From Phycisphaeraceae bacterium (GTDB lineage: Bacteria; Planctomycetota; Phycisphaerae; Phycisphaerales; Zrk34): 64,000 nt of DNA. Within the stretch, counting starts at the first letter, position 1. Each line of letters opens with the position of its first letter. The stretch spans positions 1-64,000 of the forward strand of contig JANQHD010000019.1 of NCBI GenBank assembly GCA_028282805.1, in the 5' to 3' direction. Under the pieces are notes generated by a model. That model was not told the origin of the DNA, did not search any database, and worked only from the letters and a program-made list of their open reading frames with translations. Shown here piece after piece: positions 1 through 64,000 of this stretch. The position numbers and the translations under genes were made by a program.

Positions 1-1
1 C

Positions 2-619
<618 letters not shown>

Positions 620-645
620 GGCACGCCCGACAACCGCACCACGTC

Positions 646-675
646 AAAGCCCACCCATGGCCATGGGTGGGCTTT
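646..675. terminator. Perfect 15-bp palindrome between convergent icd and S9 peptidase
   Basis: The arms AAAGCCCACCCATGG (646-660) and its exact complement (661-675) abut without a loop, so the real hairpin would have a small loop at the centre. A short T-rich run (GTTTG) follows on the plus strand. It lies between two convergent genes and probably ends transcription from icd, perhaps from both sides. Almost the same stem recurs at 12040-12071. Confidence 0.75.
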
Positions 676-689
676 GTTTGTCGCGCGCC

Positions 690-2651
690 TCATGGTTTGC
701 CGAGGTGTGTTTGCAGGAACAGCGCGACCACGGCGGTGTAGTAGTCGCGGTTGGGTTTTTTGGCGAAGCCGTGGCCCTCGTTGTCGGCGAAGACGGTCCA
801 CACGGTGCGGCCGTGGGCGCGGACGATGCGCGCGATCTGCTCGGCTTCGCTGAAGGGGACGCGCGGGTCGTTCTTGCCGTGCACCACCAGCAGGGCGGAG
901 CGGATCTTGTGCGCGTTGGCGGTGGGGTTGATGCGCTCGAAGACCCTGGCCATCGCCGGGTCGCGTTCGTCGCCGTACTCGACGCGCCGAAGGTCGCGGC
1001 GGTAGTCGGCGGTGTTCTTGAGGAACGTCTGGAAGTTGGCGATGCCGACCACGTCGATGCCGGCGCGCAGGCGGTCGCCGTAGTGGATCAGCGATGCGAG
1101 CACCATGTACCCGCCGTACGATCCGCCGCGCACGGCGACGCGGTCGGCGTCCAGCTCGTCTTGCTCGGCGATCCAGTCGAGCAGGGCGCCGATGTCTTTG
1201 ACCGAGTCTTCGCGCCGCTCTGCGTTGTCGAGCTGGGTGTAGGTCTTGCCGTAGCCCGTCGAGCCGCGCACGTTGGGTTGGAGCACCGCGTAGCCGAGTT
1301 CGAGCAGGTAGAACTGGTTGGTCGTGCTGAGGCCGGGTCGGCGTTGGCCCTCGGGCCCGCCGTGGATGTCGACGACGACCGGCGCGGGGCGCTGGGCGGA
1401 GGCGCCGAGCGGCTTGAAGTAGTAGGCGGGGATCGATCGCCCGTCGAAGCTGGTGTAACGGATCAGTTGGGGTTGCACGAACGTGGCGGTGTCGAGCCCG
1501 CCGACTTCGCTGAAGGTCCAGCGGGTGAGCTTGCCGTCGGACAGCCGCAGGTCGTAGGCGTCGGTCGGGGCGTCGAAGCGTGAGAAGTTGAAACCCAGTC
1601 GTTCGCCGTCGGGCGAGAACTCGAGCGCACTGATCCGGCCCATCGGCAGGTCGATCTTGCGTCGTGCGCCGTCGTCGATCACGTACAGGCCGGTTGCGCC
1701 GTCTTCGTTGGTGGTCAGCGCCAGCCGGCCGGACTGGCGATCGACGGCGATGGCTTCGACGTTCCAGGGGATGTCGGCGGTCAGCGTCGTGTACCGCCCG
1801 GTGTGCAGGTCGAGCCGGGCGAGCCGGCGGAACTCGCCGTGCGCATCGGTGGTGAGGTAGACGCTGCGCCCGTCGTGGCTGAACCGGGGCACGCTGTACG
1901 ACGCGACCGCGTCGGTGGGCGTGGGCAGCCAGCGCCGTCGGCCGGTTTCGATGTCGAAGATCGCGGGGCGGGACTCGGTGACGGAGACGTACCGGATGAG
2001 CAGCAGGTGCTTGCCGTCGGGGGAGAAGTCGTGGGCGTACCAGAAAGCGCCGTCGACGGCCATGAGCAGTCGCGCCGCATCCGGGTGGCGGGGGTCCATG
2101 AGGTACAGGTCGTTGTCGCGGCCGTTGCGTTGGTTGCTGGTGTAGACGAAGCGGCGGCCGTTGGGCTCGATCGCGTGGAGGGTGTGGCGCGAGACGCCGT
2201 CGGTCAGCCGGGTCGTTTGGCCGGTGTCGCGCTCGAAGCGGTGGAGCTGGTAGTTCTCGTCGCCGCCGGTACTCATGCGCAGCAGCATCAGGTTCGGGTC
2301 GCGCGGCACGGCGCGGCCGCTGACCGGTTCGCCGAAGAACGTCAGCTGCTGGCGGCTGGCGCCGGGGGCGGCGACGTGGTGGAGCTGGGCGGTGTCGGCG
2401 AAGCGTGTGCGGACGATCATGCCCTTGCCGTCGGACGACCAGCCCGCGAAGCCCGCGCTGCGCACGGCCTGGTACTGGCGCAGCCGCTCGATCAGCTGCG
2501 GCGGCACGACGGGCACGCCCTGGGCTTCGATCGCGGCGGGGCGGAAGGGGTCGTCGGTTGTTAGCGGGGTGGCGGGGGCGCAGGCGGCGGCCAACAAGCC
2601 GAGCGCCAACAGCGCCAGCGCACGGAATAGGTATCGGGTGGGCGTGATCAT
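690..2651 (-). CDS. S9 family prolyl oligopeptidase-type peptidase, probable lipoprotein
   Basis: This 653-residue protein has the architecture of an S9 serine peptidase: a beta-propeller-like N-terminal half with repeated FSPDG and FSHDG strands, and a C-terminal alpha/beta hydrolase. The nucleophile Ser511 sits in GGSYGGY, and the likely triad partners are Asp595 in GKNDPRVP and His627 in NEGHGFA. The oxyanion region is DIHGGPEG. The N-terminus is hydrophobic and ends in LLAAAC, a weak lipobox, so the protein is probably exported and lipid-anchored at Cys24. It should cleave short peptides in the periplasm. It stands alone and converges on icd. The substrate cannot be read from sequence. 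Confidence 0.9.
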   Translation of the reverse strand: MITPTRYLFRALALLALGLLAAACAPATPLTTDDPFRPAAIEAQGVPVVPPQLIERLRQYQAVRSAGFAGWSSDGKGMIVRTRFADTAQLHHVAAPGASRQQLTFFGEPVSGRAVPRDPNLMLLRMSTGGDENYQLHRFERDTGQTTRLTDGVSRHTLHAIEPNGRRFVYTSNQRNGRDNDLYLMDPRHPDAARLLMAVDGAFWYAHDFSPDGKHLLLIRYVSVTESRPAIFDIETGRRRWLPTPTDAVASYSVPRFSHDGRSVYLTTDAHGEFRRLARLDLHTGRYTTLTADIPWNVEAIAVDRQSGRLALTTNEDGATGLYVIDDGARRKIDLPMGRISALEFSPDGERLGFNFSRFDAPTDAYDLRLSDGKLTRWTFSEVGGLDTATFVQPQLIRYTSFDGRSIPAYYFKPLGASAQRPAPVVVDIHGGPEGQRRPGLSTTNQFYLLELGYAVLQPNVRGSTGYGKTYTQLDNAERREDSVKDIGALLDWIAEQDELDADRVAVRGGSYGGYMVLASLIHYGDRLRAGIDVVGIANFQTFLKNTADYRRDLRRVEYGDERDPAMARVFERINPTANAHKIRSALLVVHGKNDPRVPFSEAEQIARIVRAHGRTVWTVFADNEGHGFAKKPNRDYYTAVVALFLQTHLGKP

Positions 2652-2696
2652 GCCGCTGAGTATAGGGCATGTCGCCGGTCATGCGGCGGGGTTAAG

Positions 2697-3365
2697 ATGT
2701 CGCGCCCGGGGCGAGCGAAAGGGCGGTGGCCGACGGTGGAGTTCCAGGACTATCTCAAGGCGCTGGTGGCGATGCTGGCGGTGGTCAACCCGCTGAGCAT
2801 CAGCCCGGTGTTCCTGTCGATCACCGCGCACCAGGGCGCGGCCCAACGCCGACGCACGGCGCTGGGCGCGGCGCTGGCGGTCACCGTCATACTCATCGTC
2901 ACGGCGCTGCTGGGCGACTGGGTGCTCAAGGCGTTCAGCATCGGCGTGCACTCGTTCAGCGTGGGCGGCGGCGTGCTGCTGATGATGACGGCGATCGCGA
3001 TGCTGCAAGCCAAGGAAGACCCGACGCGTCGGCGGATGGATGAGTCGGAAGATTCGACCGAGCGCTCGGTGACGGTGGTGCCGTTGGCGTTGCCGTTGCT
3101 GGCGGGGCCGGGGTCGTTGACGACGGTGATCATTTACACGCAGCAGGACACCGGCGTGGCGCACCGGCTGGGGTTGTGCGGCGTGGTGGTGGTCGTGGGC
3201 GTGGTGTGCGCCGGCGTGCTGATCGCGGCGACGGGGCTGGGGCGGCTGATCGGGCGCGTGGGCATCAACGTCGCCACGCGTGTGATGGGCATTATTCTCG
3301 CGGCGATCGCGGTGGAGTTCATCACGTTGGGGCTGCGCGGGTTGCTGCCGGGGCTGGCGGGGTAG
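2697..3365 (+). CDS. MarC-family integral membrane protein
   Basis: The protein has about six hydrophobic segments and opens with KALVAMLAVVNPLSISPVFL, which matches the start of MarC (UPF0056) proteins, and has the later family feature PLLAGPGSLTTVI. MarC proteins are inner-membrane proteins of unsettled function; the old link to multiple antibiotic resistance was not upheld. The ATG at 2697 gives 222 residues with an odd basic N-terminus (SRPGRAKGR). A GTG at 2736, preceded by AAAGGG, would give a more usual 209-residue protein and may be the true start. Confidence 0.85.
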   Translation: MSRPGRAKGRWPTVEFQDYLKALVAMLAVVNPLSISPVFLSITAHQGAAQRRRTALGAALAVTVILIVTALLGDWVLKAFSIGVHSFSVGGGVLLMMTAIAMLQAKEDPTRRRMDESEDSTERSVTVVPLALPLLAGPGSLTTVIIYTQQDTGVAHRLGLCGVVVVVGVVCAGVLIAATGLGRLIGRVGINVATRVMGIILAAIAVEFITLGLRGLLPGLAG

Positions 3366-3386
3366 GGTCGCCGCTGCGCGGCGAGA

Positions 3387-3412
3387 ACGGCCCGGAGGGC
3401 CGTCGCTAAATG
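3387..3412. repeat. Hairpin followed by CGCTAAATG (copy 1 of 4)
   Basis: The stem ACGGCCCGGAGGGCCGT (3387-3403) runs straight into CGCTAAATG. A second small GC hairpin (GCCGCTGCGCGGC) precedes it at 3370. The same hairpin-plus-tail arrangement occurs at 15630, 42258 and 53802, always just beyond a gene end. Here it lies behind the MarC gene but in the reverse orientation relative to that gene. Confidence 0.65.
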
Positions 3413-3508
3413 TCGCGCTGGAACAAGTGAGCCGGGCATGGCAGGCGTGCCTGTGGTGGCGGGGGATTTTGCAACGCTGCCACGCTTCGGTGAGGGATAA
3501 TCGGGGTG

Positions 3509-4063
3509 ATGGGTAACAACCGTGACAGACTGAACTGGTGGGAGCCGGCTTGGTATTCCCATCGCCAGTGGGTGCGAGCGATTCGGCCACACAAGATTCA
3601 CCGAACGCTGATTCGACTATGGCTCATCGTGACGGTGGTCTGGTTCTTGTTCGCGGTCTGTGCCGATTGGTGGTACCCGTTTCTTGAGATCAACTGGTTC
3701 AATCTCTATTGCGTCTACATGGGGGCGCACGCGGCCATGATCGCCTTTGGTTATCTCGTGTACTGGTTGATACCACGCTCGATCGATGTGAACGCTCCCT
3801 ATTTCACCATTGTGCGTGGGCAGTCGTCGGTCAGGTATGAACTCGATCAGATCGCACCGGTCGTATTGACGTCGGTAGGGCCTTACCTGGTGCTGCGTTT
3901 CCGCTCGCCGAGGAACGGGCGGCGTGTGAGCGTGGCGGTCGCCGACAATGTTGACCTCGACCGGCTGATCGCGCTGTTGGGCGATGCGGTGATCGTAAGA
4001 GATCGCACGGCGTTGACAGATACACCCACGGGGCGGCGTCGTGTTGTTAAACCCATCTCTTAA
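3509..4063 (+). CDS. Unknown membrane protein with two predicted helices
   Basis: I do not recognise this 184-residue protein. It has two hydrophobic helices at about residues 38-55 and 65-90, a basic aromatic N-terminus, and then a soluble C-terminal part with alternating hydrophobic strands (YLVLRFRSP, RVSVAVADN), which could be a small PH-like or beta-sandwich domain. The ORF opens with GTG at 3506 directly followed by ATG at 3509; I chose the ATG, with TCGGGG upstream. Its base composition is less GC-rich than its neighbours. The fucosidase gene starts 11 bp after its stop, so the two may be cotranscribed. Confidence 0.7.
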   Translation: MGNNRDRLNWWEPAWYSHRQWVRAIRPHKIHRTLIRLWLIVTVVWFLFAVCADWWYPFLEINWFNLYCVYMGAHAAMIAFGYLVYWLIPRSIDVNAPYFTIVRGQSSVRYELDQIAPVVLTSVGPYLVLRFRSPRNGRRVSVAVADNVDLDRLIALLGDAVIVRDRTALTDTPTGRRRVVKPIS

Positions 4064-4074
4064 AGGACTCGCCG

Positions 4075-5250
4075 ATGTCGAAGCTCAACCGTCGTACGTT
4101 TCTACGAGGCACCGCCGTCGGGGCGCTGGCGGCGATCAGTCCGGCGCTGATCCGTTGCCAGTCGTCACGGACGCCCGGTTACCTGCAAAGCTACGGGGCA
4201 CAATACAAAACCGACCCACGGGCCGCGGCGCGGGCGTGGTTTGCGCAGGCGCGGTTCGGGCTGTTCATGCACTACGGGCTGTACAGCATGCTCGGCCGGG
4301 GCGAGTGGGTGATGTTTCACGAAAAGATCCCCGTGGCCGAGTACGAGAAGCTCGCCGAGCGGTTCGACCCGGTAAACTTCGACGCCGAGCTCATCGCCGA
4401 CCTGGCGGTTGATGCGGGTATGAAGTACGTCAACCTCACCGCCAAGCACCACGACGGGTTCTGCCTGTTCGACACGGGGCAGAGCGATTACAACTCGGCC
4501 GTGGTCGCGGGGCGCGACCTGTGCGGCGAGCTGGCGGCGGCCTGCCAGAAGCGCGGGCTGGGCGTGTTCTTCTACTACTCGCTGGCCGCGGACTGGCACC
4601 ACCCGTACTTCTTGTCGCGCGACTACGGCCGCATCACACGGCCCGATTACAAGCAACCGCAGCCGGCGTACAAGTTCCGGTCGCTCGACGACTTCGACCG
4701 CTACGTCGACTACGCGCAGGCACACGTGCGCGAGCTGCTCACGCAGTACGGGCCGGTCAGCGGCATCTGGTTCGACCCGTTCATGGGTTACTTCGGCGCG
4801 CCGCAGCGTTACCGCATTCACCAGACGTACGGCATGATCCGCAAGCTCCAGCCGCAGTGCTTGATCAGCTTCAAGCAGGGCGTGACGGGCGACGAAGACT
4901 TCGCTGCACCCGAGCGTCGCGGCCACTCGATGGCACACCGCGTCGAGCAGTGGTTCGGCAAGGACCAGGCCGCGATCGCCGCCGCGGCGTGGGAGAAGAA
5001 CAAAGATAAACACAACGAGATATGCGACACGATCCAGCCCGGCAGTTGGGGGTACAAGAAGTCGGCCGAGGGCAGGCACAAGACGCCGGGCAAGGTGATG
5101 GCGATGCTGGCGCAGGCGGCGAAGCAGAAGTGCAACCTATTGCTCAACACGGGCCCGCTGCCCGACGGCGCGATTCACGGCAGCGTCGCGAAAACCCTGC
5201 GCGCTGTCGGCGCGCGGTTGCGCCGCGAGGGTTTCCCGCCGTTGGCGTGA
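4075..5250 (+). CDS. Secreted alpha-L-fucosidase, GH29 family
   Basis: The enzyme would release L-fucose from glycans by a retaining mechanism. The N-terminus has a twin-arginine signal (NRRTFLRG followed by an Ala-rich hydrophobic stretch), so it should be exported folded through Tat. GH29 features include FGLFMHYGLYS, LTAKHHDGFCLFD and WFDP, in which Asp234 is the expected nucleophile. At 391 residues it covers the catalytic barrel and lacks the C-terminal beta-sandwich of longer homologues. The start is supported by AAAGGA about 9 bp upstream. The convergent neighbour is another exported glycosidase, which suggests polysaccharide use. Confidence 0.9.
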   Translation: MSKLNRRTFLRGTAVGALAAISPALIRCQSSRTPGYLQSYGAQYKTDPRAAARAWFAQARFGLFMHYGLYSMLGRGEWVMFHEKIPVAEYEKLAERFDPVNFDAELIADLAVDAGMKYVNLTAKHHDGFCLFDTGQSDYNSAVVAGRDLCGELAAACQKRGLGVFFYYSLAADWHHPYFLSRDYGRITRPDYKQPQPAYKFRSLDDFDRYVDYAQAHVRELLTQYGPVSGIWFDPFMGYFGAPQRYRIHQTYGMIRKLQPQCLISFKQGVTGDEDFAAPERRGHSMAHRVEQWFGKDQAAIAAAAWEKNKDKHNEICDTIQPGSWGYKKSAEGRHKTPGKVMAMLAQAAKQKCNLLLNTGPLPDGAIHGSVAKTLRAVGARLRREGFPPLA

Positions 5251-5253
5251 GGC

Positions 5254-7833
5254 TTATTGGCCGGCGACCTCGTACTTGATGAACGCGAAATCGGCGGGCC
5301 GGCCGATAGTCAGCTCGACCCGTTGGCCGGCGTCGAGCGTGGCGGTGCGCGTTTCGTTGGTGCGCAGGTCCGTCAGCTTCAGCGTCGTGCCGGGTTTGTA
5401 GAAACGCAGGGCGATCTTCTTCGTCGCCTGCGGGTTGTTCAGCTCGCGGAACACCAGCAGGTGGCCGGCCGTGCGCCGGGGGTGGTACCACTGGAAGCCG
5501 GCCCAGCTCGCGTTGGTCGGCTCGTCGCCGATCGCGAACACGTAGCTGGTGAACATCGCCTCGCGGTGCTTCTTGTACAGCGCGACCAGCGGGCGGATCA
5601 GCTGACGCGAGTCTTCGTCGTAGTGGTAAGTCGTCTGGAAGAACACGGGGATGCCCGGCAGGCCCAGCGCCACGGCGTAGTCCTGCGGGTGCTTATACGC
5701 GTCGGACACCTCGCGGTTGACGCGCTGGAAGTTCTGCACGGGCAGCTGGAACTTGTTGAGGTTGACGTAGCGGGCGAGCTGCCAGTTCTCGCGGAGCATG
5801 AGCCAGGGGTGGGGGATCACGTTGGTCGGCACGTTGGGCTTGCGGTTCGACAGCCAGATGCAGCCGTACTGCCGGTTCCAGAAGTAGCCGAAACGCGGCG
5901 CGTTCTCGGTCACGTCCATGGCGATCTGCGCCTTGCGGCCGGTGTATTCGATAAACGCGCGCAGCTTGTCGGTGTGGGCGACGAGGTTGGGGTAGTTGCC
6001 GAGGTGGGCGAAGTCGTACTTCCACGACGAGAAGCGCGCCCGATCGTAGTTCCACTTCATGTCGTCGAGGCCGATGCCGGCCGCGGTCCATATGCCGAGG
6101 TTCACGCCGAGGCGCTTGGCTTCGTCGAGCACCGGTTGCCAGCCGTCGGGGTAGCGCTTGGGGTGCGGCTTCCAACCCACGCCGCCGTCGGGGCTGGAGC
6201 TGGTGGTCTTGCCGCTGACCTGCCAGCCGTCGTCGATCTGCAGCTTGTCGAGGCCGAGGTCGGCCACGGACTTCAGCTCGCGGATCACCTCGTGGGGCTG
6301 GGCCATGTCCTGCGACATGCGCTTGGTGTCGCCCGAGCCCCAGGTGTTGGCCTGGGCGTACATGTCGCGCCCGAGCACGACGGGGTAGCGCGCCCGGTCG
6401 TATTGTTTGAGCGCCAGCTCGCGGCCGTCGTCGGTGCCGTCGTACACCACGGCCGCGCTCGCCCAGCACCACAGCCAGCGGTCGGGTTGGATGTGCTGCT
6501 TGCTCATGGCCCAGCCGGTGTTGTGCAGGCCGTCGGGCAGGCAGCGGAAGTCGCCGGTGTCGACGCCGGCTTGGTTGGCGCACTTGTGTGATTCCTTGAG
6601 CAGCGCGACGCCGCCGTTTTGATCTTCGAGGGCAAAGATGCTCGCCCACTTGACCGTGTCTTCGTGGGTGACCTCGTCGCGGATCAAGTGGTTGGCGGGC
6701 TTGTGGCGGTGTTGGGTGTCGTTGAAGTAGCCGATGGCCCGGCGTTGCAAGCCTTCGGGGTCGATCGGCAGGTAGTCGATGCGCTTGACCACGGCCTGCG
6801 CGGCTGCGCCGGCTTTCGCGCCGGCGTCGTGGTAGGCGACGAGCTTGCTGCCCTTGGGCGCGTTGCGCTTCAATTCTGTCAGCCGCTTGGCGTCGCCCTT
6901 GAGCGGCGGCTCGGTGTCGGCGCCGTGTTCGTACAGCCAGAACTCGCCGGCGTTGGCGTTGGGGCCCTCGACGTTGTCGATCAGCACGGTCACCGTGCCG
7001 TCGGGGCGGACCTTGCTCGGCACGTCGAACGTCAGCGACTCGGCCAACTGGTTGCGGCCCTTGAGGTAACCGGGCAGCGTGCGCGCGTTCACGGCGGTGT
7101 GTCTCGCCTCGCCGTCCACGCTCGTCAACACCACCCGCTGCCGCCGGCCGCCGCCGCCGTAGTCCCACCAGCTCACGCCCATCGTGTACCGCCGGCCGTC
7201 TTCCAAGCCGAGCAGGCGCACCTTGAGCTGGTCGTTGTCGAGCAGCACCGACGCCTGCCAGTGCGGCGCGACCTTCTTCGCGTCGGCGTTGGCGTACGCC
7301 CGGCCGTTGGCGGGGCGGATCGCCGGCGCGTCGTCGGCCACGGCGGGCGCGGGGTCGGTCGGCTCGCCCTTGACCCACAGCTGGCTGCGCACACCGGGCG
7401 TGCCGGGGTACACCCACGTGCGGTGCTGCACGCTGACGCCGGCGGTGGGGTACGCGACCTCCGCGACGACCTCGAGGTGCTTGCTGGTAAAGCCCTCGTC
7501 GTCGCCGGGGCGGGCGGTGAGCGACACGAGTTGGCCGCGCGTGTTCGCGTCGATCAGGCCGGGGTATTCCCAGTCGCACACCGTCGCCGTCGGCTGCTTG
7601 ATCCACTGGCGTTGGGCTTGTTGATCGGCCAGGCCGACCGTGACCAGCCCGTGGCCCGTCCAGCGCCAGCGCCGCTCGACGGCGCCGGTGGACACGATGA
7701 GCACGTCGCCTTCGGTGCGGGCGGAAGCCGTGCCGAGTTTCGCGTCGAGTGCGGGCAGCGCCGCGAAACCGGGGGCTTGCCAGCCAACCAAAACAAAGGC
7801 GATCAACAACACCGCGGAACGATTCGCTTGCAT
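5254..7833 (-). CDS. Exported alpha-galactosidase-like glycoside hydrolase (GH36/GH27 type)
   Basis: This is an 859-residue exported protein when started at the ATG at 7833, which gives a clean signal peptide (MQANRSAVLLIAFVLVGWQA) and has TGAGGT upstream; the frame extends 20 codons further without a plausible leader. The N-terminal part is beta-rich and contains an NPCBM-like region. The central barrel carries LDKLQIDDGWQ, GVNLGIWTAAGIG and WKYDFAHLG, the arrangement of clan GH-D enzymes in which the KYD aspartate is the nucleophile. A beta C-terminal domain ends the protein. Substrate linkage is inferred from family resemblance only. It converges on the fucosidase with 3 bp between stop codons. 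Confidence 0.68.
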   Translation of the reverse strand: MQANRSAVLLIAFVLVGWQAPGFAALPALDAKLGTASARTEGDVLIVSTGAVERRWRWTGHGLVTVGLADQQAQRQWIKQPTATVCDWEYPGLIDANTRGQLVSLTARPGDDEGFTSKHLEVVAEVAYPTAGVSVQHRTWVYPGTPGVRSQLWVKGEPTDPAPAVADDAPAIRPANGRAYANADAKKVAPHWQASVLLDNDQLKVRLLGLEDGRRYTMGVSWWDYGGGGRRQRVVLTSVDGEARHTAVNARTLPGYLKGRNQLAESLTFDVPSKVRPDGTVTVLIDNVEGPNANAGEFWLYEHGADTEPPLKGDAKRLTELKRNAPKGSKLVAYHDAGAKAGAAAQAVVKRIDYLPIDPEGLQRRAIGYFNDTQHRHKPANHLIRDEVTHEDTVKWASIFALEDQNGGVALLKESHKCANQAGVDTGDFRCLPDGLHNTGWAMSKQHIQPDRWLWCWASAAVVYDGTDDGRELALKQYDRARYPVVLGRDMYAQANTWGSGDTKRMSQDMAQPHEVIRELKSVADLGLDKLQIDDGWQVSGKTTSSSPDGGVGWKPHPKRYPDGWQPVLDEAKRLGVNLGIWTAAGIGLDDMKWNYDRARFSSWKYDFAHLGNYPNLVAHTDKLRAFIEYTGRKAQIAMDVTENAPRFGYFWNRQYGCIWLSNRKPNVPTNVIPHPWLMLRENWQLARYVNLNKFQLPVQNFQRVNREVSDAYKHPQDYAVALGLPGIPVFFQTTYHYDEDSRQLIRPLVALYKKHREAMFTSYVFAIGDEPTNASWAGFQWYHPRRTAGHLLVFRELNNPQATKKIALRFYKPGTTLKLTDLRTNETRTATLDAGQRVELTIGRPADFAFIKYEVAGQ

Positions 7834-7983
7834 GGGTAACCTCACAGGGGTGCCTGACCAATCATCGCCCGCCACCGATGGCGGGCCAGCCATTGTAACC
7901 CACGGACGCGACCGTTATGCAATGCGCTGGCCGCGTTTCGCAAAGCGTGAGATCGATTGCGTGTCGGCTCAACTCGCCGACGA

Positions 7984-8012
7984 AAAACCCCGCCGACGCG
8001 CGACGGGGCCTT
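7984..8012 (-). terminator. Rho-independent terminator behind tRNA-Val
   Basis: Read on the minus strand, GGCCCCG and CGGGG arms enclose a GC-rich loop and are followed by TTTTTC. It begins a few bases beyond the 3' end of the tRNA gene and is in the right orientation to end its transcript. Confidence 0.75.
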
Positions 8013-8014
8013 AG

Positions 8015-8088
8015 TGGGCGCTACCGGACTCGAACCAGTGACCCCCTCCTTGTAAGGGAGGTGCTCTAGCCAACTGAGCTAAGCGCCC
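8015..8088 (-). tRNA. tRNA-Val (anticodon UAC)
   Basis: On the minus strand the gene begins GGGCGCTTAGCTCAG and folds as a full cloverleaf. The acceptor pairs GGGCGCT with AGCGCCC, the D arm is TAGCTCAGTTGGCTAGAGC, the anticodon stem CCTCC/GGAGG holds the loop CTTACAA, and the T arm contains GGTTCGAGTCC. The anticodon is UAC, which reads GUA valine. The discriminator base is A. The CCA end is not encoded, so it must be added after transcription. Confidence 0.96.
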
Positions 8089-8157
8089 GGGCCGGCTATT
8101 CTTGCAGAATAGCCGGAATGTTCAATGGGCAAATGTCAAAACCCAAAACGGCTGCGC

Positions 8158-9093
8158 TCATTGCGGTTTTTGAGGCTCGACCCACGGCTTGATCTCGACG
8201 CGCCAGCCGGTGCCGGGGGCGGGGGTGGTGGTGTCGAACAGCTTCTGCGCTTCGTCGGGCTTGAGCGCATCGATCTTCTCGTCCTTCAAGAGCACGGTCG
8301 TGATCGTGTCGTAGTCGTCGCGTGTGACGATCTTTGTCGGCAAGAGCGTGCCCCGGTCGTACCACAGGTCGACCTTGGTGAACTCGCTGGTCGGCTTGCC
8401 CGCGGCGTTGAGGCGGGGGGTCAGCCGCATGTGCAAGGGCTTGTCCGCCACGTCTTCGACCAGCTCCACCTCGAACAGGCGCAACACCTCGTGGCGCTTT
8501 TGGCCGAGCGGCATGGGGAACGGGCCCTTGCCGAGTTCGAGCGGGTTGAACCGCTCGCCGGGGGCGACGATCTGGCGTTTGAAGAACTGCTTGCGTTTGG
8601 TGTGGATCTCGACGAGCCATTCGCCGTCGAAGATGTAGCGGCGTTCGTCTTTGATCTTGCGGCGGTTGGCGACCAGGTCCGTGAACGTGATGGCGAACTT
8701 GGCATCTCGCGGGGCGGCGGTGTCGGGCTGGGTCGCAGCGGGTTGTGTGGTTGCTTGGTCGGCGGGCTTGGCCGGCACGGCCGCGAGGTACGCGACGGAG
8801 CCGAGGCGGGTCTGCTTGTCGCCGAGCTGTTCGGTCTGGTCCTTGGTGTACACGACCGTGGCCTGGTAGCTGACGAGCTTGGCGCCGCGCCGCTCGAGTT
8901 TGTCGAGCCAGTCGAGCGTGCGGTCGGCCAGCGGGTCTTCGGTGACCACGGTCGTGGTCGCCGGCGCGGTCGTCGCGGGCTGCGTGTCGGCGGGTTGGGT
9001 GGCCGGCTGCGTGGCCGGGGGCTCGTCGGCGGCGCAGGCCAGCGGCGCGGCGAGGGCGGCGAGCAGCAACAGGGTCGGGCTGGTGTGGGTCAT
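8158..9093 (-). CDS. Exported LolA-like protein with Ala-Thr-Gln-Pro linkers
   Basis: The 311-residue protein starts with a signal peptide (TLLLLAALAAPLACA) and then a low-complexity linker of TQPA repeats at about residues 27-50, with a second one near 118-130. The folded part has the alternating strands of LolA/LolB-like lipoprotein carriers (IFDGEWLVEIHTKRKQFFKR, LWYDRGTLLPTKIVT). It may bind lipid or lipoprotein acyl chains in the periplasm, but this is inferred from fold-level resemblance. GGGAA upstream supports the start. It stands between tRNA-Val and the divergent P-loop gene. Confidence 0.65.
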   Translation of the reverse strand: MTHTSPTLLLLAALAAPLACAADEPPATQPATQPADTQPATTAPATTTVVTEDPLADRTLDWLDKLERRGAKLVSYQATVVYTKDQTEQLGDKQTRLGSVAYLAAVPAKPADQATTQPAATQPDTAAPRDAKFAITFTDLVANRRKIKDERRYIFDGEWLVEIHTKRKQFFKRQIVAPGERFNPLELGKGPFPMPLGQKRHEVLRLFEVELVEDVADKPLHMRLTPRLNAAGKPTSEFTKVDLWYDRGTLLPTKIVTRDDYDTITTVLLKDEKIDALKPDEAQKLFDTTTPAPGTGWRVEIKPWVEPQKPQ

Positions 9094-9192
9094 GGCGATG
9101 TTCCCGCTGGGTCTACCTGTCAGACGCGGAGGGGCGGCCGTTGTTTCGCGAACTGCAGCCTTTGCTTGCCGATCCGCTGGCGGTGAAGTCTA

Positions 9193-10734
9193 ATGCGTCC
9201 AGTCAACGCCGTCGATCCTGAGGCACGCATGCACCTGGAAACCTTCTTAAAGCATTGGGGCTTGTCGGAGAACCCGTTCACGGCCGAGGAAGCGCGCGAA
9301 GACCCGATCTTCGGCCGGCTGATCGACTCGGCCGCCGCCCACACCGACTTCGACAAGGTGCTCGGCCAGCCCGACCGGCCCGGGGCCGCGGTCGTGTTCG
9401 GCGAGAAGGGCAGCGGCAAGACCGCGATCCGCCTGATGATGGAGCGCCGCATCGAACAATACAACGCCGAGCGCACCGACGGGCTGGTGTGGGTCGTGCG
9501 CTACGACGACCTCAACGCCGTGCTCGACCGCATCGGCCACGCCTCGGCGAACTACCTCTCGGAAGAAGACCTGCTCCGCAAGTTCCGGCTGGAAGACCAC
9601 TTCGACGCGATCCTCTCGCTGGCGACCACGCGTTTGGTGAACCTGCTGCTGGGCGAGGACGACCTGCCGGTGCGCGGCCAACCGAATAAAACCGCGCGCA
9701 AGCTGCCGCGCCGCCAACGCCTCGACCTGGCCAAGCTCGCGGCGCTCTACGACCAGCCGCGCAGCGGCAACGTCGCCGAGCGCTGGCGCCGGTTGCGCCG
9801 CATGGTGCGCGTCGGCCTGCTGCCGGTGTCGAGCGTCGTCAACTGGCTGGGCTTGCTCGCGCTGCTGACCGCGGCGGGCGCGGGGGGCGTGCTGTGGCTG
9901 ATGGGCGAGGTCCAACTGATCGAGTGGATCGTCATCGGCATGGTCGGCGCCGCCGGCCTGCTGCTGTTGGGCGGCGGGCTGATGCGCTGGTGGAAGCTGT
10001 GGCGTTTGTCGAGCAAGCTCCGCCGTGAGCTGCGCGCCGTCGACCGCCAGCCGGGCCAGCTCCACCGGATGCTCGGCCAACTGCCCGGCGATGCGCTCAA
10101 CGACCAGCCCTTGCCCGTACCCGGCGACACCGATGCGCGATACCAGCTGATGAACCGGTTGCTCGACGTGCTCGAGGGCTTTGGCTACAGCGGGCTGATC
10201 GTGCTGGTCGACCGCGTGGATGAGCCGACCGCCATCTCCGGCGACCCCGAGCGCATGCGGCAGATCATCTGGCCCATGCTCAACAACAAGTTCCTCCAGC
10301 AGGACCGCGTGGGCGTGAAGCTGCTGCTGCCGATCGAGCTGCGTCACCTGCTCGTGCGCGAGGGGGCCGACTTCTTCCAGCAGGCCCGCCTCGACAAGCA
10401 ACACCTCGTCGAGCGCCTCACCTGGTCCGGCCACCTGCTCTACGACATGTGCTGCCAGCGCATCCGCGCCTGCCAGAACCCCGGCGCCGAGCCGATCTCG
10501 TTGGTGAACCTGTTCGCCGAGGACGTCAGCCGGCAGGACCTGATCGACGCCCTCGAGCAGATGCACCAGCCGCGCGACGCCTTCAAGTTCATCTACCGCG
10601 TATTCCAGGAGCACTGCGGGCACGTGGCGGAGGACGAGCCGAGCTGGCGGGTCCCCCGGTTGACGCTCGATTTCGTGCGTCGCGAGCAATCGCAGCGGGT
10701 GCAAGAGTTCTACCGCGGCCTGTCGCCGAGCTGA
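9193..10734 (+). CDS. Membrane-anchored P-loop NTPase of unknown role
   Basis: The 513-residue protein has a Walker A motif GEKGSGKT at residues 70-77 and a Walker B-like strand GLIVLVDRVDEP near 335-346. Between them are two strong transmembrane helices at about 211-235 and 241-264, so the NTPase domain is interrupted by a hairpin through the membrane. This resembles KAP-type P-loop NTPases, which also carry membrane helices inside the fold, but I cannot assign it to that family with certainty. A start at Met13 (9229), preceded by CCTGAGG, is equally good. Neighbours give no hint of function. Confidence 0.75.
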   Translation: MRPVNAVDPEARMHLETFLKHWGLSENPFTAEEAREDPIFGRLIDSAAAHTDFDKVLGQPDRPGAAVVFGEKGSGKTAIRLMMERRIEQYNAERTDGLVWVVRYDDLNAVLDRIGHASANYLSEEDLLRKFRLEDHFDAILSLATTRLVNLLLGEDDLPVRGQPNKTARKLPRRQRLDLAKLAALYDQPRSGNVAERWRRLRRMVRVGLLPVSSVVNWLGLLALLTAAGAGGVLWLMGEVQLIEWIVIGMVGAAGLLLLGGGLMRWWKLWRLSSKLRRELRAVDRQPGQLHRMLGQLPGDALNDQPLPVPGDTDARYQLMNRLLDVLEGFGYSGLIVLVDRVDEPTAISGDPERMRQIIWPMLNNKFLQQDRVGVKLLLPIELRHLLVREGADFFQQARLDKQHLVERLTWSGHLLYDMCCQRIRACQNPGAEPISLVNLFAEDVSRQDLIDALEQMHQPRDAFKFIYRVFQEHCGHVAEDEPSWRVPRLTLDFVRREQSQRVQEFYRGLSPS

Positions 10735-11065
10735 TTGCTTATATATTGAGCAACTTACGTGAAATACACGGCCATCCCGCTCCCCACGCCGCTTTCGTAA
10801 GCAGCGCCCGGAAAGACCACCGCGCGTATTTCCCGGCGAATGCGTCGCAAGCGGACGAAAATACCTCAAAAAAATAGTGTTAATCGGGGTTGTTTTGCCA
10901 TTGCTTAACGGTGCGCGATGACTATATTGGCCCCCCGATAGTTGATTGGTACGAGGTTTGTACCGGACACAATGCAATACACAGGTGGGCTGCTCGCCGC
11001 GTGAGCGGGCAGGCACTGAACAGAACATTGCCATGAACGCTTTGGTTAGTAAGGAGACCTATCAG
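10735..11065 (+). promoter_or_regulatory. 331-bp intergenic region with probable promoter and leader of the porin gene
   Basis: No convincing gene is present here. The region is more AT-rich than its surroundings. TTGCTT at 10901-10906 and TATATT at 10923-10928 are spaced by 16 bp and form a plausible sigma-70 type promoter, which would give a leader of roughly 130 nt before the ATG at 11066. AAGGAGA at 11051-11057 is a strong ribosome binding site. The frame is open upstream to 10946, but those codons encode no signal peptide and are treated as leader. Confidence 0.45.
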
Positions 11066-12007
11066 ATGGCACATGGACGCAGGATTAGCCAGTTGCTGAG
11101 CATGCTGGCCGTTGCTGGCGCGATCACCGTCGGCCTGACCTCGACCCCCGCGATGGCCGACGGCCACGAAGCCCCCAACCAGGGCGCGGTCTCGGTCAGC
11201 GGCAACTTCACGATCACCAACGAATACTTCTTCCGCGGGATCTTCCAGGAAAACCAGGGCATGATCTATCAGCCCGACCTGACGGTCACCTTCGACCTGA
11301 CCGCCGCGGGCCTCGAAGGCGTCAGCGCCTACGTGAGCACCTGGAACTCCATCCACGACGGCCCCTCCAGCCACACCGGCTCCAACGGCGGCCAGTGGTA
11401 CGAGTCCGACTTCCTCGTCGGTATCAACTTCAACATCCTCGAGAGGCTCAACGCCGACGTGTCGTACATCGTGTACTACGGCCCCTCGGCCGGCGGCATC
11501 TTCGCCGAGGAGATCGACCTCAAGCTCGTCTTCGACGACGCGGACCTGTGGACCGAGGAAGGCTTCCTCGCCGCCGGCCTGCAGCCCTACGCCCTGGTTG
11601 CCTTTGAGACCGACGGCGCGGCCGATGGCCTGTCCACCGGCGGCGGCACCGTCGGCTCCAGCGAAGGCATCTACCTCGAGCTCGGCATCGAGCCCAGCTT
11701 CGACTGGGTCATCAGCGAAGACCTCACCATCGCCATGTCCGTCCCCGTGAAGGTCGGCCTGTCGCTCGACGATTACTACGAGTCGGTCAACCCCACCACC
11801 ACCGCCCTCGAAGACGAAGACTTCGGCTTCTTCTCCGTCGGCCTCACCGGCTCGATCCCGCTCGACTTCATCCCCGCCGACTACGGCGCGTGGTCGCTGA
11901 GCGCCAGCGTCACCTACCTCCACGTCAACGACGACTTCAACGGCAACTTCGCCGGCGTCGACAACGACCGCATCATCGGCACCCTCGGTGTCGGCTTCGA
12001 GTATTGA
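11066..12007 (+). CDS. TorF-like outer-membrane porin
   Basis: The product is a 313-residue outer-membrane beta-barrel. The signal peptide ends at AMA before DGHEAP. The first strands read VSGNFTITNEYFFRGIFQ, matching the YxFRGI motif near the start of TorF-family putative porins, and the rest alternates short amphipathic strands with acidic loops. The final residue is an aromatic (FEY), as is usual for proteins inserted by BamA. The start at 11066 is chosen for the strong AAGGAGA site and the signal peptide. It probably lets small solutes across the outer membrane. Confidence 0.8.
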   Translation: MAHGRRISQLLSMLAVAGAITVGLTSTPAMADGHEAPNQGAVSVSGNFTITNEYFFRGIFQENQGMIYQPDLTVTFDLTAAGLEGVSAYVSTWNSIHDGPSSHTGSNGGQWYESDFLVGINFNILERLNADVSYIVYYGPSAGGIFAEEIDLKLVFDDADLWTEEGFLAAGLQPYALVAFETDGAADGLSTGGGTVGSSEGIYLELGIEPSFDWVISEDLTIAMSVPVKVGLSLDDYYESVNPTTTALEDEDFGFFSVGLTGSIPLDFIPADYGAWSLSASVTYLHVNDDFNGNFAGVDNDRIIGTLGVGFEY

Positions 12008-12039
12008 TCTCGAAACCCGGTCGATAACGACTGCAACAC

Positions 12040-12071
12040 AAAGCCCACCCATGGTTATGGGTGGGCTTTTT
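12040..12071 (+). terminator. Rho-independent terminator of the porin gene
   Basis: The stem AAAGCCCACCCAT (12040-12052) pairs with ATGGGTGGGCTTT around a GGTT loop and is followed by more T residues. The stem sequence is almost the same as that at 646-675 behind icd, although the genes are unrelated. Confidence 0.9.
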
Positions 12072-12155
12072 CATGCGCGCAACCCGCAAACCTTGGTTGG
12101 CCGGCGCCAACCACAGAAGCTTCGTGCGAGGCCGGCAAGGTGAAAACGCCGAGCT

Positions 12156-12998
12156 TTATTCGCCGGGGATGTAGCTGATCACCCCGTCCCACGGGCTCGA
12201 GGCGGTCGCGTAGAGCTTCTTGCCGATCCGGCCCGACAGGTACGCGTACCGCCCGGCGAGGCAGGCATGGCGCATCGCGTGGGCCATGCGGACCGCGTCT
12301 TGCGCGTGGGCGATGCCGGTGTTCAGCAGCACGCCGTCGGCGCCGAGTTCCATGGCGATGGACACGTCGCTGGCCGTGCCCACGCCGGCGTCGACGATGA
12401 CGGGGTAGTCGGCGTCGCCTTCTTTCAATAGTTCGAGGATGATGCGGATCGCGTTGGGGTTGAGCACGCCCTGGCCCGAGCCGATCGGCGAGCCGGCCGG
12501 CATCACCGCCGTCGCGCCCGCCTCCTTGATCTTCACCGCCATGACGGGGTCGTCGCTGGTGTAGCACAGCACGCTAAAACCGTCGGCGACCAGTTCCTTC
12601 GTCGCTTCGAGCGTGCCTACGGGGTCGGGCAACAGGGTTTTTTTGTCGGCGAGCACCTCGAGCTTGACCCAGTCCTTGCCGGGGTTGTCGAGCTGGTCGA
12701 GGATCTCGCGCCCCAGGCGGGCGACGCGCACCGCGTCGTCGGCGCTGAAACAGCCCGCCGTGTTCGGCAGGATCGTGTAGCGCGACGTGTCGATGTAGTC
12801 GAGCAGCGATCGGCCTTGGTCGTCGATCAGCCGTTCACGCCGCACCGCCACGGTGATCACCTCGGCGCCGCTGGCGTTGAGCGCCGCTTCCATGGTGGGG
12901 TAGTCCCTGTACTTGCCCGTGCCCACGATCAGCCGGCTGTCAAACGCCTTGCCGCCGAACTGAAGGGGCTTGTCGAGTTGCTGGGTCGTGGTGCTCAT
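12156..12998 (-). CDS. thiG: Thiazole synthase
   Basis: ThiG forms the thiazole phosphate of thiamine from deoxyxylulose 5-phosphate, dehydroglycine and the ThiS thiocarboxylate. The 280-residue barrel shows RLIVGTGKY, the active-site lysine strand [14 protein letters not shown], and the phosphate-binding [12 protein letters not shown]. The ATG at 12998 with GGGG just upstream is chosen over one five codons earlier. It lies downstream of thiS and tilS on the same strand, so thiS and thiG are probably made together. No thiamine riboswitch is recognisable upstream. Confidence 0.96.
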
Positions 12999-13020
12999 GT
13001 CCCCAATCCTCATTGCATGT

Positions 13021-13052
13021 TCTGTAATTCCGCATTCCGCAATCCGAACTCC
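13021..13052. repeat. Short degenerate TCCGCA repeats between thiS and thiG
   Basis: Four imperfect tandem units of the form ATTCCGCA follow one another in the 63-bp gap between thiS and thiG. Similar low-complexity strings are frequent in planctomycete intergenic DNA. No function is apparent. Confidence 0.4.
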
Positions 13053-13061
13053 GCACTCGAT

Positions 13062-13271
13062 TCATCCGCCGCCGACGAGGGAGACGACCTCCACCACGTC
13101 GCCGTCGGCCAGCGCGTGCGCTGCGTGCTCGCGCTTCGGCACGACCCGCCGGTTCACTTCGACGGCCACCGCTTGCCCGGCCAGGCCGATCTGCTCGACC
13201 AACCGGCTGACCGTCGGCTGGTCGCCATCGAGTTTTCGGGGGTCGCCGTTGAGTGTGATCGTGATGGGCAT
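13062..13271 (-). CDS. thiS: Sulfur carrier protein ThiS
   Basis: This 69-residue ubiquitin-like protein carries sulfur as a C-terminal thiocarboxylate for thiazole synthesis. It ends in VSLVGGG, which supplies the terminal Gly-Gly needed for adenylation, and has the family pattern [10 protein letters not shown] and [14 protein letters not shown]. It is directly upstream of thiG, its partner. Confidence 0.94.
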
Positions 13272-13302
13272 CGCCCGATCATAGCAGCGAAACGGCTGGG
13301 TT

Positions 13303-14295
13303 TCACGGGGCTTTGGCCCACATCACCCCGGCGGCGGTGACCTCGACACAGACGCCGTCGGCGAGTTCGAATCGCCGGTTTTCATTGGAGTTTTCGGCGA
13401 TGGCGGCGGCGATCTGTTCGACGGTGCGCGCCGCGAGCCGGTCGCCGCCCACGCCCATGCGCCGGCTCGTGTGAAGCACGAGGAGCCGCAGCGCCGCGGG
13501 GTCGAGCTGCCGAGCTTCGTCGCGCGGCAGGTGCGCCACGCCGCGGTCGAACCGCACGTGCTGCTCGATGAGCTTGTGGGCGTGACGCTCGACCAGGCGT
13601 TGCGCATCGGCCAACGATTCGGCGGCCTCGGTGGCCTTGAGCGACGCATCGGTACGCAGGTCGGCGAGCACCGGCAGCACGTCGTGCCGCAGGCGGTTGC
13701 GCCACTTGCTGCGGTCGGCGTTGGTCTCGTCGACGCGGAACGCCACGGCGGCTTCGTCGCAAAACGCCTCGGCCTCGGCGTGGGTCAGGCGCAGCATCGG
13801 CCGAACCACCGCTTGCCCGTTCAGCTCGCGCCGCCAACGGATGCCCGTCATGCCCGCGATCGATGCGCCGCGGATCAACCGCATGAGCATCGTTTCGAGC
13901 TGATCGTCGGCGTGGTGCGCGGTGGCGATCGCATCGGCGTCGACCTGTTCGGCGACCTGGGCCAGGGCGTTGTACCGCATGCGCCGGGCGGCGGCCTCGT
14001 CGTCGGGCGGGTGCACGTCGCGCTTGTGAAAAGCCAGGCCCAGTTGCCCGGCGAGCCGCTCGACGAACCGCGCATCGCGCTCGGCCGCGTCGCGCAGGTG
14101 GTGGTTGACGTGGGCGACGTGCAGGTCGAGTTGCCACTCGTGACGCCGGGTCAGCGCCGCCAGCGCCAGCAACAGGGCGGTCGAGTCGGCCCCGCTGCTG
14201 ACGGCCACCACGAGCCGGTCGCCGGGGGCGATTTCGCAGCGGTGGCGCAGGGCCTGAGAAATGGCTTTGACGAACGGGTGGCTCGCGGGCATCAT
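13303..14295 (-). CDS. tilS: tRNA(Ile)-lysidine synthase
   Basis: TilS converts the wobble cytidine of a tRNA-Ile(CAU) to lysidine with ATP and lysine, so that it reads AUA. The PP-loop reads [17 protein letters not shown], a variant of the usual SGGxDS with Ser-Ser-Gly-Ala-Asp-Ser at residues 33-38. The downstream [23 protein letters not shown] and [15 protein letters not shown] blocks are classic TilS. I prefer the ATG pair at 14295/14292 over the GTG at 14316. It is the first gene of the tilS-thiS-thiG string and is divergent from the LarC-like gene, with 43 bp between the starts. Confidence 0.93.
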
Positions 14296-14338
14296 ATGGT
14301 CAGCAACTTTCTGCACGGAAGCATCTTACACCCGGCCC

Positions 14339-14812
14339 ATGGATAACGCCGCTACCCACGTTTACGAGCTCGCCGCGAACCTGGACGATGTGTCCGGCGA
14401 GGTGGTCGGTGATGCGCTGGGCCGGCTGTTGGCCGCGGGGGCGCTCGACGTGTGGGCGACGCCGATCACGATGAAGAAGAACCGCCCGGGCCTGATGCTG
14501 TCGGTGCTGTGCCGGGACGGCGACCGCGATCGGCTGGCGCGGATGATGGTCGAGCTGACGGGCACGTTCGGCGTGCGGCACCGGCCGTGGGATCGGCTGG
14601 TGCTTGACCGCCGGCACGTGACGGTGCAGACCGCTTACGGGCCGATCCGCGTGAAGGTTGGTGCGCTGGGCGGGCGCGACGTGACGAGCAAGGTCGAACA
14701 CGACGACGCGGCCGCGGCGGCGCGCGAGGCGGGGGTGGCGCTGCGGGTCGTGGTCGACGCGGCGGTGGCGGCGTACGATACCACGCGCACCGCGAAGGGA
14801 GGTGACGTGTGA
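14339..14812 (+). CDS. Short LarC-type protein (C-terminal domain only)
   Basis: LarC inserts nickel into the pincer cofactor of lactate racemase-type enzymes. This protein matches only the second half of LarC: ELAANLDDVSGEVVGDALGR, AGALDVWATPITMKKNRPG and VLDRRHVTVQTAYGPIRVKVG. At 157 residues it is well under half the family length, and the His-rich N-terminal part is missing, with no trace of it upstream. It may be a stand-alone domain with a changed role. The stop overlaps the next gene's GTG start by 4 bp (GTGA), so the two are translationally coupled. No larA or larB is nearby. Confidence 0.72.
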   Translation: MDNAATHVYELAANLDDVSGEVVGDALGRLLAAGALDVWATPITMKKNRPGLMLSVLCRDGDRDRLARMMVELTGTFGVRHRPWDRLVLDRRHVTVQTAYGPIRVKVGALGGRDVTSKVEHDDAAAAAREAGVALRVVVDAAVAAYDTTRTAKGGDV

Positions 14813-15336
14813 ATCACGATTACGTCAACCTTCTGGCTGCACTCAGCGACACGATGCGCAACTTCATGATGGCGGCGGGGGTGTTCATCCTCATGGTGCT
14901 GTTCATGGTGAACGCCCGGAAGAAGCTGAAGCGTTCGACAACGAGCGCCGGCCAAAACCTCACGCCGCACGAACGGCTCGAGAAAGCCAAGCAGGCCGAC
15001 GGCACGAAGAACGACCTGCGCACGATGATGGTGGAGCTCGAGGAGTTGAGCCGGGACTTCAGCGCCAAGCTCGACGCGAAGTCGATCCAGCTGCAGAAGC
15101 TGGTGGCCGAGGCCGAGCAGAAGATCGCCGAGCTGCAACGATTGGTCGACGGCGGCGCGGCCCCGCCGGCGCAGGACGACCCGCTGCGCGAGGCCGGGTC
15201 GGCCGACAACACCGCCGACCCGTTGACGCGGAGCGTGTACGACCTTTCCGACGCGGGCCACGACCCCGGCGAGATCGCCACGAAGCTGAGCGAGCCGATC
15301 GGCAAGGTGGAATTGATACTGGCGCTGCGGCAGTAA
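14809..15336 (+). CDS. Single-pass membrane protein with coiled coil and C-terminal helix-turn-helix-like domain (DUF2802-like)
   Basis: The 175-residue protein has one N-terminal helix (about residues 19-35), a long charged coiled coil (about 50-110), a Pro/Ala linker, and a C-terminal segment VYDLSDAGHDPGEIATKLSE that looks like the small helix-turn-helix of DUF2802 proteins. Such proteins are often found near flagellar or secretion genes but have no settled function. The start is GTG at 14809 with a strong GGGAGGTG site and a 4-bp overlap with the LarC-like gene. Confidence 0.7.
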   Translation: MNHDYVNLLAALSDTMRNFMMAAGVFILMVLFMVNARKKLKRSTTSAGQNLTPHERLEKAKQADGTKNDLRTMMVELEELSRDFSAKLDAKSIQLQKLVAEAEQKIAELQRLVDGGAAPPAQDDPLREAGSADNTADPLTRSVYDLSDAGHDPGEIATKLSEPIGKVELILALRQ

Positions 15337-15344
15337 GGGCGACC

Positions 15345-15629
15345 ATGAGCGAGAAGAACGAAAACGCGCGGCGCGGGCGCTGGTGGCGTCGGCTGGTGGT
15401 CTACCCGCTGGTGGGGTTGGTGCTGTACGTGGCGCTGAGCGGGCCGATGCTCGCGGGCATGATGAAGATCGCCGAAGAGTTCGAGCCGCCGGAGTGGGCG
15501 GTGGTGTGGGTGTGGTACCTGTACCTGCCCCTGATCAAGGTGCTGGATCGCTTTGACCCGGTCGAACGCGCATGGGGCGCGTACCTCGAATGGTGGTTCG
15601 ACTTGTTCGGGGCGTCGATGCCGGGGTAA
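15345..15629 (+). CDS. Small unknown membrane protein
   Basis: This 94-residue protein starts at ATG 15345, with TAAGGGC upstream, 8 bp after the previous stop. It has a basic N-terminus (RRGRWWRR), a helix VVYPLVGLVLYVALSGPML, and a second aromatic segment VVWVWYLYLPLIKVL. I do not recognise it. It closes the short operon with the LarC-like and coiled-coil genes and converges on dapF. Confidence 0.6.
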   Translation: MSEKNENARRGRWWRRLVVYPLVGLVLYVALSGPMLAGMMKIAEEFEPPEWAVVWVWYLYLPLIKVLDRFDPVERAWGAYLEWWFDLFGASMPG

Positions 15630-15655
15630 ACGCGACAAGTCGCGTCGCTAAATGG
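15630..15655. repeat. Hairpin followed by CGCTAAATGG (copy 2 of 4)
   Basis: The stem ACGCGACAAGTCGCGT (15630-15645) is followed by CGCTAAATGG. The CTA within it (15648-15650) is the complement of the dapF stop codon, so the element reaches into the end of that gene. The stem sequence differs from the other copies, but the layout and the tail are kept. Confidence 0.6.
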
Positions 15656-16472
15656 TGGTGGGCCAGTCGCCGGAGAAGACCTCGGTGGCGGGGCCGGTCA
15701 TGTAAACATGGTTGTCGGCTTGGCGCCACTCGAGTTGCAGGTCGCCGCCGGGCAGGTGGGCGGTGATGACGCGTTCGGTGCGCCCGGCGAGCACGCCGGC
15801 GACGCACACCGCGCACGCGCCGGTGCCGCAGGCGAGGGTGGCGCCGCTGCCGCGTTCCCAGTGGTAGACCGACACGTCGCCCGGCGCGTTGACGTGCACG
15901 AAGTGGGCGTTGACGCGGTTGGGGAACGCGGGGTGGGTTTCGATCTGTGCGCCGAGCTGCGGGCGGGCGAGCGGCCGGTCGTCGTCGACGAAGAACACGG
16001 CGTGGGGGTTGCCCATGGAGACGAAGACCGCGCCGGCGAGCGCGTCGTCGAGCTTCGATTCGTCGACCGGGATGAGCGGCGGGTCGAAGGTCGGCTCGCC
16101 CATGTCGACCGTGGCCTGCGCGAGCTTGCCGCTACCGTTGGTCGTGTAATCGATGTTGAGCACGCCGTTGCCGGTCTGCACACGCATGGGGTTGGCGGTG
16201 GTCAGGTTGTGGTCGTGGGCGTACTTGGCGACGCAGCGGATGCCGTTGCCGCACATCTCCGACTCGCTGCCGTCGGCGTTGAACATGCGCATGCGCACGT
16301 CGGCGGCGACGCCGGGCTCGGGCGGCAGAACCAGGATCAGCCCGTCGCCGCCGACGCCGGTGTGGCGGTCGGCGATGATCGGCGCGAGCGACACCGGGTC
16401 GTCGACGGTCTCGGTAAAGCCGTTGACGTAGACGTAGTCGTTGCCGATGCCGTGCATCTTCGTGAACTTCAT
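15648..16472 (-). CDS. dapF: Diaminopimelate epimerase
   Basis: DapF interconverts LL- and meso-diaminopimelate for lysine and peptidoglycan synthesis. The two catalytic cysteines are visible in MCGNGIRC and ACGTGACA, and the start MKFTKMHGIGNDYV is typical. At 274 residues it has the normal length. Its ATG overlaps the stop of the upstream M48 peptidase gene by 4 bp, so the two are coupled. Its own stop codon lies inside a short hairpin repeat. Confidence 0.96.
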   Translation of the reverse strand: MKFTKMHGIGNDYVYVNGFTETVDDPVSLAPIIADRHTGVGGDGLILVLPPEPGVAADVRMRMFNADGSESEMCGNGIRCVAKYAHDHNLTTANPMRVQTGNGVLNIDYTTNGSGKLAQATVDMGEPTFDPPLIPVDESKLDDALAGAVFVSMGNPHAVFFVDDDRPLARPQLGAQIETHPAFPNRVNAHFVHVNAPGDVSVYHWERGSGATLACGTGACAVCVAGVLAGRTERVITAHLPGGDLQLEWRQADNHVYMTGPATEVFSGDWPTTI

Positions 16473-17959
16473 GGCGACGGATTATAGCCCACCAGCGGCG
16501 GGGCGTCGGCGGCGGTTTTGGCCGGGCCGGCGGGCGCCCACCACTGCCAGGCGGCGGAGGCGATGAGCAGGGCGGCGCAGGCCCAGCAGGTCCGCCGGAC
16601 GACGCGGTCGATGTGGCAGGCGTCGGTGGGCGTGCCGGGCAGGCGGCGCAGGTAGTTCACGCGCCAGTCGATCGAGCCGTGCCGCCAGCTCTTGCGGTCG
16701 GTCGGGGCGTGGTTGAGGTGGGCCACGGCCAGCAGCGCGCCGGCCATCGACTCGGCCGCCTCTTCGGTGATGTGCGGCGAGTCGGGGGGCGTGAGGTGTT
16801 GGGCGGCGAAGGTGTCGGCCTGCCGCTCGAAGCGGCGGGAAATCCAACCGAACACCAACGCCCAGGCGACCGCGCCGGCCAGCAGGAACAGCGCGGCGAT
16901 CAGTTCACGCGCATCGGTGCCGCCCATGTTTTGTTGTTCGAACCGTTGCAGCAGCGGGTCGTACAGGCCGAGCCTTTCACCCAGCGCGTGCAGTTGCTCG
17001 GCGATCGAGAAGGTCACGCCGATGGTGGCGAAGGCGCACACGGCCAGCCAGACCATGTGCCGCCTGCGGACGTGGCCCAGTTCGTGCGCCATCACCGCCT
17101 CGACCTGTTTGCCGGTGAGCTGCTCGATCAACCCGTCGGTCAGCAGGATGTAGCGCAGCCGGCCGAACAGGCCCATGACGGCGCCGTTGATCATGCCCGT
17201 GTGCGTGCGCCACAGCAGCAGCTCGCTGACGCGCACGCGGTGGCGGCGGCACATGGCGAGCAGGCCGTCGCGCAGTGGGCCGGGGGCGATGGGGGTGGTG
17301 TCCCACACGAACCGGATCACCAGCGGGGCGAGGGAGAAGATGGCCAGCCCGCCGACGATCGCGTACAGCTCTTCGTACTTGCGTGGGCGGATGTGCCAGT
17401 GCAGCGTCTGGCCCCACGCGAGGATCAGCAGCATCGGCAGCAACAGCAGCAACAGTTGGTGGCGCACCTGGCCCCACACGTACGCGGCGCGCGTGGGCAC
17501 GGCGTTGACGGGCAGGCCTTCGTCGAGCCGGCGGACCAGCGCCGCTTCGTGCAGCCGGCGGTCGATCGGGTAGTACGCCCACCACGCCACGATCGGCACC
17601 GCCAGCGCCGGCGCGAGCACGACCAGTTCCACGACCAGCACGGTGGGGCCGAGCGTGTCGGCCAGCCACGTGCCCCAGCCCAGCACCAGCAACACCGCGT
17701 AGGTGACGCCCAGCGCGGCGAACTGCATCGCGAGCAGGCCGTTCTGCAAGCGTTTGAGGGTGCGGTTGACACGCTGCGGCTGCCGGTTGATCCGCCGCTC
17801 AGCGACGAGGCACATCAGCACGCTCGCCAACAACGGCACGAGGTACGGCCCAAGCGCCGCGGCGACCATCGGCCACCCGTACAACTGCGGCGTGGGCTGC
17901 TGTTCCAACTCGTACGGCATCACGACCGCGAGGATTAAGAGCAAGACGTAGAGCTGCAT
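16469..17959 (-). CDS. M48-family zinc metallopeptidase, multi-pass membrane protein
   Basis: The zinc site HELGH lies at residues 292-296 within VMAHELGHVRRRH. Membrane helices flank it: several at the N-terminus, and a pair after it. This is the arrangement of Ste24/HtpX-like peptidases, which cleave damaged or prenylated membrane proteins. At 496 residues it is longer than HtpX, and the extra length is in the N-terminal helices. It overlaps dapF by 4 bp. Its start lies 27 bp from the octamer-repeat element at 17986, which therefore sits in its promoter region. Confidence 0.9.
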   Translation of the reverse strand: MQLYVLLLILAVVMPYELEQQPTPQLYGWPMVAAALGPYLVPLLASVLMCLVAERRINRQPQRVNRTLKRLQNGLLAMQFAALGVTYAVLLVLGWGTWLADTLGPTVLVVELVVLAPALAVPIVAWWAYYPIDRRLHEAALVRRLDEGLPVNAVPTRAAYVWGQVRHQLLLLLLPMLLILAWGQTLHWHIRPRKYEELYAIVGGLAIFSLAPLVIRFVWDTTPIAPGPLRDGLLAMCRRHRVRVSELLLWRTHTGMINGAVMGLFGRLRYILLTDGLIEQLTGKQVEAVMAHELGHVRRRHMVWLAVCAFATIGVTFSIAEQLHALGERLGLYDPLLQRFEQQNMGGTDARELIAALFLLAGAVAWALVFGWISRRFERQADTFAAQHLTPPDSPHITEEAAESMAGALLAVAHLNHAPTDRKSWRHGSIDWRVNYLRRLPGTPTDACHIDRVVRRTCWACAALLIASAAWQWWAPAGPAKTAADAPPLVGYNPSP

Positions 17960-17985
17960 GGCGCGGGCATTGTAACGGCGGAACC

Positions 17986-18139
17986 GTGAATCGGTGAATC
18001 GGTTGATCGGTCAACTGGTCAATCAGATTGTATTCAGCTAACCCGGCCCGCTGAAGCGGGCCTCGCCGATTGACTGATTGACTAATCGACTGATTGACTA
18101 ATCGACTGATTGACTAATCGACTGATTCACCGATTCACC
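17986..18139. repeat. Octamer-repeat element, copy 1, with 15-bp terminal inverted repeats
   Basis: The element begins GTGAATCGGTGAATC (17986-18000) and ends with its exact complement (18124-18138). Between them are one arm of TCAACTGG/TCAATCAG type units, a GC hairpin GGCCCGCTGAAGCGGGCC (18045-18062), and another arm of GATTGACT/AATCGACT units with an 8-bp period. It encodes no protein. It lies between the end of the lipoprotein gene, whose TGA stop it provides, and the start of the M48 peptidase gene. Related copies are at 45680 and 61389. Confidence 0.85.
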
Positions 18140-19533
18140 GTTCCCAGGTCGATCACGACGTCGCCGTGGCGGTAGAAGTCGACGTTCAGCCGGTTGGCGT
18201 CGATGCTGGTGACGACCAGGCCGTTGAAGCGTTGGGTGTTGCCGATGCGTTTGCGGTCGCCGCGGCCGGGGCTGGCGTACGCGCTGTTTTTGATCTGCTG
18301 CGCGTGGAAGTGGTAGTGCGCCAGCGACGTGTACGCGTCGGTGACCATCTTCTCGGTCGCGTAGTAGATCAGGTCGTGTTTGCGGAGGAACGGCTTGTAC
18401 AACGCCGCCTTGTACGCACCGGTTTCGTCGAGCTTGATCAGCCCGCCGTACTCGGTGGACTTGTCGTGGTGGTCGGCGTCGGCCTGCTTGAACCACGCGC
18501 GGCGGACGTTGGCGTCTTGCATCGCTTCGCTAAGCACGAGGCACGTGGCCAGGTCGGCCCAGCCCAGCTCGCGGTGCCAGTCTTTGAGGCGTTGCGGGTG
18601 GTCGGCGCTGCCGCCGTCGTAGGTCGCGCCCTTGAGGTGGTGTTGCTGGGCGTCGACGCGGGCTTGCAGGCGTGACAACAACTCGGCGCGGCTCTCTCGC
18701 ATCAGCTCGCTGTTGCGCGCGTGCAGGTGCACCAGCACGGGCATGTGGCGCAGCTCCAACCCCACGCGCTGCGCCTCGTCGAGCGCCGCCACCGCCGCGC
18801 TCGCCTTCGACCAGAAACCACGGTAGCTCGAAGTCCGCAGCGTCTGCAGCCAGAGCACCTCTTCCATGTTGTGCGCCACCACGTGCAGTTGCTCGGCCCC
18901 GGCCTTGAGGTCGGTCACCATCGGGCCGGTCGCCTCGGCGCCCCGCAACAGCTTGACGAGCTGTTCGGTGTCGCCGACGAGGCGTACGGTCAGCTGCCAC
19001 GCCGCGGCGCGCTGGCGGGTGTCGGCGGCGTGGTCGCCCTCGTTGACAAACGTCTCGAACACCACGCGCTCGACCGGCCGGCCGGGGTTCAGCTTCTCGA
19101 TCGCAAGCCGCTCCGGCCGTTCGGCGTCGGTGTACGCCACGGCCGGCCGCGCGTAGTTGAGCACCAGCGACGGCGTGAAGTCGGTCCAGTGGCGCTCGAC
19201 GGCCGTGTCGATCAGGTGCCGCAGCGCCGGCCAGTTGTTCATCAGCTTGATGCACGTGGCGAAGTGGCGCTTGGCGTCGGCCTCGTCGTAACGCACGAGC
19301 GCATCGATGGCGTGGGTGCGCATCTCTTCGGGGAAGCCGCGCTGCCACACGGCCTTGCGGAGGTACGCCAGGCGTTTTTCCGAATCGTACAGCTCGGCCT
19401 CGGCCTGACGCGCGGCGGCCAGCCGTTTGTTCGGCGACTCGGTCTTGTCCATCATCACGCCGAGCGGGTTGTCGTACGACTTGGGCCCGCACCCGGCGAC
19501 CAGCAGCATCACGAGAATCAATGAGCGTTTCAC
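18127..19533 (-). CDS. Unknown lipoprotein
   Basis: The 468-residue protein starts at GTG 19533 with the strong site AGGGAGG. The signal peptide ends in the clear lipobox LLVAGC, so it should be lipid-anchored at Cys15. The rest is helical and charged with no family that I recognise; the C-terminal part has AHYHFHAQQIKNS and a strand-rich end FNGLVVTSIDANRLNVDFY, which could be a small separate domain. The last codons (Val-Asn-Arg-stop) lie inside the octamer-repeat element, so the original C-terminus may have been changed by its arrival. Confidence 0.75.
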   Translation of the reverse strand: MKRSLILVMLLVAGCGPKSYDNPLGVMMDKTESPNKRLAAARQAEAELYDSEKRLAYLRKAVWQRGFPEEMRTHAIDALVRYDEADAKRHFATCIKLMNNWPALRHLIDTAVERHWTDFTPSLVLNYARPAVAYTDAERPERLAIEKLNPGRPVERVVFETFVNEGDHAADTRQRAAAWQLTVRLVGDTEQLVKLLRGAEATGPMVTDLKAGAEQLHVVAHNMEEVLWLQTLRTSSYRGFWSKASAAVAALDEAQRVGLELRHMPVLVHLHARNSELMRESRAELLSRLQARVDAQQHHLKGATYDGGSADHPQRLKDWHRELGWADLATCLVLSEAMQDANVRRAWFKQADADHHDKSTEYGGLIKLDETGAYKAALYKPFLRKHDLIYYATEKMVTDAYTSLAHYHFHAQQIKNSAYASPGRGDRKRIGNTQRFNGLVVTSIDANRLNVDFYRHGDVVIDLGTVNR

Positions 19534-19667
19534 GACGGCCTCCCTGATCGTGTTTCGGGCATTCTAACCCAATCGCCGCGGGGTTTTGACGACCGAAGCG
19601 GTGACGGTTGAAACCCGGCGGTTTGCTCGCTTTAATGGGCCGACCCCCAGCGCCTTGGAGCACCCGA

Positions 19668-20255
19668 ATGACGGATCAAACCCCCGCAAGCACGCCCGGC
19701 CAAACCCCCGAGCCGACCGACCAGCCCGAGCACCCGACGCTCGCGGCGATCAAGGCAAAGTTCGCCGGCCGGGGCCTGAAGGTCGCCGTCTACCGCGGCC
19801 AGACCAACCTCGTCTGCCCCGCCGAGCTTCTGCACGACCTGCTGCAAATGCTCCGCGACGACGAGGGCTACGACTTCCTCTCCGACGTGTTCGCCATCGA
19901 CTACCTCGGCCACCCCGACGCCGAGGCCCGCTTCGGCGTGGTCTACAACCTGGTCAACACCGCCCAGACGCTGCGCCTGTTCGTCAAGGCCCACCTCGAC
20001 CCCACGCTCGACACGACCGGCACCGAGGAAGACCCGGCGCTGACCCTGCCCACGGTCACCGACCTCTGGCCCGGCGCCGAGTGGAACGAGCGCGAGGTGT
20101 TCGACATGTTCGGCATCCGCTTCGAAGGACACCCGGACCTGCGGCGGATCCTCACGTGGGAATCGTTCCCCGCCCACCCGCTGCGCAAGGACTACCCCCT
20201 GACCGGCCGCGGCGAACGCGAAGACTACCGCGTGCTCACCCGCGACAGCGCCTAA
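19668..20255 (+). CDS. nuoC: NADH-quinone oxidoreductase subunit C
   Basis: NuoC is part of the peripheral arm of respiratory complex I. The 195-residue protein shows FLSDVFAIDYLG, FVKAHLD, the signature WPGAEWNEREVFDMFGIRF and HPLRKDYPLTGRGERE. The ATG at 19668 is chosen over one 20 codons upstream because TTGGAG lies just before it and the earlier codons look non-coding. No other nuo gene is in the window, so the complex I genes are dispersed or this is an extra copy. It is divergent from the unknown lipoprotein. Confidence 0.95.
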   Translation: MTDQTPASTPGQTPEPTDQPEHPTLAAIKAKFAGRGLKVAVYRGQTNLVCPAELLHDLLQMLRDDEGYDFLSDVFAIDYLGHPDAEARFGVVYNLVNTAQTLRLFVKAHLDPTLDTTGTEEDPALTLPTVTDLWPGAEWNEREVFDMFGIRFEGHPDLRRILTWESFPAHPLRKDYPLTGRGEREDYRVLTRDSA

Positions 20256-20370
20256 AACGCCCAACCGATCGCCAACGCGAAACGGCCGCAGCCGTGCGGT
20301 TTAATCGTGACCCAGAACGCCGCCGCGGGGCGTCGTGTTATACCAGTCACAAACCGAAACGAGGTGGGCG

Positions 20371-21783
20371 ATGCGGTGGCGAGCGGGCTTGTGGGTGTTG
20401 ATCGCGGTGTGCTTCATGGGCGTAAGCCCGGCGTGCGCGAGGGGGTTGCCGAACATCGTGGTGTACCTGTCGGACGACCATTCGCAATACGACTCGAGCC
20501 TGTACGGCAACGACAACATCCCCACGCCGAACTTCGAGAAGATGGCCGCGGAGGGCATGGTGTTCACGCACGCGTTCGTCGCGTCGCCGAGCTGCGCCCC
20601 GAGCCGGGCCGCGATGCTCACCGGCCTCATGCCCGCGCGCAACGGCGCCGAGCGCAACCACACCTTCCCCCGCAAGGGCACGCGCAGCCTGGTCAACGAC
20701 CTCAAAGCCCGGGGCTACGAGGTTGTCGCGTTCGGCAAGGTTGCGCACGCCAACAAGCCCGTCTTCGGCTTCGACCACATCAGCAAGCCGAGCTCGATCC
20801 CGCAACTCCGTAAAAACGTCGCGGCGTACTTGGCCAGGCGCAAGTCGGATCAACCGCTGTGCCTGTTCGTCGGCACGAGCAACCCGCACGTGGCCTGGCC
20901 CGAGCCGTTCAGCTTCGACCCCGCTGAAGTCGAGTTCCCGCCGATCCATTTGGACACGCCCGAGACCCGTCGGCACCGCGCCGCGTACTACGAAGAGATC
21001 CGCGAGCTCGACGCCTACCTCGGTGAGCTGCGCACGCTGGCCTACGAAAAGCTGGGCGACGACGTGCTGTTCATCCACTCGTCTGACCACGGCTCACAGT
21101 GGCCGTTCGGCAAGTGGACGCTCTACGACTACGGCACGCGCGTGCCGCTGATCGTCAGCTGGAAGGGCCGCGTCAAGCCAAACACAAAAGCCAACGCGAT
21201 GGTCAGCTGGGTCGACCTGCTGCCCACGCTCATCGAAGCGGCCGGCGGCCGACCCCCGCAGAACATCGACGGCAAATCGTTTCTGCCCGTGCTGAAAGGC
21301 GAAACGCACGAACACCGCGACCGCATCTTCACCACGCACAGCGGTGACGGCAACAACGGCGTCTTCCGCAACGTCTACCCCATCCGCTCGGTGCGCACGC
21401 GCGAGTGGAAGCTGATCCACAACGTGCACCCCGAGTTCGCGTTTTGCACGCACTCGGACCTCGACCGCAAAGACCTCGCCGGAGCCTACTGGACGCAGTG
21501 GGTCGAGCTCGCAAAAACCGACGCGCGGGCGAAGGCGATCGTGGACCGCTACTACCAACACCCCGAATACGAGCTGTACCACGTGTCGCAAGACAAGTGG
21601 GAGCAGCACAACCTCATCGACGACCCGGCCCACGCCGAGCTCGTCGCGCAGCTGAAGAAAGAGTTGCAAGCCTGGATCAAGTCACAGGGCGATCAGCTGA
21701 AAGTGTACGGCCCGCCGCGCCCCTTGGATAAACCGAAGACCTGGCACCCGGACTACTTCGGAACACGCGTGATCAAGCAATAA
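20371..21783 (+). CDS. Exported type I sulfatase
   Basis: The enzyme hydrolyses sulfate esters, probably on polysaccharides or glycosaminoglycans. A signal peptide (LWVLIAVCFMGVSPACA) leads the 470-residue protein. Cys75 in SCAPSRAAMLTG is the residue that is oxidised to formylglycine. Metal ligands are visible in VVYLSDDHSQYD and in SSDHGSQWPFGKWTLYDYG. GAGGTG lies just before ATG 20371. Sulfatases are abundant in planctomycetes, and this one fits with the fucosidase at 4075. The required formylglycine-generating enzyme is not in the window. Confidence 0.93.
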   Translation: MRWRAGLWVLIAVCFMGVSPACARGLPNIVVYLSDDHSQYDSSLYGNDNIPTPNFEKMAAEGMVFTHAFVASPSCAPSRAAMLTGLMPARNGAERNHTFPRKGTRSLVNDLKARGYEVVAFGKVAHANKPVFGFDHISKPSSIPQLRKNVAAYLARRKSDQPLCLFVGTSNPHVAWPEPFSFDPAEVEFPPIHLDTPETRRHRAAYYEEIRELDAYLGELRTLAYEKLGDDVLFIHSSDHGSQWPFGKWTLYDYGTRVPLIVSWKGRVKPNTKANAMVSWVDLLPTLIEAAGGRPPQNIDGKSFLPVLKGETHEHRDRIFTTHSGDGNNGVFRNVYPIRSVRTREWKLIHNVHPEFAFCTHSDLDRKDLAGAYWTQWVELAKTDARAKAIVDRYYQHPEYELYHVSQDKWEQHNLIDDPAHAELVAQLKKELQAWIKSQGDQLKVYGPPRPLDKPKTWHPDYFGTRVIKQ

Positions 21784-21813
21784 GACCAAGCTTCGATGGC
21801 GATCACACGACCG

Positions 21814-22359
21814 TCACTCTTCCGCTTTCGCCCACACGCCGCGCCGGGCGGCCCTGGCCTCGGCCTCGGCGGCCTTGAACTGCGCAGCGTGCTTGCCCTC
21901 GCCGTACTGCGTGAAGAACGGCGCGGCGCCCCGGCGGACCATCTCGACGTTCAGGTTCTCGCCGTCTTCGTTGCGCAGGTACGCGATCAGCCGGTTGGAC
22001 CGGTCTTGGTAGGGTTTCGCGTTGTCTTCGAACTCAATACGGATGTACTTGCCGTAGGCCAGGTCGGCCAGGGCATTGAGCGCCTCGTTGCCGCCGGGCC
22101 TGTCCTTGAACGGCGTGTCGACGCGGTTGAGCCGCACCGAGAACTTCAGCGGCATCGGCGGCCGCCACAGCACGGTCAGCTCGTCGCCGTGCTGCACGGT
22201 CAGCACCTTCGCCAGACCTTTTTCGAGCTTCGGGTCGGCGGGGGCTTTGTTTTCCGTGGCGCGGGCGGCGGGTTCTCTGTCGAAACGCGCGATCGCGATG
22301 CCGACCACCACCCCGCAAACAAACACGGCCACGGTCGCGATGGGTAAACGTCGGTTCAT
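21814..22359 (-). CDS. Membrane-anchored SNase-like (thermonuclease) domain protein
   Basis: The 181-residue protein has a signal-anchor (about residues 7-24) followed by an SNase-fold domain: VQHGDELTVLW, VRLNRVDTPFKD, YQDRSNRLIAYL and MVRRGAAPFF in the usual order, ending with the AEAEARAARRGVW helix. The arginine, aspartate and glutamate positions of the active site appear to be present (Arg76 or Arg79, Asp81, Glu92, Arg123). It could be an extracytoplasmic nuclease. It converges on the sulfatase gene. Confidence 0.78.
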   Translation of the reverse strand: MNRRLPIATVAVFVCGVVVGIAIARFDREPAARATENKAPADPKLEKGLAKVLTVQHGDELTVLWRPPMPLKFSVRLNRVDTPFKDRPGGNEALNALADLAYGKYIRIEFEDNAKPYQDRSNRLIAYLRNEDGENLNVEMVRRGAAPFFTQYGEGKHAAQFKAAEAEARAARRGVWAKAEE

Positions 22360-22554
22360 GGGTTGGGCTCCCTTGGATCAGGCGAGCCCACATTATACCC
22401 CCAGATGATGCGTACCACCGACGCCCCCCGATTGTACGTGCGGGCTTTATCATCATCATTTCAGGTTCAAACCCCACAATCAATTTTAACTTAAAAGTTA
22501 ATGATTCAGCAGGGCAACCCCTATTGCGGCGCATTCGATGGGTGTGAGGTGCTG

Positions 22555-22577
22555 ATCGTTTTTAGACTAAAAACGAT
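22555..22577. repeat. 23-bp palindrome, copy 1
   Basis: The half-site ATCGTTTTTAG is followed by a central A and then by the exact complement. It is perfect apart from the centre base. Identical DNA occurs at 22731 and a copy with one change at 53174. It could be a protein-binding site or a small hairpin. Confidence 0.8.
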
Positions 22578-22730
22578 AAAGATCGGGAGGGCGATCGATA
22601 TGGTGTCGTGGGGGTGGAGAAGGCGGTGTGGCGCGGCGTGACGTGGTGTTGAGGGTGGCGGTCGCGCTAAGCCGCGAGCGGCTCTGAAAGACGAACTCGG
22701 TTTTGCGTCTGTGCGATCGGTGTTGTCGTC

Positions 22731-22753
22731 ATCGTTTTTAGACTAAAAACGAT
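22731..22753. repeat. 23-bp palindrome, copy 2
   Basis: This is identical to the palindrome at 22555. It stands 80 bp beyond the stop codon of the peroxidase gene and starts the second of two related segments. Confidence 0.8.
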
Positions 22754-22832
22754 ATGAGATCACAAGGCGGTGCGGTGCCGTGGGGGTGGCGCGGTGCAGC
22801 GCAGCGTGGCGTGATGTTGGGGGCGGGGCAAG

Positions 22833-24527
22833 CTAAGCCGCAAGCGGCTTGCGGTGGCGGCACAGCGCGGCGAGGCCGGCGAGCGCCAGCAGCGCCGCGG
22901 CCGTCGGCTCGGGCACGACGAACACGTTGTCGGGCATGTCGGTCATCGCGGTGTTGCGGGCGATGATGTCGCCCAGCGTTGTGTCGCCCAGCGCCGCGAG
23001 GTCGTACAGGTCGGCGAGCATCGCGTCGTTCTGGTACCAGAACCGGTCGCCGTCGCGCAGCGCGGTGAACTGATCGATCATCACCATGCGGATGGTTTGG
23101 CCGACCGCGCCGGCGCCGTGGTGGGGCTCGGCCAAGCCGCCGACCCACAGGTCGACGTCGTCGACGCTGGCGTAGACCGAGGCGAGCTTGGCCGCGAGGT
23201 CGGCGTCGCCGCCGGTCAGGTCGAGCAAGTCGGTCGCGGGCAGCAGGCCCAGGTCGATCCGCGCCTGGTTATAGCCGGGCAGGCCGTGGTCTCGGCCGCG
23301 TTGGATGTTGAGCGACGCGAGGTCGAACCCGCCGGCGCCTGGGGGGCCGAACAGGAAGTTGCGCACGTCGTCGACGATCATGTTGTCGATCTCTTGCGAC
23401 TCTTGTAAGCAGGCGCCGTGCAGGAACGCGTCGATGCCGTTCGTGCTGACCGCGCTGGGGTTGAAGAACGCGTCGCGCAGCGCCAGCGAGCCGGCGTCGG
23501 TGCCGTCGGGGTTGACCATGGCGATCTCGGGCGACAGCAGGCTGTGGCCGAGGCGGTAGACGGCGGTGGAGAACTCGTTGGCGATGCCGGCGTCGACGTC
23601 GGTCTTGTAGCCGGTGTAGGTCGTCAGCGCACCGTCGCCGAGCAGGGCGGGGAGGAACTCGTCGTAGGTGATCACCTGCATCTGGGCCCCGACGACCTTG
23701 CGCGACGCCTGGTAGACGAACTCGTCGCGGCTGAGCGTCGAGTCGTTGAACGCCTGCACGAGGCCGGCCTCGTTGGCGTCGAGCCGGGCGCCGAACTCGT
23801 CGGCCAGGCGGTTGTGCTCGCGGACGAACAGCGTGTGCATCGACGTGAGCACGACGTTCTCGTTGGCCCGCACGTCGCCGGCGAGGAACAGGCCGGCGCC
23901 GGTGCCGCCGGCGTTGGGCAGGCCGGCGGTGTTGAACGGCAGCAGGTCGCCGGCCGAGGTCTTCAGCTTGCCGTCGGCCATGGTGCGCAGGGCGTTGGCG
24001 CGCGTGGTGTCGGAGCCGTACACGTTCGACGCGTCGATGTACGCGGTGATCTGGTTGATCTGCTGGCGCGGGTTGGCGGCGCTGGTGCCGGTGGCGGTGT
24101 CGTACGTCGAGCGGTTCAGGCCGATGGTGCCGCTGAACAACGGGTCGCCGGCGGGCACGACGATGTCGAACGGCTCGTGCGGCTCGTGGTTTTCCGTGAG
24201 GTCGATGTCGTGGTCGAGGAACTGGCCCCAGACCCACACGTAATCGCTCATCAGGTGGGCGTTGGGCGTCGGGCTGGTCTGCGCCGCGACGGCGTTGGAC
24301 ACCGCGCGGGCGCTGGGCAAGGGGCTAAGGCCGGTGCTATCGAGCGTGCGTGGCGACGAGATGTCGTCGTCGTAACCCACGCCGGTCCAGCGCAGCAACT
24401 GCGTGTCGACCGCGCCCCAGTTGGTGTGGGTTTCGTTGTTGTTCGTGCCGTCGATCGTCCGGAAGTCTGCGTAGGCCGAGGCGTTCAGCAACACCACCGA
24501 GATCAGTGCCAATTGACAACAGCGCAT
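22833..24527 (-). CDS. Exported animal-type haem peroxidase with PEP-CTERM anchor
   Basis: This 564-residue protein belongs to the animal haem peroxidase (peroxinectin/myeloperoxidase-like) family. The distal histidine is His106 in WGQFLDHDIDLT, the proximal one His328 in VYRLGHSLLSPE, and LNIQRGRDHGLPGYN is a strong family block. A signal peptide opens the protein. The C-terminus is a PEP-CTERM signal: VPEPTAAALLALAG, a helix, then RHRKP. Exosortase should therefore process and sort it to the surface. GGGAG precedes the ATG. The region just downstream is partly duplicated. Confidence 0.93.
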   Translation of the reverse strand: MRCCQLALISVVLLNASAYADFRTIDGTNNNETHTNWGAVDTQLLRWTGVGYDDDISSPRTLDSTGLSPLPSARAVSNAVAAQTSPTPNAHLMSDYVWVWGQFLDHDIDLTENHEPHEPFDIVVPAGDPLFSGTIGLNRSTYDTATGTSAANPRQQINQITAYIDASNVYGSDTTRANALRTMADGKLKTSAGDLLPFNTAGLPNAGGTGAGLFLAGDVRANENVVLTSMHTLFVREHNRLADEFGARLDANEAGLVQAFNDSTLSRDEFVYQASRKVVGAQMQVITYDEFLPALLGDGALTTYTGYKTDVDAGIANEFSTAVYRLGHSLLSPEIAMVNPDGTDAGSLALRDAFFNPSAVSTNGIDAFLHGACLQESQEIDNMIVDDVRNFLFGPPGAGGFDLASLNIQRGRDHGLPGYNQARIDLGLLPATDLLDLTGGDADLAAKLASVYASVDDVDLWVGGLAEPHHGAGAVGQTIRMVMIDQFTALRDGDRFWYQNDAMLADLYDLAALGDTTLGDIIARNTAMTDMPDNVFVVPEPTAAALLALAGLAALCRHRKPLAA

Positions 24528-24712
24528 CGCTCAATCTCCCAGGTCGCGGCCGTCGGTTTGGTTTGTCCGGGAAGGGATCGCTCTCGCCTTCCACCATCCA
24601 GGAAACAATATACCACCGCTGGGGGGCTAATCCAGAGAATATGGGATTAAAACGATTTGCGGGAAAGGGTTATTGCGGTGGAAATGGAAAACCTGAACGG
24701 TTGTGACGGCGT

Positions 24713-25564
24713 TTACTTGCCGGCGTAGTCGATGATGCGGCCGATCTCGTTGCGCAGGTCCTTGCGGGGCACGACGCGGTCGACGAAGCCGGCGTCCTGC
24801 AGGAACTCGGCGCGCTGGAAACCGTCGGGCAGTTCCTGGCGAACGGTGTTGGCGATGACGCGCGGGCCGGCGAAGCCGATCAGAGCTTTGGGCTCGGCGA
24901 AGATGACGTCGCCGAGCATGGCGAAGGACGCGGTGACCCCGCCGGTGGTCGGGTCGGTGAGCACGGAGACGTACAGCCCGCCGTTGTCCTGGAACTGGCC
25001 GAGGGCGGCGGAGGTCTTGGCCATCTGCATCAGCGACAGGGTCGACTCCTGCATGCGCGCCCCGCCCGAGCAGGAGACGATGACCAGCGGCAGGTCCTGC
25101 TCGTCGGCGTGCTCGATGGCGTTGGTGAGCACCTCGCCGACGACCGAGCCCATGGAGGCCATCATGAAGTTCGAGTCCATCGCGGCCATGACGGTGCGGC
25201 GGCCCTTGATGTAGCCGACGCCGGCGACGATCGCGTCGTTGCGGCCGGTCTTCTTCTGCTCGCCCTTGAGCCGGTCCTTGTACGGCCGAAGGTCCTTGAA
25301 CTTCAGCGGGTCGGTGGGGGCCACGTCCAGCCAGCGGGGCTCGAAGCTGTCGGGGTCGCACAGCTGCTGGATGCGGGTCTCGGCGTCCACACGGAAGTGG
25401 TGCTCGCACTCGGTGCACACGTGCAGGTTGCGCTCGATCAGCTTGCGGTAGACCATCGCCTCGCAATTGCTGCAGCGCATCCACAAACCTTCCGGCACGC
25501 CGGACCGGTTGGCCATATCTGGTACCTCGTTCCAACTGCGTTGTGTCTGGGCGGCTTGGCTCAT
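24713..25564 (-). CDS. accD: Acetyl-CoA carboxylase carboxyltransferase subunit beta
   Basis: AccD transfers the carboxyl group from biotin to acetyl-CoA at the start of fatty acid synthesis, together with AccA. The N-terminal zinc ribbon uses Cys31, Cys34, Cys50 and Cys53 (MRCSNCEAMVYR and HVCTECEHHF). The crotonase-like core has SCSGGARMQES and TDPTTGGVTASFAMLGD. ATG 25564 gives 283 residues; a second ATG at 25516 (MANRSGVPEGLW) is also possible. accA is not in the window. Confidence 0.96.
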   Translation of the reverse strand: MSQAAQTQRSWNEVPDMANRSGVPEGLWMRCSNCEAMVYRKLIERNLHVCTECEHHFRVDAETRIQQLCDPDSFEPRWLDVAPTDPLKFKDLRPYKDRLKGEQKKTGRNDAIVAGVGYIKGRRTVMAAMDSNFMMASMGSVVGEVLTNAIEHADEQDLPLVIVSCSGGARMQESTLSLMQMAKTSAALGQFQDNGGLYVSVLTDPTTGGVTASFAMLGDVIFAEPKALIGFAGPRVIANTVRQELPDGFQRAEFLQDAGFVDRVVPRKDLRNEIGRIIDYAGK

Positions 25565-25696
25565 GCGGTTACCCGAGCAGGCATTTTAATAAAATCGGCT
25601 CATCGATGTCTAATCGAGCGGGCCCGCCCCTAAAAGACCACACCACCGGCGGTTGTAAGCGGTGGTGCGGGGTTACGCGGGGGATGGAATGAAACC

Positions 25697-26245
25697 TCAG
25701 CGGGCCAGCTCGAAGATCGACTGGGTCCGCAGGATGAAGCCGCCCGAGCCGATCAGGTGGTAAGTCTGGGCGTGGATCTCGTTGCGGTAACGCTGCACGT
25801 CCACCATCGACAGGTTCGGCAACAGCTCGCCGGGCGCCTGCCAACGGTAGGCCATCGCTTCGGACTCGTCGGCGAAGTCGACCATCTCGTTGAACGTGGC
25901 GGTGTAGAGGTTGTCCGAGAGGTTCTCGGTCTGCACGGCGGCGACGAAGCGGATGCGCTCGTCGACGGTCTGCTCGTATTCCTTTTCGCCGATGCAGGGC
26001 AGGGTGTGCTGTAAACCACGCTCGGGCAACTGGATATCCTGATCGGTGACGATCTCGCTGGCGCACCGGCCGTCGGTCTGGAACCGCAGGGCGTGGCCGC
26101 CGGGCATCAGCCAGGCCTCCAGCTCGTAGTCGGGCTGGGTGATCGTGCGGCGGCTCTGGATGTTGAACAGCTCCGGGTGCAGCGCCCGCGAGTAGAGCAG
26201 CATGCGGTAGATCTGGGTACTGGGCGACTTGTTGATCGAGCTCAT
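25697..26245 (-). CDS. DUF2617-like protein
   Basis: The 182-residue protein has LHPELFNIQSRRTI near the N-terminus, DYELEAWLMPGGHALRFQ in the middle and GGFILRTQSIFEL at the end, which matches my recollection of DUF2617 proteins of planctomycetes and actinobacteria. Their function is unknown. The start is set at ATG 26245, with GGACC upstream; the frame extends 23 codons further without coding character. It lies upstream of accD on the same strand. Confidence 0.65.
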   Translation of the reverse strand: MSSINKSPSTQIYRMLLYSRALHPELFNIQSRRTITQPDYELEAWLMPGGHALRFQTDGRCASEIVTDQDIQLPERGLQHTLPCIGEKEYEQTVDERIRFVAAVQTENLSDNLYTATFNEMVDFADESEAMAYRWQAPGELLPNLSMVDVQRYRNEIHAQTYHLIGSGGFILRTQSIFELAR

Positions 26246-26455
26246 GTTCACAGGTCCAATTCTTTGCGGTCGGTTAGGGGCGGCCATCATAGCCAGCGCT
26301 ATGACACCTTTCACGCGCTAAGTAATGATTTCGTTAAAAATTGTGGTCGGTCGGGGTGCTGCCATCCTGGTCAAGCGTCCGGCTTCGGGCTGCCGATAGT
26401 ACTATCGGACTGTTTCGATCCATCTAGGACTTAAACCGCTGTCGTTCACCGCATT

Positions 26456-28324
26456 ATGGCAAGCCCGCCCGACCAAATCGAGAAAATTCTCCAGATTTCT
26501 CACCCCGTGCTCGACACGGCCTGCTGCCAGGCCCTGGGCACGGCGGACCGGGCAACCGAAAAGCGCTTGATCGAGGCCCTGATGGCCCGTAACCGGCCCG
26601 CAGGCCTGCGTGGGCTCGTCCAACGGTTCGATCGGTTGGCCGGTGAGAGCCAGCGATGGCTGCTGGACAAAACCGACCTGCTCGCCGGGGCGATCCGCCA
26701 CGCGGCGACCGAGGGCGACGGCGACGCCCAGGCCAACGCGATCGAGATGGTCAGCCGCAGCGGCGATTGTTCGCTGGCGTACCTGCTGGCCCTGCAGATG
26801 AGCGAGGGCGACGGCACGCACCGGCGTGCCGCGGCCGACGGCTTGCTGCGGATGGCACGCCGAACCGTGATGAGCGCTGAAGCCGGCAGTGACGAGCCAC
26901 GGCGGCGTTACGCGCAGGTGCTCGCGGCGGTGGCCGAGGCGTGCGCCTGCTTCCACCAGCACCGCCGGCGGGACGTGCTGCTGGCGGCGATGTGCTTTCT
27001 GCCGGTGCTCGACCCGCGTGTGCGGCGGCACCTGACCGACCGCCGGGCGTCGGCTTACGCGGTTGTGGGCGAGCTGCTGACGCTCGAAAGCAACCCGCTG
27101 GCGGCGCGGGCCCTGCTGCCGATGGCGGGGGTGGACACCATGCGCGAGCCGGTCGAGCGGGCGCTGGGCCGGCCCGAGGCCGCCCAGCAGGTGTCGGCGA
27201 TGCTGCAGTTGAGCCACCTGCTGGTCGCGCCGGCGGTCCGCGCCACGGTGCGCGGCGTCGAACGCTGCGAACACCTCGTGGTCAAACGCGCCCGGCTCGA
27301 CGAGCCGACGCAACGGCGGATGCCGCGCTGGCTGGCGACGCTGGCGCTCGACACCCCCACGCGCATCCGCGCCCTGTCGGACATCGCGTGCAGCGGCGAC
27401 CGCTTCGCCCGGCTGATGTGCCTGCGGGAGCTGATGCGCAGCGAGACCGAGCACGCCGACGAGGCCGTGGGCGTGATGTGCTTCGACGCCGACGCCGCGA
27501 TCGCCCGCGTCGCGATCCGGCACCTGCTGCGCCGGCGGTGGGCGGGCCTGTCGCGCCTGATGGTACGGCTGGTCGGCAGCGAACACGAACAGGTCCGGCA
27601 ACTCGCCGAGCAGCAACTGGCGCCGGTGGGCTTCGAGCGCTACTGGGCGAACTGGTCGCGCATGTCGCGCGAGCAGCGCACCTCGGCCGGGCGGGCCTTG
27701 ATGAAGATCGACCGCAACTTCCTCCACAAGCTGCTGGCGAAGATGAACGACCCCGCCGGCGACCACCGCCACCAGGCGGTGCAGGCGGCCCGGCTGCTCG
27801 GGCAGCAGACGTACTTCGAAGACCGCCTGATCGAGCTGGTCGCCGACGACGACGCCAAGGTCGCCGCGTCGGCGGCGCGGGCGCTGGGGCGGTTGGGTGA
27901 CAGCGAACAAGCCATGGCCGCGCTGGAACACGCCCTCGATCACGACGACGACCGCGTGCGTTCCAACGCCATCGAGTCGTTGCAGGAGGCTCAGCGCATC
28001 GCCCTGTTCGGCACGCACCTCGAGCGGATCAGCGGCGGGGCGGGCAACCGCAGCCGGGCCACGGCGATCCGGGCGCTGATGCAGATGCCCGTCGCCGAAG
28101 GCGTGCCGGCCCTCGAACGGATGCTCGCCGACCGCGACGACCGTCACCGCACCAGCGCGCTGTGGGTCGTCGAGCACCTGGGCTTGCTGGGCGTGGTCGG
28201 GCAGGTCGCCGAGCTGGCCAAGGCCGACCCCGACCCGCGTGTGCGCGGCCGGGCGCTGCGCGTGGTGCGGCAGATGGCGGCCGAGGTCAAACACGGCGGC
28301 GCGGCGCAGGGGGTGGCGACATGA
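26456..28324 (+). CDS. HEAT-repeat protein
   Basis: The 622-residue protein is all alpha-helical. The C-terminal half clearly shows HEAT/PBS-lyase-like repeats of about 30 residues, such as DDDAKVAASAARALGRLGD, HDDDRVRSNAIESLQEAQR and PDPRVRGRALRVVRQMA. No signal peptide or membrane helix is present, so it should be cytoplasmic and act as a binding scaffold. Its stop overlaps the next start by 4 bp (ATGA). The pair converges on the pilus operon. The partner is unknown. Confidence 0.8.
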   Translation: MASPPDQIEKILQISHPVLDTACCQALGTADRATEKRLIEALMARNRPAGLRGLVQRFDRLAGESQRWLLDKTDLLAGAIRHAATEGDGDAQANAIEMVSRSGDCSLAYLLALQMSEGDGTHRRAAADGLLRMARRTVMSAEAGSDEPRRRYAQVLAAVAEACACFHQHRRRDVLLAAMCFLPVLDPRVRRHLTDRRASAYAVVGELLTLESNPLAARALLPMAGVDTMREPVERALGRPEAAQQVSAMLQLSHLLVAPAVRATVRGVERCEHLVVKRARLDEPTQRRMPRWLATLALDTPTRIRALSDIACSGDRFARLMCLRELMRSETEHADEAVGVMCFDADAAIARVAIRHLLRRRWAGLSRLMVRLVGSEHEQVRQLAEQQLAPVGFERYWANWSRMSREQRTSAGRALMKIDRNFLHKLLAKMNDPAGDHRHQAVQAARLLGQQTYFEDRLIELVADDDAKVAASAARALGRLGDSEQAMAALEHALDHDDDRVRSNAIESLQEAQRIALFGTHLERISGGAGNRSRATAIRALMQMPVAEGVPALERMLADRDDRHRTSALWVVEHLGLLGVVGQVAELAKADPDPRVRGRALRVVRQMAAEVKHGGAAQGVAT

Positions 28325-28749
28325 CCGAGTGGTTCGAAACCCTGGCGATCGTGCCCGAGTGGCGCAAGGACGTGACGTGGTGGCCCGACGGCCCGTCGAT
28401 CCCGCTGGCGCCGCTGGTGTGGGCCATGCGCCTGATGGGCGCGGCGATCCTGCTGTACATCGGCTCGCACGCGTGGCGCCGGTTGCGTGTGCGGCTGTCG
28501 CCGCTGTGGGCGTTCGACCGGGCCGCGCGGCAGATGGGCTTGCGCCCCGTCGACCGGTGGGTGCTGTGGCGTGCGGCGAAAACCGAGGGCCTGACCAGCC
28601 CGCTGACGCTCCTGGTCTGCGCCGCCACGCTCGAACACCACGCCGAGTCGATCTGCCAGCGGGGCGAACAGCAGGGCGGCGCGGCGATGAAAAAAGCACG
28701 CCGTCTGGCGGACGGCGTGCTGGCGGTGCGTCGAGAGTTGTTCGGCTGA
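28321..28749 (+). CDS. Unknown membrane protein coupled to the HEAT-repeat gene
   Basis: This 142-residue protein has one clear helix (PLVWAMRLMGAAILLYIGS, about residues 30-50) followed by a basic region and a helical cytosolic tail (MGLRPVDRWVLWRAAKTEGL, TLLVCAATLEHHAES) that could be a small four-helix domain. It is coupled to the HEAT-repeat gene by a 4-bp overlap, so the two probably act together, the scaffold being recruited to the membrane. Its stop abuts that of the 644-residue pilus-operon protein with no gap. Confidence 0.72.
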   Translation: MTEWFETLAIVPEWRKDVTWWPDGPSIPLAPLVWAMRLMGAAILLYIGSHAWRRLRVRLSPLWAFDRAARQMGLRPVDRWVLWRAAKTEGLTSPLTLLVCAATLEHHAESICQRGEQQGGAAMKKARRLADGVLAVRRELFG

Positions 28750-30684
28750 TCAGGCGCCGTAGTCGTCGTCGAAGCCGTCGTCGTACCCTTCTTCGTACCC
28801 GTCGCTCTCGCCGCCTCGGTCGAAGCCACCGTCCAGCTCACGCAGCAACTCGGGGTCGATCGTGTCGAAGTCCGGCACGAGTTCCTTGGTCAGCTTCTCG
28901 ATCCGCTGGCGGTCGCGCAGCTCGAGCAGCTCGACCACCCGGCCGTCCTTGATGCCGATCAAACGCGTGGTGGTGTCGGTCAGGCCGCGGCCGAACCCGC
29001 CGGACAGCTTGTGGTCGAAATCGAAATCGACCACGACGACACCGGTGCCGAAGTCGAGTTGCCCCGCGGCGCCGACGGTGTTGCCGGCCAGCGGCACGGG
29101 CTGGGCGGGGCCGCCGACCAGGTCGCCGGGCTCGACGTCGAACTCCGCGGTCTGGTACGAGCCGTTGAAGAACTTCCACACCTTGATCTTGCCCGACCGC
29201 GCGTTCTTGCTCGAGCCGGCCAGGAAGTAATACATCGTGTCGGGCGTCTCGACCGGCCGGGTCCAGTCCGACCACTCGCCGCGCCGCACGAGTTGCGTGG
29301 CGCGTTCGGCTTGCACCTCGGGCAGCTTCAAGCCGAACATCGGGTTGATGAACACCACGCGCATCCGGTAGCGGTAGGTCTTGCCCGGCTCGACGTACAG
29401 GTCGTTGGCCAGCACGGCCAGGTCGTTGGCGCCGAACGGGTTGGACGAGTCGCCGTTCGCGTCATCGTTGAACCCGGCGCCGGCCAGCTGGTCGCGGAGT
29501 TGTTCGCGTGCGACCTTGATCTTGGCCCCGACCGTCCGCAGCTCTTCTTGCAGGCGCTGGACGCGCACCGCCTGGGAGCGTGGCAACCGTTGGCCGCGTT
29601 CCTGGAGCTTCTTCTGGCGGTCCATCAGCGGCTTGAGCAGCCGGGCGATCCGCTGCTCGTCTTCCTTCAGCTTCTCGAGGTCTTCGAGGGTGTACTCGAC
29701 CACGTCGGGGTCTTCGTTGGCGTTGTTGACCAAATTGGGCACGGCCAGCAGGCCGGTGTCCTTGGGCTTCTCGGGGCGCGGGATGTCCGGCGGCAGCCAC
29801 GGGTTCTTGCCCTTTTCGAGGGGGTAGAACGCCGGCTTGGTCAAGTCCTTGCGGCGGCCGCGCAGCTCGGTGACCAGGCTGCCCAGCGCGGCGCGGGTGA
29901 CCTGGCCGCTGGCCAGCACCTCGCGGTACGAGGTGCGGTCCGGCATCCGGCTCACGAGCGTCGCTTGCCCCCACGTGCCGTCGGGCAGCAGCTCCTGCCG
30001 TTCGACCTCGACGTCCGCGATCGCGCTGAGCGTCTGCCACAACTGGGCGGGCACCGCCTGCATGTTCTCGGGGGTGCCGGTCTTGTACTGCTCGATGATG
30101 TGGCCGACCTTCACACGCCCGGCGATCGACACCCAGCGCAGGTCGTACGGCGGCTTGGTGCCGATGATCCTGATCAGTTCCAGCTGCCCGGTGCGCTCGG
30201 CCGCCGACACCAGCGCCGCGGCGTCGACCGTGCTCTGGCCCGCACGCACGTTGATGTGGTCGACCGCGGGCAGGTCCACGAAGTGGTAGGGCCGCTGCTG
30301 GATCTCGGTCCCGCCGGCGCCGATGTTCAGCGAGCTTTGGGTCAGGCTGCCGACCATCAGGCGGTCCGCCGAGTCGTCGGCGCCCACCGGCGTGAGCAGC
30401 CGCTGCTGCTTCTCGGCGTACTGCGACATGTAATCCGGCAGCTTGTCACGCACCTCTTTCAAATCGTCGGGGACCGGCATCTCGAGCTTACGCTCGAGCA
30501 CCTCGGCCCGTTCCTTGATCTTGTCGTCGGCCTCGCTCGTGGAAACCTGCGCCCCGCTCATGTTCACGGTGATCTTGCCCAGCAGCACGAACATCACCAG
30601 GCACACCAGTAAGAAGAGAACGCCGACGCCGAGCACCGCCTTCTCGGCGTGCTGCTCGAAGATGTTGATGTCCTTCAGTTTCAT
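28750..30684 (-). CDS. Third protein of the PilM operon, membrane-anchored, acidic tail
   Basis: The 644-residue protein has one N-terminal helix (about 15-37), so the rest is periplasmic. A coiled coil (EDLEKLKEDEQRIARLLKPL and following, about 330-400) and beta-rich segments follow. The tail from about residue 620 is rich in Asp, Gly and Tyr and ends FDDDYGA. I know no family for it. By position behind PilM and a PilO-like gene it may play a PilP- or GspC-like linking role to the secretin, but this is inference. CAGGAG lies 7 bp before the ATG. Confidence 0.7.
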   Translation of the reverse strand: MKLKDINIFEQHAEKAVLGVGVLFLLVCLVMFVLLGKITVNMSGAQVSTSEADDKIKERAEVLERKLEMPVPDDLKEVRDKLPDYMSQYAEKQQRLLTPVGADDSADRLMVGSLTQSSLNIGAGGTEIQQRPYHFVDLPAVDHINVRAGQSTVDAAALVSAAERTGQLELIRIIGTKPPYDLRWVSIAGRVKVGHIIEQYKTGTPENMQAVPAQLWQTLSAIADVEVERQELLPDGTWGQATLVSRMPDRTSYREVLASGQVTRAALGSLVTELRGRRKDLTKPAFYPLEKGKNPWLPPDIPRPEKPKDTGLLAVPNLVNNANEDPDVVEYTLEDLEKLKEDEQRIARLLKPLMDRQKKLQERGQRLPRSQAVRVQRLQEELRTVGAKIKVAREQLRDQLAGAGFNDDANGDSSNPFGANDLAVLANDLYVEPGKTYRYRMRVVFINPMFGLKLPEVQAERATQLVRRGEWSDWTRPVETPDTMYYFLAGSSKNARSGKIKVWKFFNGSYQTAEFDVEPGDLVGGPAQPVPLAGNTVGAAGQLDFGTGVVVVDFDFDHKLSGGFGRGLTDTTTRLIGIKDGRVVELLELRDRQRIEKLTKELVPDFDTIDPELLRELDGGFDRGGESDGYEEGYDDGFDDDYGA

Positions 30685-30708
30685 CGCACTGCTCCTGTGG
30701 GTCGCTGA

Positions 30709-32169
30709 TCAGGCGCCGTAGTCGTCGTCGTAGCCGTCGCCGTAGTCGTCGCCGTAGTCGCCTGATCCGCCGCTGTCGTAACCGTCGCCGCTCGGGGCGA
30801 TCGGCGCGCCCTGCGCGTCGGTCGCGGTGGGCACGAAGTTCTCGTCGCGGGGTTGCAGGCCGAGCTGCCAGCGGACCTGGTCGGGCATCAGGCCCGGGTC
30901 GAACTTCTCGAGCATGTTGCCGGCCACCTCTTCGTTGGTGTGGCCGGCCGTCCAACGCCGCATCCACAGCGACTGGACCGCCACCTCCACCACCGCGACG
31001 TTGATGTTGTTGCCGTAGAGCTTGTTCTTCTCGGTCAACGCCAGTTCCTGATCCAACGCCGTGACCTTCGAGATGATGGGCGTGAGCAGGTTGGCCTCGG
31101 CGAACGCGTTGAGCACCGTCGGCAGCTGGTCCATGTCCACCACCATCACCACGTTCGCCTGGCGCACGTCGTACAGCTGGTTGGAGGTCCGGCCGGTCTG
31201 CGACACGGCGAAGTTGTTCGGCAGCGGCGTGCTCGGGTCGGCGACCGTCGGCTCGGGGCCCTGCGGCACGCGGTGCGCGATGCCGAGGTAGCGCGGGTCG
31301 ACCTGGATGCTGATCAGTTCCTTGACCGGGTTGGACAGGACCGAGCCGGCCGTCTTGTTGTTCGCGTGGACGATCGCGTTGACGATGTCTTCCTGGACCC
31401 AGAAGTTCATCTGGATTTCCCACGACTGGGCGGGGGTGGGTTCGATGTCCTTGATCACAATCGCCGGGACGGTGAAGATCGACGGGTTGACCTGCTGGTC
31501 GCTCTCGCCCACGAGCAGCACCGGCGCGGGCGCGGCGTACATCTGAAACTGCGACAGCTGCTTCTTCAGCTCTTCGATGTACTTTTCCGCCCGTTGCTTG
31601 AGCTTGGCCTCGCGCTCCTCGGCCGAGGTGGGCAGGATCTCGTTGGCCGCGGGCGCGACCTTGACCGCGATCTCCTCTTTCTTGGGCGGGATGCCCGAGA
31701 CCAGCCGAGCGTGCAGCGCCTGGAGCTGTTTTTCGTACTGCTCTCTGATGCGGTAGCGCTGGCCCTCCTCGGCGTCGGGGAAGAAGCCCTCGATCAGCTG
31801 CTCGTGGGCGAACGCGCCGCCGAGGCCGTCGCGGTTGAGCTCGACCACCCGCTTGGACAACCGGTCGAAGTTGCCGGTCATCTGGTTGTAGATCTTGCTC
31901 ATCTCCTTGACGACGCTCTCGTTGATCGCCAGCCGGATTCCGATGGTCGGTTGTTCCGGGTCGTTGTTCGGCACCTCGACGGTGTTGTGGGTCATCCGCT
32001 CGAGCTGCTTGCTGAACTTGGCCTTGGCCTCGAGCTTATCCCTGCTCTTGGCGCGCGCGGGCATGATCAGCCAGAACGGGGCGCTGATGCAGGCGAGCAT
32101 GATGATCACGCACGCGACGTTGACGGGGTTGGCCTTGATCCAGTTGAGAATTTCTTTGAGTATCGGCAT
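30709..32169 (-). CDS. PilO-position pilus/secretion assembly protein, acidic tail
   Basis: The 486-residue protein has a single helix near residues 17-38, a helical periplasmic stretch, and a C-terminal domain with repeated strand patterns (NVVMVVDMDQLPTVLNAFAEA) that fits a ferredoxin-like fold of PilO. It lies directly downstream of the PilM-PilN fusion with 3 bp between the genes, in the usual pilO position. It is more than twice the length of typical PilO. The tail (about 460-486) consists of Gly, Asp and Tyr repeats ending DDDYGA. GGAGGG within the end of the previous gene serves as its ribosome binding site. Confidence 0.68.
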   Translation of the reverse strand: MPILKEILNWIKANPVNVACVIIMLACISAPFWLIMPARAKSRDKLEAKAKFSKQLERMTHNTVEVPNNDPEQPTIGIRLAINESVVKEMSKIYNQMTGNFDRLSKRVVELNRDGLGGAFAHEQLIEGFFPDAEEGQRYRIREQYEKQLQALHARLVSGIPPKKEEIAVKVAPAANEILPTSAEEREAKLKQRAEKYIEELKKQLSQFQMYAAPAPVLLVGESDQQVNPSIFTVPAIVIKDIEPTPAQSWEIQMNFWVQEDIVNAIVHANNKTAGSVLSNPVKELISIQVDPRYLGIAHRVPQGPEPTVADPSTPLPNNFAVSQTGRTSNQLYDVRQANVVMVVDMDQLPTVLNAFAEANLLTPIISKVTALDQELALTEKNKLYGNNINVAVVEVAVQSLWMRRWTAGHTNEEVAGNMLEKFDPGLMPDQVRWQLGLQPRDENFVPTATDAQGAPIAPSGDGYDSGGSGDYGDDYGDGYDDDYGA

Positions 32170-32172
32170 GGT

Positions 32173-34197
32173 TTACCCTCCGTAGTCGTCGCCGCTGGAG
32201 TCGTCGGTCGATTCGCCTTCCTGGCCGGGCAGGGGCGGCATCGGGTCGCCGGGCTTGGCGCCGGGCGGACGCAGCGCGACCTTCCAGGTGATGGTGAACG
32301 CCCAGCCCTCGGAGATGAGCTGGTTTTTCGGCAGGTACTTGCGGTAGTCTCCCGCATCGGCGCCGGCCATCGCGCCGCCGCCATCGCCCCAGTCGCTGAA
32401 ATCGTCGAACTCATCGATGCTGCCGATGTTGAGCTGCGGGGCCTGGAAAGCGGCCTCGGTGGCGGCCTCGGCGTCGCCCGCCTTCGCGATCTTGGGGATC
32501 TTCCGCAAGCGGTTGAGCTTCACGTCGGTGATCACGTAGGGGCGGTTCTCGCGATCGGCGTTGTCCTTGAGGTACTTCATGAAGTGCTGGTGCAGCAGGT
32601 TCTCGGCGTTGGTGTTCGGCGTGGAACCGGTCAGCTGCACGGCGTAGGTTGGCCGGTAGGCATCCCACTCCGCTGCGCTGCCGCCCTCGGAGTCGGCCGA
32701 GGGGCTCGAGGTTTGCCCCAGGCCGGACTCGTAGGTGATGACCACCTCGTCGATGAGGACCTGGTTGCGCTGGTCCGGCTCGATCTGGTTGATGCCGGGG
32801 TAATCGCCGTCGACGATCGGCGGCTGCGGGTTGATCGCGTGGGCGGCCTCGTCGATGTCCCGCACGATGCACGCCGAGACGTTGTTGTACTCGAACATGT
32901 TGATCATGTTTTTCGCGAGGTCGGCGGGGTTCTCGGTCTTGATGCTCTCGAGCTTGTTGGCCTGCTCGGCGGCCCGCGTCATGACCTGCTTGGCGTACGC
33001 GGTCTTTGGGTTGTTCTCGTCGTTGGCCATGGACTTGACGGTCGCGCCGAAGGCGACGCCCACGCCCAGCAGCGCCGCGGCCGCCGCGCCGGCGAACCAC
33101 GGCTGCTTCGCCCGCCACATCTGCTTGCGGATCATGTCCTTCGGCAACAGGTTGCAGCTGACCGACTCGAGGCCCAGGCCCTGCAAGGCCAGCCCGTACG
33201 CCGGCGCCAGCGTCAGCGCCTGGTCGGCGAACGACGAGGCCTGCTTGCCCGTCACGTCGATCTGCTTGAACTGGTCGAGCCGGCGGACGTCGATCTGCAG
33301 CTGCTGCTTGAGGAACGTCTGCAGGCCCGGCAGGCGGAACGTCGAGCCGAGGCCGATCAGCCGGCCCAGCTCCGCGCCGCGGTGCAGCGACTGGTAGTAG
33401 CCCAGCGACTTCTGCACCTCCTGCACGAGGTCGACGAACACCGGGCGCATGGCCTGGAAGATCTGGCGGGCGTACTTGCTGCTGGTGGCCTCGCGTTTGA
33501 GCTTCTCGGCCTTGGAGTGGCTGAGCTTGAAGCTGTGCACCAGCGCCTCGGTGAACTGGTTGCCGCCGATGGGGATCGTGCGGAGCCACACGTCGTCGCG
33601 CTCGGTGATGATCAGCTCGGTGGACTGGGTGCCGATGTCCATCAGCACGGTGCCGTCGGGCAGGTCCTTGAGCTTGTGGTCGTAGTTCAGCGCGTTGAAC
33701 ACGGCGATGGGCGAGAGCATCACGCCGTGGGTGGGGATGCCGGCCTGCTTGAAGTTCTCCAGCCAGGGCCCGACCCGCTCCTTGGTCATCGCGAAGATGC
33801 CGACCTCCACGTCCGGCGAGTCGGGGTCGGCGAAGACCTGGTAGTCCCACTCGACCTGCTCGATGGGGAAGGGGATCTGCTGGACCGCCTCGTACTTGAC
33901 GATGTCGGGGATCTGCTTGGGCTCGACCGGCGGGAGCTTGGCGAAGCGGGCGAAGGCCATGTGCCCCGGCACGGAGACGATGACCGTGCTTTTCTTCACC
34001 TCGTACTTGGCGATGAACTGGTCGAGCGCGACGCGGATCGTTTCGTTCATGTCCGTGTCGGGCGCGGTCAGGACGTGCTTGTGGGGGATGACTTCGAAGT
34101 CTGCGACGGAGATGTCGTCGCCGTCGCGCTTGAGGTGGATCGCCTTCACGGCGTTAGCGCCGACTTCGATGCCCCAACAATCGTTCGCACTGGGCAT
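32173..34197 (-). CDS. pilM: PilM-PilN fusion protein, type IV pilus/secretion assembly
   Basis: Residues 1 to about 350 are an actin-like ATPase of the PilM/GspL type: CWGIEVGANAVKAIHLKR, a PilM-like block at TVIVSVPGHMAFARFAKLPP, and LMDIGTQSTELIITE and LIGLGSTFRLPGL for the nucleotide site. A helix at about 364-386 follows, then a periplasmic part, the layout expected for PilN fused behind PilM. At 674 residues it is about the sum of the two. ATG 34197 is supported by AGGAGG. The C-terminus ends SSGDDYGG, like its operon partners. It should link the cytoplasmic motor to the inner-membrane platform. Confidence 0.85.
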   Translation of the reverse strand: MPSANDCWGIEVGANAVKAIHLKRDGDDISVADFEVIPHKHVLTAPDTDMNETIRVALDQFIAKYEVKKSTVIVSVPGHMAFARFAKLPPVEPKQIPDIVKYEAVQQIPFPIEQVEWDYQVFADPDSPDVEVGIFAMTKERVGPWLENFKQAGIPTHGVMLSPIAVFNALNYDHKLKDLPDGTVLMDIGTQSTELIITERDDVWLRTIPIGGNQFTEALVHSFKLSHSKAEKLKREATSSKYARQIFQAMRPVFVDLVQEVQKSLGYYQSLHRGAELGRLIGLGSTFRLPGLQTFLKQQLQIDVRRLDQFKQIDVTGKQASSFADQALTLAPAYGLALQGLGLESVSCNLLPKDMIRKQMWRAKQPWFAGAAAAALLGVGVAFGATVKSMANDENNPKTAYAKQVMTRAAEQANKLESIKTENPADLAKNMINMFEYNNVSACIVRDIDEAAHAINPQPPIVDGDYPGINQIEPDQRNQVLIDEVVITYESGLGQTSSPSADSEGGSAAEWDAYRPTYAVQLTGSTPNTNAENLLHQHFMKYLKDNADRENRPYVITDVKLNRLRKIPKIAKAGDAEAATEAAFQAPQLNIGSIDEFDDFSDWGDGGGAMAGADAGDYRKYLPKNQLISEGWAFTITWKVALRPPGAKPGDPMPPLPGQEGESTDDSSGDDYGG

Positions 34198-34481
34198 GGG
34201 TATGGGCCTCCTGAGGGTCGGTGGTGGCCTCGTGGCTCTGGTCGCGAACCGGTGAGCGGCCGTGGCTTCCAACACACCCGGCACTTGCCGTCGGGCGCAA
34301 GGGTTGGTGGCCGCTATCTCCGATCGCGTTCGGCCACAGGTGGGGGCGGGCTCGCGCCCGCGTCCATCCCTGCGCCTCATTTAACCGGCGCGGGCGCCGC
34401 AGGTCAAGCATCCGCCGCGCGTAAATCTTGCCGCCGCCGTCCCTTGACGTGCCGCCGGCTGGTCACGAACATGCTCCGGCC
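34198..34481. promoter_or_regulatory. Divergent intergenic region between the PilM operon and argS
   Basis: This 284-bp stretch separates two divergent transcription units and must carry both promoters, but I cannot pick out convincing -35 and -10 pairs in this GC-rich DNA. The ORFs that extend into it from either side have no coding character here. CAGGAGGCC at 34208-34216 on the minus strand is the ribosome binding site of pilM. Confidence 0.4.
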
Positions 34482-36221
34482 ATGACAGACGCGCTATCCA
34501 TCATCGCCGCCCGGATCACCGACGCCATCGCCGGCGCTTTCGGCGAGCAATGGGCCGAAACCGACCCCATCGTCCGCCCCAGCCAGAACCCCAAGTTCGG
34601 CGATTACCAGGCCAACGTGGCCATGTCGCTGGGCAAAAAGCTGGGGCAAAACCCGCGCGCCGTCGCCGAGGCCATCGTCGCACGCTTCGAAACCGACGGC
34701 CTGTGCGAAAAACCCGAGGTCGCCGGGCCCGGCTTCATCAATATCAAGCTCACCCACGCGTTTTTGGCCGAGGCCGCGCAAAAACTCGCCGGCGACCCCA
34801 AACTCGGCGTCGAGCCGGCCGAAACGCCCCAAAGCATCGTCGTCGATTACTCCAGCCCCAACCTCGCCAAGGAGATGCACGTCGGCCACCTGCGCTCGAC
34901 CATCATCGGCGACGCGATCGTGCGTGTGCTCGAAGCGCTCGGCCACGAGGTGGTCAGGCAGAACCACGTCGGCGACTGGGGCACGCAGTTCGGCATGCTC
35001 ATCGAGCACATGATCGACTCCGGCGCCGCCGAGGGCGAAACCCACATCGCCGACCTCAACGAGTTCTACCAGGCCGCCAAGCGGCGCTTCGACGCCGACG
35101 CCGGCTTCAACGAACGCTCGCGCCAACGCGTCGTGTCGTTGCAGGGCGGCGATGAACAAACCCTCGCCCTGTGGGACAAGCTCGTGCACGAGTCCGTCCG
35201 CCACGCCGACGAGGTGTACACCCGCCTCGGCGTGCTGCTGCAAGACGACGACCTGCAAGGCGAAAGCACGTACAACGACGCGCTGCCGAAGGTCATCGAA
35301 GACCTCGACGCCAAGAACCTTTTGGAAGAGAGCGACGGCGCCAAGGTCGTGTTCCCCCAGGGCTTTATCGGCAAGGACGACGAGCCGATGCCCCTCATCG
35401 TGCAGAAGTCGGACGGCGGCTACCTCTACGCCACGACCGACCTCGCCGCGGTGCGCTACCGCAGCGACGAGCTGGACGTCGACCGCATCGTGTACGTCAC
35501 CGACGCCCGGCAGAAACAGCACATCGCGATGATGCTCGCCGTGGCACGCGCCGCGGGCTTCGTACGCGAATCGGTGCGCACCGACCACGTGACGTTCGGC
35601 ATGGTGCTCGGCGAAGACAACAAGCCGTTCAAAACCCGTGCCGGCGGCACGGTCAAGCTGATGGACCTGCTCGGCGATTCGGCACGCCGCGCCGCGGCGA
35701 TCGTGCGGGAAAAAACCCCCGACCTGACCGACGCGCAGATGGCCGAGGTCGCCGAGGTCGTGGGCATCGGCGCGATCAAGTACGCCGACTTGTCGTCCGA
35801 CCGCAACAAGGACTACGTCTTCTCGTGGCAGCGCATGTTGGCCCTCGAGGGCAATACGGCCCCGTACATGCAGTACGCCTACGCCCGGGTCCGCTCGATC
35901 TTCCGCAAGGCCGGCGTCGACGGGCCGCCGGCCGGGGCGGCGGTGACGGTCACCGAGCCGGCCGAGCGGGCGCTGGTGCTCCAGCTGCTGCAGATCGGCC
36001 CGACCGTGCGGTCCGTGGCCGACAACCTCGAACCCCACCACCTGTGCGGTTACCTGTATGATCTGGCCAAGGCGTTCAGCCGCTTCTTCGAGAGCTGCCC
36101 GGTGATCAAGGCGCCCGACGGAGCGACGCGCGACAGCCGCCTGCTGCTGTGCGACACCACGGCCCGGGCGCTGGAACTGGTCTTGGGCCTTCTGGGAATC
36201 AAGGTGCTGCAACGGATGTGA
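34482..36221 (+). CDS. argS: Arginyl-tRNA synthetase
   Basis: This class I synthetase charges tRNA-Arg. The 579-residue protein has the N-terminal ArgRS domain (NPKFGDYQANVAMSLGK), the HIGH-type motif MHVGHLRST at about residue 132, VDYSSPNLAKEMHVGHLR around it, and the anticodon-binding C-terminal domain ending LLGIKVLQRM. Like many ArgRS enzymes it has no canonical KMSKS; FKTRAGGTVKL stands in that place. The ATG at 34482 is chosen over an ORF start 18 codons upstream. Confidence 0.97.
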   Translation: MTDALSIIAARITDAIAGAFGEQWAETDPIVRPSQNPKFGDYQANVAMSLGKKLGQNPRAVAEAIVARFETDGLCEKPEVAGPGFINIKLTHAFLAEAAQKLAGDPKLGVEPAETPQSIVVDYSSPNLAKEMHVGHLRSTIIGDAIVRVLEALGHEVVRQNHVGDWGTQFGMLIEHMIDSGAAEGETHIADLNEFYQAAKRRFDADAGFNERSRQRVVSLQGGDEQTLALWDKLVHESVRHADEVYTRLGVLLQDDDLQGESTYNDALPKVIEDLDAKNLLEESDGAKVVFPQGFIGKDDEPMPLIVQKSDGGYLYATTDLAAVRYRSDELDVDRIVYVTDARQKQHIAMMLAVARAAGFVRESVRTDHVTFGMVLGEDNKPFKTRAGGTVKLMDLLGDSARRAAAIVREKTPDLTDAQMAEVAEVVGIGAIKYADLSSDRNKDYVFSWQRMLALEGNTAPYMQYAYARVRSIFRKAGVDGPPAGAAVTVTEPAERALVLQLLQIGPTVRSVADNLEPHHLCGYLYDLAKAFSRFFESCPVIKAPDGATRDSRLLLCDTTARALELVLGLLGIKVLQRM

Positions 36222-36224
36222 GCC

Positions 36225-36845
36225 ATGGCGAAACTGCCGATCGACATCGAGTTTGAGATGGCCGGCCAGTGGTACCCGCAGGCCGAGGCGCTGCTCGACG
36301 AGCACCACCTCGTGGCGGTGGCCGAGACCGAGGAGCTGCGCATCCAGTTCGGCACGCACCTGGTTATGCAGATGGAGCAGATGTCCGACACCGAGGTCTG
36401 CCCGCTGTACGGCCGGTTCATCCACAACCTCGACGAGCTGGTGTACATGCTCAGCCGGGCGTTGCCGGGCCGGCGGGTGATCGAGCCGAAGATGGACCAG
36501 ATCATCAAGGCGCTCGGCCGCAAGCACGAGCACACCAAGCGGCGCTACATCGTTTGGCACGACGCGCACCGCTTCGCCGAGCGTGAGCCCAAGGTGTTCA
36601 GCGAGATGGTGGACTGCATGATGGGCGTCGCGGCCGAGCAGGAGTACGCCTCGGAAGACACGCTGCTGCTGACGCGTTGCCTGTTCATCGGCGGGCCGCG
36701 CTTGCTCGAAGCCGAGGGCTTCGACAGCTGGCTGCACGAGGGCGAAGCCCAGGCGCTGTGGCAGGTGGTCAGCGGCCTGGCCAAGCCGCCGGTGCGCACG
36801 GTGCACATCGTCTCCGAGCACGACCACGAGGACGGGGCGGTCTAA
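36225..36845 (+). CDS. Unknown cytoplasmic protein
   Basis: This 206-residue protein begins 3 bp after the argS stop and is probably cotranscribed. It is acidic with no signal peptide or membrane helix. It has mixed helices and strands (LVMQMEQMSDTEVCPLYGR, RRYIVWHDAHRFAEREP, ending HIVSEHDHEDGAV) with several His and Asp residues that could bind a metal. I do not recognise the family. It converges on the anti-anti-sigma gene and the two stop codons overlap by 4 bp. Confidence 0.72.
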   Translation: MAKLPIDIEFEMAGQWYPQAEALLDEHHLVAVAETEELRIQFGTHLVMQMEQMSDTEVCPLYGRFIHNLDELVYMLSRALPGRRVIEPKMDQIIKALGRKHEHTKRRYIVWHDAHRFAEREPKVFSEMVDCMMGVAAEQEYASEDTLLLTRCLFIGGPRLLEAEGFDSWLHEGEAQALWQVVSGLAKPPVRTVHIVSEHDHEDGAV

Positions 36846-37186
36846 CCGTTTTCTTCCAGCGCCGCGTCGACGGAATCGTACAGGGGGAACACCTCGATCA
36901 GCCGGGTCTTCTTGAACAGGTCGGCCACCGAGTCGTGCACGCCGCACAGCCGCAGCCGCCCGCCGGCCTTGTGCATGACCTTGTGGAACTCGATCAGCTC
37001 GGCCAGCGCCATCGACGCGATGAACTGCACCGCGTCGAGGTCGATGACGACCCGGTCGTAGCGCGCGCCGCCGAGCTCGAGCAGGGCGGCGCGCAAAGTT
37101 TCGGCTTCGGTGTTCGAGGCGTTGCCGCGGAGGTGGGCCACGGCGGCGTTGGGCCTCTCGTCGATCTGGATTTCCAGCGTGTTCAT
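36842..37186 (-). CDS. STAS-domain anti-anti-sigma factor-like protein
   Basis: This 114-residue STAS protein has VVIDLDAVQFIASMALAEL, where the serine is the likely phosphorylation site, and GGRLRLCGVHDSVADLF. Such proteins, when dephosphorylated, bind the anti-sigma kinase. It is the last of three partner-switching genes in a row on the minus strand. AAGGGGA precedes the ATG. The canonical Ser-Ser-Gly is altered to Ala-Ser-Met, so its regulation may differ. Confidence 0.85.
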   Translation of the reverse strand: MNTLEIQIDERPNAAVAHLRGNASNTEAETLRAALLELGGARYDRVVIDLDAVQFIASMALAELIEFHKVMHKAGGRLRLCGVHDSVADLFKKTRLIEVFPLYDSVDAALEENG

Positions 37187-37237
37187 GGCGTGTTCCCCTT
37201 CGGGCTCGGGGTCGGTCGCCCGTGTTGACGCGGCAGC

Positions 37238-37654
37238 TCAGTTGTCGCGGCGGCGGATCATGGTCACGCAATTGCCTTTGTCGTTGAACTGCACCTCGCT
37301 CATGTACGCGTTCATCAGCATCACGCCCCGGCCGCTCGGCCGCTCGATGTTCTCGTCGGCGGTGCAGTCGGGCACGTCGCCGGGGCGAAAGCCCTGGCCC
37401 TCGTCGCACACCTTCAGCGTCACCGCCTGCGGGCCGACCTCGTAGTCGAGCTTGACGCGCTTGTTGGGGTTGAGGTTGTTGCCGTGCTTGATGGCGTTGG
37501 TCAACGCCTCCTCGAGGGCGAGCTTGATCGCGAACACGTCGGTCTCGCCGTAGGCGTAGGCCTGCAGCGCGCCGATCACCTCCCGCTCGGCCCGCGCCAC
37601 CTCGTCGAAGCGGCTGGCCAGTTCCAGCTGGTTGGCGATCTTCTCACGCGGCAA
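37238..37654 (-). CDS. RsbW-like anti-sigma regulatory serine kinase
   Basis: The 138-residue protein is a GHKL ATPase. The N box ALEEALTNAIKHGNN, the G1 box VCDEGQGF and the G2 region RPSGRGVMLM are all visible. It would bind and phosphorylate the STAS proteins encoded on both sides and hold back a sigma factor or another effector. It starts with TTG at 37654, supported by GGAGGGTG at a good distance. Its gene is flanked by STAS genes with gaps of 36 and 51 bp. No PP2C phosphatase or sigma factor gene is in the window. Confidence 0.9.
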   Translation of the reverse strand: MPREKIANQLELASRFDEVARAEREVIGALQAYAYGETDVFAIKLALEEALTNAIKHGNNLNPNKRVKLDYEVGPQAVTLKVCDEGQGFRPGDVPDCTADENIERPSGRGVMLMNAYMSEVQFNDKGNCVTMIRRRDN

Positions 37655-37690
37655 CGGCTCACCCTCCGAGGCGCCGGCGGGGGCCGGGGC

Positions 37691-38053
37691 TCACGACGAA
37701 AGCTTCTTCGTGGCGTCGGCGGTCGTCTTGTCGATCTGGAACAGCTTGTCCAGCTTCGTGATCGTGAAGACTTCGAAGATCTGCTTGTTGATGTTCGCCA
37801 GGCGCAGCTGGCCGTTCTTCTTGCGGACCTCGTTGTTGATCGTGATCAGCGTGCCCAGCGCCGCCGAGGAGAGGTGGTCGACGTTCTCGAAGCTGATGAC
37901 CAGCTTGGGCAGCCCGGCGGACTCGATGATCTTGGTGATCTCTTCGCCGATCTGCTGGATGTTGGCCTCGTCGAGGATGTTGCGGTCGATGAACTCGATG
38001 ATCGTGACATCGACGTCCTTCTGGATCATCAGGCGTGACGGCGCATCGGGCAT
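37691..38053 (-). CDS. STAS-domain anti-anti-sigma factor
   Basis: The 120-residue protein carries VISFENVDHLSSAALGTLIT, the standard STAS phosphorylation loop with two serines, followed by KNGQLRLANINKQIFEVF. It is the first of the three partner-switching genes and lies 83 bp beyond the terminator hairpin of the secretin gene, so it has its own promoter or depends on read-through. GGGAG precedes the ATG. Confidence 0.9.
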   Translation of the reverse strand: MPDAPSRLMIQKDVDVTIIEFIDRNILDEANIQQIGEEITKIIESAGLPKLVISFENVDHLSSAALGTLITINNEVRKKNGQLRLANINKQIFEVFTITKLDKLFQIDKTTADATKKLSS

Positions 38054-38136
38054 TTTGCTGCTCCCAACTTCATTTTCGGATGCCGCCGGCGGCCGGCGTC
38101 GGCGGCAAGTAATCTATCACAGGCAAGCGATTATAC

Positions 38137-38173
38137 AAAAAAAAACGGGCCGCCCGCGGGGGCGACCCGTGTT
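38137..38173 (-). terminator. Rho-independent terminator of the secretin gene
   Basis: Read on the minus strand, ACGGGTCGCCCCCGCGGGCG pairs with the following GGCCCGT around a short loop, and a run of nine or more T residues follows. It starts 12 bp behind the secretin stop. It is the strongest terminator in the window. Confidence 0.93.
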
Positions 38174-38184
38174 CGGTCGCGTGA

Positions 38185-41100
38185 TCAGTTGCCGAGGTTC
38201 CACAGGGCCGGGGCCTGCTTGAGACCCGGGAACAGCCGGTCCTCTTCCTCGCTCTGCACGATGATGGTCGGCTTGATGAGGATCAGCAGCGTCCGCTCGT
38301 CCCGCACCGTGGCGCGGTTGGTGAACAGGCGGTTGAGCCCGGGGATCTTGCTGAGCACCGGCACGCCTTGCTCGATCTCCACCTCGCCGACGAGGCGCTG
38401 GCCGCCGATCATCAGCGTGCCCTTGTCGGGGACGCTGACCGTGGTGCGCAGGCGGGTGACCTGCGTCTCGGGCTGCTGGATGATGCCCTGGGTGAAGGCG
38501 CTGCCGGACGGCGGGTCCTCGTCGACCAGGGTGTCGCCGTCGTCGTCGACGCCGTTGATCGGGTCTTCGCCGGTCAGCCCGTCGCCGTCACGGTCGACGG
38601 CGTTGTTGTTGTTCGCCGCGGACACGGTGAACGTCCGCAACGCCACCAGCTGCGAGAGCGAGGGGCGGACGGTCAGCGTCACGTACCGGCGGTCGGCGCT
38701 GATCGTGCCCTCGACGTCGAGCACCACGCCGTCGTTGACGGTGCGGATCGTCGGGTCGAACGCCACGGCGTTGGTCGCGACGATCGGCTCGAGGTCGGCG
38801 ACGAACGCCGTCTGGCGCGAGATCGTGATGTTCGCCCGCTGGCCGTTGAAGAACGTGATGCGGGGCGTGTTGACGGTGACCGAGCGCTTGTCGGCCTGGG
38901 TGGCGGTGATCAGCACGTCCACGCGCAGGTCGTCGAGGACGAAGCCCAGCGCCGCGCCCGCCGGGCCGCCGATCGTCATGTTCGGGGTGGTGACCGGCGC
39001 CAGCGTGCCGGGCACGGTGGAGCCGCTCGCCCTGGCGTTGGAGATCGAGTCCTGCCCGATGGTGACGGGGCCGACGAGCCAGTCCTCGTCGCTGTCGATG
39101 GTGAAGTCCACGTCGACGCCGACCTCTTCGAGGAAGTTGTCGGTGACGAACAGGAAGCGGCTGTCGAGGGCGATCTGCAGGGCGCGCTGGTCGCGGATCT
39201 GGCGGAGCAGGCCGGCGATCGCCTGGTGGTTTTCGCTGGTGGTGGTGACGATGAGCATGCCGTTCAGCTCGTTCATCGAGCTGGTCAGGCCGCCGGTCTG
39301 GCGCCAGTTTTCCGGGTCGACGGACTCGCGGATCAGGTCCATGATCTCGATGATGCGCTCGGACTGCGGCGCGACCTCGTCCTCGTCCTGGTCGTTCTCC
39401 TCGAAGATGCTGCTGCTGCTGCCCTGGGAGGTGTCGGCGGTGACCTGCGACAGGTCGAACTCGGGCGCGTCGCGGAAGTTCGGCGGACGCAGCACCAAGT
39501 CGCGGATGTCGTAGGTCTTGATCACGGTCTTCGTCGCGAGGTCTTCCTTGGTGGCGATGATGATCACGCCGTCGTCGATGGTGTAGCCGAGCTCGATGCC
39601 CTCGGCGCCGGCCTCGTCGAGGATGAGCCGCAGGACCTTCTCGGCCGCGACGTTCGTCAGCTGCATGGTGATGGGCGTGGTGCGGGGGATGCCGGCGTTG
39701 GCCAGCGAGTTCCACTGCACGAAGATGCTCACGCCGGTCACGTCACGCAGGTACACGATGACGTTCTCGAGCTGGTTGCCCTGGAAGTCCACCGGGATCG
39801 GCGAGCGGAGCTTCTCGCGGGTCAGGCGATTGGCCTCGGAGTCGGCGCCGCGGTTGCCGCCGCCGAGGCGGCGGAGGGTCAGGTCCGGCCAGTCCGGCGG
39901 GTAGGTCAACAGGTCGGGCTGGGCGATCGTCTGCGCGTAGTTCTCTAGCGACTGCCTCTGCTGGGCGTCGCGCCGGGTCCTGCGGATCGAGTCCCAGCGC
40001 TCGTGGACGATCTGGTCCTTGATGATGTCCTGCATGAACTGCGCCGCGGCGTTGGTCGGGTCGAGGAACAACACCTGGTCGAGCTGCTCGAGGGCCAGCT
40101 CGTACTTCTGCTCGCGGCTGAGGTCGCGGGCGCGGCTGAGCAGCTCGTTGATCTTCTTGTTCGTCTGCGCCTCGGCCTCCTCGCGGTTCTTGCGGTTCTC
40201 CATCGCCTGCGCATCTTCCTGGGCGCGGATCTGCTCGACGCGGCTGGCCTCGGCCTGCCGCTCCACCGCGGCGCTCTGGTCGAGGGCCTTGGCGTACATC
40301 GCCTGGAACTCGGCTTCGGGGATGTACTGGCGGTTGGTGCTGATGATGCTCTTGGCGCGGATCGCGTTGTTGGCCGCCTGGTCGTAGTTGCCGGCTTCGA
40401 GCTCGGCGGCGGACTCACGCATCGCCTCTTCGTAACGGGCGACGGCGCGTTCCTTCCTGAGCTTGTAGGTCTTCTCGACCTCCACGAGCACGCCGCCGTT
40501 GCCCTTGCTGTTGAGCACGTCGCTCACGTCGTGCAGGCCCTGCGCCGCCGCCTCGTTTTCCGGGTCGAACTTCAGCGCTTCCTCGTAGAGCTTCTGCGCC
40601 TTGTTGAAGTTGCCGGCCTCGGCCTCGGCCTTGGCCTCGGCGGCCAGCTTCTGGGCGTAGACCTTCACGGCCTGCTGGAGCACCGCGTCGGAGTCGGCCT
40701 CGGTGTTGTTGGCCGGCTCGATGACGGTGACCGCCTCGTCTTCGGCGGGGCTGGCCGCGGCGACGGCGACCGGTTCGGGCACGTCGGTGGTGGTCTTGCC
40801 GGCCATCATCGCGCGTTCGACGCGGGCGATGCCCGCCAGCGCCCGCTCCTTGGTCTTACGCGCCGCGGACTGGTCTTCGGTGACCGCCTTGTACTGCGCC
40901 AGCGCCGCTTCGAGGTTGCCGGCCCGCTCGGTCTCGGTGGCCTGGGCGAGGTTCTTGTTCGCGGTGATCTGGTCGCGCGCGGCGGCGAGCGTTTCTTCGA
41001 GCTGCGTGCGCTGCGCGTCGCTGTTGAGTTGAATCGCGTCGACGCGCCGGAGCGTGGCGTAGGCCTGATCGGCCTGGCCGGCCTTGAACTGCTTGACGCC

Positions 41101-41214
41101 TTCCTTGAGCAGCTGCTCGGCCGTCTGCCCCATCGCATCCGTCGCAAAGATCGTCAATACGGTAAGACACACGATCGATGCAGCCATGCGAACGAAACGC
41201 TGATTCCACAACAT
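38185..41214 (-). CDS. Secretin with N-terminal TPR region (PilQ/GspD type)
   Basis: The 1009-residue protein would form the outer-membrane channel of a type IV pilus or type II secretion system. A signal peptide is followed by TPR-like helices (about 30-450, for example AQKLYEEALKFDPENEAAA), then secretin N domains (NVIVYLRDVTGVSIFV) and the secretin barrel ending VPVLSKIPGLNRLFTNR and RTLLILIKPTIIV. An insertion at about 871-899 carries DRDGDGL and DDDGDTL, calcium-binding-type loops. The PilM operon is 4 kb away on the same strand. A strong terminator follows. Confidence 0.93.
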   Translation of the reverse strand: MLWNQRFVRMAASIVCLTVLTIFATDAMGQTAEQLLKEGVKQFKAGQADQAYATLRRVDAIQLNSDAQRTQLEETLAAARDQITANKNLAQATETERAGNLEAALAQYKAVTEDQSAARKTKERALAGIARVERAMMAGKTTTDVPEPVAVAAASPAEDEAVTVIEPANNTEADSDAVLQQAVKVYAQKLAAEAKAEAEAGNFNKAQKLYEEALKFDPENEAAAQGLHDVSDVLNSKGNGGVLVEVEKTYKLRKERAVARYEEAMRESAAELEAGNYDQAANNAIRAKSIISTNRQYIPEAEFQAMYAKALDQSAAVERQAEASRVEQIRAQEDAQAMENRKNREEAEAQTNKKINELLSRARDLSREQKYELALEQLDQVLFLDPTNAAAQFMQDIIKDQIVHERWDSIRRTRRDAQQRQSLENYAQTIAQPDLLTYPPDWPDLTLRRLGGGNRGADSEANRLTREKLRSPIPVDFQGNQLENVIVYLRDVTGVSIFVQWNSLANAGIPRTTPITMQLTNVAAEKVLRLILDEAGAEGIELGYTIDDGVIIIATKEDLATKTVIKTYDIRDLVLRPPNFRDAPEFDLSQVTADTSQGSSSSIFEENDQDEDEVAPQSERIIEIMDLIRESVDPENWRQTGGLTSSMNELNGMLIVTTTSENHQAIAGLLRQIRDQRALQIALDSRFLFVTDNFLEEVGVDVDFTIDSDEDWLVGPVTIGQDSISNARASGSTVPGTLAPVTTPNMTIGGPAGAALGFVLDDLRVDVLITATQADKRSVTVNTPRITFFNGQRANITISRQTAFVADLEPIVATNAVAFDPTIRTVNDGVVLDVEGTISADRRYVTLTVRPSLSQLVALRTFTVSAANNNNAVDRDGDGLTGEDPINGVDDDGDTLVDEDPPSGSAFTQGIIQQPETQVTRLRTTVSVPDKGTLMIGGQRLVGEVEIEQGVPVLSKIPGLNRLFTNRATVRDERTLLILIKPTIIVQSEEEDRLFPGLKQAPALWNLGN

Positions 41215-41505
41215 GTTCGTCTCCAGATGTTGCTGACCTTGACGCGGGCGAGGCGGGGGGTCTGGTCAGCGACCGGGCGGGTCATCGGCCTCTAGTTGGT
41301 CCACGCCTCCTGATGTCGCGTCGTAGTGTAAAGATCGCAGCCCTTGGTGGCAAGGGGGTTTACCAACAAGGCGGACCTTCCCCCGCCGCCCCGGTTTTCA
41401 CCCTCGGTTGACCCCGCGCCGGCCGGTGGGGATATTAACCGTCGATGCGTTGGGGCTCGTCGCTCCCGCCGGAATGTCGTTCGGACCGCCTGCAGGGGAT
41501 TTGCC

Positions 41506-42222
41506 ATGGACCTCAAGGGTTTCGCCGCGGAGTTTGTGGGGACTTTTGCGCTGTGTTTCGTGGGGATCGCGGCCATCGAGCACTTCGCCGGTCAACCGGC
41601 GGAAGCGGCCGGTTCGAGCCTCGGGCTGCTCGGCATCGCGCTGGCCCACGGGCTGACCATCGGCTGCTTCGTCGCCGCGACGATCCACGTCTCCGGCGCC
41701 CAATTCAACCCCGCGGTGTCCATCGGCCTGCTCATCACCGGCAAACAGGACGTCAAGCGGGCCGGGTTTTTCATCATCGCCCAGGTCCTCGGGGCGCTTC
41801 TCGCCAGCTTGTTGCTGATGGTCGTGGGCTTGAGCCGATCCGATATCGGCGCCGGCACGCCCGCGCTGGGCGAGCTCAACGGCGAACCGATCACCGTCAC
41901 AGGCGGCCTGCTCGTCGAGGTCGTGCTCACGTTCTTCCTCATGTTCGTCATCTGGGGCTCGGCGGTCAGCGCCAAGCTCGGCGGTGTGGCGGGCATCTTC
42001 ATCGGCGGGGCGGTCACGCTCGACATCCTCGCCGGCGGGCCGCTGACCGGCGCCGCGATGAACCCCGCGCGCCACTTGGGCCCCGCGCTGGTCGCCGGCG
42101 GCGATCACCTCGGCGCGATCTGGTTGTATTGGGTGGGCCCGGTCGTGGGCGCGGCGCTGGCGGCGTTGGTTTGCCATCACTTCGTGTACACCGAGGCCGA
42201 TGAAAAAACCGACGCGTCGTGA
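41506..42222 (+). CDS. Aquaporin/glycerol facilitator family channel
   Basis: This 238-residue MIP-family protein has six helices and two NPA boxes, at residues 68-70 (QFNPAVSIG) and 186-188 (MNPARHLG), the second followed by the selectivity-filter arginine Arg189. It should conduct water or small neutral solutes. The ATG at 41506 with CAGGGGA upstream is chosen; the frame runs 54 codons further upstream without membrane-protein character. It is divergent from the secretin gene with 291 bp between them, in which I see no gene. Confidence 0.93.
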   Translation: MDLKGFAAEFVGTFALCFVGIAAIEHFAGQPAEAAGSSLGLLGIALAHGLTIGCFVAATIHVSGAQFNPAVSIGLLITGKQDVKRAGFFIIAQVLGALLASLLLMVVGLSRSDIGAGTPALGELNGEPITVTGGLLVEVVLTFFLMFVIWGSAVSAKLGGVAGIFIGGAVTLDILAGGPLTGAAMNPARHLGPALVAGGDHLGAIWLYWVGPVVGAALAALVCHHFVYTEADEKTDAS

Positions 42223-42257
42223 GGCGCGCCGGTGGGTGAACGGTTTTCATTTCATGA

Positions 42258-42283
42258 ACGGTCTGAAGGCCGTCGCTAAATGG
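42258..42283. repeat. Hairpin followed by CGCTAAATGG (copy 3 of 4)
   Basis: The imperfect stem ACGGTCTGAAGGCCGT (42258-42273) is followed by CGCTAAATGG. It lies between the convergent aquaporin and ahpC genes, 7 bp behind the ahpC stop. Confidence 0.6.
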
Positions 42284-42289
42284 TAAGAC

Positions 42290-42871
42290 TTACGCGTTTT
42301 CGTTGAACCACTCCTGCGAGCCTTCGGGGTCGGGCTGCATCGTTTGGTCGCCGGGGTTCCAGTTGGCGGGGCAGACCTCGCCGTTTTCACGGGTGAACTG
42401 GAAGGCCTTGAGCACGCGCAGGGTCTCGTCGACGCTCCGGCCGACGGCGAGGTTGTTGACCGTGGCGTGCTGCACGACGCCGTCGGGGTCGATGATGAAC
42501 AGGCCGCGCAGCGACACGCCGTCGGCCAGCACGTTGTAGTCGACCGCGATCTGCTTGCTCAGGTCGCTGAGCAGCGGGTACTTCAGGCCCTGGATGCCGC
42601 CGGCGTCGCGGGGCTTTTCGGTCCACGCCAGGTGCGTGTAGTGGCTGTCGACGCTCACGCCCACCACCTCGGCGTCGATCGCGTGGAACTCGGCGAGGCG
42701 GTCGCTGAACGCGAGGATCTCGGTGGGGCAGACGAACGTGAAGTCCAACGGGTAGAAGAACAGCACCAGCCACTTGTCCTTGTAGTCGTTGAGGCTGATG
42801 GTTTTGAACTGGCCGTGGTGCACGGCTTCGCCGCGGAACTCGGGGGCGGGGTTGCCGACAAGCGTGGACAT
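42290..42871 (-). CDS. 2-Cys peroxiredoxin, AhpC/Prx1 type
   Basis: The 193-residue enzyme reduces hydrogen peroxide and alkyl hydroperoxides. The peroxidatic cysteine is Cys48 in DFTFVCPTEI and the resolving one Cys167 in NGEVCPANW. The ATG at 42871 has AAAGGA nine bases upstream; an ATG six codons earlier overlaps that site and is rejected. No ahpF is adjacent, so the reductant is probably a thioredoxin-like system. Confidence 0.95.
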   Translation of the reverse strand: MSTLVGNPAPEFRGEAVHHGQFKTISLNDYKDKWLVLFFYPLDFTFVCPTEILAFSDRLAEFHAIDAEVVGVSVDSHYTHLAWTEKPRDAGGIQGLKYPLLSDLSKQIAVDYNVLADGVSLRGLFIIDPDGVVQHATVNNLAVGRSVDETLRVLKAFQFTRENGEVCPANWNPGDQTMQPDPEGSQEWFNENA

Positions 42872-42990
42872 CGCACTAAATCCTTTCATGGCGTTGCGTG
42901 GTGATCAAGGGGCTGGTATCGCGCCGTTGCGGTTGCGGGGACCGAACGATAGCGAGCCGGCGTTTCGGTTTCAATCAAGTTTTTAGTAAA

Positions 42991-44190
42991 TCACGCGCCG
43001 ATGGCGTTGCGTTTGGACTGCGCCGCGTGCATCGCCTCGGCCGAGGGGCTTCGGCCGGTCTTCATCATCTCGATGAAGCAGTCGAACAGGTACGCCGAGT
43101 CGTGCGGGCCGGGCGAGGCCTCGGGGTGGTACTGCACGGCGAAGATCGGCAGCGTCTTGTGACGGAAACCCGACAGCGTCTGGTCGTTGAGGTTGAGGTG
43201 GGTCGGTTCGCCGCCGACGGCTTGGAGGGATTCGATGTCGACGGCGAAGCCGTGGTTGTGGCTGGTGATCTCGACTTTTTTGGTGCCGAGGTTCTGGATG
43301 GGGTGGTTGGCGCCGCGGTGGCCGAACTTGAGCTTGTAGGTCTTGGCGCCGAGGGCGAGGGCGAGTAGCTGGTGCCCAAGGCAGATGCCGAAGGTGGGCA
43401 CCTTGCCGTTGATCTGCTTGAGGGTTTCGATGGCGGCGTCGACGGGTTCGGGGTCGCCGGGGCCGTTGGATACGAACAGGCCGTCGGGTTTTTTGGCGAG
43501 GATGTCGTCGGCGCCGGTGCCGTGGGGCATGACCTCGACCTCGCAGCCGCGCTCGACGAGGTGGCGGAGGATGTTGTGCTTGGCGCCGCAGTCGAGGGCG
43601 ACGACCTTGAACGTGCGGCCTTCGGCGGGCACCTCGCCCTGCACGGGGGGCCATTCGCCGAGGTTCTCGTCGAAGCCGCACGACTCGGTCGAACCGACCT
43701 TCTCGGCGAGGTTCTGCCCGGCCATCGACGGCAGGGCCTTGGCCATCGCGACGAGCTTCGCATCGTCGAGCTCGCCGCAGCTGAGCACGCCGTTCATCGC
43801 CCCGTCGATGCGGAGCCGGCGGGTCAGGGCGCGGGTGTCGATGCCCGCGATGGCCAGCACCTTGTTCTCCGCCAGCCAGTCCTCCAGCCGCTTGTCCGCG
43901 CGGTAGTTGCTGGGCACGTTCGCCAACTCACGCACGATAAAGCCGCGCACGTGGATGTCGGTCGATTCCATGTCGTCGGGCGCCACGCCGTAGTTGCCGA
44001 TCAGCGGGTAGGTCATGGTGACGATCTGGCCGGCGTAGGACGGGTCGGTGAGGATTTCCTGGTAGCCGGTCATGGACGTGTTGAACACGACCTCGCCGCC
44101 CACGGGCTGGGGCGCATCGGTGTACCCGAACGCGGTGCCGGTGAAGACGGTGCCGTCGGCCAGGGCGAGTTTGGCGGTCTTGTTGCTCAT
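42991..44190 (-). CDS. carA: Carbamoyl-phosphate synthase small subunit
   Basis: CarA is the glutaminase that feeds ammonia to CarB for pyrimidine and arginine synthesis. The N-terminal part has VFNTSMTGYQEILTDPSY and the C-terminal class I amidotransferase has FGICLGHQLLA with Cys270 as nucleophile and VQYHPEASPGP for His and Glu. The start MSNKTAKL at 44190 is chosen over a frame extension of 13 codons. carB is not in the window. At 399 residues it is of normal length. Confidence 0.96.
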   Translation of the reverse strand: MSNKTAKLALADGTVFTGTAFGYTDAPQPVGGEVVFNTSMTGYQEILTDPSYAGQIVTMTYPLIGNYGVAPDDMESTDIHVRGFIVRELANVPSNYRADKRLEDWLAENKVLAIAGIDTRALTRRLRIDGAMNGVLSCGELDDAKLVAMAKALPSMAGQNLAEKVGSTESCGFDENLGEWPPVQGEVPAEGRTFKVVALDCGAKHNILRHLVERGCEVEVMPHGTGADDILAKKPDGLFVSNGPGDPEPVDAAIETLKQINGKVPTFGICLGHQLLALALGAKTYKLKFGHRGANHPIQNLGTKKVEITSHNHGFAVDIESLQAVGGEPTHLNLNDQTLSGFRHKTLPIFAVQYHPEASPGPHDSAYLFDCFIEMMKTGRSPSAEAMHAAQSKRNAIGA

Positions 44191-44270
44191 GGTTGGGGGA
44201 GTGTAGCGGGCATTTTCTCCGCCGACCACCGCGCCCGTAAACGGCGGGCTGACGTTACAATCACCGGCTT

Positions 44271-45665
44271 ATGACGCGAGCCGAGCACAACCCGATGACC
44301 GCCGAGCTCGTCACGCCCGTGATCGAGCAGCTTTTGGCCGATCGGAACGTCGGCCAGATCCGCCAGGCGTTGGCCGAGCTGCGCGACCCGGAGGTGGCCG
44401 ACGTGCTCGAACAGCTCGAGCCCAGGCAGCAGGCGGTCGTGTTCCGGCTCGTGCCGCAGGACCGCCGGCCGGAGATTTTTACCCACCTCGAGCTCGAAGA
44501 CCAGGAAGACCTCGTCGAGGACCTCAACGACGAGCAGGTCGCCGAGATCTTCAACGAGATGGACCCCGACGACCGCGTCGACTTCCTCGAGGACGTCGAC
44601 GAAGAAGTTGCCGAGCAGACGCTGGCCCTGATGGAGCCCGAGGAGCGGGCCGAGACCGAGGCGATCCTCGAGTACCCCGAGGAGTCGGTGGGGCGGGAGA
44701 TGACGCCCGACTTTCTGACCGTGCAACCGCACTGGACGGTCGACGACACGCTGGCGTACATCCGCGAGCAGGGCGAGGACGCCGAGACACTGGACACGCT
44801 GTACGTCGTCGACGACGCGGGCCAGCTGATCGACTACGTGCGGTTGCGTGCGCTGGTGCTCGGCTCGCCGCACGACCGCATCGAAGCGTTGCGCCGGGGC
44901 GACGTGGTGGCGCTCGACGCCCACGACGACCGCGAGCGCGCCGTCGAGGTGATGGAGAAGTACGATTTGCCGGTGATCCCGGTGGTCGACGCGGGCCGGC
45001 TGGTGGGCATCGTGACGTTCGATGACATCGCCGACGTGGCCGAGGAAGAGGTCACCGAGGACATGCAGAAGATGGGCGGCATGGCCGCGCTCGACGAGCC
45101 GTACCGCTCGTCGACGATCTGGGAACTGGTCGTCAAGCGCGTGGTCTGGCTGATGGTGCTGTTCGGCGGGGGGCTGCTGACGGTCTGGGCGATGGGGGGG
45201 TTCCGGGATTCGATCGAAAAATACGTCGTGCTGGCGTTGTTTGTGCCGCTGATCATCGCCTCGGGCGGCAACAGCGGCTCGCAGGCCGCGTCGCTGATGA
45301 TCCGCTCGCTGGCCATCGGCGAACTGCTGGTCGCCGACTGGAAGATGGTGCTGCGGCGGGAGATCGTCTCGGGCCTGCTGCTCGGGTCGATCCTCGGCGT
45401 GTGCGGCCTGGTCTCCGGGGCGGTCGCCGCGTCGCTGGTGGGGGTCGACGACAAGCCGATCTGGCTCTACGGCTTCGCCATCGGCACCGCGGTGGTCGGC
45501 GTGGTCGTGATGGGCACGCTCACCGGGTCGATGCTGCCGTTCCTCATGAAACGCATCGGCCTCGACGAGGCGACCAGCTCCACGCCCTTCGTCGCTACCA
45601 TCGTCGACGTCGCCGGGCTGATTCTCTACTTCGTTGTGACGAACGTGATTTTGGGGATGGGGTAG
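44271..45665 (+). CDS. mgtE: Magnesium transporter MgtE
   Basis: MgtE is a magnesium channel gated by its cytosolic domain. The 464-residue protein has the acidic N domain (LEDQEDLVEDLNDEQVAEIF), two CBS domains at about 140-260 (VGREMTPDFLTV, YDLPVIPVVDAGRLVGIVT), and five C-terminal helices including ASGGNSGSQAASLMIRSLA, the pore signature. It is divergent from carA with 80 bp between starts. The gene is followed by octamer-repeat element copy 2. Confidence 0.95.
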   Translation: MTRAEHNPMTAELVTPVIEQLLADRNVGQIRQALAELRDPEVADVLEQLEPRQQAVVFRLVPQDRRPEIFTHLELEDQEDLVEDLNDEQVAEIFNEMDPDDRVDFLEDVDEEVAEQTLALMEPEERAETEAILEYPEESVGREMTPDFLTVQPHWTVDDTLAYIREQGEDAETLDTLYVVDDAGQLIDYVRLRALVLGSPHDRIEALRRGDVVALDAHDDRERAVEVMEKYDLPVIPVVDAGRLVGIVTFDDIADVAEEEVTEDMQKMGGMAALDEPYRSSTIWELVVKRVVWLMVLFGGGLLTVWAMGGFRDSIEKYVVLALFVPLIIASGGNSGSQAASLMIRSLAIGELLVADWKMVLRREIVSGLLLGSILGVCGLVSGAVAASLVGVDDKPIWLYGFAIGTAVVGVVVMGTLTGSMLPFLMKRIGLDEATSSTPFVATIVDVAGLILYFVVTNVILGMG

Positions 45666-45679
45666 GGGGGCGGGGGGGG

Positions 45680-45814
45680 TAATCAGTCAATCAGTCAATT
45701 GGTCAATCGGCGAGGCCCGCTTCAGCGGGCCGGGTTGACCGCACACAATCTGATTGACCAGTTGACCGATCAACCGATCAACCGATCAACCGATCAACCG
45801 ATTCACCGATTCAC
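45680..45814. repeat. Octamer-repeat element, copy 2 (inverted relative to copy 1)
   Basis: The reverse complement of this stretch matches the element at 17986 over most of its length, including the GC hairpin GGCCCGCTTCAGCGGGCC (45714-45731) with its flanks, the TCAACTGGTCAATCAGATTG block, and the end GTGAATCGGTGAATC. The GATCAACC unit is expanded to four tandem copies. It lies between convergent mgtE and the aminotransferase gene and supplies the stop codon of the latter. Confidence 0.85.
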
Positions 45815-46965
45815 TCTCCCCCCGCCAGCTCGTTGAGCAGGTCGAGCCCGCGAGCCAGCGTGTCGTCGTCACACGCGTAGCTGAGGCGGAAGTGGGTGTC
45901 GCGTTCGGAGAACACGCAGCCGGGGATGATGAGCAATTCTTTTTCGATCGCGCGCTCGACGAACTGTGTGGCGGTTTCGTCAGTGGGCACTTTTGGGAAC
46001 GCGTAGAACGCACCGCCGGGGGGGGTGAGCTCGAAGCGGTCGGCCAGCGCCTTGACCACCATGTCGCGCTTGCGGCGGTAGGCGGCGACCTGGTCGGCCA
46101 TGTCCACGCCCAACGCCGCGACGCCCGCGTGCTGCACCATCGACGGGGCGCACACGAACGTGTACTGCTGCAGCTTGGTCATGGGCTCGACGATCGGCTT
46201 GGGGCCCATCGCGTAGCCGAGGCGCCAGCCGGTCATGGCGTAGGTCTTCGAGTGGCCGCGCAGCACGAGCACTTGGTCGCTGACCGACGCCGGCGACGGG
46301 CTGCGCGGGCCCGTGGGGCTGTCGGCTTTTTCGTAACAGAACTCGTCGTAGATCTCGTCGCTCAGCAGCAGCACGCCGCGCCGCTCGCACAGCTCGACCA
46401 GCGCCGCCATCGCGCCCGGCGTGGTCACCACCCCCGTCGGGTTCGACGGGCTGGCCAGCAGCAGCAGCTTCGTCCGCTCGGTCATGTGCGGCTCGACGCG
46501 CGCCGCGGTCATCTGAAAGTCCGGGTACGTGTCGACGAACACCGCCTCGCCGCCCGCCAGCGTGACCAGGTGCTTGTACATCACAAAGTACGGGTCGGGC
46601 ACCAGCACCTGGTCGCCGGGTTCGATCAGCGTCTGCAAAGCGAGCAGCAACCCGCCGCTGACGCCCGAGGTGATCAGGCAGCCGTAGTCCGCCCACCGGC
46701 CGTCGGTCTGGTAGTCGGCGTTGAACCGCTCACACACCGCGTCGCGCAGCGCGGCGATGCCCTGGGTCTGCGTGTAGCTGTTGTGGCCCGCCTGGATCGC
46801 CTCGGCGGCGGCGTCCTTGATCGGCTGGGGCACGTCGAAGTGCGGCTGGCCGATCGACAGGTTGATCGGGTTTTCGATCTTCGCGGCCAGGTCGAAGACC
46901 CTGCGGATCCCGCTGGCGTCGATCCCGCGCAAACGCTGGGCGATCATGGCGTCGTAGTCGATCAT
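45811..46965 (-). CDS. Class I/II PLP-dependent aminotransferase
   Basis: This 384-residue enzyme has NLSIGQPHFDVP near the start, LASPSNPTG, and the PLP lysine in RGHSKTYAMTGWRLGYA, with RLSYACDDD carrying the substrate arginine at the end. It is closest in pattern to aspartate- or aromatic-type aminotransferases; the substrate cannot be told. ATG 46965 is preferred to one 13 codons earlier. The stop codon TGA is part of the octamer-repeat element. Confidence 0.92.
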   Translation of the reverse strand: MIDYDAMIAQRLRGIDASGIRRVFDLAAKIENPINLSIGQPHFDVPQPIKDAAAEAIQAGHNSYTQTQGIAALRDAVCERFNADYQTDGRWADYGCLITSGVSGGLLLALQTLIEPGDQVLVPDPYFVMYKHLVTLAGGEAVFVDTYPDFQMTAARVEPHMTERTKLLLLASPSNPTGVVTTPGAMAALVELCERRGVLLLSDEIYDEFCYEKADSPTGPRSPSPASVSDQVLVLRGHSKTYAMTGWRLGYAMGPKPIVEPMTKLQQYTFVCAPSMVQHAGVAALGVDMADQVAAYRRKRDMVVKALADRFELTPPGGAFYAFPKVPTDETATQFVERAIEKELLIIPGCVFSERDTHFRLSYACDDDTLARGLDLLNELAGGE

Positions 46966-47053
46966 GGCACTCAAGGTACGTTCTTCATGGTTAAAAGAAA
47001 ACACCGCGCCGTTGGAAGGGCACGGTGTTGGGTGCGTTCGGTTGCCGGCGGGT

Positions 47054-47272
47054 TTACGCCGCGTCTTCGCCCTCTTCCTTCGGGCCCTTCTTCTTGACCT
47101 TCTTGCCGGTCACGACCTTCTTGTTGGCGACCTTGGGCAGGCCGATCGGGTTGTCGGCTTCGGTGTCGAAGCGTTCCTGCTCGGCCAGCTTGGCGATGCG
47201 CTCAGCGCGGGTCAGCACGTTGCGGTGCTGGCGGAGGCCGCTGGACGATTTCAGGCTCTGGTCGATACTCAT
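47054..47272 (-). CDS. Small basic protein of the PVC-group family
   Basis: The 72-residue protein begins MSIDQSLKSSSGLRQHRNVL, continues with LTRAERIAKL and a GLPKV block, and ends in a lysine-rich tail. This matches what I recall of a family of small basic proteins found in Planctomycetes, Verrucomicrobia and Chlamydiae (TIGR04137), whose function is not settled but which may bind ribosomes or nucleic acid. It is a useful taxonomic marker. It lies 45 bp downstream of the next gene on the same strand. Confidence 0.85.
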   Translation of the reverse strand: MSIDQSLKSSSGLRQHRNVLTRAERIAKLAEQERFDTEADNPIGLPKVANKKVVTGKKVKKKGPKEEGEDAA

Positions 47273-47317
47273 CTTGTTGACCTCGTCGGTGTTCGTCTGG
47301 TTGGGTGTGGCCGGCGG

Positions 47318-48028
47318 CTAGCCCTTGTACTTGATCGCGTACAGGTCCGACCAATCCGACCAGCCGCGGTGCTCGGCCTTCCACGTCCGGCCAAGCGATC
47401 GCAGCAGGTTCTCGTACCGCTTCGCTTCTCGTGAAGAGGGCTTTTCAAAGCCTTTCAGCACGATCACTTGAAGCATACGATTTTGCACCACAAACACCCG
47501 CGCGTCAACCTCGTTGGATTTGAGGAACGCCACCGCCTTCTCCGCCTCGGCCCGGTACTTCAGGGGCATCGTGGCCAGGCAGTAGTAGTTCATGCCCACC
47601 CGACGGGGGTCCCTGGCCGCCGCGCCGGCTTGAACCGCCGTTTTCTGGCCCGGATTCAGGGCCGTGCCGCCCGATTGGCCCGACCGCTCGGTCTTCAGCA
47701 GGGCCGGGTTGATCGTGCCGCCGCGGGCCGCGGCCAGCTTCTGGTTCGACCGCTCCTCGCCGCTGAGCCGGCCCGTCCCGGCGTGCTTGCCCAACTGGAA
47801 GCCCACCACGAACAGCGCCACCACCACCACGCCCAGCGCCACCGCCACGCCCCGCGTCAGTTGCAGGTGCAGCGGCGTGCCCAGCCACGCGCCGATCGCC
47901 TTGCCCCGGCCGCGCGCCTCGCCCTCGTGGTCCCGGCTCCACCAGTTCGGCAACTGCGTCACGTCCCGCTCGCTGTCGCGGCTGCGGATGATCTCGAACA
48001 GCTCGGTATTGCGTTTGTGGGGGGCCAT
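47318..48028 (-). CDS. Single-pass membrane protein with a periplasmic SPOR-like domain
   Basis: The 236-residue protein has a charged cytosolic N-terminus, one helix (GVAVALGVVVVALFVVGFQLG, about residues 58-80), a low-complexity linker, and a C-terminal domain (MNYYCLATMPLKYRAEAEKA, LKSNEVDARVFVVQNRML) with the alternating pattern of SPOR domains, which bind denuded peptidoglycan. ATG 48028 with GCAGGGA upstream is chosen over one 16 codons earlier. The SPOR assignment is by pattern and could be wrong. Confidence 0.65.
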   Translation of the reverse strand: MAPHKRNTELFEIIRSRDSERDVTQLPNWWSRDHEGEARGRGKAIGAWLGTPLHLQLTRGVAVALGVVVVALFVVGFQLGKHAGTGRLSGEERSNQKLAAARGGTINPALLKTERSGQSGGTALNPGQKTAVQAGAAARDPRRVGMNYYCLATMPLKYRAEAEKAVAFLKSNEVDARVFVVQNRMLQVIVLKGFEKPSSREAKRYENLLRSLGRTWKAEHRGWSDWSDLYAIKYKG

Positions 48029-48103
48029 CGTTTGCGTCCCTGCAAGATCGGCCAAGGGGTCCGTCGGACAACCCAAATCAATGTAGGCATCCGAACCCCG
48101 AGG

Positions 48104-48508
48104 TCAAGTTTTTTCTCGCGACACCGGTCCCGTGGCGATCACGCTGGCCATCGAATGCGTCTCGGTGTGACTGAGCGAGACCCGCCAGCCGGTGATACCC
48201 ATCTCATCGGCGATCCGCGCCACTTCGCCGTAAACTTTCAGTTTTGGCTCGCCGCTGGGCGATCTTGCCACCTCCACGTCGGTCCACGCGATGCCGTTGC
48301 GCCACCCCGTGCCGATCGCTTTGAGCGCCGCTTCCTTGGCCGCGAACCGCACGCCGTAGTGCTCGAACCGCCGCTTGGCGTTGCGGTCGCAGTAGGCCCG
48401 CTCGGCGTCGGTGAACACCCGGTCGATAAAGTGATCGCCGTGGCGCTCGATCGACTGTGCGATCCGCGCGTTGTCCACCAGGTCGATGCCGTGTCCGATG
48501 ACGTTCAC
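48104..48508 (-). CDS. acpS: Holo-[acyl-carrier-protein] synthase
   Basis: AcpS attaches phosphopantetheine to acyl carrier protein. The 134-residue protein starts at GTG 48508 and shows IGHGIDLVDNARIAQ, RFAAKEAALKAIGTGW and WRVSLSHTETHSMASVIA, in which the Asp and Glu bind magnesium. AGGAAAGG lies upstream. It starts 8 bp behind polX on the same strand and is probably cotranscribed. Confidence 0.95.
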   Translation of the reverse strand: MNVIGHGIDLVDNARIAQSIERHGDHFIDRVFTDAERAYCDRNAKRRFEHYGVRFAAKEAALKAIGTGWRNGIAWTDVEVARSPSGEPKLKVYGEVARIADEMGITGWRVSLSHTETHSMASVIATGPVSREKT

Positions 48509-48516
48509 GCTCGCGG

Positions 48517-50256
48517 TTAGCCTTTCCTCTTTTTCAGCAGCCACGCGCCGAGTTTCTTCTCGGTCATGCAGTTGACGACGTGCTTCTTCTCGGCCCAGGC
48601 TCGGCGGGCGGTCTGCACGCCGTAGTGCAGCAGGTCGAAATCTCCCGCTGAGTGGGCGTCGGTGTTGATCGCGAGCATCACGCCCGCCTCGATCGCGGCC
48701 TTGGCGTGCGTGTCCCGCAGGTCCAGCCGCCAGGGGTTGGCGTTGATCTCGAACGCCGTGCCGTTCTCGGCCGCGGCCTTGAACAGCGCCTTCATATCCG
48801 GGCTCAGCCCCTCGCGCCGGCCGATCAGCCGGCCGGTGGCGTGGCCGATGATCTGCACGTAGGGGTTGTTGATCGCTTTCAGCAGGCGGGCCGTTGCCTT
48901 CCGGGGGTCCTGCGCGAGCGCCGAGTGGGGGCTGGCGACGACCACGTCCAGCTGCTTGAGCAGGGCGTTGGGGTAGTCGAGCCGCCCGTCGGCGAGGATG
49001 TCGACCTCGCTGCCGGCGAGGATGCGGATGCCGCGCGTCGACGCGTCGGCGGCGCGGACCGCCTCGATGTGCGCCTCCAGCCGCTCGGCGTCGAGGCCGT
49101 TGGCCTGGCCCTGGCTGACCGAGTGGTCGGTGACGGCGACGGTATGAAACCCGCGCTCTTTCGCCACGGCCGCGAGTTCCGCGATGCTCATCTTGCCGTC
49201 CGACGCCGTGGTGTGCGCGTGCAGCTCGCAGCGCACGTCCTTCAACTCCACGAGCTTCGGCAGCGTGCGCTTCGTCGCGGCCGCGATCTCGCCGCGGTCC
49301 TCGCGCAGCGCCGGCGGCACCCACGGCAGGTCGAGCGCTTGGTAAATGTCTTCTTCGGTCTGCGCGGCGACGGGTTGTTGGTCGTCGTCGCCGCGCCACA
49401 AGCCGTACTCGTTGAGCCGCAGGCCCATGTCGATGGCGCGCTGGCGCAGGGCGACGTTGTGCTCCTTCGACCCGGTGAAGTACGCCAGCGCCGCACCGTA
49501 CTGATCTTCGGGCACGATGCGCAGGTCGACCTGCAACCCCTTTTCGATCCGCACGCTGCTCTTGGTCGCGCCCGCGGCGAGCACCTCGGTGACCGGGCGG
49601 GCCGTGCGGAACACCTCGCCGACCGCCTCGGCGTCGTCGCACGCCACGAGGATGTCCACGTCGCCGATGGTCTCCTTGCCGCGCCGCAACGAGCCGGCGT
49701 AGTCGACCCGCCGCACGTTTTTCTGCTTGCCCAACAGCTCGATGAAGTAGCTGGCCACGGGCATCGCCTGGCCGATCCGCACGCGGTCGCCGGCCGACTC
49801 GGCGAACGCGATCGACTTGCCGATGTTCTCCAGCTTCTTCTTGCCGATGCCCGGCAGGCCCTCGAGGTCGCCGGCGTCGATGCGCTTTTTCAGCTGCTCG
49901 ACCGAGTCGACGCCGCCTTGCTTCCACAGCACCGCCACGGTCTTCGGCCCCAGCCCCGGGATGTCCATCATCGCCAGCACGCCCGCCGGCACCGTCGCCA
50001 CCAGCTCGTCGTGCTCGGTGATCTTGCCGGTCTCGACAAACTCGACGACCTTCTCCGCCAGCCCCTTGCCGATGCCGTCGACCTCGGTCAGCGCCTTGAC
50101 ACCGGCAGCAGCGAGATCGGCGATGTCGTCGGTCATGTCCTTGATCACCCGTGCGCCGCGCTGGTGCGCGATCACGCGGAACCGGTTGGCCTCGGTCAAT
50201 TCCAGCACCTTGGCCATGCGGTCGAGCAGCTCGGCGATCTGCCGGTTGGCGGACAT
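48517..50256 (-). CDS. polX: DNA polymerase X family with PHP domain
   Basis: PolX is a repair polymerase with a 3'-5' exonuclease/phosphoesterase domain. The 579-residue protein has helix-hairpin-helix motifs (TEVDGIGKGLAEKV, IPGLGPKTVAVLW, LPGIGKKKLENIGK), the family X nucleotidyltransferase site SLRRGKETIGDVDILVA near residue 185, and the C-terminal PHP domain (LHAHTTASDGKMS, VTDHS, GSEVDIL, NTDAHS). ATG 50256 is chosen; the frame extends 28 codons further without sense. Confidence 0.96.
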   Translation of the reverse strand: MSANRQIAELLDRMAKVLELTEANRFRVIAHQRGARVIKDMTDDIADLAAAGVKALTEVDGIGKGLAEKVVEFVETGKITEHDELVATVPAGVLAMMDIPGLGPKTVAVLWKQGGVDSVEQLKKRIDAGDLEGLPGIGKKKLENIGKSIAFAESAGDRVRIGQAMPVASYFIELLGKQKNVRRVDYAGSLRRGKETIGDVDILVACDDAEAVGEVFRTARPVTEVLAAGATKSSVRIEKGLQVDLRIVPEDQYGAALAYFTGSKEHNVALRQRAIDMGLRLNEYGLWRGDDDQQPVAAQTEEDIYQALDLPWVPPALREDRGEIAAATKRTLPKLVELKDVRCELHAHTTASDGKMSIAELAAVAKERGFHTVAVTDHSVSQGQANGLDAERLEAHIEAVRAADASTRGIRILAGSEVDILADGRLDYPNALLKQLDVVVASPHSALAQDPRKATARLLKAINNPYVQIIGHATGRLIGRREGLSPDMKALFKAAAENGTAFEINANPWRLDLRDTHAKAAIEAGVMLAINTDAHSAGDFDLLHYGVQTARRAWAEKKHVVNCMTEKKLGAWLLKKRKG

Positions 50257-50311
50257 GCCCCACAGCTTAGCGGTTACAATGCGTTTGGTCACAACCGACA
50301 AGGGGCAGCGC

Positions 50312-50665
50312 ATGGACATGTTCAACATCTGGCAAGGCATGGGCGACGCGCCGGACTACGGCACGCCCGCCCCGGCGCCCACCTCGGGCGGCGGCGACTC
50401 GCGCGCACGGGCCGTGGCCGACGAACTGGCCCGGCTCGAGCTTGTCTGCGAAGCGATGTGGGAGCTGGTCAAAGAGAAGACCAACCTCGTCGACGACGAC
50501 CTGCTGGGCAAGATGGCCGAACTGGACCTCGCCGACGGCGTGGCCGACGGCAAGAAGGCCAAGGGCGGGCCCGTGATGTGCGTCAAGTGCAACCGGCCCA
50601 ACTCGCGGCGGCACGACTTCTGCATCTACTGCGGCCAGCACATCCGCAGCAAGCCGTTCCAGTAA
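50312..50665 (+). CDS. Unknown protein with C-terminal zinc ribbon
   Basis: This 117-residue protein ends in CVKCNRPNSRRHDFCIYCGQ, a four-cysteine zinc ribbon of the C-x2-C-x10-C-x2-C type. Before it are a Gly/Pro linker and a helix (VADELARLELVCEAMWELVK) that may form a coiled coil. AAGGGGCAGC lies just upstream of ATG 50312. It is divergent from polX, 55 bp apart. The function is unknown. Confidence 0.75.
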   Translation: MDMFNIWQGMGDAPDYGTPAPAPTSGGGDSRARAVADELARLELVCEAMWELVKEKTNLVDDDLLGKMAELDLADGVADGKKAKGGPVMCVKCNRPNSRRHDFCIYCGQHIRSKPFQ

Positions 50666-50674
50666 GCCGCGCGT

Positions 50675-50953
50675 TTACGGTTGGTAGCCCTCGTCTTCAC
50701 GTGGGTCGTACAGGCGCTGCAAACCCGCGGCCACGACGCTCATCACCTGGTCGCGCGTCGCACGACGCAACCAGAGCTTGATATCCGGCGGGAGCCCCGC
50801 ATCCGACCACTGCGAGAACGCCGGCACCGCAGCCAGCAGACGCAATACCTGTTCATCGGCTTGAGTGGGTGTCGGGCTCGGCACGCTCCACCTCCATGAG
50901 CCTCGACCCTCGACTTCGCTCTCATCGGAGTCCTGGGCACCCCACATAACCAC
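50675..50953 (-). CDS. Small unknown protein, uncertain
   Basis: This possible 92-residue protein starts at GTG 50953 or ATG 50947 and converges on the zinc-ribbon gene with 9 bp between stops. Residues 33-90 (QVLRLLAAVPAFSQWSDAG, DIKLWLRRATRDQVMSVVAA) look like genuine helices with normal composition. The N-terminal part is poor, and no ribosome binding site is evident, so the true start may be internal or the gene may not be real. Confidence 0.4.
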   Translation of the reverse strand: MVMWGAQDSDESEVEGRGSWRWSVPSPTPTQADEQVLRLLAAVPAFSQWSDAGLPPDIKLWLRRATRDQVMSVVAAGLQRLYDPREDEGYQP

Positions 50954-51000
50954 GCACGGTGACAGCCCAGCGGCACAAGGCCCGGATAACTCAAAAAAAT

Positions 51001-53103
51001 TTACCCCACATCGCCCAAACCCAGCGCCTCGCGGTACTGCTTAAATAGCCGCGCTCGCAGCAGGCGATGGGCGTCGCCCTGCAACCGCGGGTCGCTCGCA
51101 ATCAGCGCCTCGGCGTCACGCTTGGCCATCCGCAACAACTCGCCGTCACGCTCGACGTCGGCCACACGGAACGGCGGCAACCCCGACTGCCGCGCGCCGA
51201 TCAGCTCGCCCATGCCGCGGATGTGCAGGTCGGCCTCGGCGATCTCGAAGCCGTTGGTCGTCTGCGCGATCGCTTCCATCCGCTGCGCCGCGTCGTCCGT
51301 GGTCGGCTCGGCAATGAACACGCACAGCGACCGCTTGCTGCCGCGCCCCACGCGCCCGCGCAGCTGGTGAAGCTGCGCCAGCCCAAAGCGCTCGGCGTGC
51401 TCGACGACCATCAGCGACGCGTTCGGCACGTCCACGCCCACCTCGATCACCGTCGTCGCCACGAGCACGTCGATCTCGCCCCGGCGGAAGCGGTCCATGA
51501 TCACGGCGCGCGTGTCACGCTTGAGCTGGCCGTGCACCGAGGCGATGCGCTTGTCGGCGAACCATTTCTGTTCGAGCAGCTCGACCTCGCTGCGCACGGC
51601 CTTGAGGCCCAGCTCGCCCTCGTCGATCGCCGGCAGCACGACGTACAGCTGCTCGCCCGAGTCGACGCGCTTGGCCAGGTACGTGTACACGTCGTCGCGC
51701 TTGGCGTCGCCGACCACGCGGGTGTCGATCGGCTGGCGGCCGGGCGGCAGCGCGTCGATCGTCGACACGTCGAGGTCGCCGAACAGCGTCAGCGACAGCG
51801 TGCGCGGGATCGGCGTGGCGGTCATGATCAGCGTGTGAGGGATGGTGTTCGCGTCGGCGTTCTTCGAGCGCACCGTCGCCCGTTGCTCGACGCCGAACCG
51901 GTGCTGCTCGTCGATGACCACCACCGCCAGGTCGCTGAACGTCACCGACTCGGTGAGCAGCGCCTGCGTACCGACGACCAGGTCGACCTCGCCCGCCTCG
52001 ATCGCCGCCCGGCCCGCGTCGCGCTCAGCCGGTGTGAGCGAGCCGGTCAGCAGCGCCAGCCTCACCGCCGAGCCGGTCAGCATCGCGCTGATTGACTGGT
52101 GGTGCTGCTCGGCCAACAGCTCGGTCGGCGCCATCAGCGCCGCCTGCTTGCGCGATGCCGCGGCCAGCAGCATCGCGTACAGCGCGACCACCGTCTTGCC
52201 GCTACCCACATCGCCTTGCAACAGCCGATTCATCGGCACGGGCTTCTGCAAGTCGCCGGCGATCTCGCGCACAACCTTGCCCTGCGCCCCGGTCAGCGCA
52301 AACGGAAAGCGGTCGCGGATGTGCCGATCGATCGCGTCGTTGCAACTCAACGCCGCCGCGGTGAAGTGCGTGCGCGTGTGGTGGCGTTTCATCGCCAACC
52401 CGAGTTGCAGCATGAGCAGCTCGTCGAACGCTAGCCGCCGGCGCGCGGTTTTCACATCGTCTTCGCCGCCCGGCCGGTGCATCGCATCGTACGCCTCGGC
52501 CAGCGCCGGCATCGCGCGCTCGTTGCGAAACGCTTCCGGCAGGTGGTCGTCGATCTGCGGCAGCAGCGTGTCCAGCCAACCGTCGATCAGCTTGCCGACC
52601 TGGTCGCTGGTCAGATCTTCCGTGGCGGGGTACACGCCGTGGTAGCGCTCGCCGTCCTCGCCGCGCTCGGTGGCGTCGTCGAGCGGTTGCCACTTGGGGT
52701 TGACCATCTGCAGGTAGTCGCGGTAGGCCGCGACCTTGCCCGTCACGGCGACCCGCATCCCCGGCGCCAGCTTGTCGCGCAGGTAACCGGCGTTGAACCA
52801 CACCAAATCGAGCTGGTTGGTTTCATCGACAAGCGTCGCCTGGAACCGCCCCTTCATGCCGCGCCTTTGCCCGGCGATCCACCGGCAGTTCGCCACCTCG
52901 CCCACCGCCGTGGCGACCGTGTCGGGTTGCAGTTGCGCGATCGCGGCCTGGCCGGCGTGGTACTCCCAGCGGTGGGGCAGGTGCTTGACCAGGTCGCCCG
53001 CGGTCGCGATGCCGAGGCGCTGCAAAGCCGCGGCGCGCGTCGGCCCCACGCCCGGCAGGTCGCTCACCTTCGTCGCAAGGGTGATGGTCGGGTCCACGGC
53101 CAT
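51001..53103 (-). CDS. recG: ATP-dependent DNA helicase RecG
   Basis: RecG remodels stalled forks and Holliday junctions. The 700-residue protein has the N-terminal wedge/OB domain (KVSDLPGVGPTRAAALQRLG at the start), Walker A LQGDVGSGKTVVALYAMLL, the box VVIDEQHRFGVEQR, MTATPIPRTLSLTLFGDLD, and the C-terminal HQLRGRVGRG. I place the start at ATG 53103 (MAVDPTITL); ATG 53112 is equally possible. The longest frame starts at 53175 but there overlaps the palindrome at 53174, and the extra residues look non-coding. Confidence 0.95.
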   Translation of the reverse strand: MAVDPTITLATKVSDLPGVGPTRAAALQRLGIATAGDLVKHLPHRWEYHAGQAAIAQLQPDTVATAVGEVANCRWIAGQRRGMKGRFQATLVDETNQLDLVWFNAGYLRDKLAPGMRVAVTGKVAAYRDYLQMVNPKWQPLDDATERGEDGERYHGVYPATEDLTSDQVGKLIDGWLDTLLPQIDDHLPEAFRNERAMPALAEAYDAMHRPGGEDDVKTARRRLAFDELLMLQLGLAMKRHHTRTHFTAAALSCNDAIDRHIRDRFPFALTGAQGKVVREIAGDLQKPVPMNRLLQGDVGSGKTVVALYAMLLAAASRKQAALMAPTELLAEQHHQSISAMLTGSAVRLALLTGSLTPAERDAGRAAIEAGEVDLVVGTQALLTESVTFSDLAVVVIDEQHRFGVEQRATVRSKNADANTIPHTLIMTATPIPRTLSLTLFGDLDVSTIDALPPGRQPIDTRVVGDAKRDDVYTYLAKRVDSGEQLYVVLPAIDEGELGLKAVRSEVELLEQKWFADKRIASVHGQLKRDTRAVIMDRFRRGEIDVLVATTVIEVGVDVPNASLMVVEHAERFGLAQLHQLRGRVGRGSKRSLCVFIAEPTTDDAAQRMEAIAQTTNGFEIAEADLHIRGMGELIGARQSGLPPFRVADVERDGELLRMAKRDAEALIASDPRLQGDAHRLLRARLFKQYREALGLGDVG

Positions 53104-53173
53104 GCCGCACATGATATCGCCGGCCAGCGCGCCTTGCGTCATCCATGTTCGTACCCGGGCGCTCGGATCATTC

Positions 53174-53196
53174 ATAGTTTTTAGTCTAAAAACGAT
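53174..53196. repeat. 23-bp palindrome, copy 3
   Basis: This copy differs from those at 22555 and 22731 by one base in the left arm (ATAG for ATCG) and by the centre base T. It lies about 70 bp upstream of the preferred recG start, where it could act as an operator. A short motif TGTCGTGGGG follows, as it does near copy 1. Confidence 0.75.
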
Positions 53197-53235
53197 CAGA
53201 TGTCGTGGGGAATCGACCGCGCCTGCAACCGCTCA

Positions 53236-53303
53236 GACGCTAGCCGGCGGCATACCTGGTGCCGGTCCCAGACCGGCGGCAGGTATGCCGCCGGCTAGCG
53301 CGT
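53236..53303. repeat. Long inverted repeat between arsC and recG
   Basis: GCTAGCCGGCGGCATACCTG (53239-53258) is matched by its exact complement at 53280-53299, and AGACG/CGTCT extend the arms with a 2-base bulge. The loop itself holds a smaller hairpin GCCGGTCCCAGACCGGC. The RNA would be a very stable structure. It could be a terminator for arsC without a T run, or a dispersed repeat. Confidence 0.8.
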
Positions 53304-53332
53304 CTTGCACGGTCAGTAGTTTGCCATGGGCG

Positions 53333-53764
53333 CTAGGCAATCGCCCGCGGCAGCGTCTCGACGTAAGCCTTGATCTCGTCACGCACCCGCCGGTACACGG
53401 CGAGCCTCTCTTCGGGGTCTTCGACGCCCTCGGTCAGCGCCGGCGGGTCGTCGAAGCCCCGGTGCACGACCTTCGCCTCACCGGGAAACACCGGGCACGT
53501 GTCGTGCGCGTGCTGGCAGACGGTCACCACCACGTCGATGCCCGCGTCCATCACCTCGCCGACCAGCTTCGAGTGCTGGCCGGTGATGTCCACGCCCACC
53601 TCCCACATCACCTTCACGGCGTAGGGGTTGAGCTGCGTCTTCTTCACGCCCGCCGAGTACGCCTCGATCACCTCGCCCCGCAGGTGACGCGCCCAGCCCT
53701 CGGCCATCTGGCTGCGGCACGAGTTGCCCGTGCACAGAAACAGCACTTTGAGTTTGTCCGACAT
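53333..53764 (-). CDS. Arsenate reductase-like low-molecular-weight phosphatase fold protein
   Basis: The 143-residue protein has the P-loop LFLCTGNSCRSQMAEGW with Cys11 and Cys16, and a second pair Cys83 and Cys90 in VCQHAHDTCPVF. This three-cysteine relay (nucleophile plus two spaced by seven) is what distinguishes thioredoxin-coupled arsenate reductases from plain tyrosine phosphatases. The ATG at 53764 is preferred to a GTG three codons upstream. No ars transporter or ArsR regulator is adjacent. Confidence 0.88.
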   Translation of the reverse strand: MSDKLKVLFLCTGNSCRSQMAEGWARHLRGEVIEAYSAGVKKTQLNPYAVKVMWEVGVDITGQHSKLVGEVMDAGIDVVVTVCQHAHDTCPVFPGEAKVVHRGFDDPPALTEGVEDPEERLAVYRRVRDEIKAYVETLPRAIA

Positions 53765-53801
53765 GTCTGGCACCCGATGCGAGTGGTATGAAACCCCAGC
53801 G

Positions 53802-53827
53802 CGCGCCCCTTCGGGTCGCGGCTAAAC
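53802..53827. repeat. Hairpin followed by GCTAAACG (copy 4 of 4, diverged)
   Basis: CGCGCCCCTTCGGGTCGCG (53802-53820) forms an imperfect stem and is followed by GCTAAACG directly behind the stop of the small lipoprotein gene. The tail differs by one base from the other copies. Confidence 0.5.
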
Positions 53828-53828
53828 G

Positions 53829-54296
53829 TTACGGCTGGATCGCCCAATCCTCGGCCAGCCGCACGGTCAGCGGGTGGCGCTTGTTGTCGATGATCAGCTC
53901 CGCCGCGACGATGCCGCGCGTCTTCTCCGGTTCGAGGAAGCTGCCCACCGGGTAGCGTTCACCGAAGTGGTTGACGAACATCGTCAACGGCAGGTTCGCG
54001 CCCTCACCGATCGGCAGCGACTCGACGGCGCCGCCGAACTCGGCGTTGAGCCACAGCTGCGCGCCGTCGAGCGAGCGCGACGTGCGGTTGTCCAGGCGGA
54101 CCTGCTTGCGGTTGACGCGCACGACCTCGACGTCGTACGCCTCGCTCGCCGGCAGCTCGGCCGGGTACTGCCGCGGCTCGGCGGTCTGCGTGGGTGTGCC
54201 GGTCGGCGTCAGGCTCGTCAGCACGTGGTCGATCCCCTCGCAACCCGGGGCGACGGTCATCATCATCAGCAGCAACAGGCAGGTTCGGTATCGCAT
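53829..54296 (-). CDS. Small unknown lipoprotein
   Basis: The 155-residue protein has a signal peptide that ends TVAPGC, a probable lipobox with Cys19 as lipid site. A Thr/Pro linker is followed by a beta-rich domain (VEVVRVNRKQVRLDNRTSRS, AQLWLNAEFGGAVESLPIG) that looks like a small immunoglobulin-like sandwich. No family is recognised. It lies upstream of arsC on the same strand and is divergent from dus. Confidence 0.72.
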   Translation of the reverse strand: MRYRTCLLLLMMMTVAPGCEGIDHVLTSLTPTGTPTQTAEPRQYPAELPASEAYDVEVVRVNRKQVRLDNRTSRSLDGAQLWLNAEFGGAVESLPIGEGANLPLTMFVNHFGERYPVGSFLEPEKTRGIVAAELIIDNKRHPLTVRLAEDWAIQP

Positions 54297-54337
54297 GTTT
54301 CTCTTTCGCTTGGTCGTGGGCTTCGACGGCCACTATC

Positions 54338-55453
54338 ATGCACCGCTTGGCCATGACGATCAACCGCAACCAACCCGAAACCCTGCCCGCCCGGCCGCAA
54401 GCGCTGGCGTGGGTCGACCGGGCCCCGTTCTTCCAGGCGGGGTTGGCCGGCTACTCCGACGCGGCGATGCGCCTGATCGCCCGGCGGCACGGCTGCCCCT
54501 ACTGCGTGACCGAGGCCATGCTCGACACACTGCTCATCGCCGGCGGCCGGGGCCTCAAGCCCGCCTACCTCACCGACGACGACCACCCGATCGCCGGTCA
54601 GATCATCGGTTCCGAGCCCGGCGAGATGGCGCAAGCCGCGAAAATACTGCTGCCGTTCGGCTTCGACGTGATCGACGTCAACCTCGCCTGCCCGGTGAAA
54701 AAGATACGCAAACGCCACCGCGGCGGCCACCTGCTCAGCGCGCCCGACACCGCCGTCGACATCCTCGCCGCCGTGCGCGACGCGGTCGGCGATGCGGTGC
54801 CGTTGACCGTCAAGCTGCGCCGGGCGTTCGACGATACCGACGAGATGGCCGCCAACTTCCACCGCATCTTCGAGGCGGTCATCGGCCTCGGCTACGCCGG
54901 CGCCACCGTGCACAGCCGGACCGTGCGCCAGAAATACAACGGCCCCGGCCACCGGCCGTTCTTCGCCGAGCTGACGGCGCGTTACCGCGACGCGATGGCC
55001 GACGGCTTCCTGGTTTTCGGCTCGGGCGACGTGTTCACGCCGCGGTCGATCTTCGACACGGTGCGCGACTCGGGCCTCAGCGGCGTGTCGGTCGCCCGCG
55101 GCGCGATCGGCGACCCGTGGATCTTCGAACACGCCCACGCCCTGATGCGCGGCGAACCCTTAACGCCACCCACCATCTTCCAGCAGCGCGACGTGCTCGC
55201 CGAGCACTTCGAGTTGAGCGTAAGCCTGCACGGCGAGCGGGCCGCGGGCCGCATGATGCGCAAGTTCGGCATCAAGTTTTCCCGCCACCACCCCCACGCC
55301 GACGTGGTGAAAGACGCGTTCTGCCGCGTCAGCACCCTCGACGATTGGCGTGCGGTGCTCGATCGTTATTACCACGAAGACGGTCCCGGCACCCCCATCG
55401 GTCAAGTCAGCCCCGATGAGACGGGGACGACGGAGACGTGCGAGGTCGTCTGA
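54338..55453 (+). CDS. tRNA-dihydrouridine synthase
   Basis: Dus enzymes reduce uridines in the tRNA D loop with FMN and NADPH. The 371-residue protein has AGLAGYSDAAMRLIARR for the FMN site, DVNLACPVKKI with the catalytic Cys118, TVHSRTVRQKYNGPG and GSGDVFTP. The CPVKK block is normal, but the preceding residues differ from the usual NMGC. ATG 54338 is used; ATG 54353 is possible. The class (DusA, B or C) is not clear; it looks DusB-like. Confidence 0.9.
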   Translation: MHRLAMTINRNQPETLPARPQALAWVDRAPFFQAGLAGYSDAAMRLIARRHGCPYCVTEAMLDTLLIAGGRGLKPAYLTDDDHPIAGQIIGSEPGEMAQAAKILLPFGFDVIDVNLACPVKKIRKRHRGGHLLSAPDTAVDILAAVRDAVGDAVPLTVKLRRAFDDTDEMAANFHRIFEAVIGLGYAGATVHSRTVRQKYNGPGHRPFFAELTARYRDAMADGFLVFGSGDVFTPRSIFDTVRDSGLSGVSVARGAIGDPWIFEHAHALMRGEPLTPPTIFQQRDVLAEHFELSVSLHGERAAGRMMRKFGIKFSRHHPHADVVKDAFCRVSTLDDWRAVLDRYYHEDGPGTPIGQVSPDETGTTETCEVV

Positions 55454-55474
55454 TCTCCCACCCATCGGGGGAGT

Positions 55475-55603
55475 AATGACCAATGTTCAATGCCCAATGA
55501 CCAATCAAAACCCAATGCTCAAGCACCAATTCAATGCGAGCACTTGAGGCGTTCGGTCATTGGGTTTTGATTGGTTATTGGTGATTGGGAATTGGACATT
55601 CCG
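55475..55603. repeat. CAATGACC-rich hairpin element, copy 1
   Basis: The stretch is built from ACCAAT/CAATG words. A 22-bp arm at 55496-55517 is matched by its complement at 55558-55579 with one mismatch, around a loop containing AATTCAATGCG and GCACTTGAGG. The element ends in GGACATTCCGC. A related copy with the same ends and the same loop words is at 63834. It lies between convergent dus and yihY and encodes nothing. Confidence 0.85.
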
Positions 55604-55606
55604 CGC

Positions 55607-57037
55607 TCAGTCCGTCATCTCCGCGAGCGTGGTCTTGTCGGCCCACTCGTGGTTGGCGGCTTTCAGGCGTTCGACCGCCTGCCAGGCCGGGTCGCCGTCG
55701 GCCTCGGCGTGATCGGGCAGCAGCGACTCGCCCACGGCCAGCACGTCGCCCGCGGTGATACGCTCGGCGGGCCGGCCGAGGGTGTAGCCGGCCTGTTGGT
55801 CGTCTTCGACGTGGCGCAGCAGTTCGGCTTTCTCTAACGCCTCGACCATGGTTTCGACCGAGCGCTGGGCGAGGCCCGTTTCGTCGCAGATCGCCTCGGC
55901 GGTGATGGTCCGGCCGTCGCGGAAGCGTCGCGCCACCAGCGCGGCGATCGGCAGCAGCCAGCTGGGGTCGACGACCAGGTCGCCCGACTCGCGGTACTCC
56001 ATGTGCTTGAACTGCCGGCCCTTCATCGCCTGGATCGCGTGCGTCACCTCGAGGCCGAAGAGGATGATCAGCCAGGTGACCCACAGCCACAAGAGGAACA
56101 ACGGCAGCAGGAACAGCGCGCCGTAAACGCTCGACGCCGCGGCGTTGCGGACGAAGAGCTTGAGGCCGACGATCGCGAGCATCCAGATGAGCGTGGCGGC
56201 GAAACCGCCGATCATCGCGGCGCGCAACTTGACCTTGGTGTTGGGCAGCAGGGCGTACATGAGCGTGAGCACGATCCACGTCGTGAGCACCGGGCTGAGC
56301 ACGACCATGGGGCTCGTCCACGGGTTCGAGGCGATGATCGTCTTGAACCATTCCTGCGCCGCCTGCCCGCCGAGCAGGAAGATCGGCCCCAGCGTGATCA
56401 CCGTCCAGTACAACGGCAGGCGCATGTACCACGGCCGCGCCTTGTTCGCGCCGCAGACCAGGTTGAAGCTCTTCTCGATCGACGCCAGCAAACCGGTCGC
56501 GCCGTAGATGAAGATGATCAGGCCGATGGCGCCGATGCCGCGGAAGCTGACGTTTTCCAGGCGCGCGAACAGGTCGTCGAACTGCTGCTCGATCGCGGCC
56601 TGGGCTTCGCGGAACTCGCGGCGTTTTTCCTCGGCGAGCTTGGCGTCTTGCTCGTTGGTTTCCTCGCGGCCCGGGTCGATCACCAACGGTTGGTCGTTGT
56701 TGTCGGTGGGTGCAGCAGAGGCGTCGGGTTCATCGGGCTTCAGCGGTTCGAGCAGGTAATCGATCGCGGTCTGCTTGATGTTGTCTTTGCGCTCGTCACC
56801 CACCAGCGGCGCGATCACCGCGAGCATGATGACCAGCGTGGGCAAGATCGAAAACAGCGTGTGGTACGTCAGCGCCGCGGCCATCTGCCCGGCCTTGTCG
56901 TGCCGCAGTTCGTGCAGGCCGTGACGGCAGAGCTCGAGGAACCAGCGGATCGATCGCTGCCAGCGCGTGACCTCCTGGTCGGGCTGGGTCAGCCACCGAC
57001 GGACAGGTTTGAGGAAGTTGTTCAACCAGGCGGGCAT
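55607..57037 (-). CDS. YihY/BrkB-family membrane protein with C-terminal winged-helix-like domain
   Basis: The 476-residue protein has six helices of the YihY family (AAALTYHTLFSILPTLVIML, IYGATGLLASIEKSFNLV, LFLLPLFLLWLWVTWLIIL). The role of these proteins is unsettled. A hydrophilic insertion after the first helix is rich in Asp and Glu. Residues about 355-440 form a winged-helix-like domain (TITAEAICDETGLAQRSVET), which is present in some family members. It is upstream of a CAATGACC-type repeat and downstream of yidD on the same strand. Confidence 0.88.
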   Translation of the reverse strand: MPAWLNNFLKPVRRWLTQPDQEVTRWQRSIRWFLELCRHGLHELRHDKAGQMAAALTYHTLFSILPTLVIMLAVIAPLVGDERKDNIKQTAIDYLLEPLKPDEPDASAAPTDNNDQPLVIDPGREETNEQDAKLAEEKRREFREAQAAIEQQFDDLFARLENVSFRGIGAIGLIIFIYGATGLLASIEKSFNLVCGANKARPWYMRLPLYWTVITLGPIFLLGGQAAQEWFKTIIASNPWTSPMVVLSPVLTTWIVLTLMYALLPNTKVKLRAAMIGGFAATLIWMLAIVGLKLFVRNAAASSVYGALFLLPLFLLWLWVTWLIILFGLEVTHAIQAMKGRQFKHMEYRESGDLVVDPSWLLPIAALVARRFRDGRTITAEAICDETGLAQRSVETMVEALEKAELLRHVEDDQQAGYTLGRPAERITAGDVLAVGESLLPDHAEADGDPAWQAVERLKAANHEWADKTTLAEMTD

Positions 57038-57081
57038 TCGTTCATTATCGGCGATTTGCCGCGGGAATCCGAATCGATAAT

Positions 57082-57351
57082 TCAGGCCGGGTCATAACCG
57101 CCTTCGGACCATGGGTGGCAGCGGGCGATGCGGGCGAGGCCGCGGAAGAACCCGCGCACCGGGCCGTGGCGTTCGACGGCGTCGAGCATGTATTGGCTGC
57201 ACGACGGCTGGAACCGGCACCGGCCGCCCATGAAGTGGCCGAGCGTTCGGCGGTACACCCACACCATCGCGATGATCGCCCAACGCAGCGGCTCGGTGAT
57301 CGCGAGACGCGGCGCTCGTTCGATGGGTGGGGATTGTTCGTGTTCGCACAT
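57082..57351 (-). CDS. yidD: Membrane protein insertion efficiency factor YidD
   Basis: The 89-residue protein has MGGRCRFQPSCSQYMLDAVE and ARIARCHPWSEGGYDP, the cysteine-containing signature of YidD, which helps YidC insert membrane proteins. It follows rnpA with 3 bp between them, the usual rnpA-yidD pair. yidC itself is not adjacent. Confidence 0.95.
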   Translation of the reverse strand: MCEHEQSPPIERAPRLAITEPLRWAIIAMVWVYRRTLGHFMGGRCRFQPSCSQYMLDAVERHGPVRGFFRGLARIARCHPWSEGGYDPA

Positions 57352-57354
57352 GGT

Positions 57355-57723
57355 TCAACCTCGCCGCTTGCGCCAGTGGCGGTCGAGCTGCTCGATCGCG
57401 TCGCGCAGCCAACGCCGGTACACCTGCATTTTACCCACTTCGTGCGGCCGAACCGAAACGACGATGTCGTACCCGCCCGGCAGGTCGTGCTGCAACGTGC
57501 GGAACGCCTCGCGCAGCCGGCGTTTGACGGCGTTGCGCACCGGGGCGTTGCCCACACGCTTCGACACCGCCAGACCCAGCCGGCTGTGCGGCAGGTCGTT
57601 GGGCTTGCCGCTGACGCGCAACGGCCCGGCGTGCTTGACCGAGCGCGCGCCGCGTACCGACTCGAACTGGGCGGCCTTGCGCAGCCGCAACGTGCGTGGG
57701 TATGTGAAGCGTCGCGTAGTCAT
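57355..57723 (-). CDS. rnpA: Ribonuclease P protein component
   Basis: RnpA binds the RNase P RNA for 5' maturation of tRNA. The 122-residue basic protein has SRLGLAVSKRVGNAPVRNAV and KRRLREAFR, the RNR signature region. It is followed by yidD. In most bacteria rpmH is immediately upstream; here a GC-rich repeat and then the ClC gene stand in that place. Confidence 0.95.
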   Translation of the reverse strand: MTTRRFTYPRTLRLRKAAQFESVRGARSVKHAGPLRVSGKPNDLPHSRLGLAVSKRVGNAPVRNAVKRRLREAFRTLQHDLPGGYDIVVSVRPHEVGKMQVYRRWLRDAIEQLDRHWRKRRG

Positions 57724-57730
57724 GGCTTTT

Positions 57731-57850
57731 CACCCCCCTCCCACCGGGAGGGGCTGGGGGAGGGGGAAGGCGGCGCGCGCCGCATACCCCCTCACCCGTC
57801 GTGATGGCTATCGCTCATCACGCCACCCTCTCCCGGGGGGAGAGGGATCG
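57731..57850. repeat. GC-rich intergenic repeat with CCCTCCC/GGGAGGG hairpins
   Basis: Hairpin CCCTCCCACCGGGAGGGG opens the stretch and CCCTCTCCCGGGGGGAGAGG closes it; in between are GGCGGCGCGCGCCGC and CGTGATGGCTATCGCTCATCACG, two more inverted repeats. This type of CCCTCNCCC element is widespread in high-GC bacterial genomes. It separates the ClC gene from rnpA. Confidence 0.7.
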
Positions 57851-57855
57851 TGTGG

Positions 57856-59769
57856 TTATCCTTCGGCCATCTCGGCGCGTTTCTCGATCAGCTGGGCGTT
57901 GTACGCGCCGATCACGTCGACGCGGCGCAGCATGCCGATCACCTTGCCCGGTTCGCTGGCGTCGACCACCGGCAGCTCGTCGTACGCCGACTGGCCGAAC
58001 CGGCCGATCACCTCGCTCAGGTCGGTGGTGAGCATGAGCGGCTCGACCTTGTTGGCCAGGTCCTGCGCCACGGCGAGGTCGGCCAGGTCCGATTCGTAGA
58101 GGAACTGGCGCACGTCGTTGAGGCTGAACAGCCCGTCGTACTCGTGGTTGGCGTCGAGCACGGGGAAGGCGATCTGCTTGTTGCCGGTGATCATGCGGAC
58201 CACCTCGCGCAGCGACATGCCCGGCGGGACGGTGGTGAACTTCCTGCTCGCCTCGGTCAGCGCATCGCTGACGGTGAGCCCGGCGAGGATGTCGATGATG
58301 AAGTCGCCGCGGTGGGCGGGCGATTCGAGCCGGCTGGGCACCTGCTTATCGTAGATCGACCAGCCCCGGCTGAGCAGGTACGCCAGCGCGCAGACCCACA
58401 TCGCCGGCATCAGCAGCGAGTAGCTGCCGGTCAGCTCGGAGACCATGATCAGCGTGCTGACGGGGGTGTTGGCGGTGGCGCTGAAGAACGCGGCCATGCC
58501 GAGGATGGTGAAGATGACCACGTCGTCGGCGCCGACGACGCCGGGCATGAGCTTGTTCATGGTCAACCCGACCACCGCGCCGAGGCAGCCGCCGATGACC
58601 ATGGAAGGCCCGAACACGCCGCCCGACCCGCCGGAGCTGATGGTCAGCGAGGTGGTCAGTATTTTGCCGAAGCCCACGACCAGCAGCAGGGCGATGGAGA
58701 GCGTCGCGCCGGTGGCGGGGTTGATGACTTTTTGCAGGAAGCCGTAGCCGTAGCTGAGCACGCTCAGGCCGTCTTTTTGCGTTTCGGCGCCGGAGCCGGT
58801 GAAGGCGAAGAAGATCGCCAGCGCGATCGCGCCGGTGAGCAGTCCGCCGAGGGCGGGCTTGAGGATGCGCGGCAGCTTGAGTTGGGCGAACAGCGCGTGC
58901 ACGCCGTAAAAACCCTTGGTGTAGATCAGCGACGCAACGGTCATCGCGATCGCGAGGCCGGCCAGGGGCAGCAGCAGCAGCGGGTCGTCGAAGCGGATGC
59001 CCTCGGCGACGGCGAACAGCGGGCCGAACACGTCGTGCCCGAACGCGATGGTGTTGACCAGGCCGAACACGCAGTAGGCGACGGTGGTGGCGATGAACGC
59101 CGGGATCAGCGCCTCGGCCTCGAAGTCGGGGTCGCGGTAGAGCACCTCGATGGCGAAGATCGCGCCGGCGAGCGGGGCGTGGAAGATCGAACCGATGCCC
59201 GCGCCGATGCCCGCGGCGAGCAGGACGCGGCGTTCGTGGTCGGTGAGTTTCAACTTGGTGGCGAGGAACGAGCCGAAGCCTGCGCCGATCTGTGCGATGG
59301 GGCCCTCGCGGCCGCCCGACCCGCCGGTGCCGAGCGTGATGGCCGAGGCGATCATTTTGACCAGCGGCACGCGCGCCCGGATCACGCCGCGCTTGTTGTG
59401 GTACGAGTCGATCGCCGCGTCGGTGCCGTGCCCCTCGGCCTCGGGCGCAAACGTGAACACCAGCCAGCCGCTGACCAGCCCGCCGACCGTCGGCACGATC
59501 AGCAGCAGCCACGGCACCAACGGCCGCACGTCGAAGCCCGGCAGGATCGCGCCGGCGATGTCGGACTCGTGGGCCGGGCCTTTCTGGTCGTAGCCGGCCA
59601 GCCACTCGAGCGCGACCTTGGCGACGGTCTGGCTGATCATGTCGAACACCACCGCGCCCAGGCCCGCGACCACGCCGACCAGCGCCGCCAGCGCGATGCC
59701 CCGGCCCACGCTCGTGAGGTGCGGGCGTTCCAGGTGCAGCGGCAACAGGTGTTCGAGTGGGTTCTTCAT
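57856..59769 (-). CDS. ClC-family chloride channel/transporter with CBS domains
   Basis: The 637-residue protein has the ClC helices with GSGGREGPIAQIGAG near residue 147, which keeps the gating glutamate, and GSGGVFGPSMVIGG for the third anion-binding loop. Two CBS domains follow at about 490-630 (AFPVLDANHEYDGLFSL, ELPVVDASEPGKVIGML). The gating glutamate is present in both channels and proton-coupled transporters, so the mechanism is open. At 637 residues the length fits bacterial ClC-CBS proteins. Confidence 0.93.
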   Translation of the reverse strand: MKNPLEHLLPLHLERPHLTSVGRGIALAALVGVVAGLGAVVFDMISQTVAKVALEWLAGYDQKGPAHESDIAGAILPGFDVRPLVPWLLLIVPTVGGLVSGWLVFTFAPEAEGHGTDAAIDSYHNKRGVIRARVPLVKMIASAITLGTGGSGGREGPIAQIGAGFGSFLATKLKLTDHERRVLLAAGIGAGIGSIFHAPLAGAIFAIEVLYRDPDFEAEALIPAFIATTVAYCVFGLVNTIAFGHDVFGPLFAVAEGIRFDDPLLLLPLAGLAIAMTVASLIYTKGFYGVHALFAQLKLPRILKPALGGLLTGAIALAIFFAFTGSGAETQKDGLSVLSYGYGFLQKVINPATGATLSIALLLVVGFGKILTTSLTISSGGSGGVFGPSMVIGGCLGAVVGLTMNKLMPGVVGADDVVIFTILGMAAFFSATANTPVSTLIMVSELTGSYSLLMPAMWVCALAYLLSRGWSIYDKQVPSRLESPAHRGDFIIDILAGLTVSDALTEASRKFTTVPPGMSLREVVRMITGNKQIAFPVLDANHEYDGLFSLNDVRQFLYESDLADLAVAQDLANKVEPLMLTTDLSEVIGRFGQSAYDELPVVDASEPGKVIGMLRRVDVIGAYNAQLIEKRAEMAEG

Positions 59770-59862
59770 CGCGTCGGATCGGCCACTTTACACGATTCGC
59801 GACCGCCTCGCCCCGCGGGCGATGTGTTACACTAGCCGGCCGATCTTTTGCAAGGAGTCCCC

Positions 59863-60924
59863 ATGCCCGTCAACGTGAAGCTGCTGAAGGAACTGTGCCA
59901 GACCCCGTCGGTGCCCGGCCGTGAGGCGCGCGTCCGCAAGGTCATCGAGAAGCACGTCAAGCCGCTCGTCGACTCGGTCCGCACCGACGCGATGGGCAAC
60001 CTCATCGCCGTGCGCAAGCCCCGCGCCGCCGGCAAGAAGGCGCGCGTCACCAAGGCCACCAAAAAGGTCATGCTCGCGGCCCACATGGACCAGATCGGCT
60101 TCCTCGTCCGACACATCGACGACAAGGGCTGCCTCCGCCTCCAAAACGTCGGCGGCTTCGACACCCGCAACCTCTTCGCCCGCAACGTCAAGGTGTCGAC
60201 CGCCAAGGGCGACCTGCCCGGCATCCTCAACCCCGCGACCAAGCCCGTGCACATCGCCACCGAGGAAGAGCGCAAGAAGATCCCCACCATCGAGGAGTTC
60301 TACGTCGACCTCGCGCTGGGCGCCAAGGAAGTGAACAAGCGCGTGAAGATCGGCGACATGGTCACCTTGGATGCCAACTTCGTCGACTTTGAGAACGCCG
60401 TGGCCAGCCAGTGCCTCGACAACCGCGTGGGCTGCTGGGCGCAGGTCGAGATGCTCAAGAAGCTGCGCAACCACGCGTGCGAGGTGCACGCGGTGTGGAC
60501 GGTGCAGGAAGAGGTGGGGTTGCGCGGCGCGGGCCCGGCGGCGTTCGGCGTCGAGCCGGACTTCGGGCTTTCGTGCGACACGACGCTCTGCTGCCAGACG
60601 CCGGGCACGCCCGAGGAGATGCGCGTCACCGAGTTCGGCGCCGGCGTGTGCCTGAAGATCATGGACTCGTCGACCATCACCGACATCAAGCTCGTCGAGG
60701 ACCTCGAACGCGTGGCCCGGGCGAAGAAGATCCCGCACCAGCGGGGCGTGCTGCCGCGCGGCGGCCAGGACGGGGCGATGATCCAGCGCAGCCGCGCCGG
60801 CGTGCGGACCGCCGTGTTCGCCTGCCCGGTCAAGAACATCCACACCGTCGTCGAGATGGCCCACAAGACCGACCTCCAGTCGTACCCCGACCTGCTGGCG
60901 GCGTGGATTGCGCAGGTGAAATAA
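59863..60924 (+). CDS. M42-family metallo-aminopeptidase
   Basis: This 353-residue peptidase belongs to the M42 (FrvX/endoglucanase M) family. The metal ligands are in LAAHMDQIGFLV, in CLDNRVGC, WTVQEEVGLRGAGPAA and CPVKNIHTVVEM. AAGGAGT lies right before ATG 59863; an ATG five codons earlier lies upstream of this site. It is divergent from the ClC gene and cotranscribed with the next gene, whose start is 3 bp behind its stop. Confidence 0.93.
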   Translation: MPVNVKLLKELCQTPSVPGREARVRKVIEKHVKPLVDSVRTDAMGNLIAVRKPRAAGKKARVTKATKKVMLAAHMDQIGFLVRHIDDKGCLRLQNVGGFDTRNLFARNVKVSTAKGDLPGILNPATKPVHIATEEERKKIPTIEEFYVDLALGAKEVNKRVKIGDMVTLDANFVDFENAVASQCLDNRVGCWAQVEMLKKLRNHACEVHAVWTVQEEVGLRGAGPAAFGVEPDFGLSCDTTLCCQTPGTPEEMRVTEFGAGVCLKIMDSSTITDIKLVEDLERVARAKKIPHQRGVLPRGGQDGAMIQRSRAGVRTAVFACPVKNIHTVVEMAHKTDLQSYPDLLAAWIAQVK

Positions 60925-60927
60925 CCG

Positions 60928-61377
60928 ATGCAGAAAAAGGCGCCGCTCCGGCGTCTGTATGCACCGATGGCCCAGTCACCCGAACAGCCCGAGACCGGTT
61001 CGGACGCAAACGCCGTCGAGGGATCGAACGGCCAGGCCCCGCCGCGCCGCCGGACCCACGTGCTGTACCCCAACTACTACACGTGGTTCGTGCTGCTCAG
61101 CGCGCTGGACGTGATGTTCACGCGCGTGATCCTCTCGCCGACCTACCGCGGCCGCGAGCTGAACTGGGTCGCCAACTACGTGCTGCAACGCTGGGACGTG
61201 ACGGGGCTGGTGATCTACAAGTTCCTGCTCGCGGCGTTCGTGGTGGTGATCTGCGAGTACGTCGGCCGACGCCGCCACCGCACGGGCCTGCGGCTGGCGC
61301 GGTGGGCGGTGCTGATCGGCTGCGTGCCCGTGGCCGTGCAGGTGTACCTGTTCCTCACGCACCTGCCGCACATGTGA
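60928..61377 (+). CDS. Small membrane protein, DUF5658-like
   Basis: The 149-residue protein has three helices: YTWFVLLSALDVMFTRVIL, VIYKFLLAAFVVVICEY and WAVLIGCVPVAVQVYLFLT. The pattern of an LDxxFT helix, then RELNWVANYVL, then a lysine-containing helix, is like DUF5658 proteins of unknown function. The N-terminal 50 residues are low-complexity. It lies 3 bp behind the M42 peptidase gene. The octamer-repeat element copy 3 follows. Confidence 0.68.
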   Translation: MQKKAPLRRLYAPMAQSPEQPETGSDANAVEGSNGQAPPRRRTHVLYPNYYTWFVLLSALDVMFTRVILSPTYRGRELNWVANYVLQRWDVTGLVIYKFLLAAFVVVICEYVGRRRHRTGLRLARWAVLIGCVPVAVQVYLFLTHLPHM

Positions 61378-61388
61378 TCGCGGGGAGC

Positions 61389-61560
61389 CGATCGGTCAAT
61401 CAGTCAATCAGTCAATCAGTCAATCGGTCAATCAGTCAATCGGTCAATCAGTCAATCAGTCAATTGGTCATGCGGGCCGAATATCATCTGATTGACCAGT
61501 TGACCAGTTGACCAGTTGACCAGTTGACCAGTTGACCAGTTGACCGATTCACTGATTCAC
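61389..61560. repeat. Octamer-repeat element, copy 3 (longest tandem arrays)
   Basis: The left arm has about nine tandem units of GTCAATCA or GTCAATCG; the right arm has about seven units of CCAGTTGA. The spacer keeps CGGGCCGAAT and CTGATTGACC but lacks the full GC hairpin of copies 1 and 2. The right end GATTCACTGATTCAC (61546-61560) differs by one base from the other copies and supplies the xerD stop codon. It lies between convergent genes. Confidence 0.85.
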
Positions 61561-62456
61561 GCCCGGGGGTGGTGTTGCTTGACGATGGCGTGCAGGCGTT
61601 CGCGGTCGACGTGGGTGTAGACCTGGGTGGTGGTGACCTTGGCGTGGCCGAGCAGTTCCTGCACGACGCGCAGGTCGGCGCCGCCGGCGAGCATGTGCGT
61701 GGCGAAGCTGTGGCGCAGGGTGTGCGGGTGCACGCCCGACACGCCGGCGAGCTTCGCGTACTTCGTGACCAGGTGCCAGATGCGGAAGCGGTCGACCGGC
61801 GTGCCGCGCCGCGTGAGGAACAGCGCGTCGGTGGGGCGGTCTTCGCGCGCCAGCTCCGGCCGCAGCTCCCGGCGGTAGCGCGCGATCCATTGCAGCGCCG
61901 GCCGGCCGATCGGCACGATGCGCTGCTTGTTGCCCTTGCCGGTGACCTTGACCACGCCCAGCTCGTCGTGCAGGTCGGCCAGCTGGACCTGGCCGATCTC
62001 GCTGGCGCGGCAGCCGGTGGCGTACATCAGTTCCAAGATCGCCCGGTCGCGCAGCGCCATCGGTTCGGCCGGGTCGATCGCCTCGAACATCGCCTCGATG
62101 TGTTTGGTGTGGCAGACCACCGGCACGGTGCGCCAGGTCTTGGGCGTTTCCAGCAGGGCCGACGGGTCGTCTTCGAGTTGGCCGTTAGCTGTGAGGAACC
62201 GGCAGAACATGCGGATGGCCGACAGGTGGCGGGCGATGGACTTGCTGCTCAGCCCGTCGGCGCGCAGCCGCTTGAGGTGGTCGACGAGCAGGGGGAAGCT
62301 GATCGACCGCAAGTCGTTGATGCCCCGCTCGATGAGGTACCCGGTGAGCTGGCGCAGGTCGAGTTCGTACGCGGACAGCGTGTGCGGCGACAGGCCACAC
62401 TCGACGCGCAAGTAAGCGAGGAAGTCACGTACCGGTTGGCTGTAGGGCTCGGCCAT
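61557..62456 (-). CDS. XerC/XerD-family tyrosine recombinase
   Basis: The 299-residue protein has the length and layout of Xer recombinases that resolve chromosome dimers at dif. The catalytic residues are Arg150 (TGCRASEI), Lys174, His245 and Arg248 (HPHTLRHSFA), His271 and Tyr280 (LLGHAKVTTTQVYTH). It looks XerD-like. The ATG at 62456 is chosen; the frame runs 58 codons further upstream in low-complexity sequence. No mobile element surrounds it other than the repeat at its 3' end. No dif site was recognised nearby. Confidence 0.92.
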   Translation of the reverse strand: MAEPYSQPVRDFLAYLRVECGLSPHTLSAYELDLRQLTGYLIERGINDLRSISFPLLVDHLKRLRADGLSSKSIARHLSAIRMFCRFLTANGQLEDDPSALLETPKTWRTVPVVCHTKHIEAMFEAIDPAEPMALRDRAILELMYATGCRASEIGQVQLADLHDELGVVKVTGKGNKQRIVPIGRPALQWIARYRRELRPELAREDRPTDALFLTRRGTPVDRFRIWHLVTKYAKLAGVSGVHPHTLRHSFATHMLAGGADLRVVQELLGHAKVTTTQVYTHVDRERLHAIVKQHHPRA

Positions 62457-62685
62457 GCACGGTGACGCCGATCGGGGGTTGGTCCGCGCCGCCGAGCAGG
62501 CGCTGGAAGTGAGGGCAGCGGCGGTAGTCGCCGAAACAGTCGCCGAAGGCGTCGGAGAGGTGGCCGAGGGTGAAGTGGCCGTTGCACGACGCGTCCCCGT
62601 GCTCGACAAACGGGCAAGTCCCCACATCATGCAACGAAAGGCGTCTCACCTGCGGTTCTCCTTCGGCTTCGCCACCGAAGCTCAT
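62425..62685 (-). CDS. Small four-cysteine protein overlapping the xerD start
   Basis: This 86-residue frame (start at ATG 62685; a GTG at 62751 is possible) has VGTCPFVEHGDASCNGHF, HLSDAFGDCFGDYRRCPHFQ and four cysteines in a C-x9-C-x15-C-x6-C pattern. It looks like a genuine small metal-binding protein of a kind I recall in Phycisphaerae, and the competing frames here are low-complexity. Its 3' end overlaps the xerD start by 32 bp in another frame, so the two would be translationally linked. Confidence 0.55.
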   Translation of the reverse strand: MSFGGEAEGEPQVRRLSLHDVGTCPFVEHGDASCNGHFTLGHLSDAFGDCFGDYRRCPHFQRLLGGADQPPIGVTVHGRALQPTGT

Positions 62686-62761
62686 CGGCCCGTTGGGGCT
62701 ATGGGCATGAATAATCCCGTTTGGCGCCGCGCTGCGCCGATGAAACCCCACAGCACGAGCG

Positions 62762-63838
62762 ATGCCAGACCGACCACAAAACCCGACGAGCGGCTGGACC
62801 GGCGGCCAATACAGCGTGTGGCGCGCGGGCTTGGCCGCCGTGGTCGCCGGGGCGTGTGTTCAGTGGTGGGTCGGCGGCGAGTTGGTTTGGCCGGTGGTTA
62901 TCGGCGGGTGGTGCGCGGCGCTGTGCCTGGCGGTCGGCTGGTTCGACCGCGCGGCGGCGCTGGCGCTGCTGGCGGGCATGGGTTGGGTGTGCGCCGTTCG
63001 TGGTTATTTCGATGCCAGCGACGTGCCGGCCGCGTTCTGCCTGTGTGTGCACCTGGCCACGCCGCCGTCGCCGTACGGTGCGCTGTCGGCGCGTGGGCGT
63101 GGTGCGCCCGCGGGGCGTTGGGCGATGCCCGCCGCGGTGGGGCACGCGGCGTGGTTGCTGGTCGTGCTGCTCGTCGCGCTGTTTGGTGTGGTGCTCTGGC
63201 AACAGGGGCGGGTCACCTTGGCTGTGGTGCTGGTCGCGTACGTGCCGGCGGTGCTGGTCGCGCCGCTGCGCCCGTGGGCGTGGTGCGCGGTGCTGGTGTT
63301 GATGGTGTGCGCCGCCGGGTATCAAGGGTACGCCGGTCGGCTGCGCGTGCTCGAGTTGGGCCTGGTTTGGGTGCACCTGCTTTGCGCCGACCCGGCCTGG
63401 CTCAAACCGAAGCGCGCCGGGCAAAGCGAGTGGTTGTTTTACGACGGGGCGTGCGGCCTGTGTCACGCAGCGGTGCGGTTCGTGTTGGCCGAAGACCGCG
63501 CGGGCGACGCGTTCCGCTTTGCGCCGATCGGCGGCGGTGCGTTCGAACGCGAGCTCAGCGAAGCCCAACGCGCCGGCCTGCCCGACAGCGTGGTCGTGTT
63601 GACCGAAGCCGGCGCGGTGCTGACGCGCTCGCGGGCCGTGGCGCACATGCTGACGCGGCTCGGCGGCCTGTGGCGCGTGTGCGGTTGGCTGTTGTGGTGG
63701 GTTCCGCGCCCGCTGCGCGACGGCGGTTACGTGCTGTTGGCCAAGGTGCGCCGACGCTTGCTCAAAGCGCCGGCAGACCCGTGCCCGGTGGGTGACGCCG
63801 AACTTCGTGAACGGTTTGATTTGCGGGGGAAAGAATGA
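62762..63838 (+). CDS. Membrane protein with C-terminal DCC-type thiol-disulfide oxidoreductase domain
   Basis: The 358-residue protein has about six helices in the first 215 residues and then a DUF393/DCC domain: WLFYDGACGLCHAAVRFVL holds the CxxC motif after which the family is named, followed by FRFAPIGGG and VVLTEAGAVLTRSRAV. It may shuttle electrons or form disulfides at the membrane. Its stop TGA is the first TGA of the CAATGACC-type repeat. It is divergent from the small four-cysteine gene. Confidence 0.85.
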   Translation: MPDRPQNPTSGWTGGQYSVWRAGLAAVVAGACVQWWVGGELVWPVVIGGWCAALCLAVGWFDRAAALALLAGMGWVCAVRGYFDASDVPAAFCLCVHLATPPSPYGALSARGRGAPAGRWAMPAAVGHAAWLLVVLLVALFGVVLWQQGRVTLAVVLVAYVPAVLVAPLRPWAWCAVLVLMVCAAGYQGYAGRLRVLELGLVWVHLLCADPAWLKPKRAGQSEWLFYDGACGLCHAAVRFVLAEDRAGDAFRFAPIGGGAFERELSEAQRAGLPDSVVVLTEAGAVLTRSRAVAHMLTRLGGLWRVCGWLLWWVPRPLRDGGYVLLAKVRRRLLKAPADPCPVGDAELRERFDLRGKE

Positions 63839-63957
63839 CCAATGTTCAATGATCAATGACCAATCAAACTCCAATGCCCAATTTCCAATTCAATGCGGGC
63901 ACTTGGAGCATTTGGGCATTGATTGGTCATTGGGTATTGTGCATTGAACATTCCGCC
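63834..63957. repeat. CAATGACC-rich hairpin element, copy 2
   Basis: It begins AATGACCAATGTTCAATG and ends CATTGAACATTCCGC, so the ends are inverted repeats, and an inner arm AATGACCAATCAAA pairs with TTGATTGGTCATT-like DNA around 63920. The loop has AATTCAATGCGGGCACTTGG as in copy 1 at 55475. The first TGA is the stop codon of the DCC gene. Confidence 0.85.
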
Positions 63958-64000
63958 GCCCCCGGCGGCGCGCCGCATTAACTCGTCACGGCGTATCGGC
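63958..64000. other. Window end without a recognised gene
   Basis: These 43 bases hold a small GC hairpin (CGCCGCCCCCGGCGGCG) and nothing else that I can assign. Confidence 0.5.

Follow-up and report, generated by a model that had tools for sequence, protein, structure and literature searches.

Inverted arrays of 7- and 8-bp units at native stop codons in a Phycisphaeraceae genome and IVP-bearing members of the same families

Short tandem heptamers (STRR repeats) are found between genes in cyanobacteria. In Beggiatoaceae, the intergenic, stop-containing heptamer TAACTGA forms direct arrays mostly before start codons; 13 sets overlap upstream stop codons and one inverted repeat was reported (PMC4679880). 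REP and REPIN sequences are extragenic palindromes (PMC12306157, PMC3116915), and REPs can sit within 15 nt of stops (PMC12306157). Some copies of the Coxiella elements QMITE1 and QMITE2 overlap the 3' ends of genes, by 2–50 bp and 1–10 bp, respectively (PMC5896051). The intervening sequences (IVS) of 23S rRNA in Coxiella and Leptospira contain an S23/IVP ORF within a stem of terminal inverted repeats, and their mobility has been proposed (PMC4990558). It is chiefly from these sequences, whose function and origin are still called unclear (PMC4990558), that the S23/IVP four-helix-bundle proteins are known.

Elements in the window and the ends of the adjacent proteins

The window, namely the whole analysed stretch of 64,000 nucleotides, contains three octamer elements and two heptamer elements of the same inverted-arm design (Table 1). 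Octamer elements consist of a short core flanked by two inverted arrays of the 8-bp unit GTCAATCG and its variants, the outermost units often being GTGAATCG. Two of the three octamer elements in the window have a GGCCCGCTGAAGCGGGCC hairpin in their core. Predicted RNA folds were far stronger than those of shuffled controls (z -5.2 and -11.3 for the two octamer elements folded). The second family has the unit CAATGAC and is represented more than twelve times in the genome from which the window was taken (G000). The window copies of both families are gene-less; they are short repeated elements with terminal inverted repeats and without a transposase gene, as is characteristic of MITEs.

Table 1. 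Positions of the repeat elements in the window and of the stop codons lying within them
Feature	Position	Strand	Comment
Octamer element 1	17986–18138		Core with GGCCCGCTGAAGCGGGCC hairpin between a short left arm and an inverted right arm; termini GTGAATC...GATTCAC
Lipoprotein gene TGA stop	18127–18129	-	Gene 18127–19533 (-); in second GTGAATC unit; native protein length
Octamer element 2	45677–45815		Between mgtE (44271–45665, +) and aminotransferase gene (45811–47004, -), a convergent pair; fold z -5.2
Aminotransferase gene TGA stop	45811–45813	-	In first GTGAATC unit; orthologue ends at about the same place
Octamer element 3	61386–61560		Between DUF5658 gene (60928–61377, +) and xerD (61557–62630, -); near-perfect arms, short core; fold z -11.3
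xerD TGA stop	61557–61559	-	In first GTGAATC unit; protein ends in HHPRA, like E. coli XerD
Heptamer (CAATGAC) element	55473–55601		Second family, same inverted-arm design as octamer elements
Heptamer (CAATGAC) element	63832–63955		Directly on 3' end of DCC1-like gene (62762–63838, +)
DCC1-like gene TGA stop	63836–63838	+	Inside first heptamer unit GAATGACC

A check of the sequence confirmed the preliminary description in that the stops of the aminotransferase, xerD and lipoprotein genes all lie in terminal GTGAATC units of octamer elements. The first GTGA is used in the aminotransferase gene (TGA within the outermost unit, 45808–45814) and in xerD (outermost unit, 61554–61560). In the lipoprotein gene the second one is used: the outermost unit (18132–18138) is read as Val-Asn-Arg, and the TGA lies in the next unit (18124–18130). 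One more GTGAATC (14809–14815) was found at a gene stop (14812) in the window, with no array nearby.

The C-termini of the three proteins were compared with those of related proteins. Most aminotransferase orthologues from relatives have their last residue no more than a few positions from that of the window protein, and the alignment of XerD (C-terminus HHPRA) with the end of the E. coli protein includes the final residue. The lipoprotein orthologues end in GTIRR, GTIYR or GTIVR, level with GTVNR of the protein in the window, and nearly all of them have a conserved final arginine level with the end of Val-Asn-Arg. According to this alignment, the three residues read from the outer unit belong to the native length of the lipoprotein. 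Because all three proteins end where their orthologues or homologues end, the array TGA is judged to be the native stop in these three named genes. The preliminary description held that the element supplies the stop; the stop does lie in the element, but a better wording is that the outermost in-frame TGA of the array serves as the gene's native stop.

Octamer and heptamer copies across the genome

Octamer copies were gathered by pattern and DNA searches of the window's own genome (3.9 Mb, 56 contigs). Element boundaries were set by extending a degenerate consensus, and gene ends were taken from a home-made codon-model caller, with a gene score of at least 40 for the ends facing an element. 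About 38 octamer elements or arm pairs were found, and the true number may be higher because several contigs start or end in these arrays. The copies are also present in tandem and divergent gaps.

Forty-one gene 3' ends face an octamer element. In 20 of them the stop lies inside the element (-20 to 0 relative to its boundary), 30 lie no further than +11 bp from the boundary, and 11 (about a quarter) have the element 15–150 bp away from the stop. Gene 5' ends behave differently: 22 of the 23 facing an element are outside it (+4 to +177), and the remaining one, at -79, lies at a chance-extended boundary (Mann–Whitney p = 4e-5 for the distances of 41 vs. 23 ends). The preference of element ends for stop codons, suspected in the preliminary description, holds genome-wide and in both repeat families, octamer and heptamer; the contrary result named there, a genome-wide set without such a preference, is at odds with these counts.

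By hand count of the octamer set, the in-frame stop falls within the first unit in 15 cases and within the second in 3. The motif GTGAATC[A/G] lies across the stop in 8/41 element-facing genes compared with 3/128 others (p = 0.0006). Stops were found to be in register with the octamer array above chance (p = 0.012), a result that is only modestly significant and relies on boundaries that hinge on the degenerate consensus. Since element-free convergent gaps are frequently short as well, nearness to 3' ends is partly expected; the overlap of the stop in the array register is not. Similar stop overlap was found in the heptamer family, namely at the DCC1-like gene in the window and at loci L166, L168, L170, L182 and L188 elsewhere. 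In L165, L168 and L188 the TGA stop is part of the terminal GAATGACC unit; in L182 GAA TAA stands at the position of the TGA. The register of the stop with the heptamer array was above chance, with p = 0.00025.

Single-arm GTGAATC arrays located after GCTTG between divergent genes (L054:1968–2003 and L056:1970–2005) possibly represent another kind of repeat. A wider contig scan of other genomes gave mostly chance matches and a few Planctomycetota and Nitrospiria elements. Octamer arrays of GTGAATCG were noted in other Planctomycetota and in one Nitrospiria genome (L204, L192, L210, L198, L213), and the stop TGA seems to lie in the first unit of the L204 array.

PF05635 genes between inverted arrays

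Each of the two window families includes a gene-bearing member in the same genome, since a gene of the 23S rRNA IVP family (PF05635) is flanked by octamer arms in L045 (E 4e-30) and by heptamer arms in L252 (39.9 bits, over the cut-off). In these two loci the ORF is located inside an inverted-repeat stem; in the gene-less window copies it is absent. The arms recur in these two larger copies. In L061, a 276-aa ORF (2031–2861, minus strand) lies between inverted octamer arms and shows a weak GIY-YIG match (18.4 bits, below the cut-off of 22.6).

Matches to PF05635 were found nine times in the window's own genome, in 39/61 genomes searched (own included) and in 0/14 controls. Many of the IVP loci examined contain inverted 7/8-mer arrays whose units differ between loci. 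Inverted flanks exceeded the 95th percentile of control loci in 30/45 IVP loci (p = 2e-9), and 15/45 had no clear inverted flanks in this automatic test. The sites examined were next to protein genes or in the gaps separating them, after tRNA-like sequence, or within a dnaE-like ORF, and none of them was an insertion in a 23S rRNA gene. IVP elements are often situated directly behind stops within operons, for example between groES and groEL or atpH and atpA (gene names read by eye from translated flanks), and these two sites recur in several genera. In IVP elements, too, the stop was in the array register above chance (p = 0.00015, 26 usable loci).

Presence and absence could be compared between congeners. 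Within one genus, the groES–groEL gap measures 65 bp in G009 and G014, whereas in G018 and G022 it contains an IVP element and is about 450–465 bp long (L266 and L267 vs. L265 and L268). Around the element only about 3 + 20 bp of spacer are left over, and this loss of spacer could be a lineage-specific shortening. In addition, an IVP element was found at approximately the same site within a dnaE-like gene of G014 and G036 (L285, L288) and is absent from G009 and G040. The host reading frame is open through the element, with zero stops, which is in line with selection on stop-bearing arms.

Origin of the elements and comparison with known systems

These characteristics allow us to assume, with moderate confidence, that the elements are MITE-like, non-autonomous, gene-less relatives of an IVP-bearing inverted-repeat element, which selection has retained at 3' ends and which became joined to native stops via microhomology, either at insertion or through later deletion. 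The full form would be a mobile element in which a PF05635 gene, encoding a four-helix-bundle protein, is flanked by arrays of a 7- or 8-bp unit in inverted orientation, and its mobility would be driven by the IVP protein or by another enzyme. Many units hold TGA, TAG or TAA, and the 7/8-bp period would quickly put a stop in frame. Such an element would persist mostly at gene 3' ends because anywhere else it would break the gene; selection against insertion within genes explains the 3' bias. At a 3' end, the outermost array unit would be fused to the gene's own stop codon via a short stretch of sequence, such as GTGA or AATGA, common to the unit and that stop, acting when the element was inserted or when leftover spacer was deleted later, and the register with native stops suggests microhomology of this kind. 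Further erosion would be halted by selection once it reached the stop codon or, on sides facing a start, before it reached the Shine–Dalgarno region.

The first-unit position of 15 of the 18 hand-counted in-element stops, the same register in several families and the recurrence of the groES–groEL and atpH–atpA sites could also be accounted for by target-specific insertion, in which the element end would recognise TGA (or GTGA/AATGA) and stop codons would be merely a tolerated subset of targets. However, all three stop codons (TGA, TAA and TAG) occur in or beside arrays and units vary by family, so that no single target fits them all, and many element ends have no stop; we consider this alternative unlikely. 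To the same degree, it is improbable that selection acted on its own, with random insertion, loss of in-gene copies, survival of stop-rich arrays at 3' ends and the register as a by-product. The asymmetry between 3' and 5' ends, the compactness of convergent gaps even without elements and the IVP elements lying inside the dnaE-like gene without a host-frame stop are consistent with it, but by itself it leaves native-length C-termini with the native stop in the array register unexplained.

It is very unlikely that the elements evolved at 3' ends as regulatory features, that is, bidirectional terminators or RNA-processing hairpins. The strong hairpins and the many convergent neighbours would suit such a role, but TCGCC or CGGGTT, not the T-run of an intrinsic terminator, comes after the core hairpin, copies are also located in tandem and divergent gaps, and the IVP-bearing copies and the differences between congeners point to mobile DNA. 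Trimming or tailoring of C-termini through insertion, as proposed in the preliminary description, is the least credible, and for the three named genes it was rejected: stop codons do fall inside the elements, but the aminotransferase, XerD (against E. coli) and the lipoprotein are of native length, with orthologues or homologues whose ends differ from theirs by a few residues at most.

The proposed relation of the window copies to an IVP-bearing element can tentatively be extended: PF05635 genes might represent a widespread class of bacterial mobile elements with concertedly evolving inverted 7/8-mer arrays, which would use stop codons, or stop-like sequence shared with the unit, as landing sites in operons and would leave gene-less derivatives like those in the window. 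We found no account of operon-located IVP genes flanked by inverted tandem arrays in the literature searched (open-licence papers). The location of PF05635 genes in inverted micro-arrays at stops in core operons, where some congeners have them and others do not, provides a testable mobile-element context for this protein family. It also accounts for short repeats that would otherwise pass for intergenic noise without explanation and illustrates how an element can share a stop codon while the protein remains unchanged.

Among the known systems, the cyanobacterial STRR repeats are similar to the elements described here in being short intergenic tandem heptamers; to our knowledge, they do not form inverted-arm elements with an IVP gene. 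The REP and REPIN sequences are likewise extragenic palindromes near stops but lack tandem micro-arrays. The Beggiatoaceae TAACTGA repeats share stop-containing intergenic units that overlap stops, arranged there in direct arrays and here in inverted arms. The Coxiella QMITEs are also short and non-autonomous, with inverted repeats and some 3'-end overlaps, whereas the arms of the present elements are tandem micro-arrays without an assigned transposase family. The 23S rRNA IVS share with the gene-bearing copies an S23/IVP ORF within an inverted-repeat stem; the elements described here, however, occupy intergenic sites of protein genes and operons, have arms built as tandem 7/8-mer arrays of many units, and include gene-less copies.
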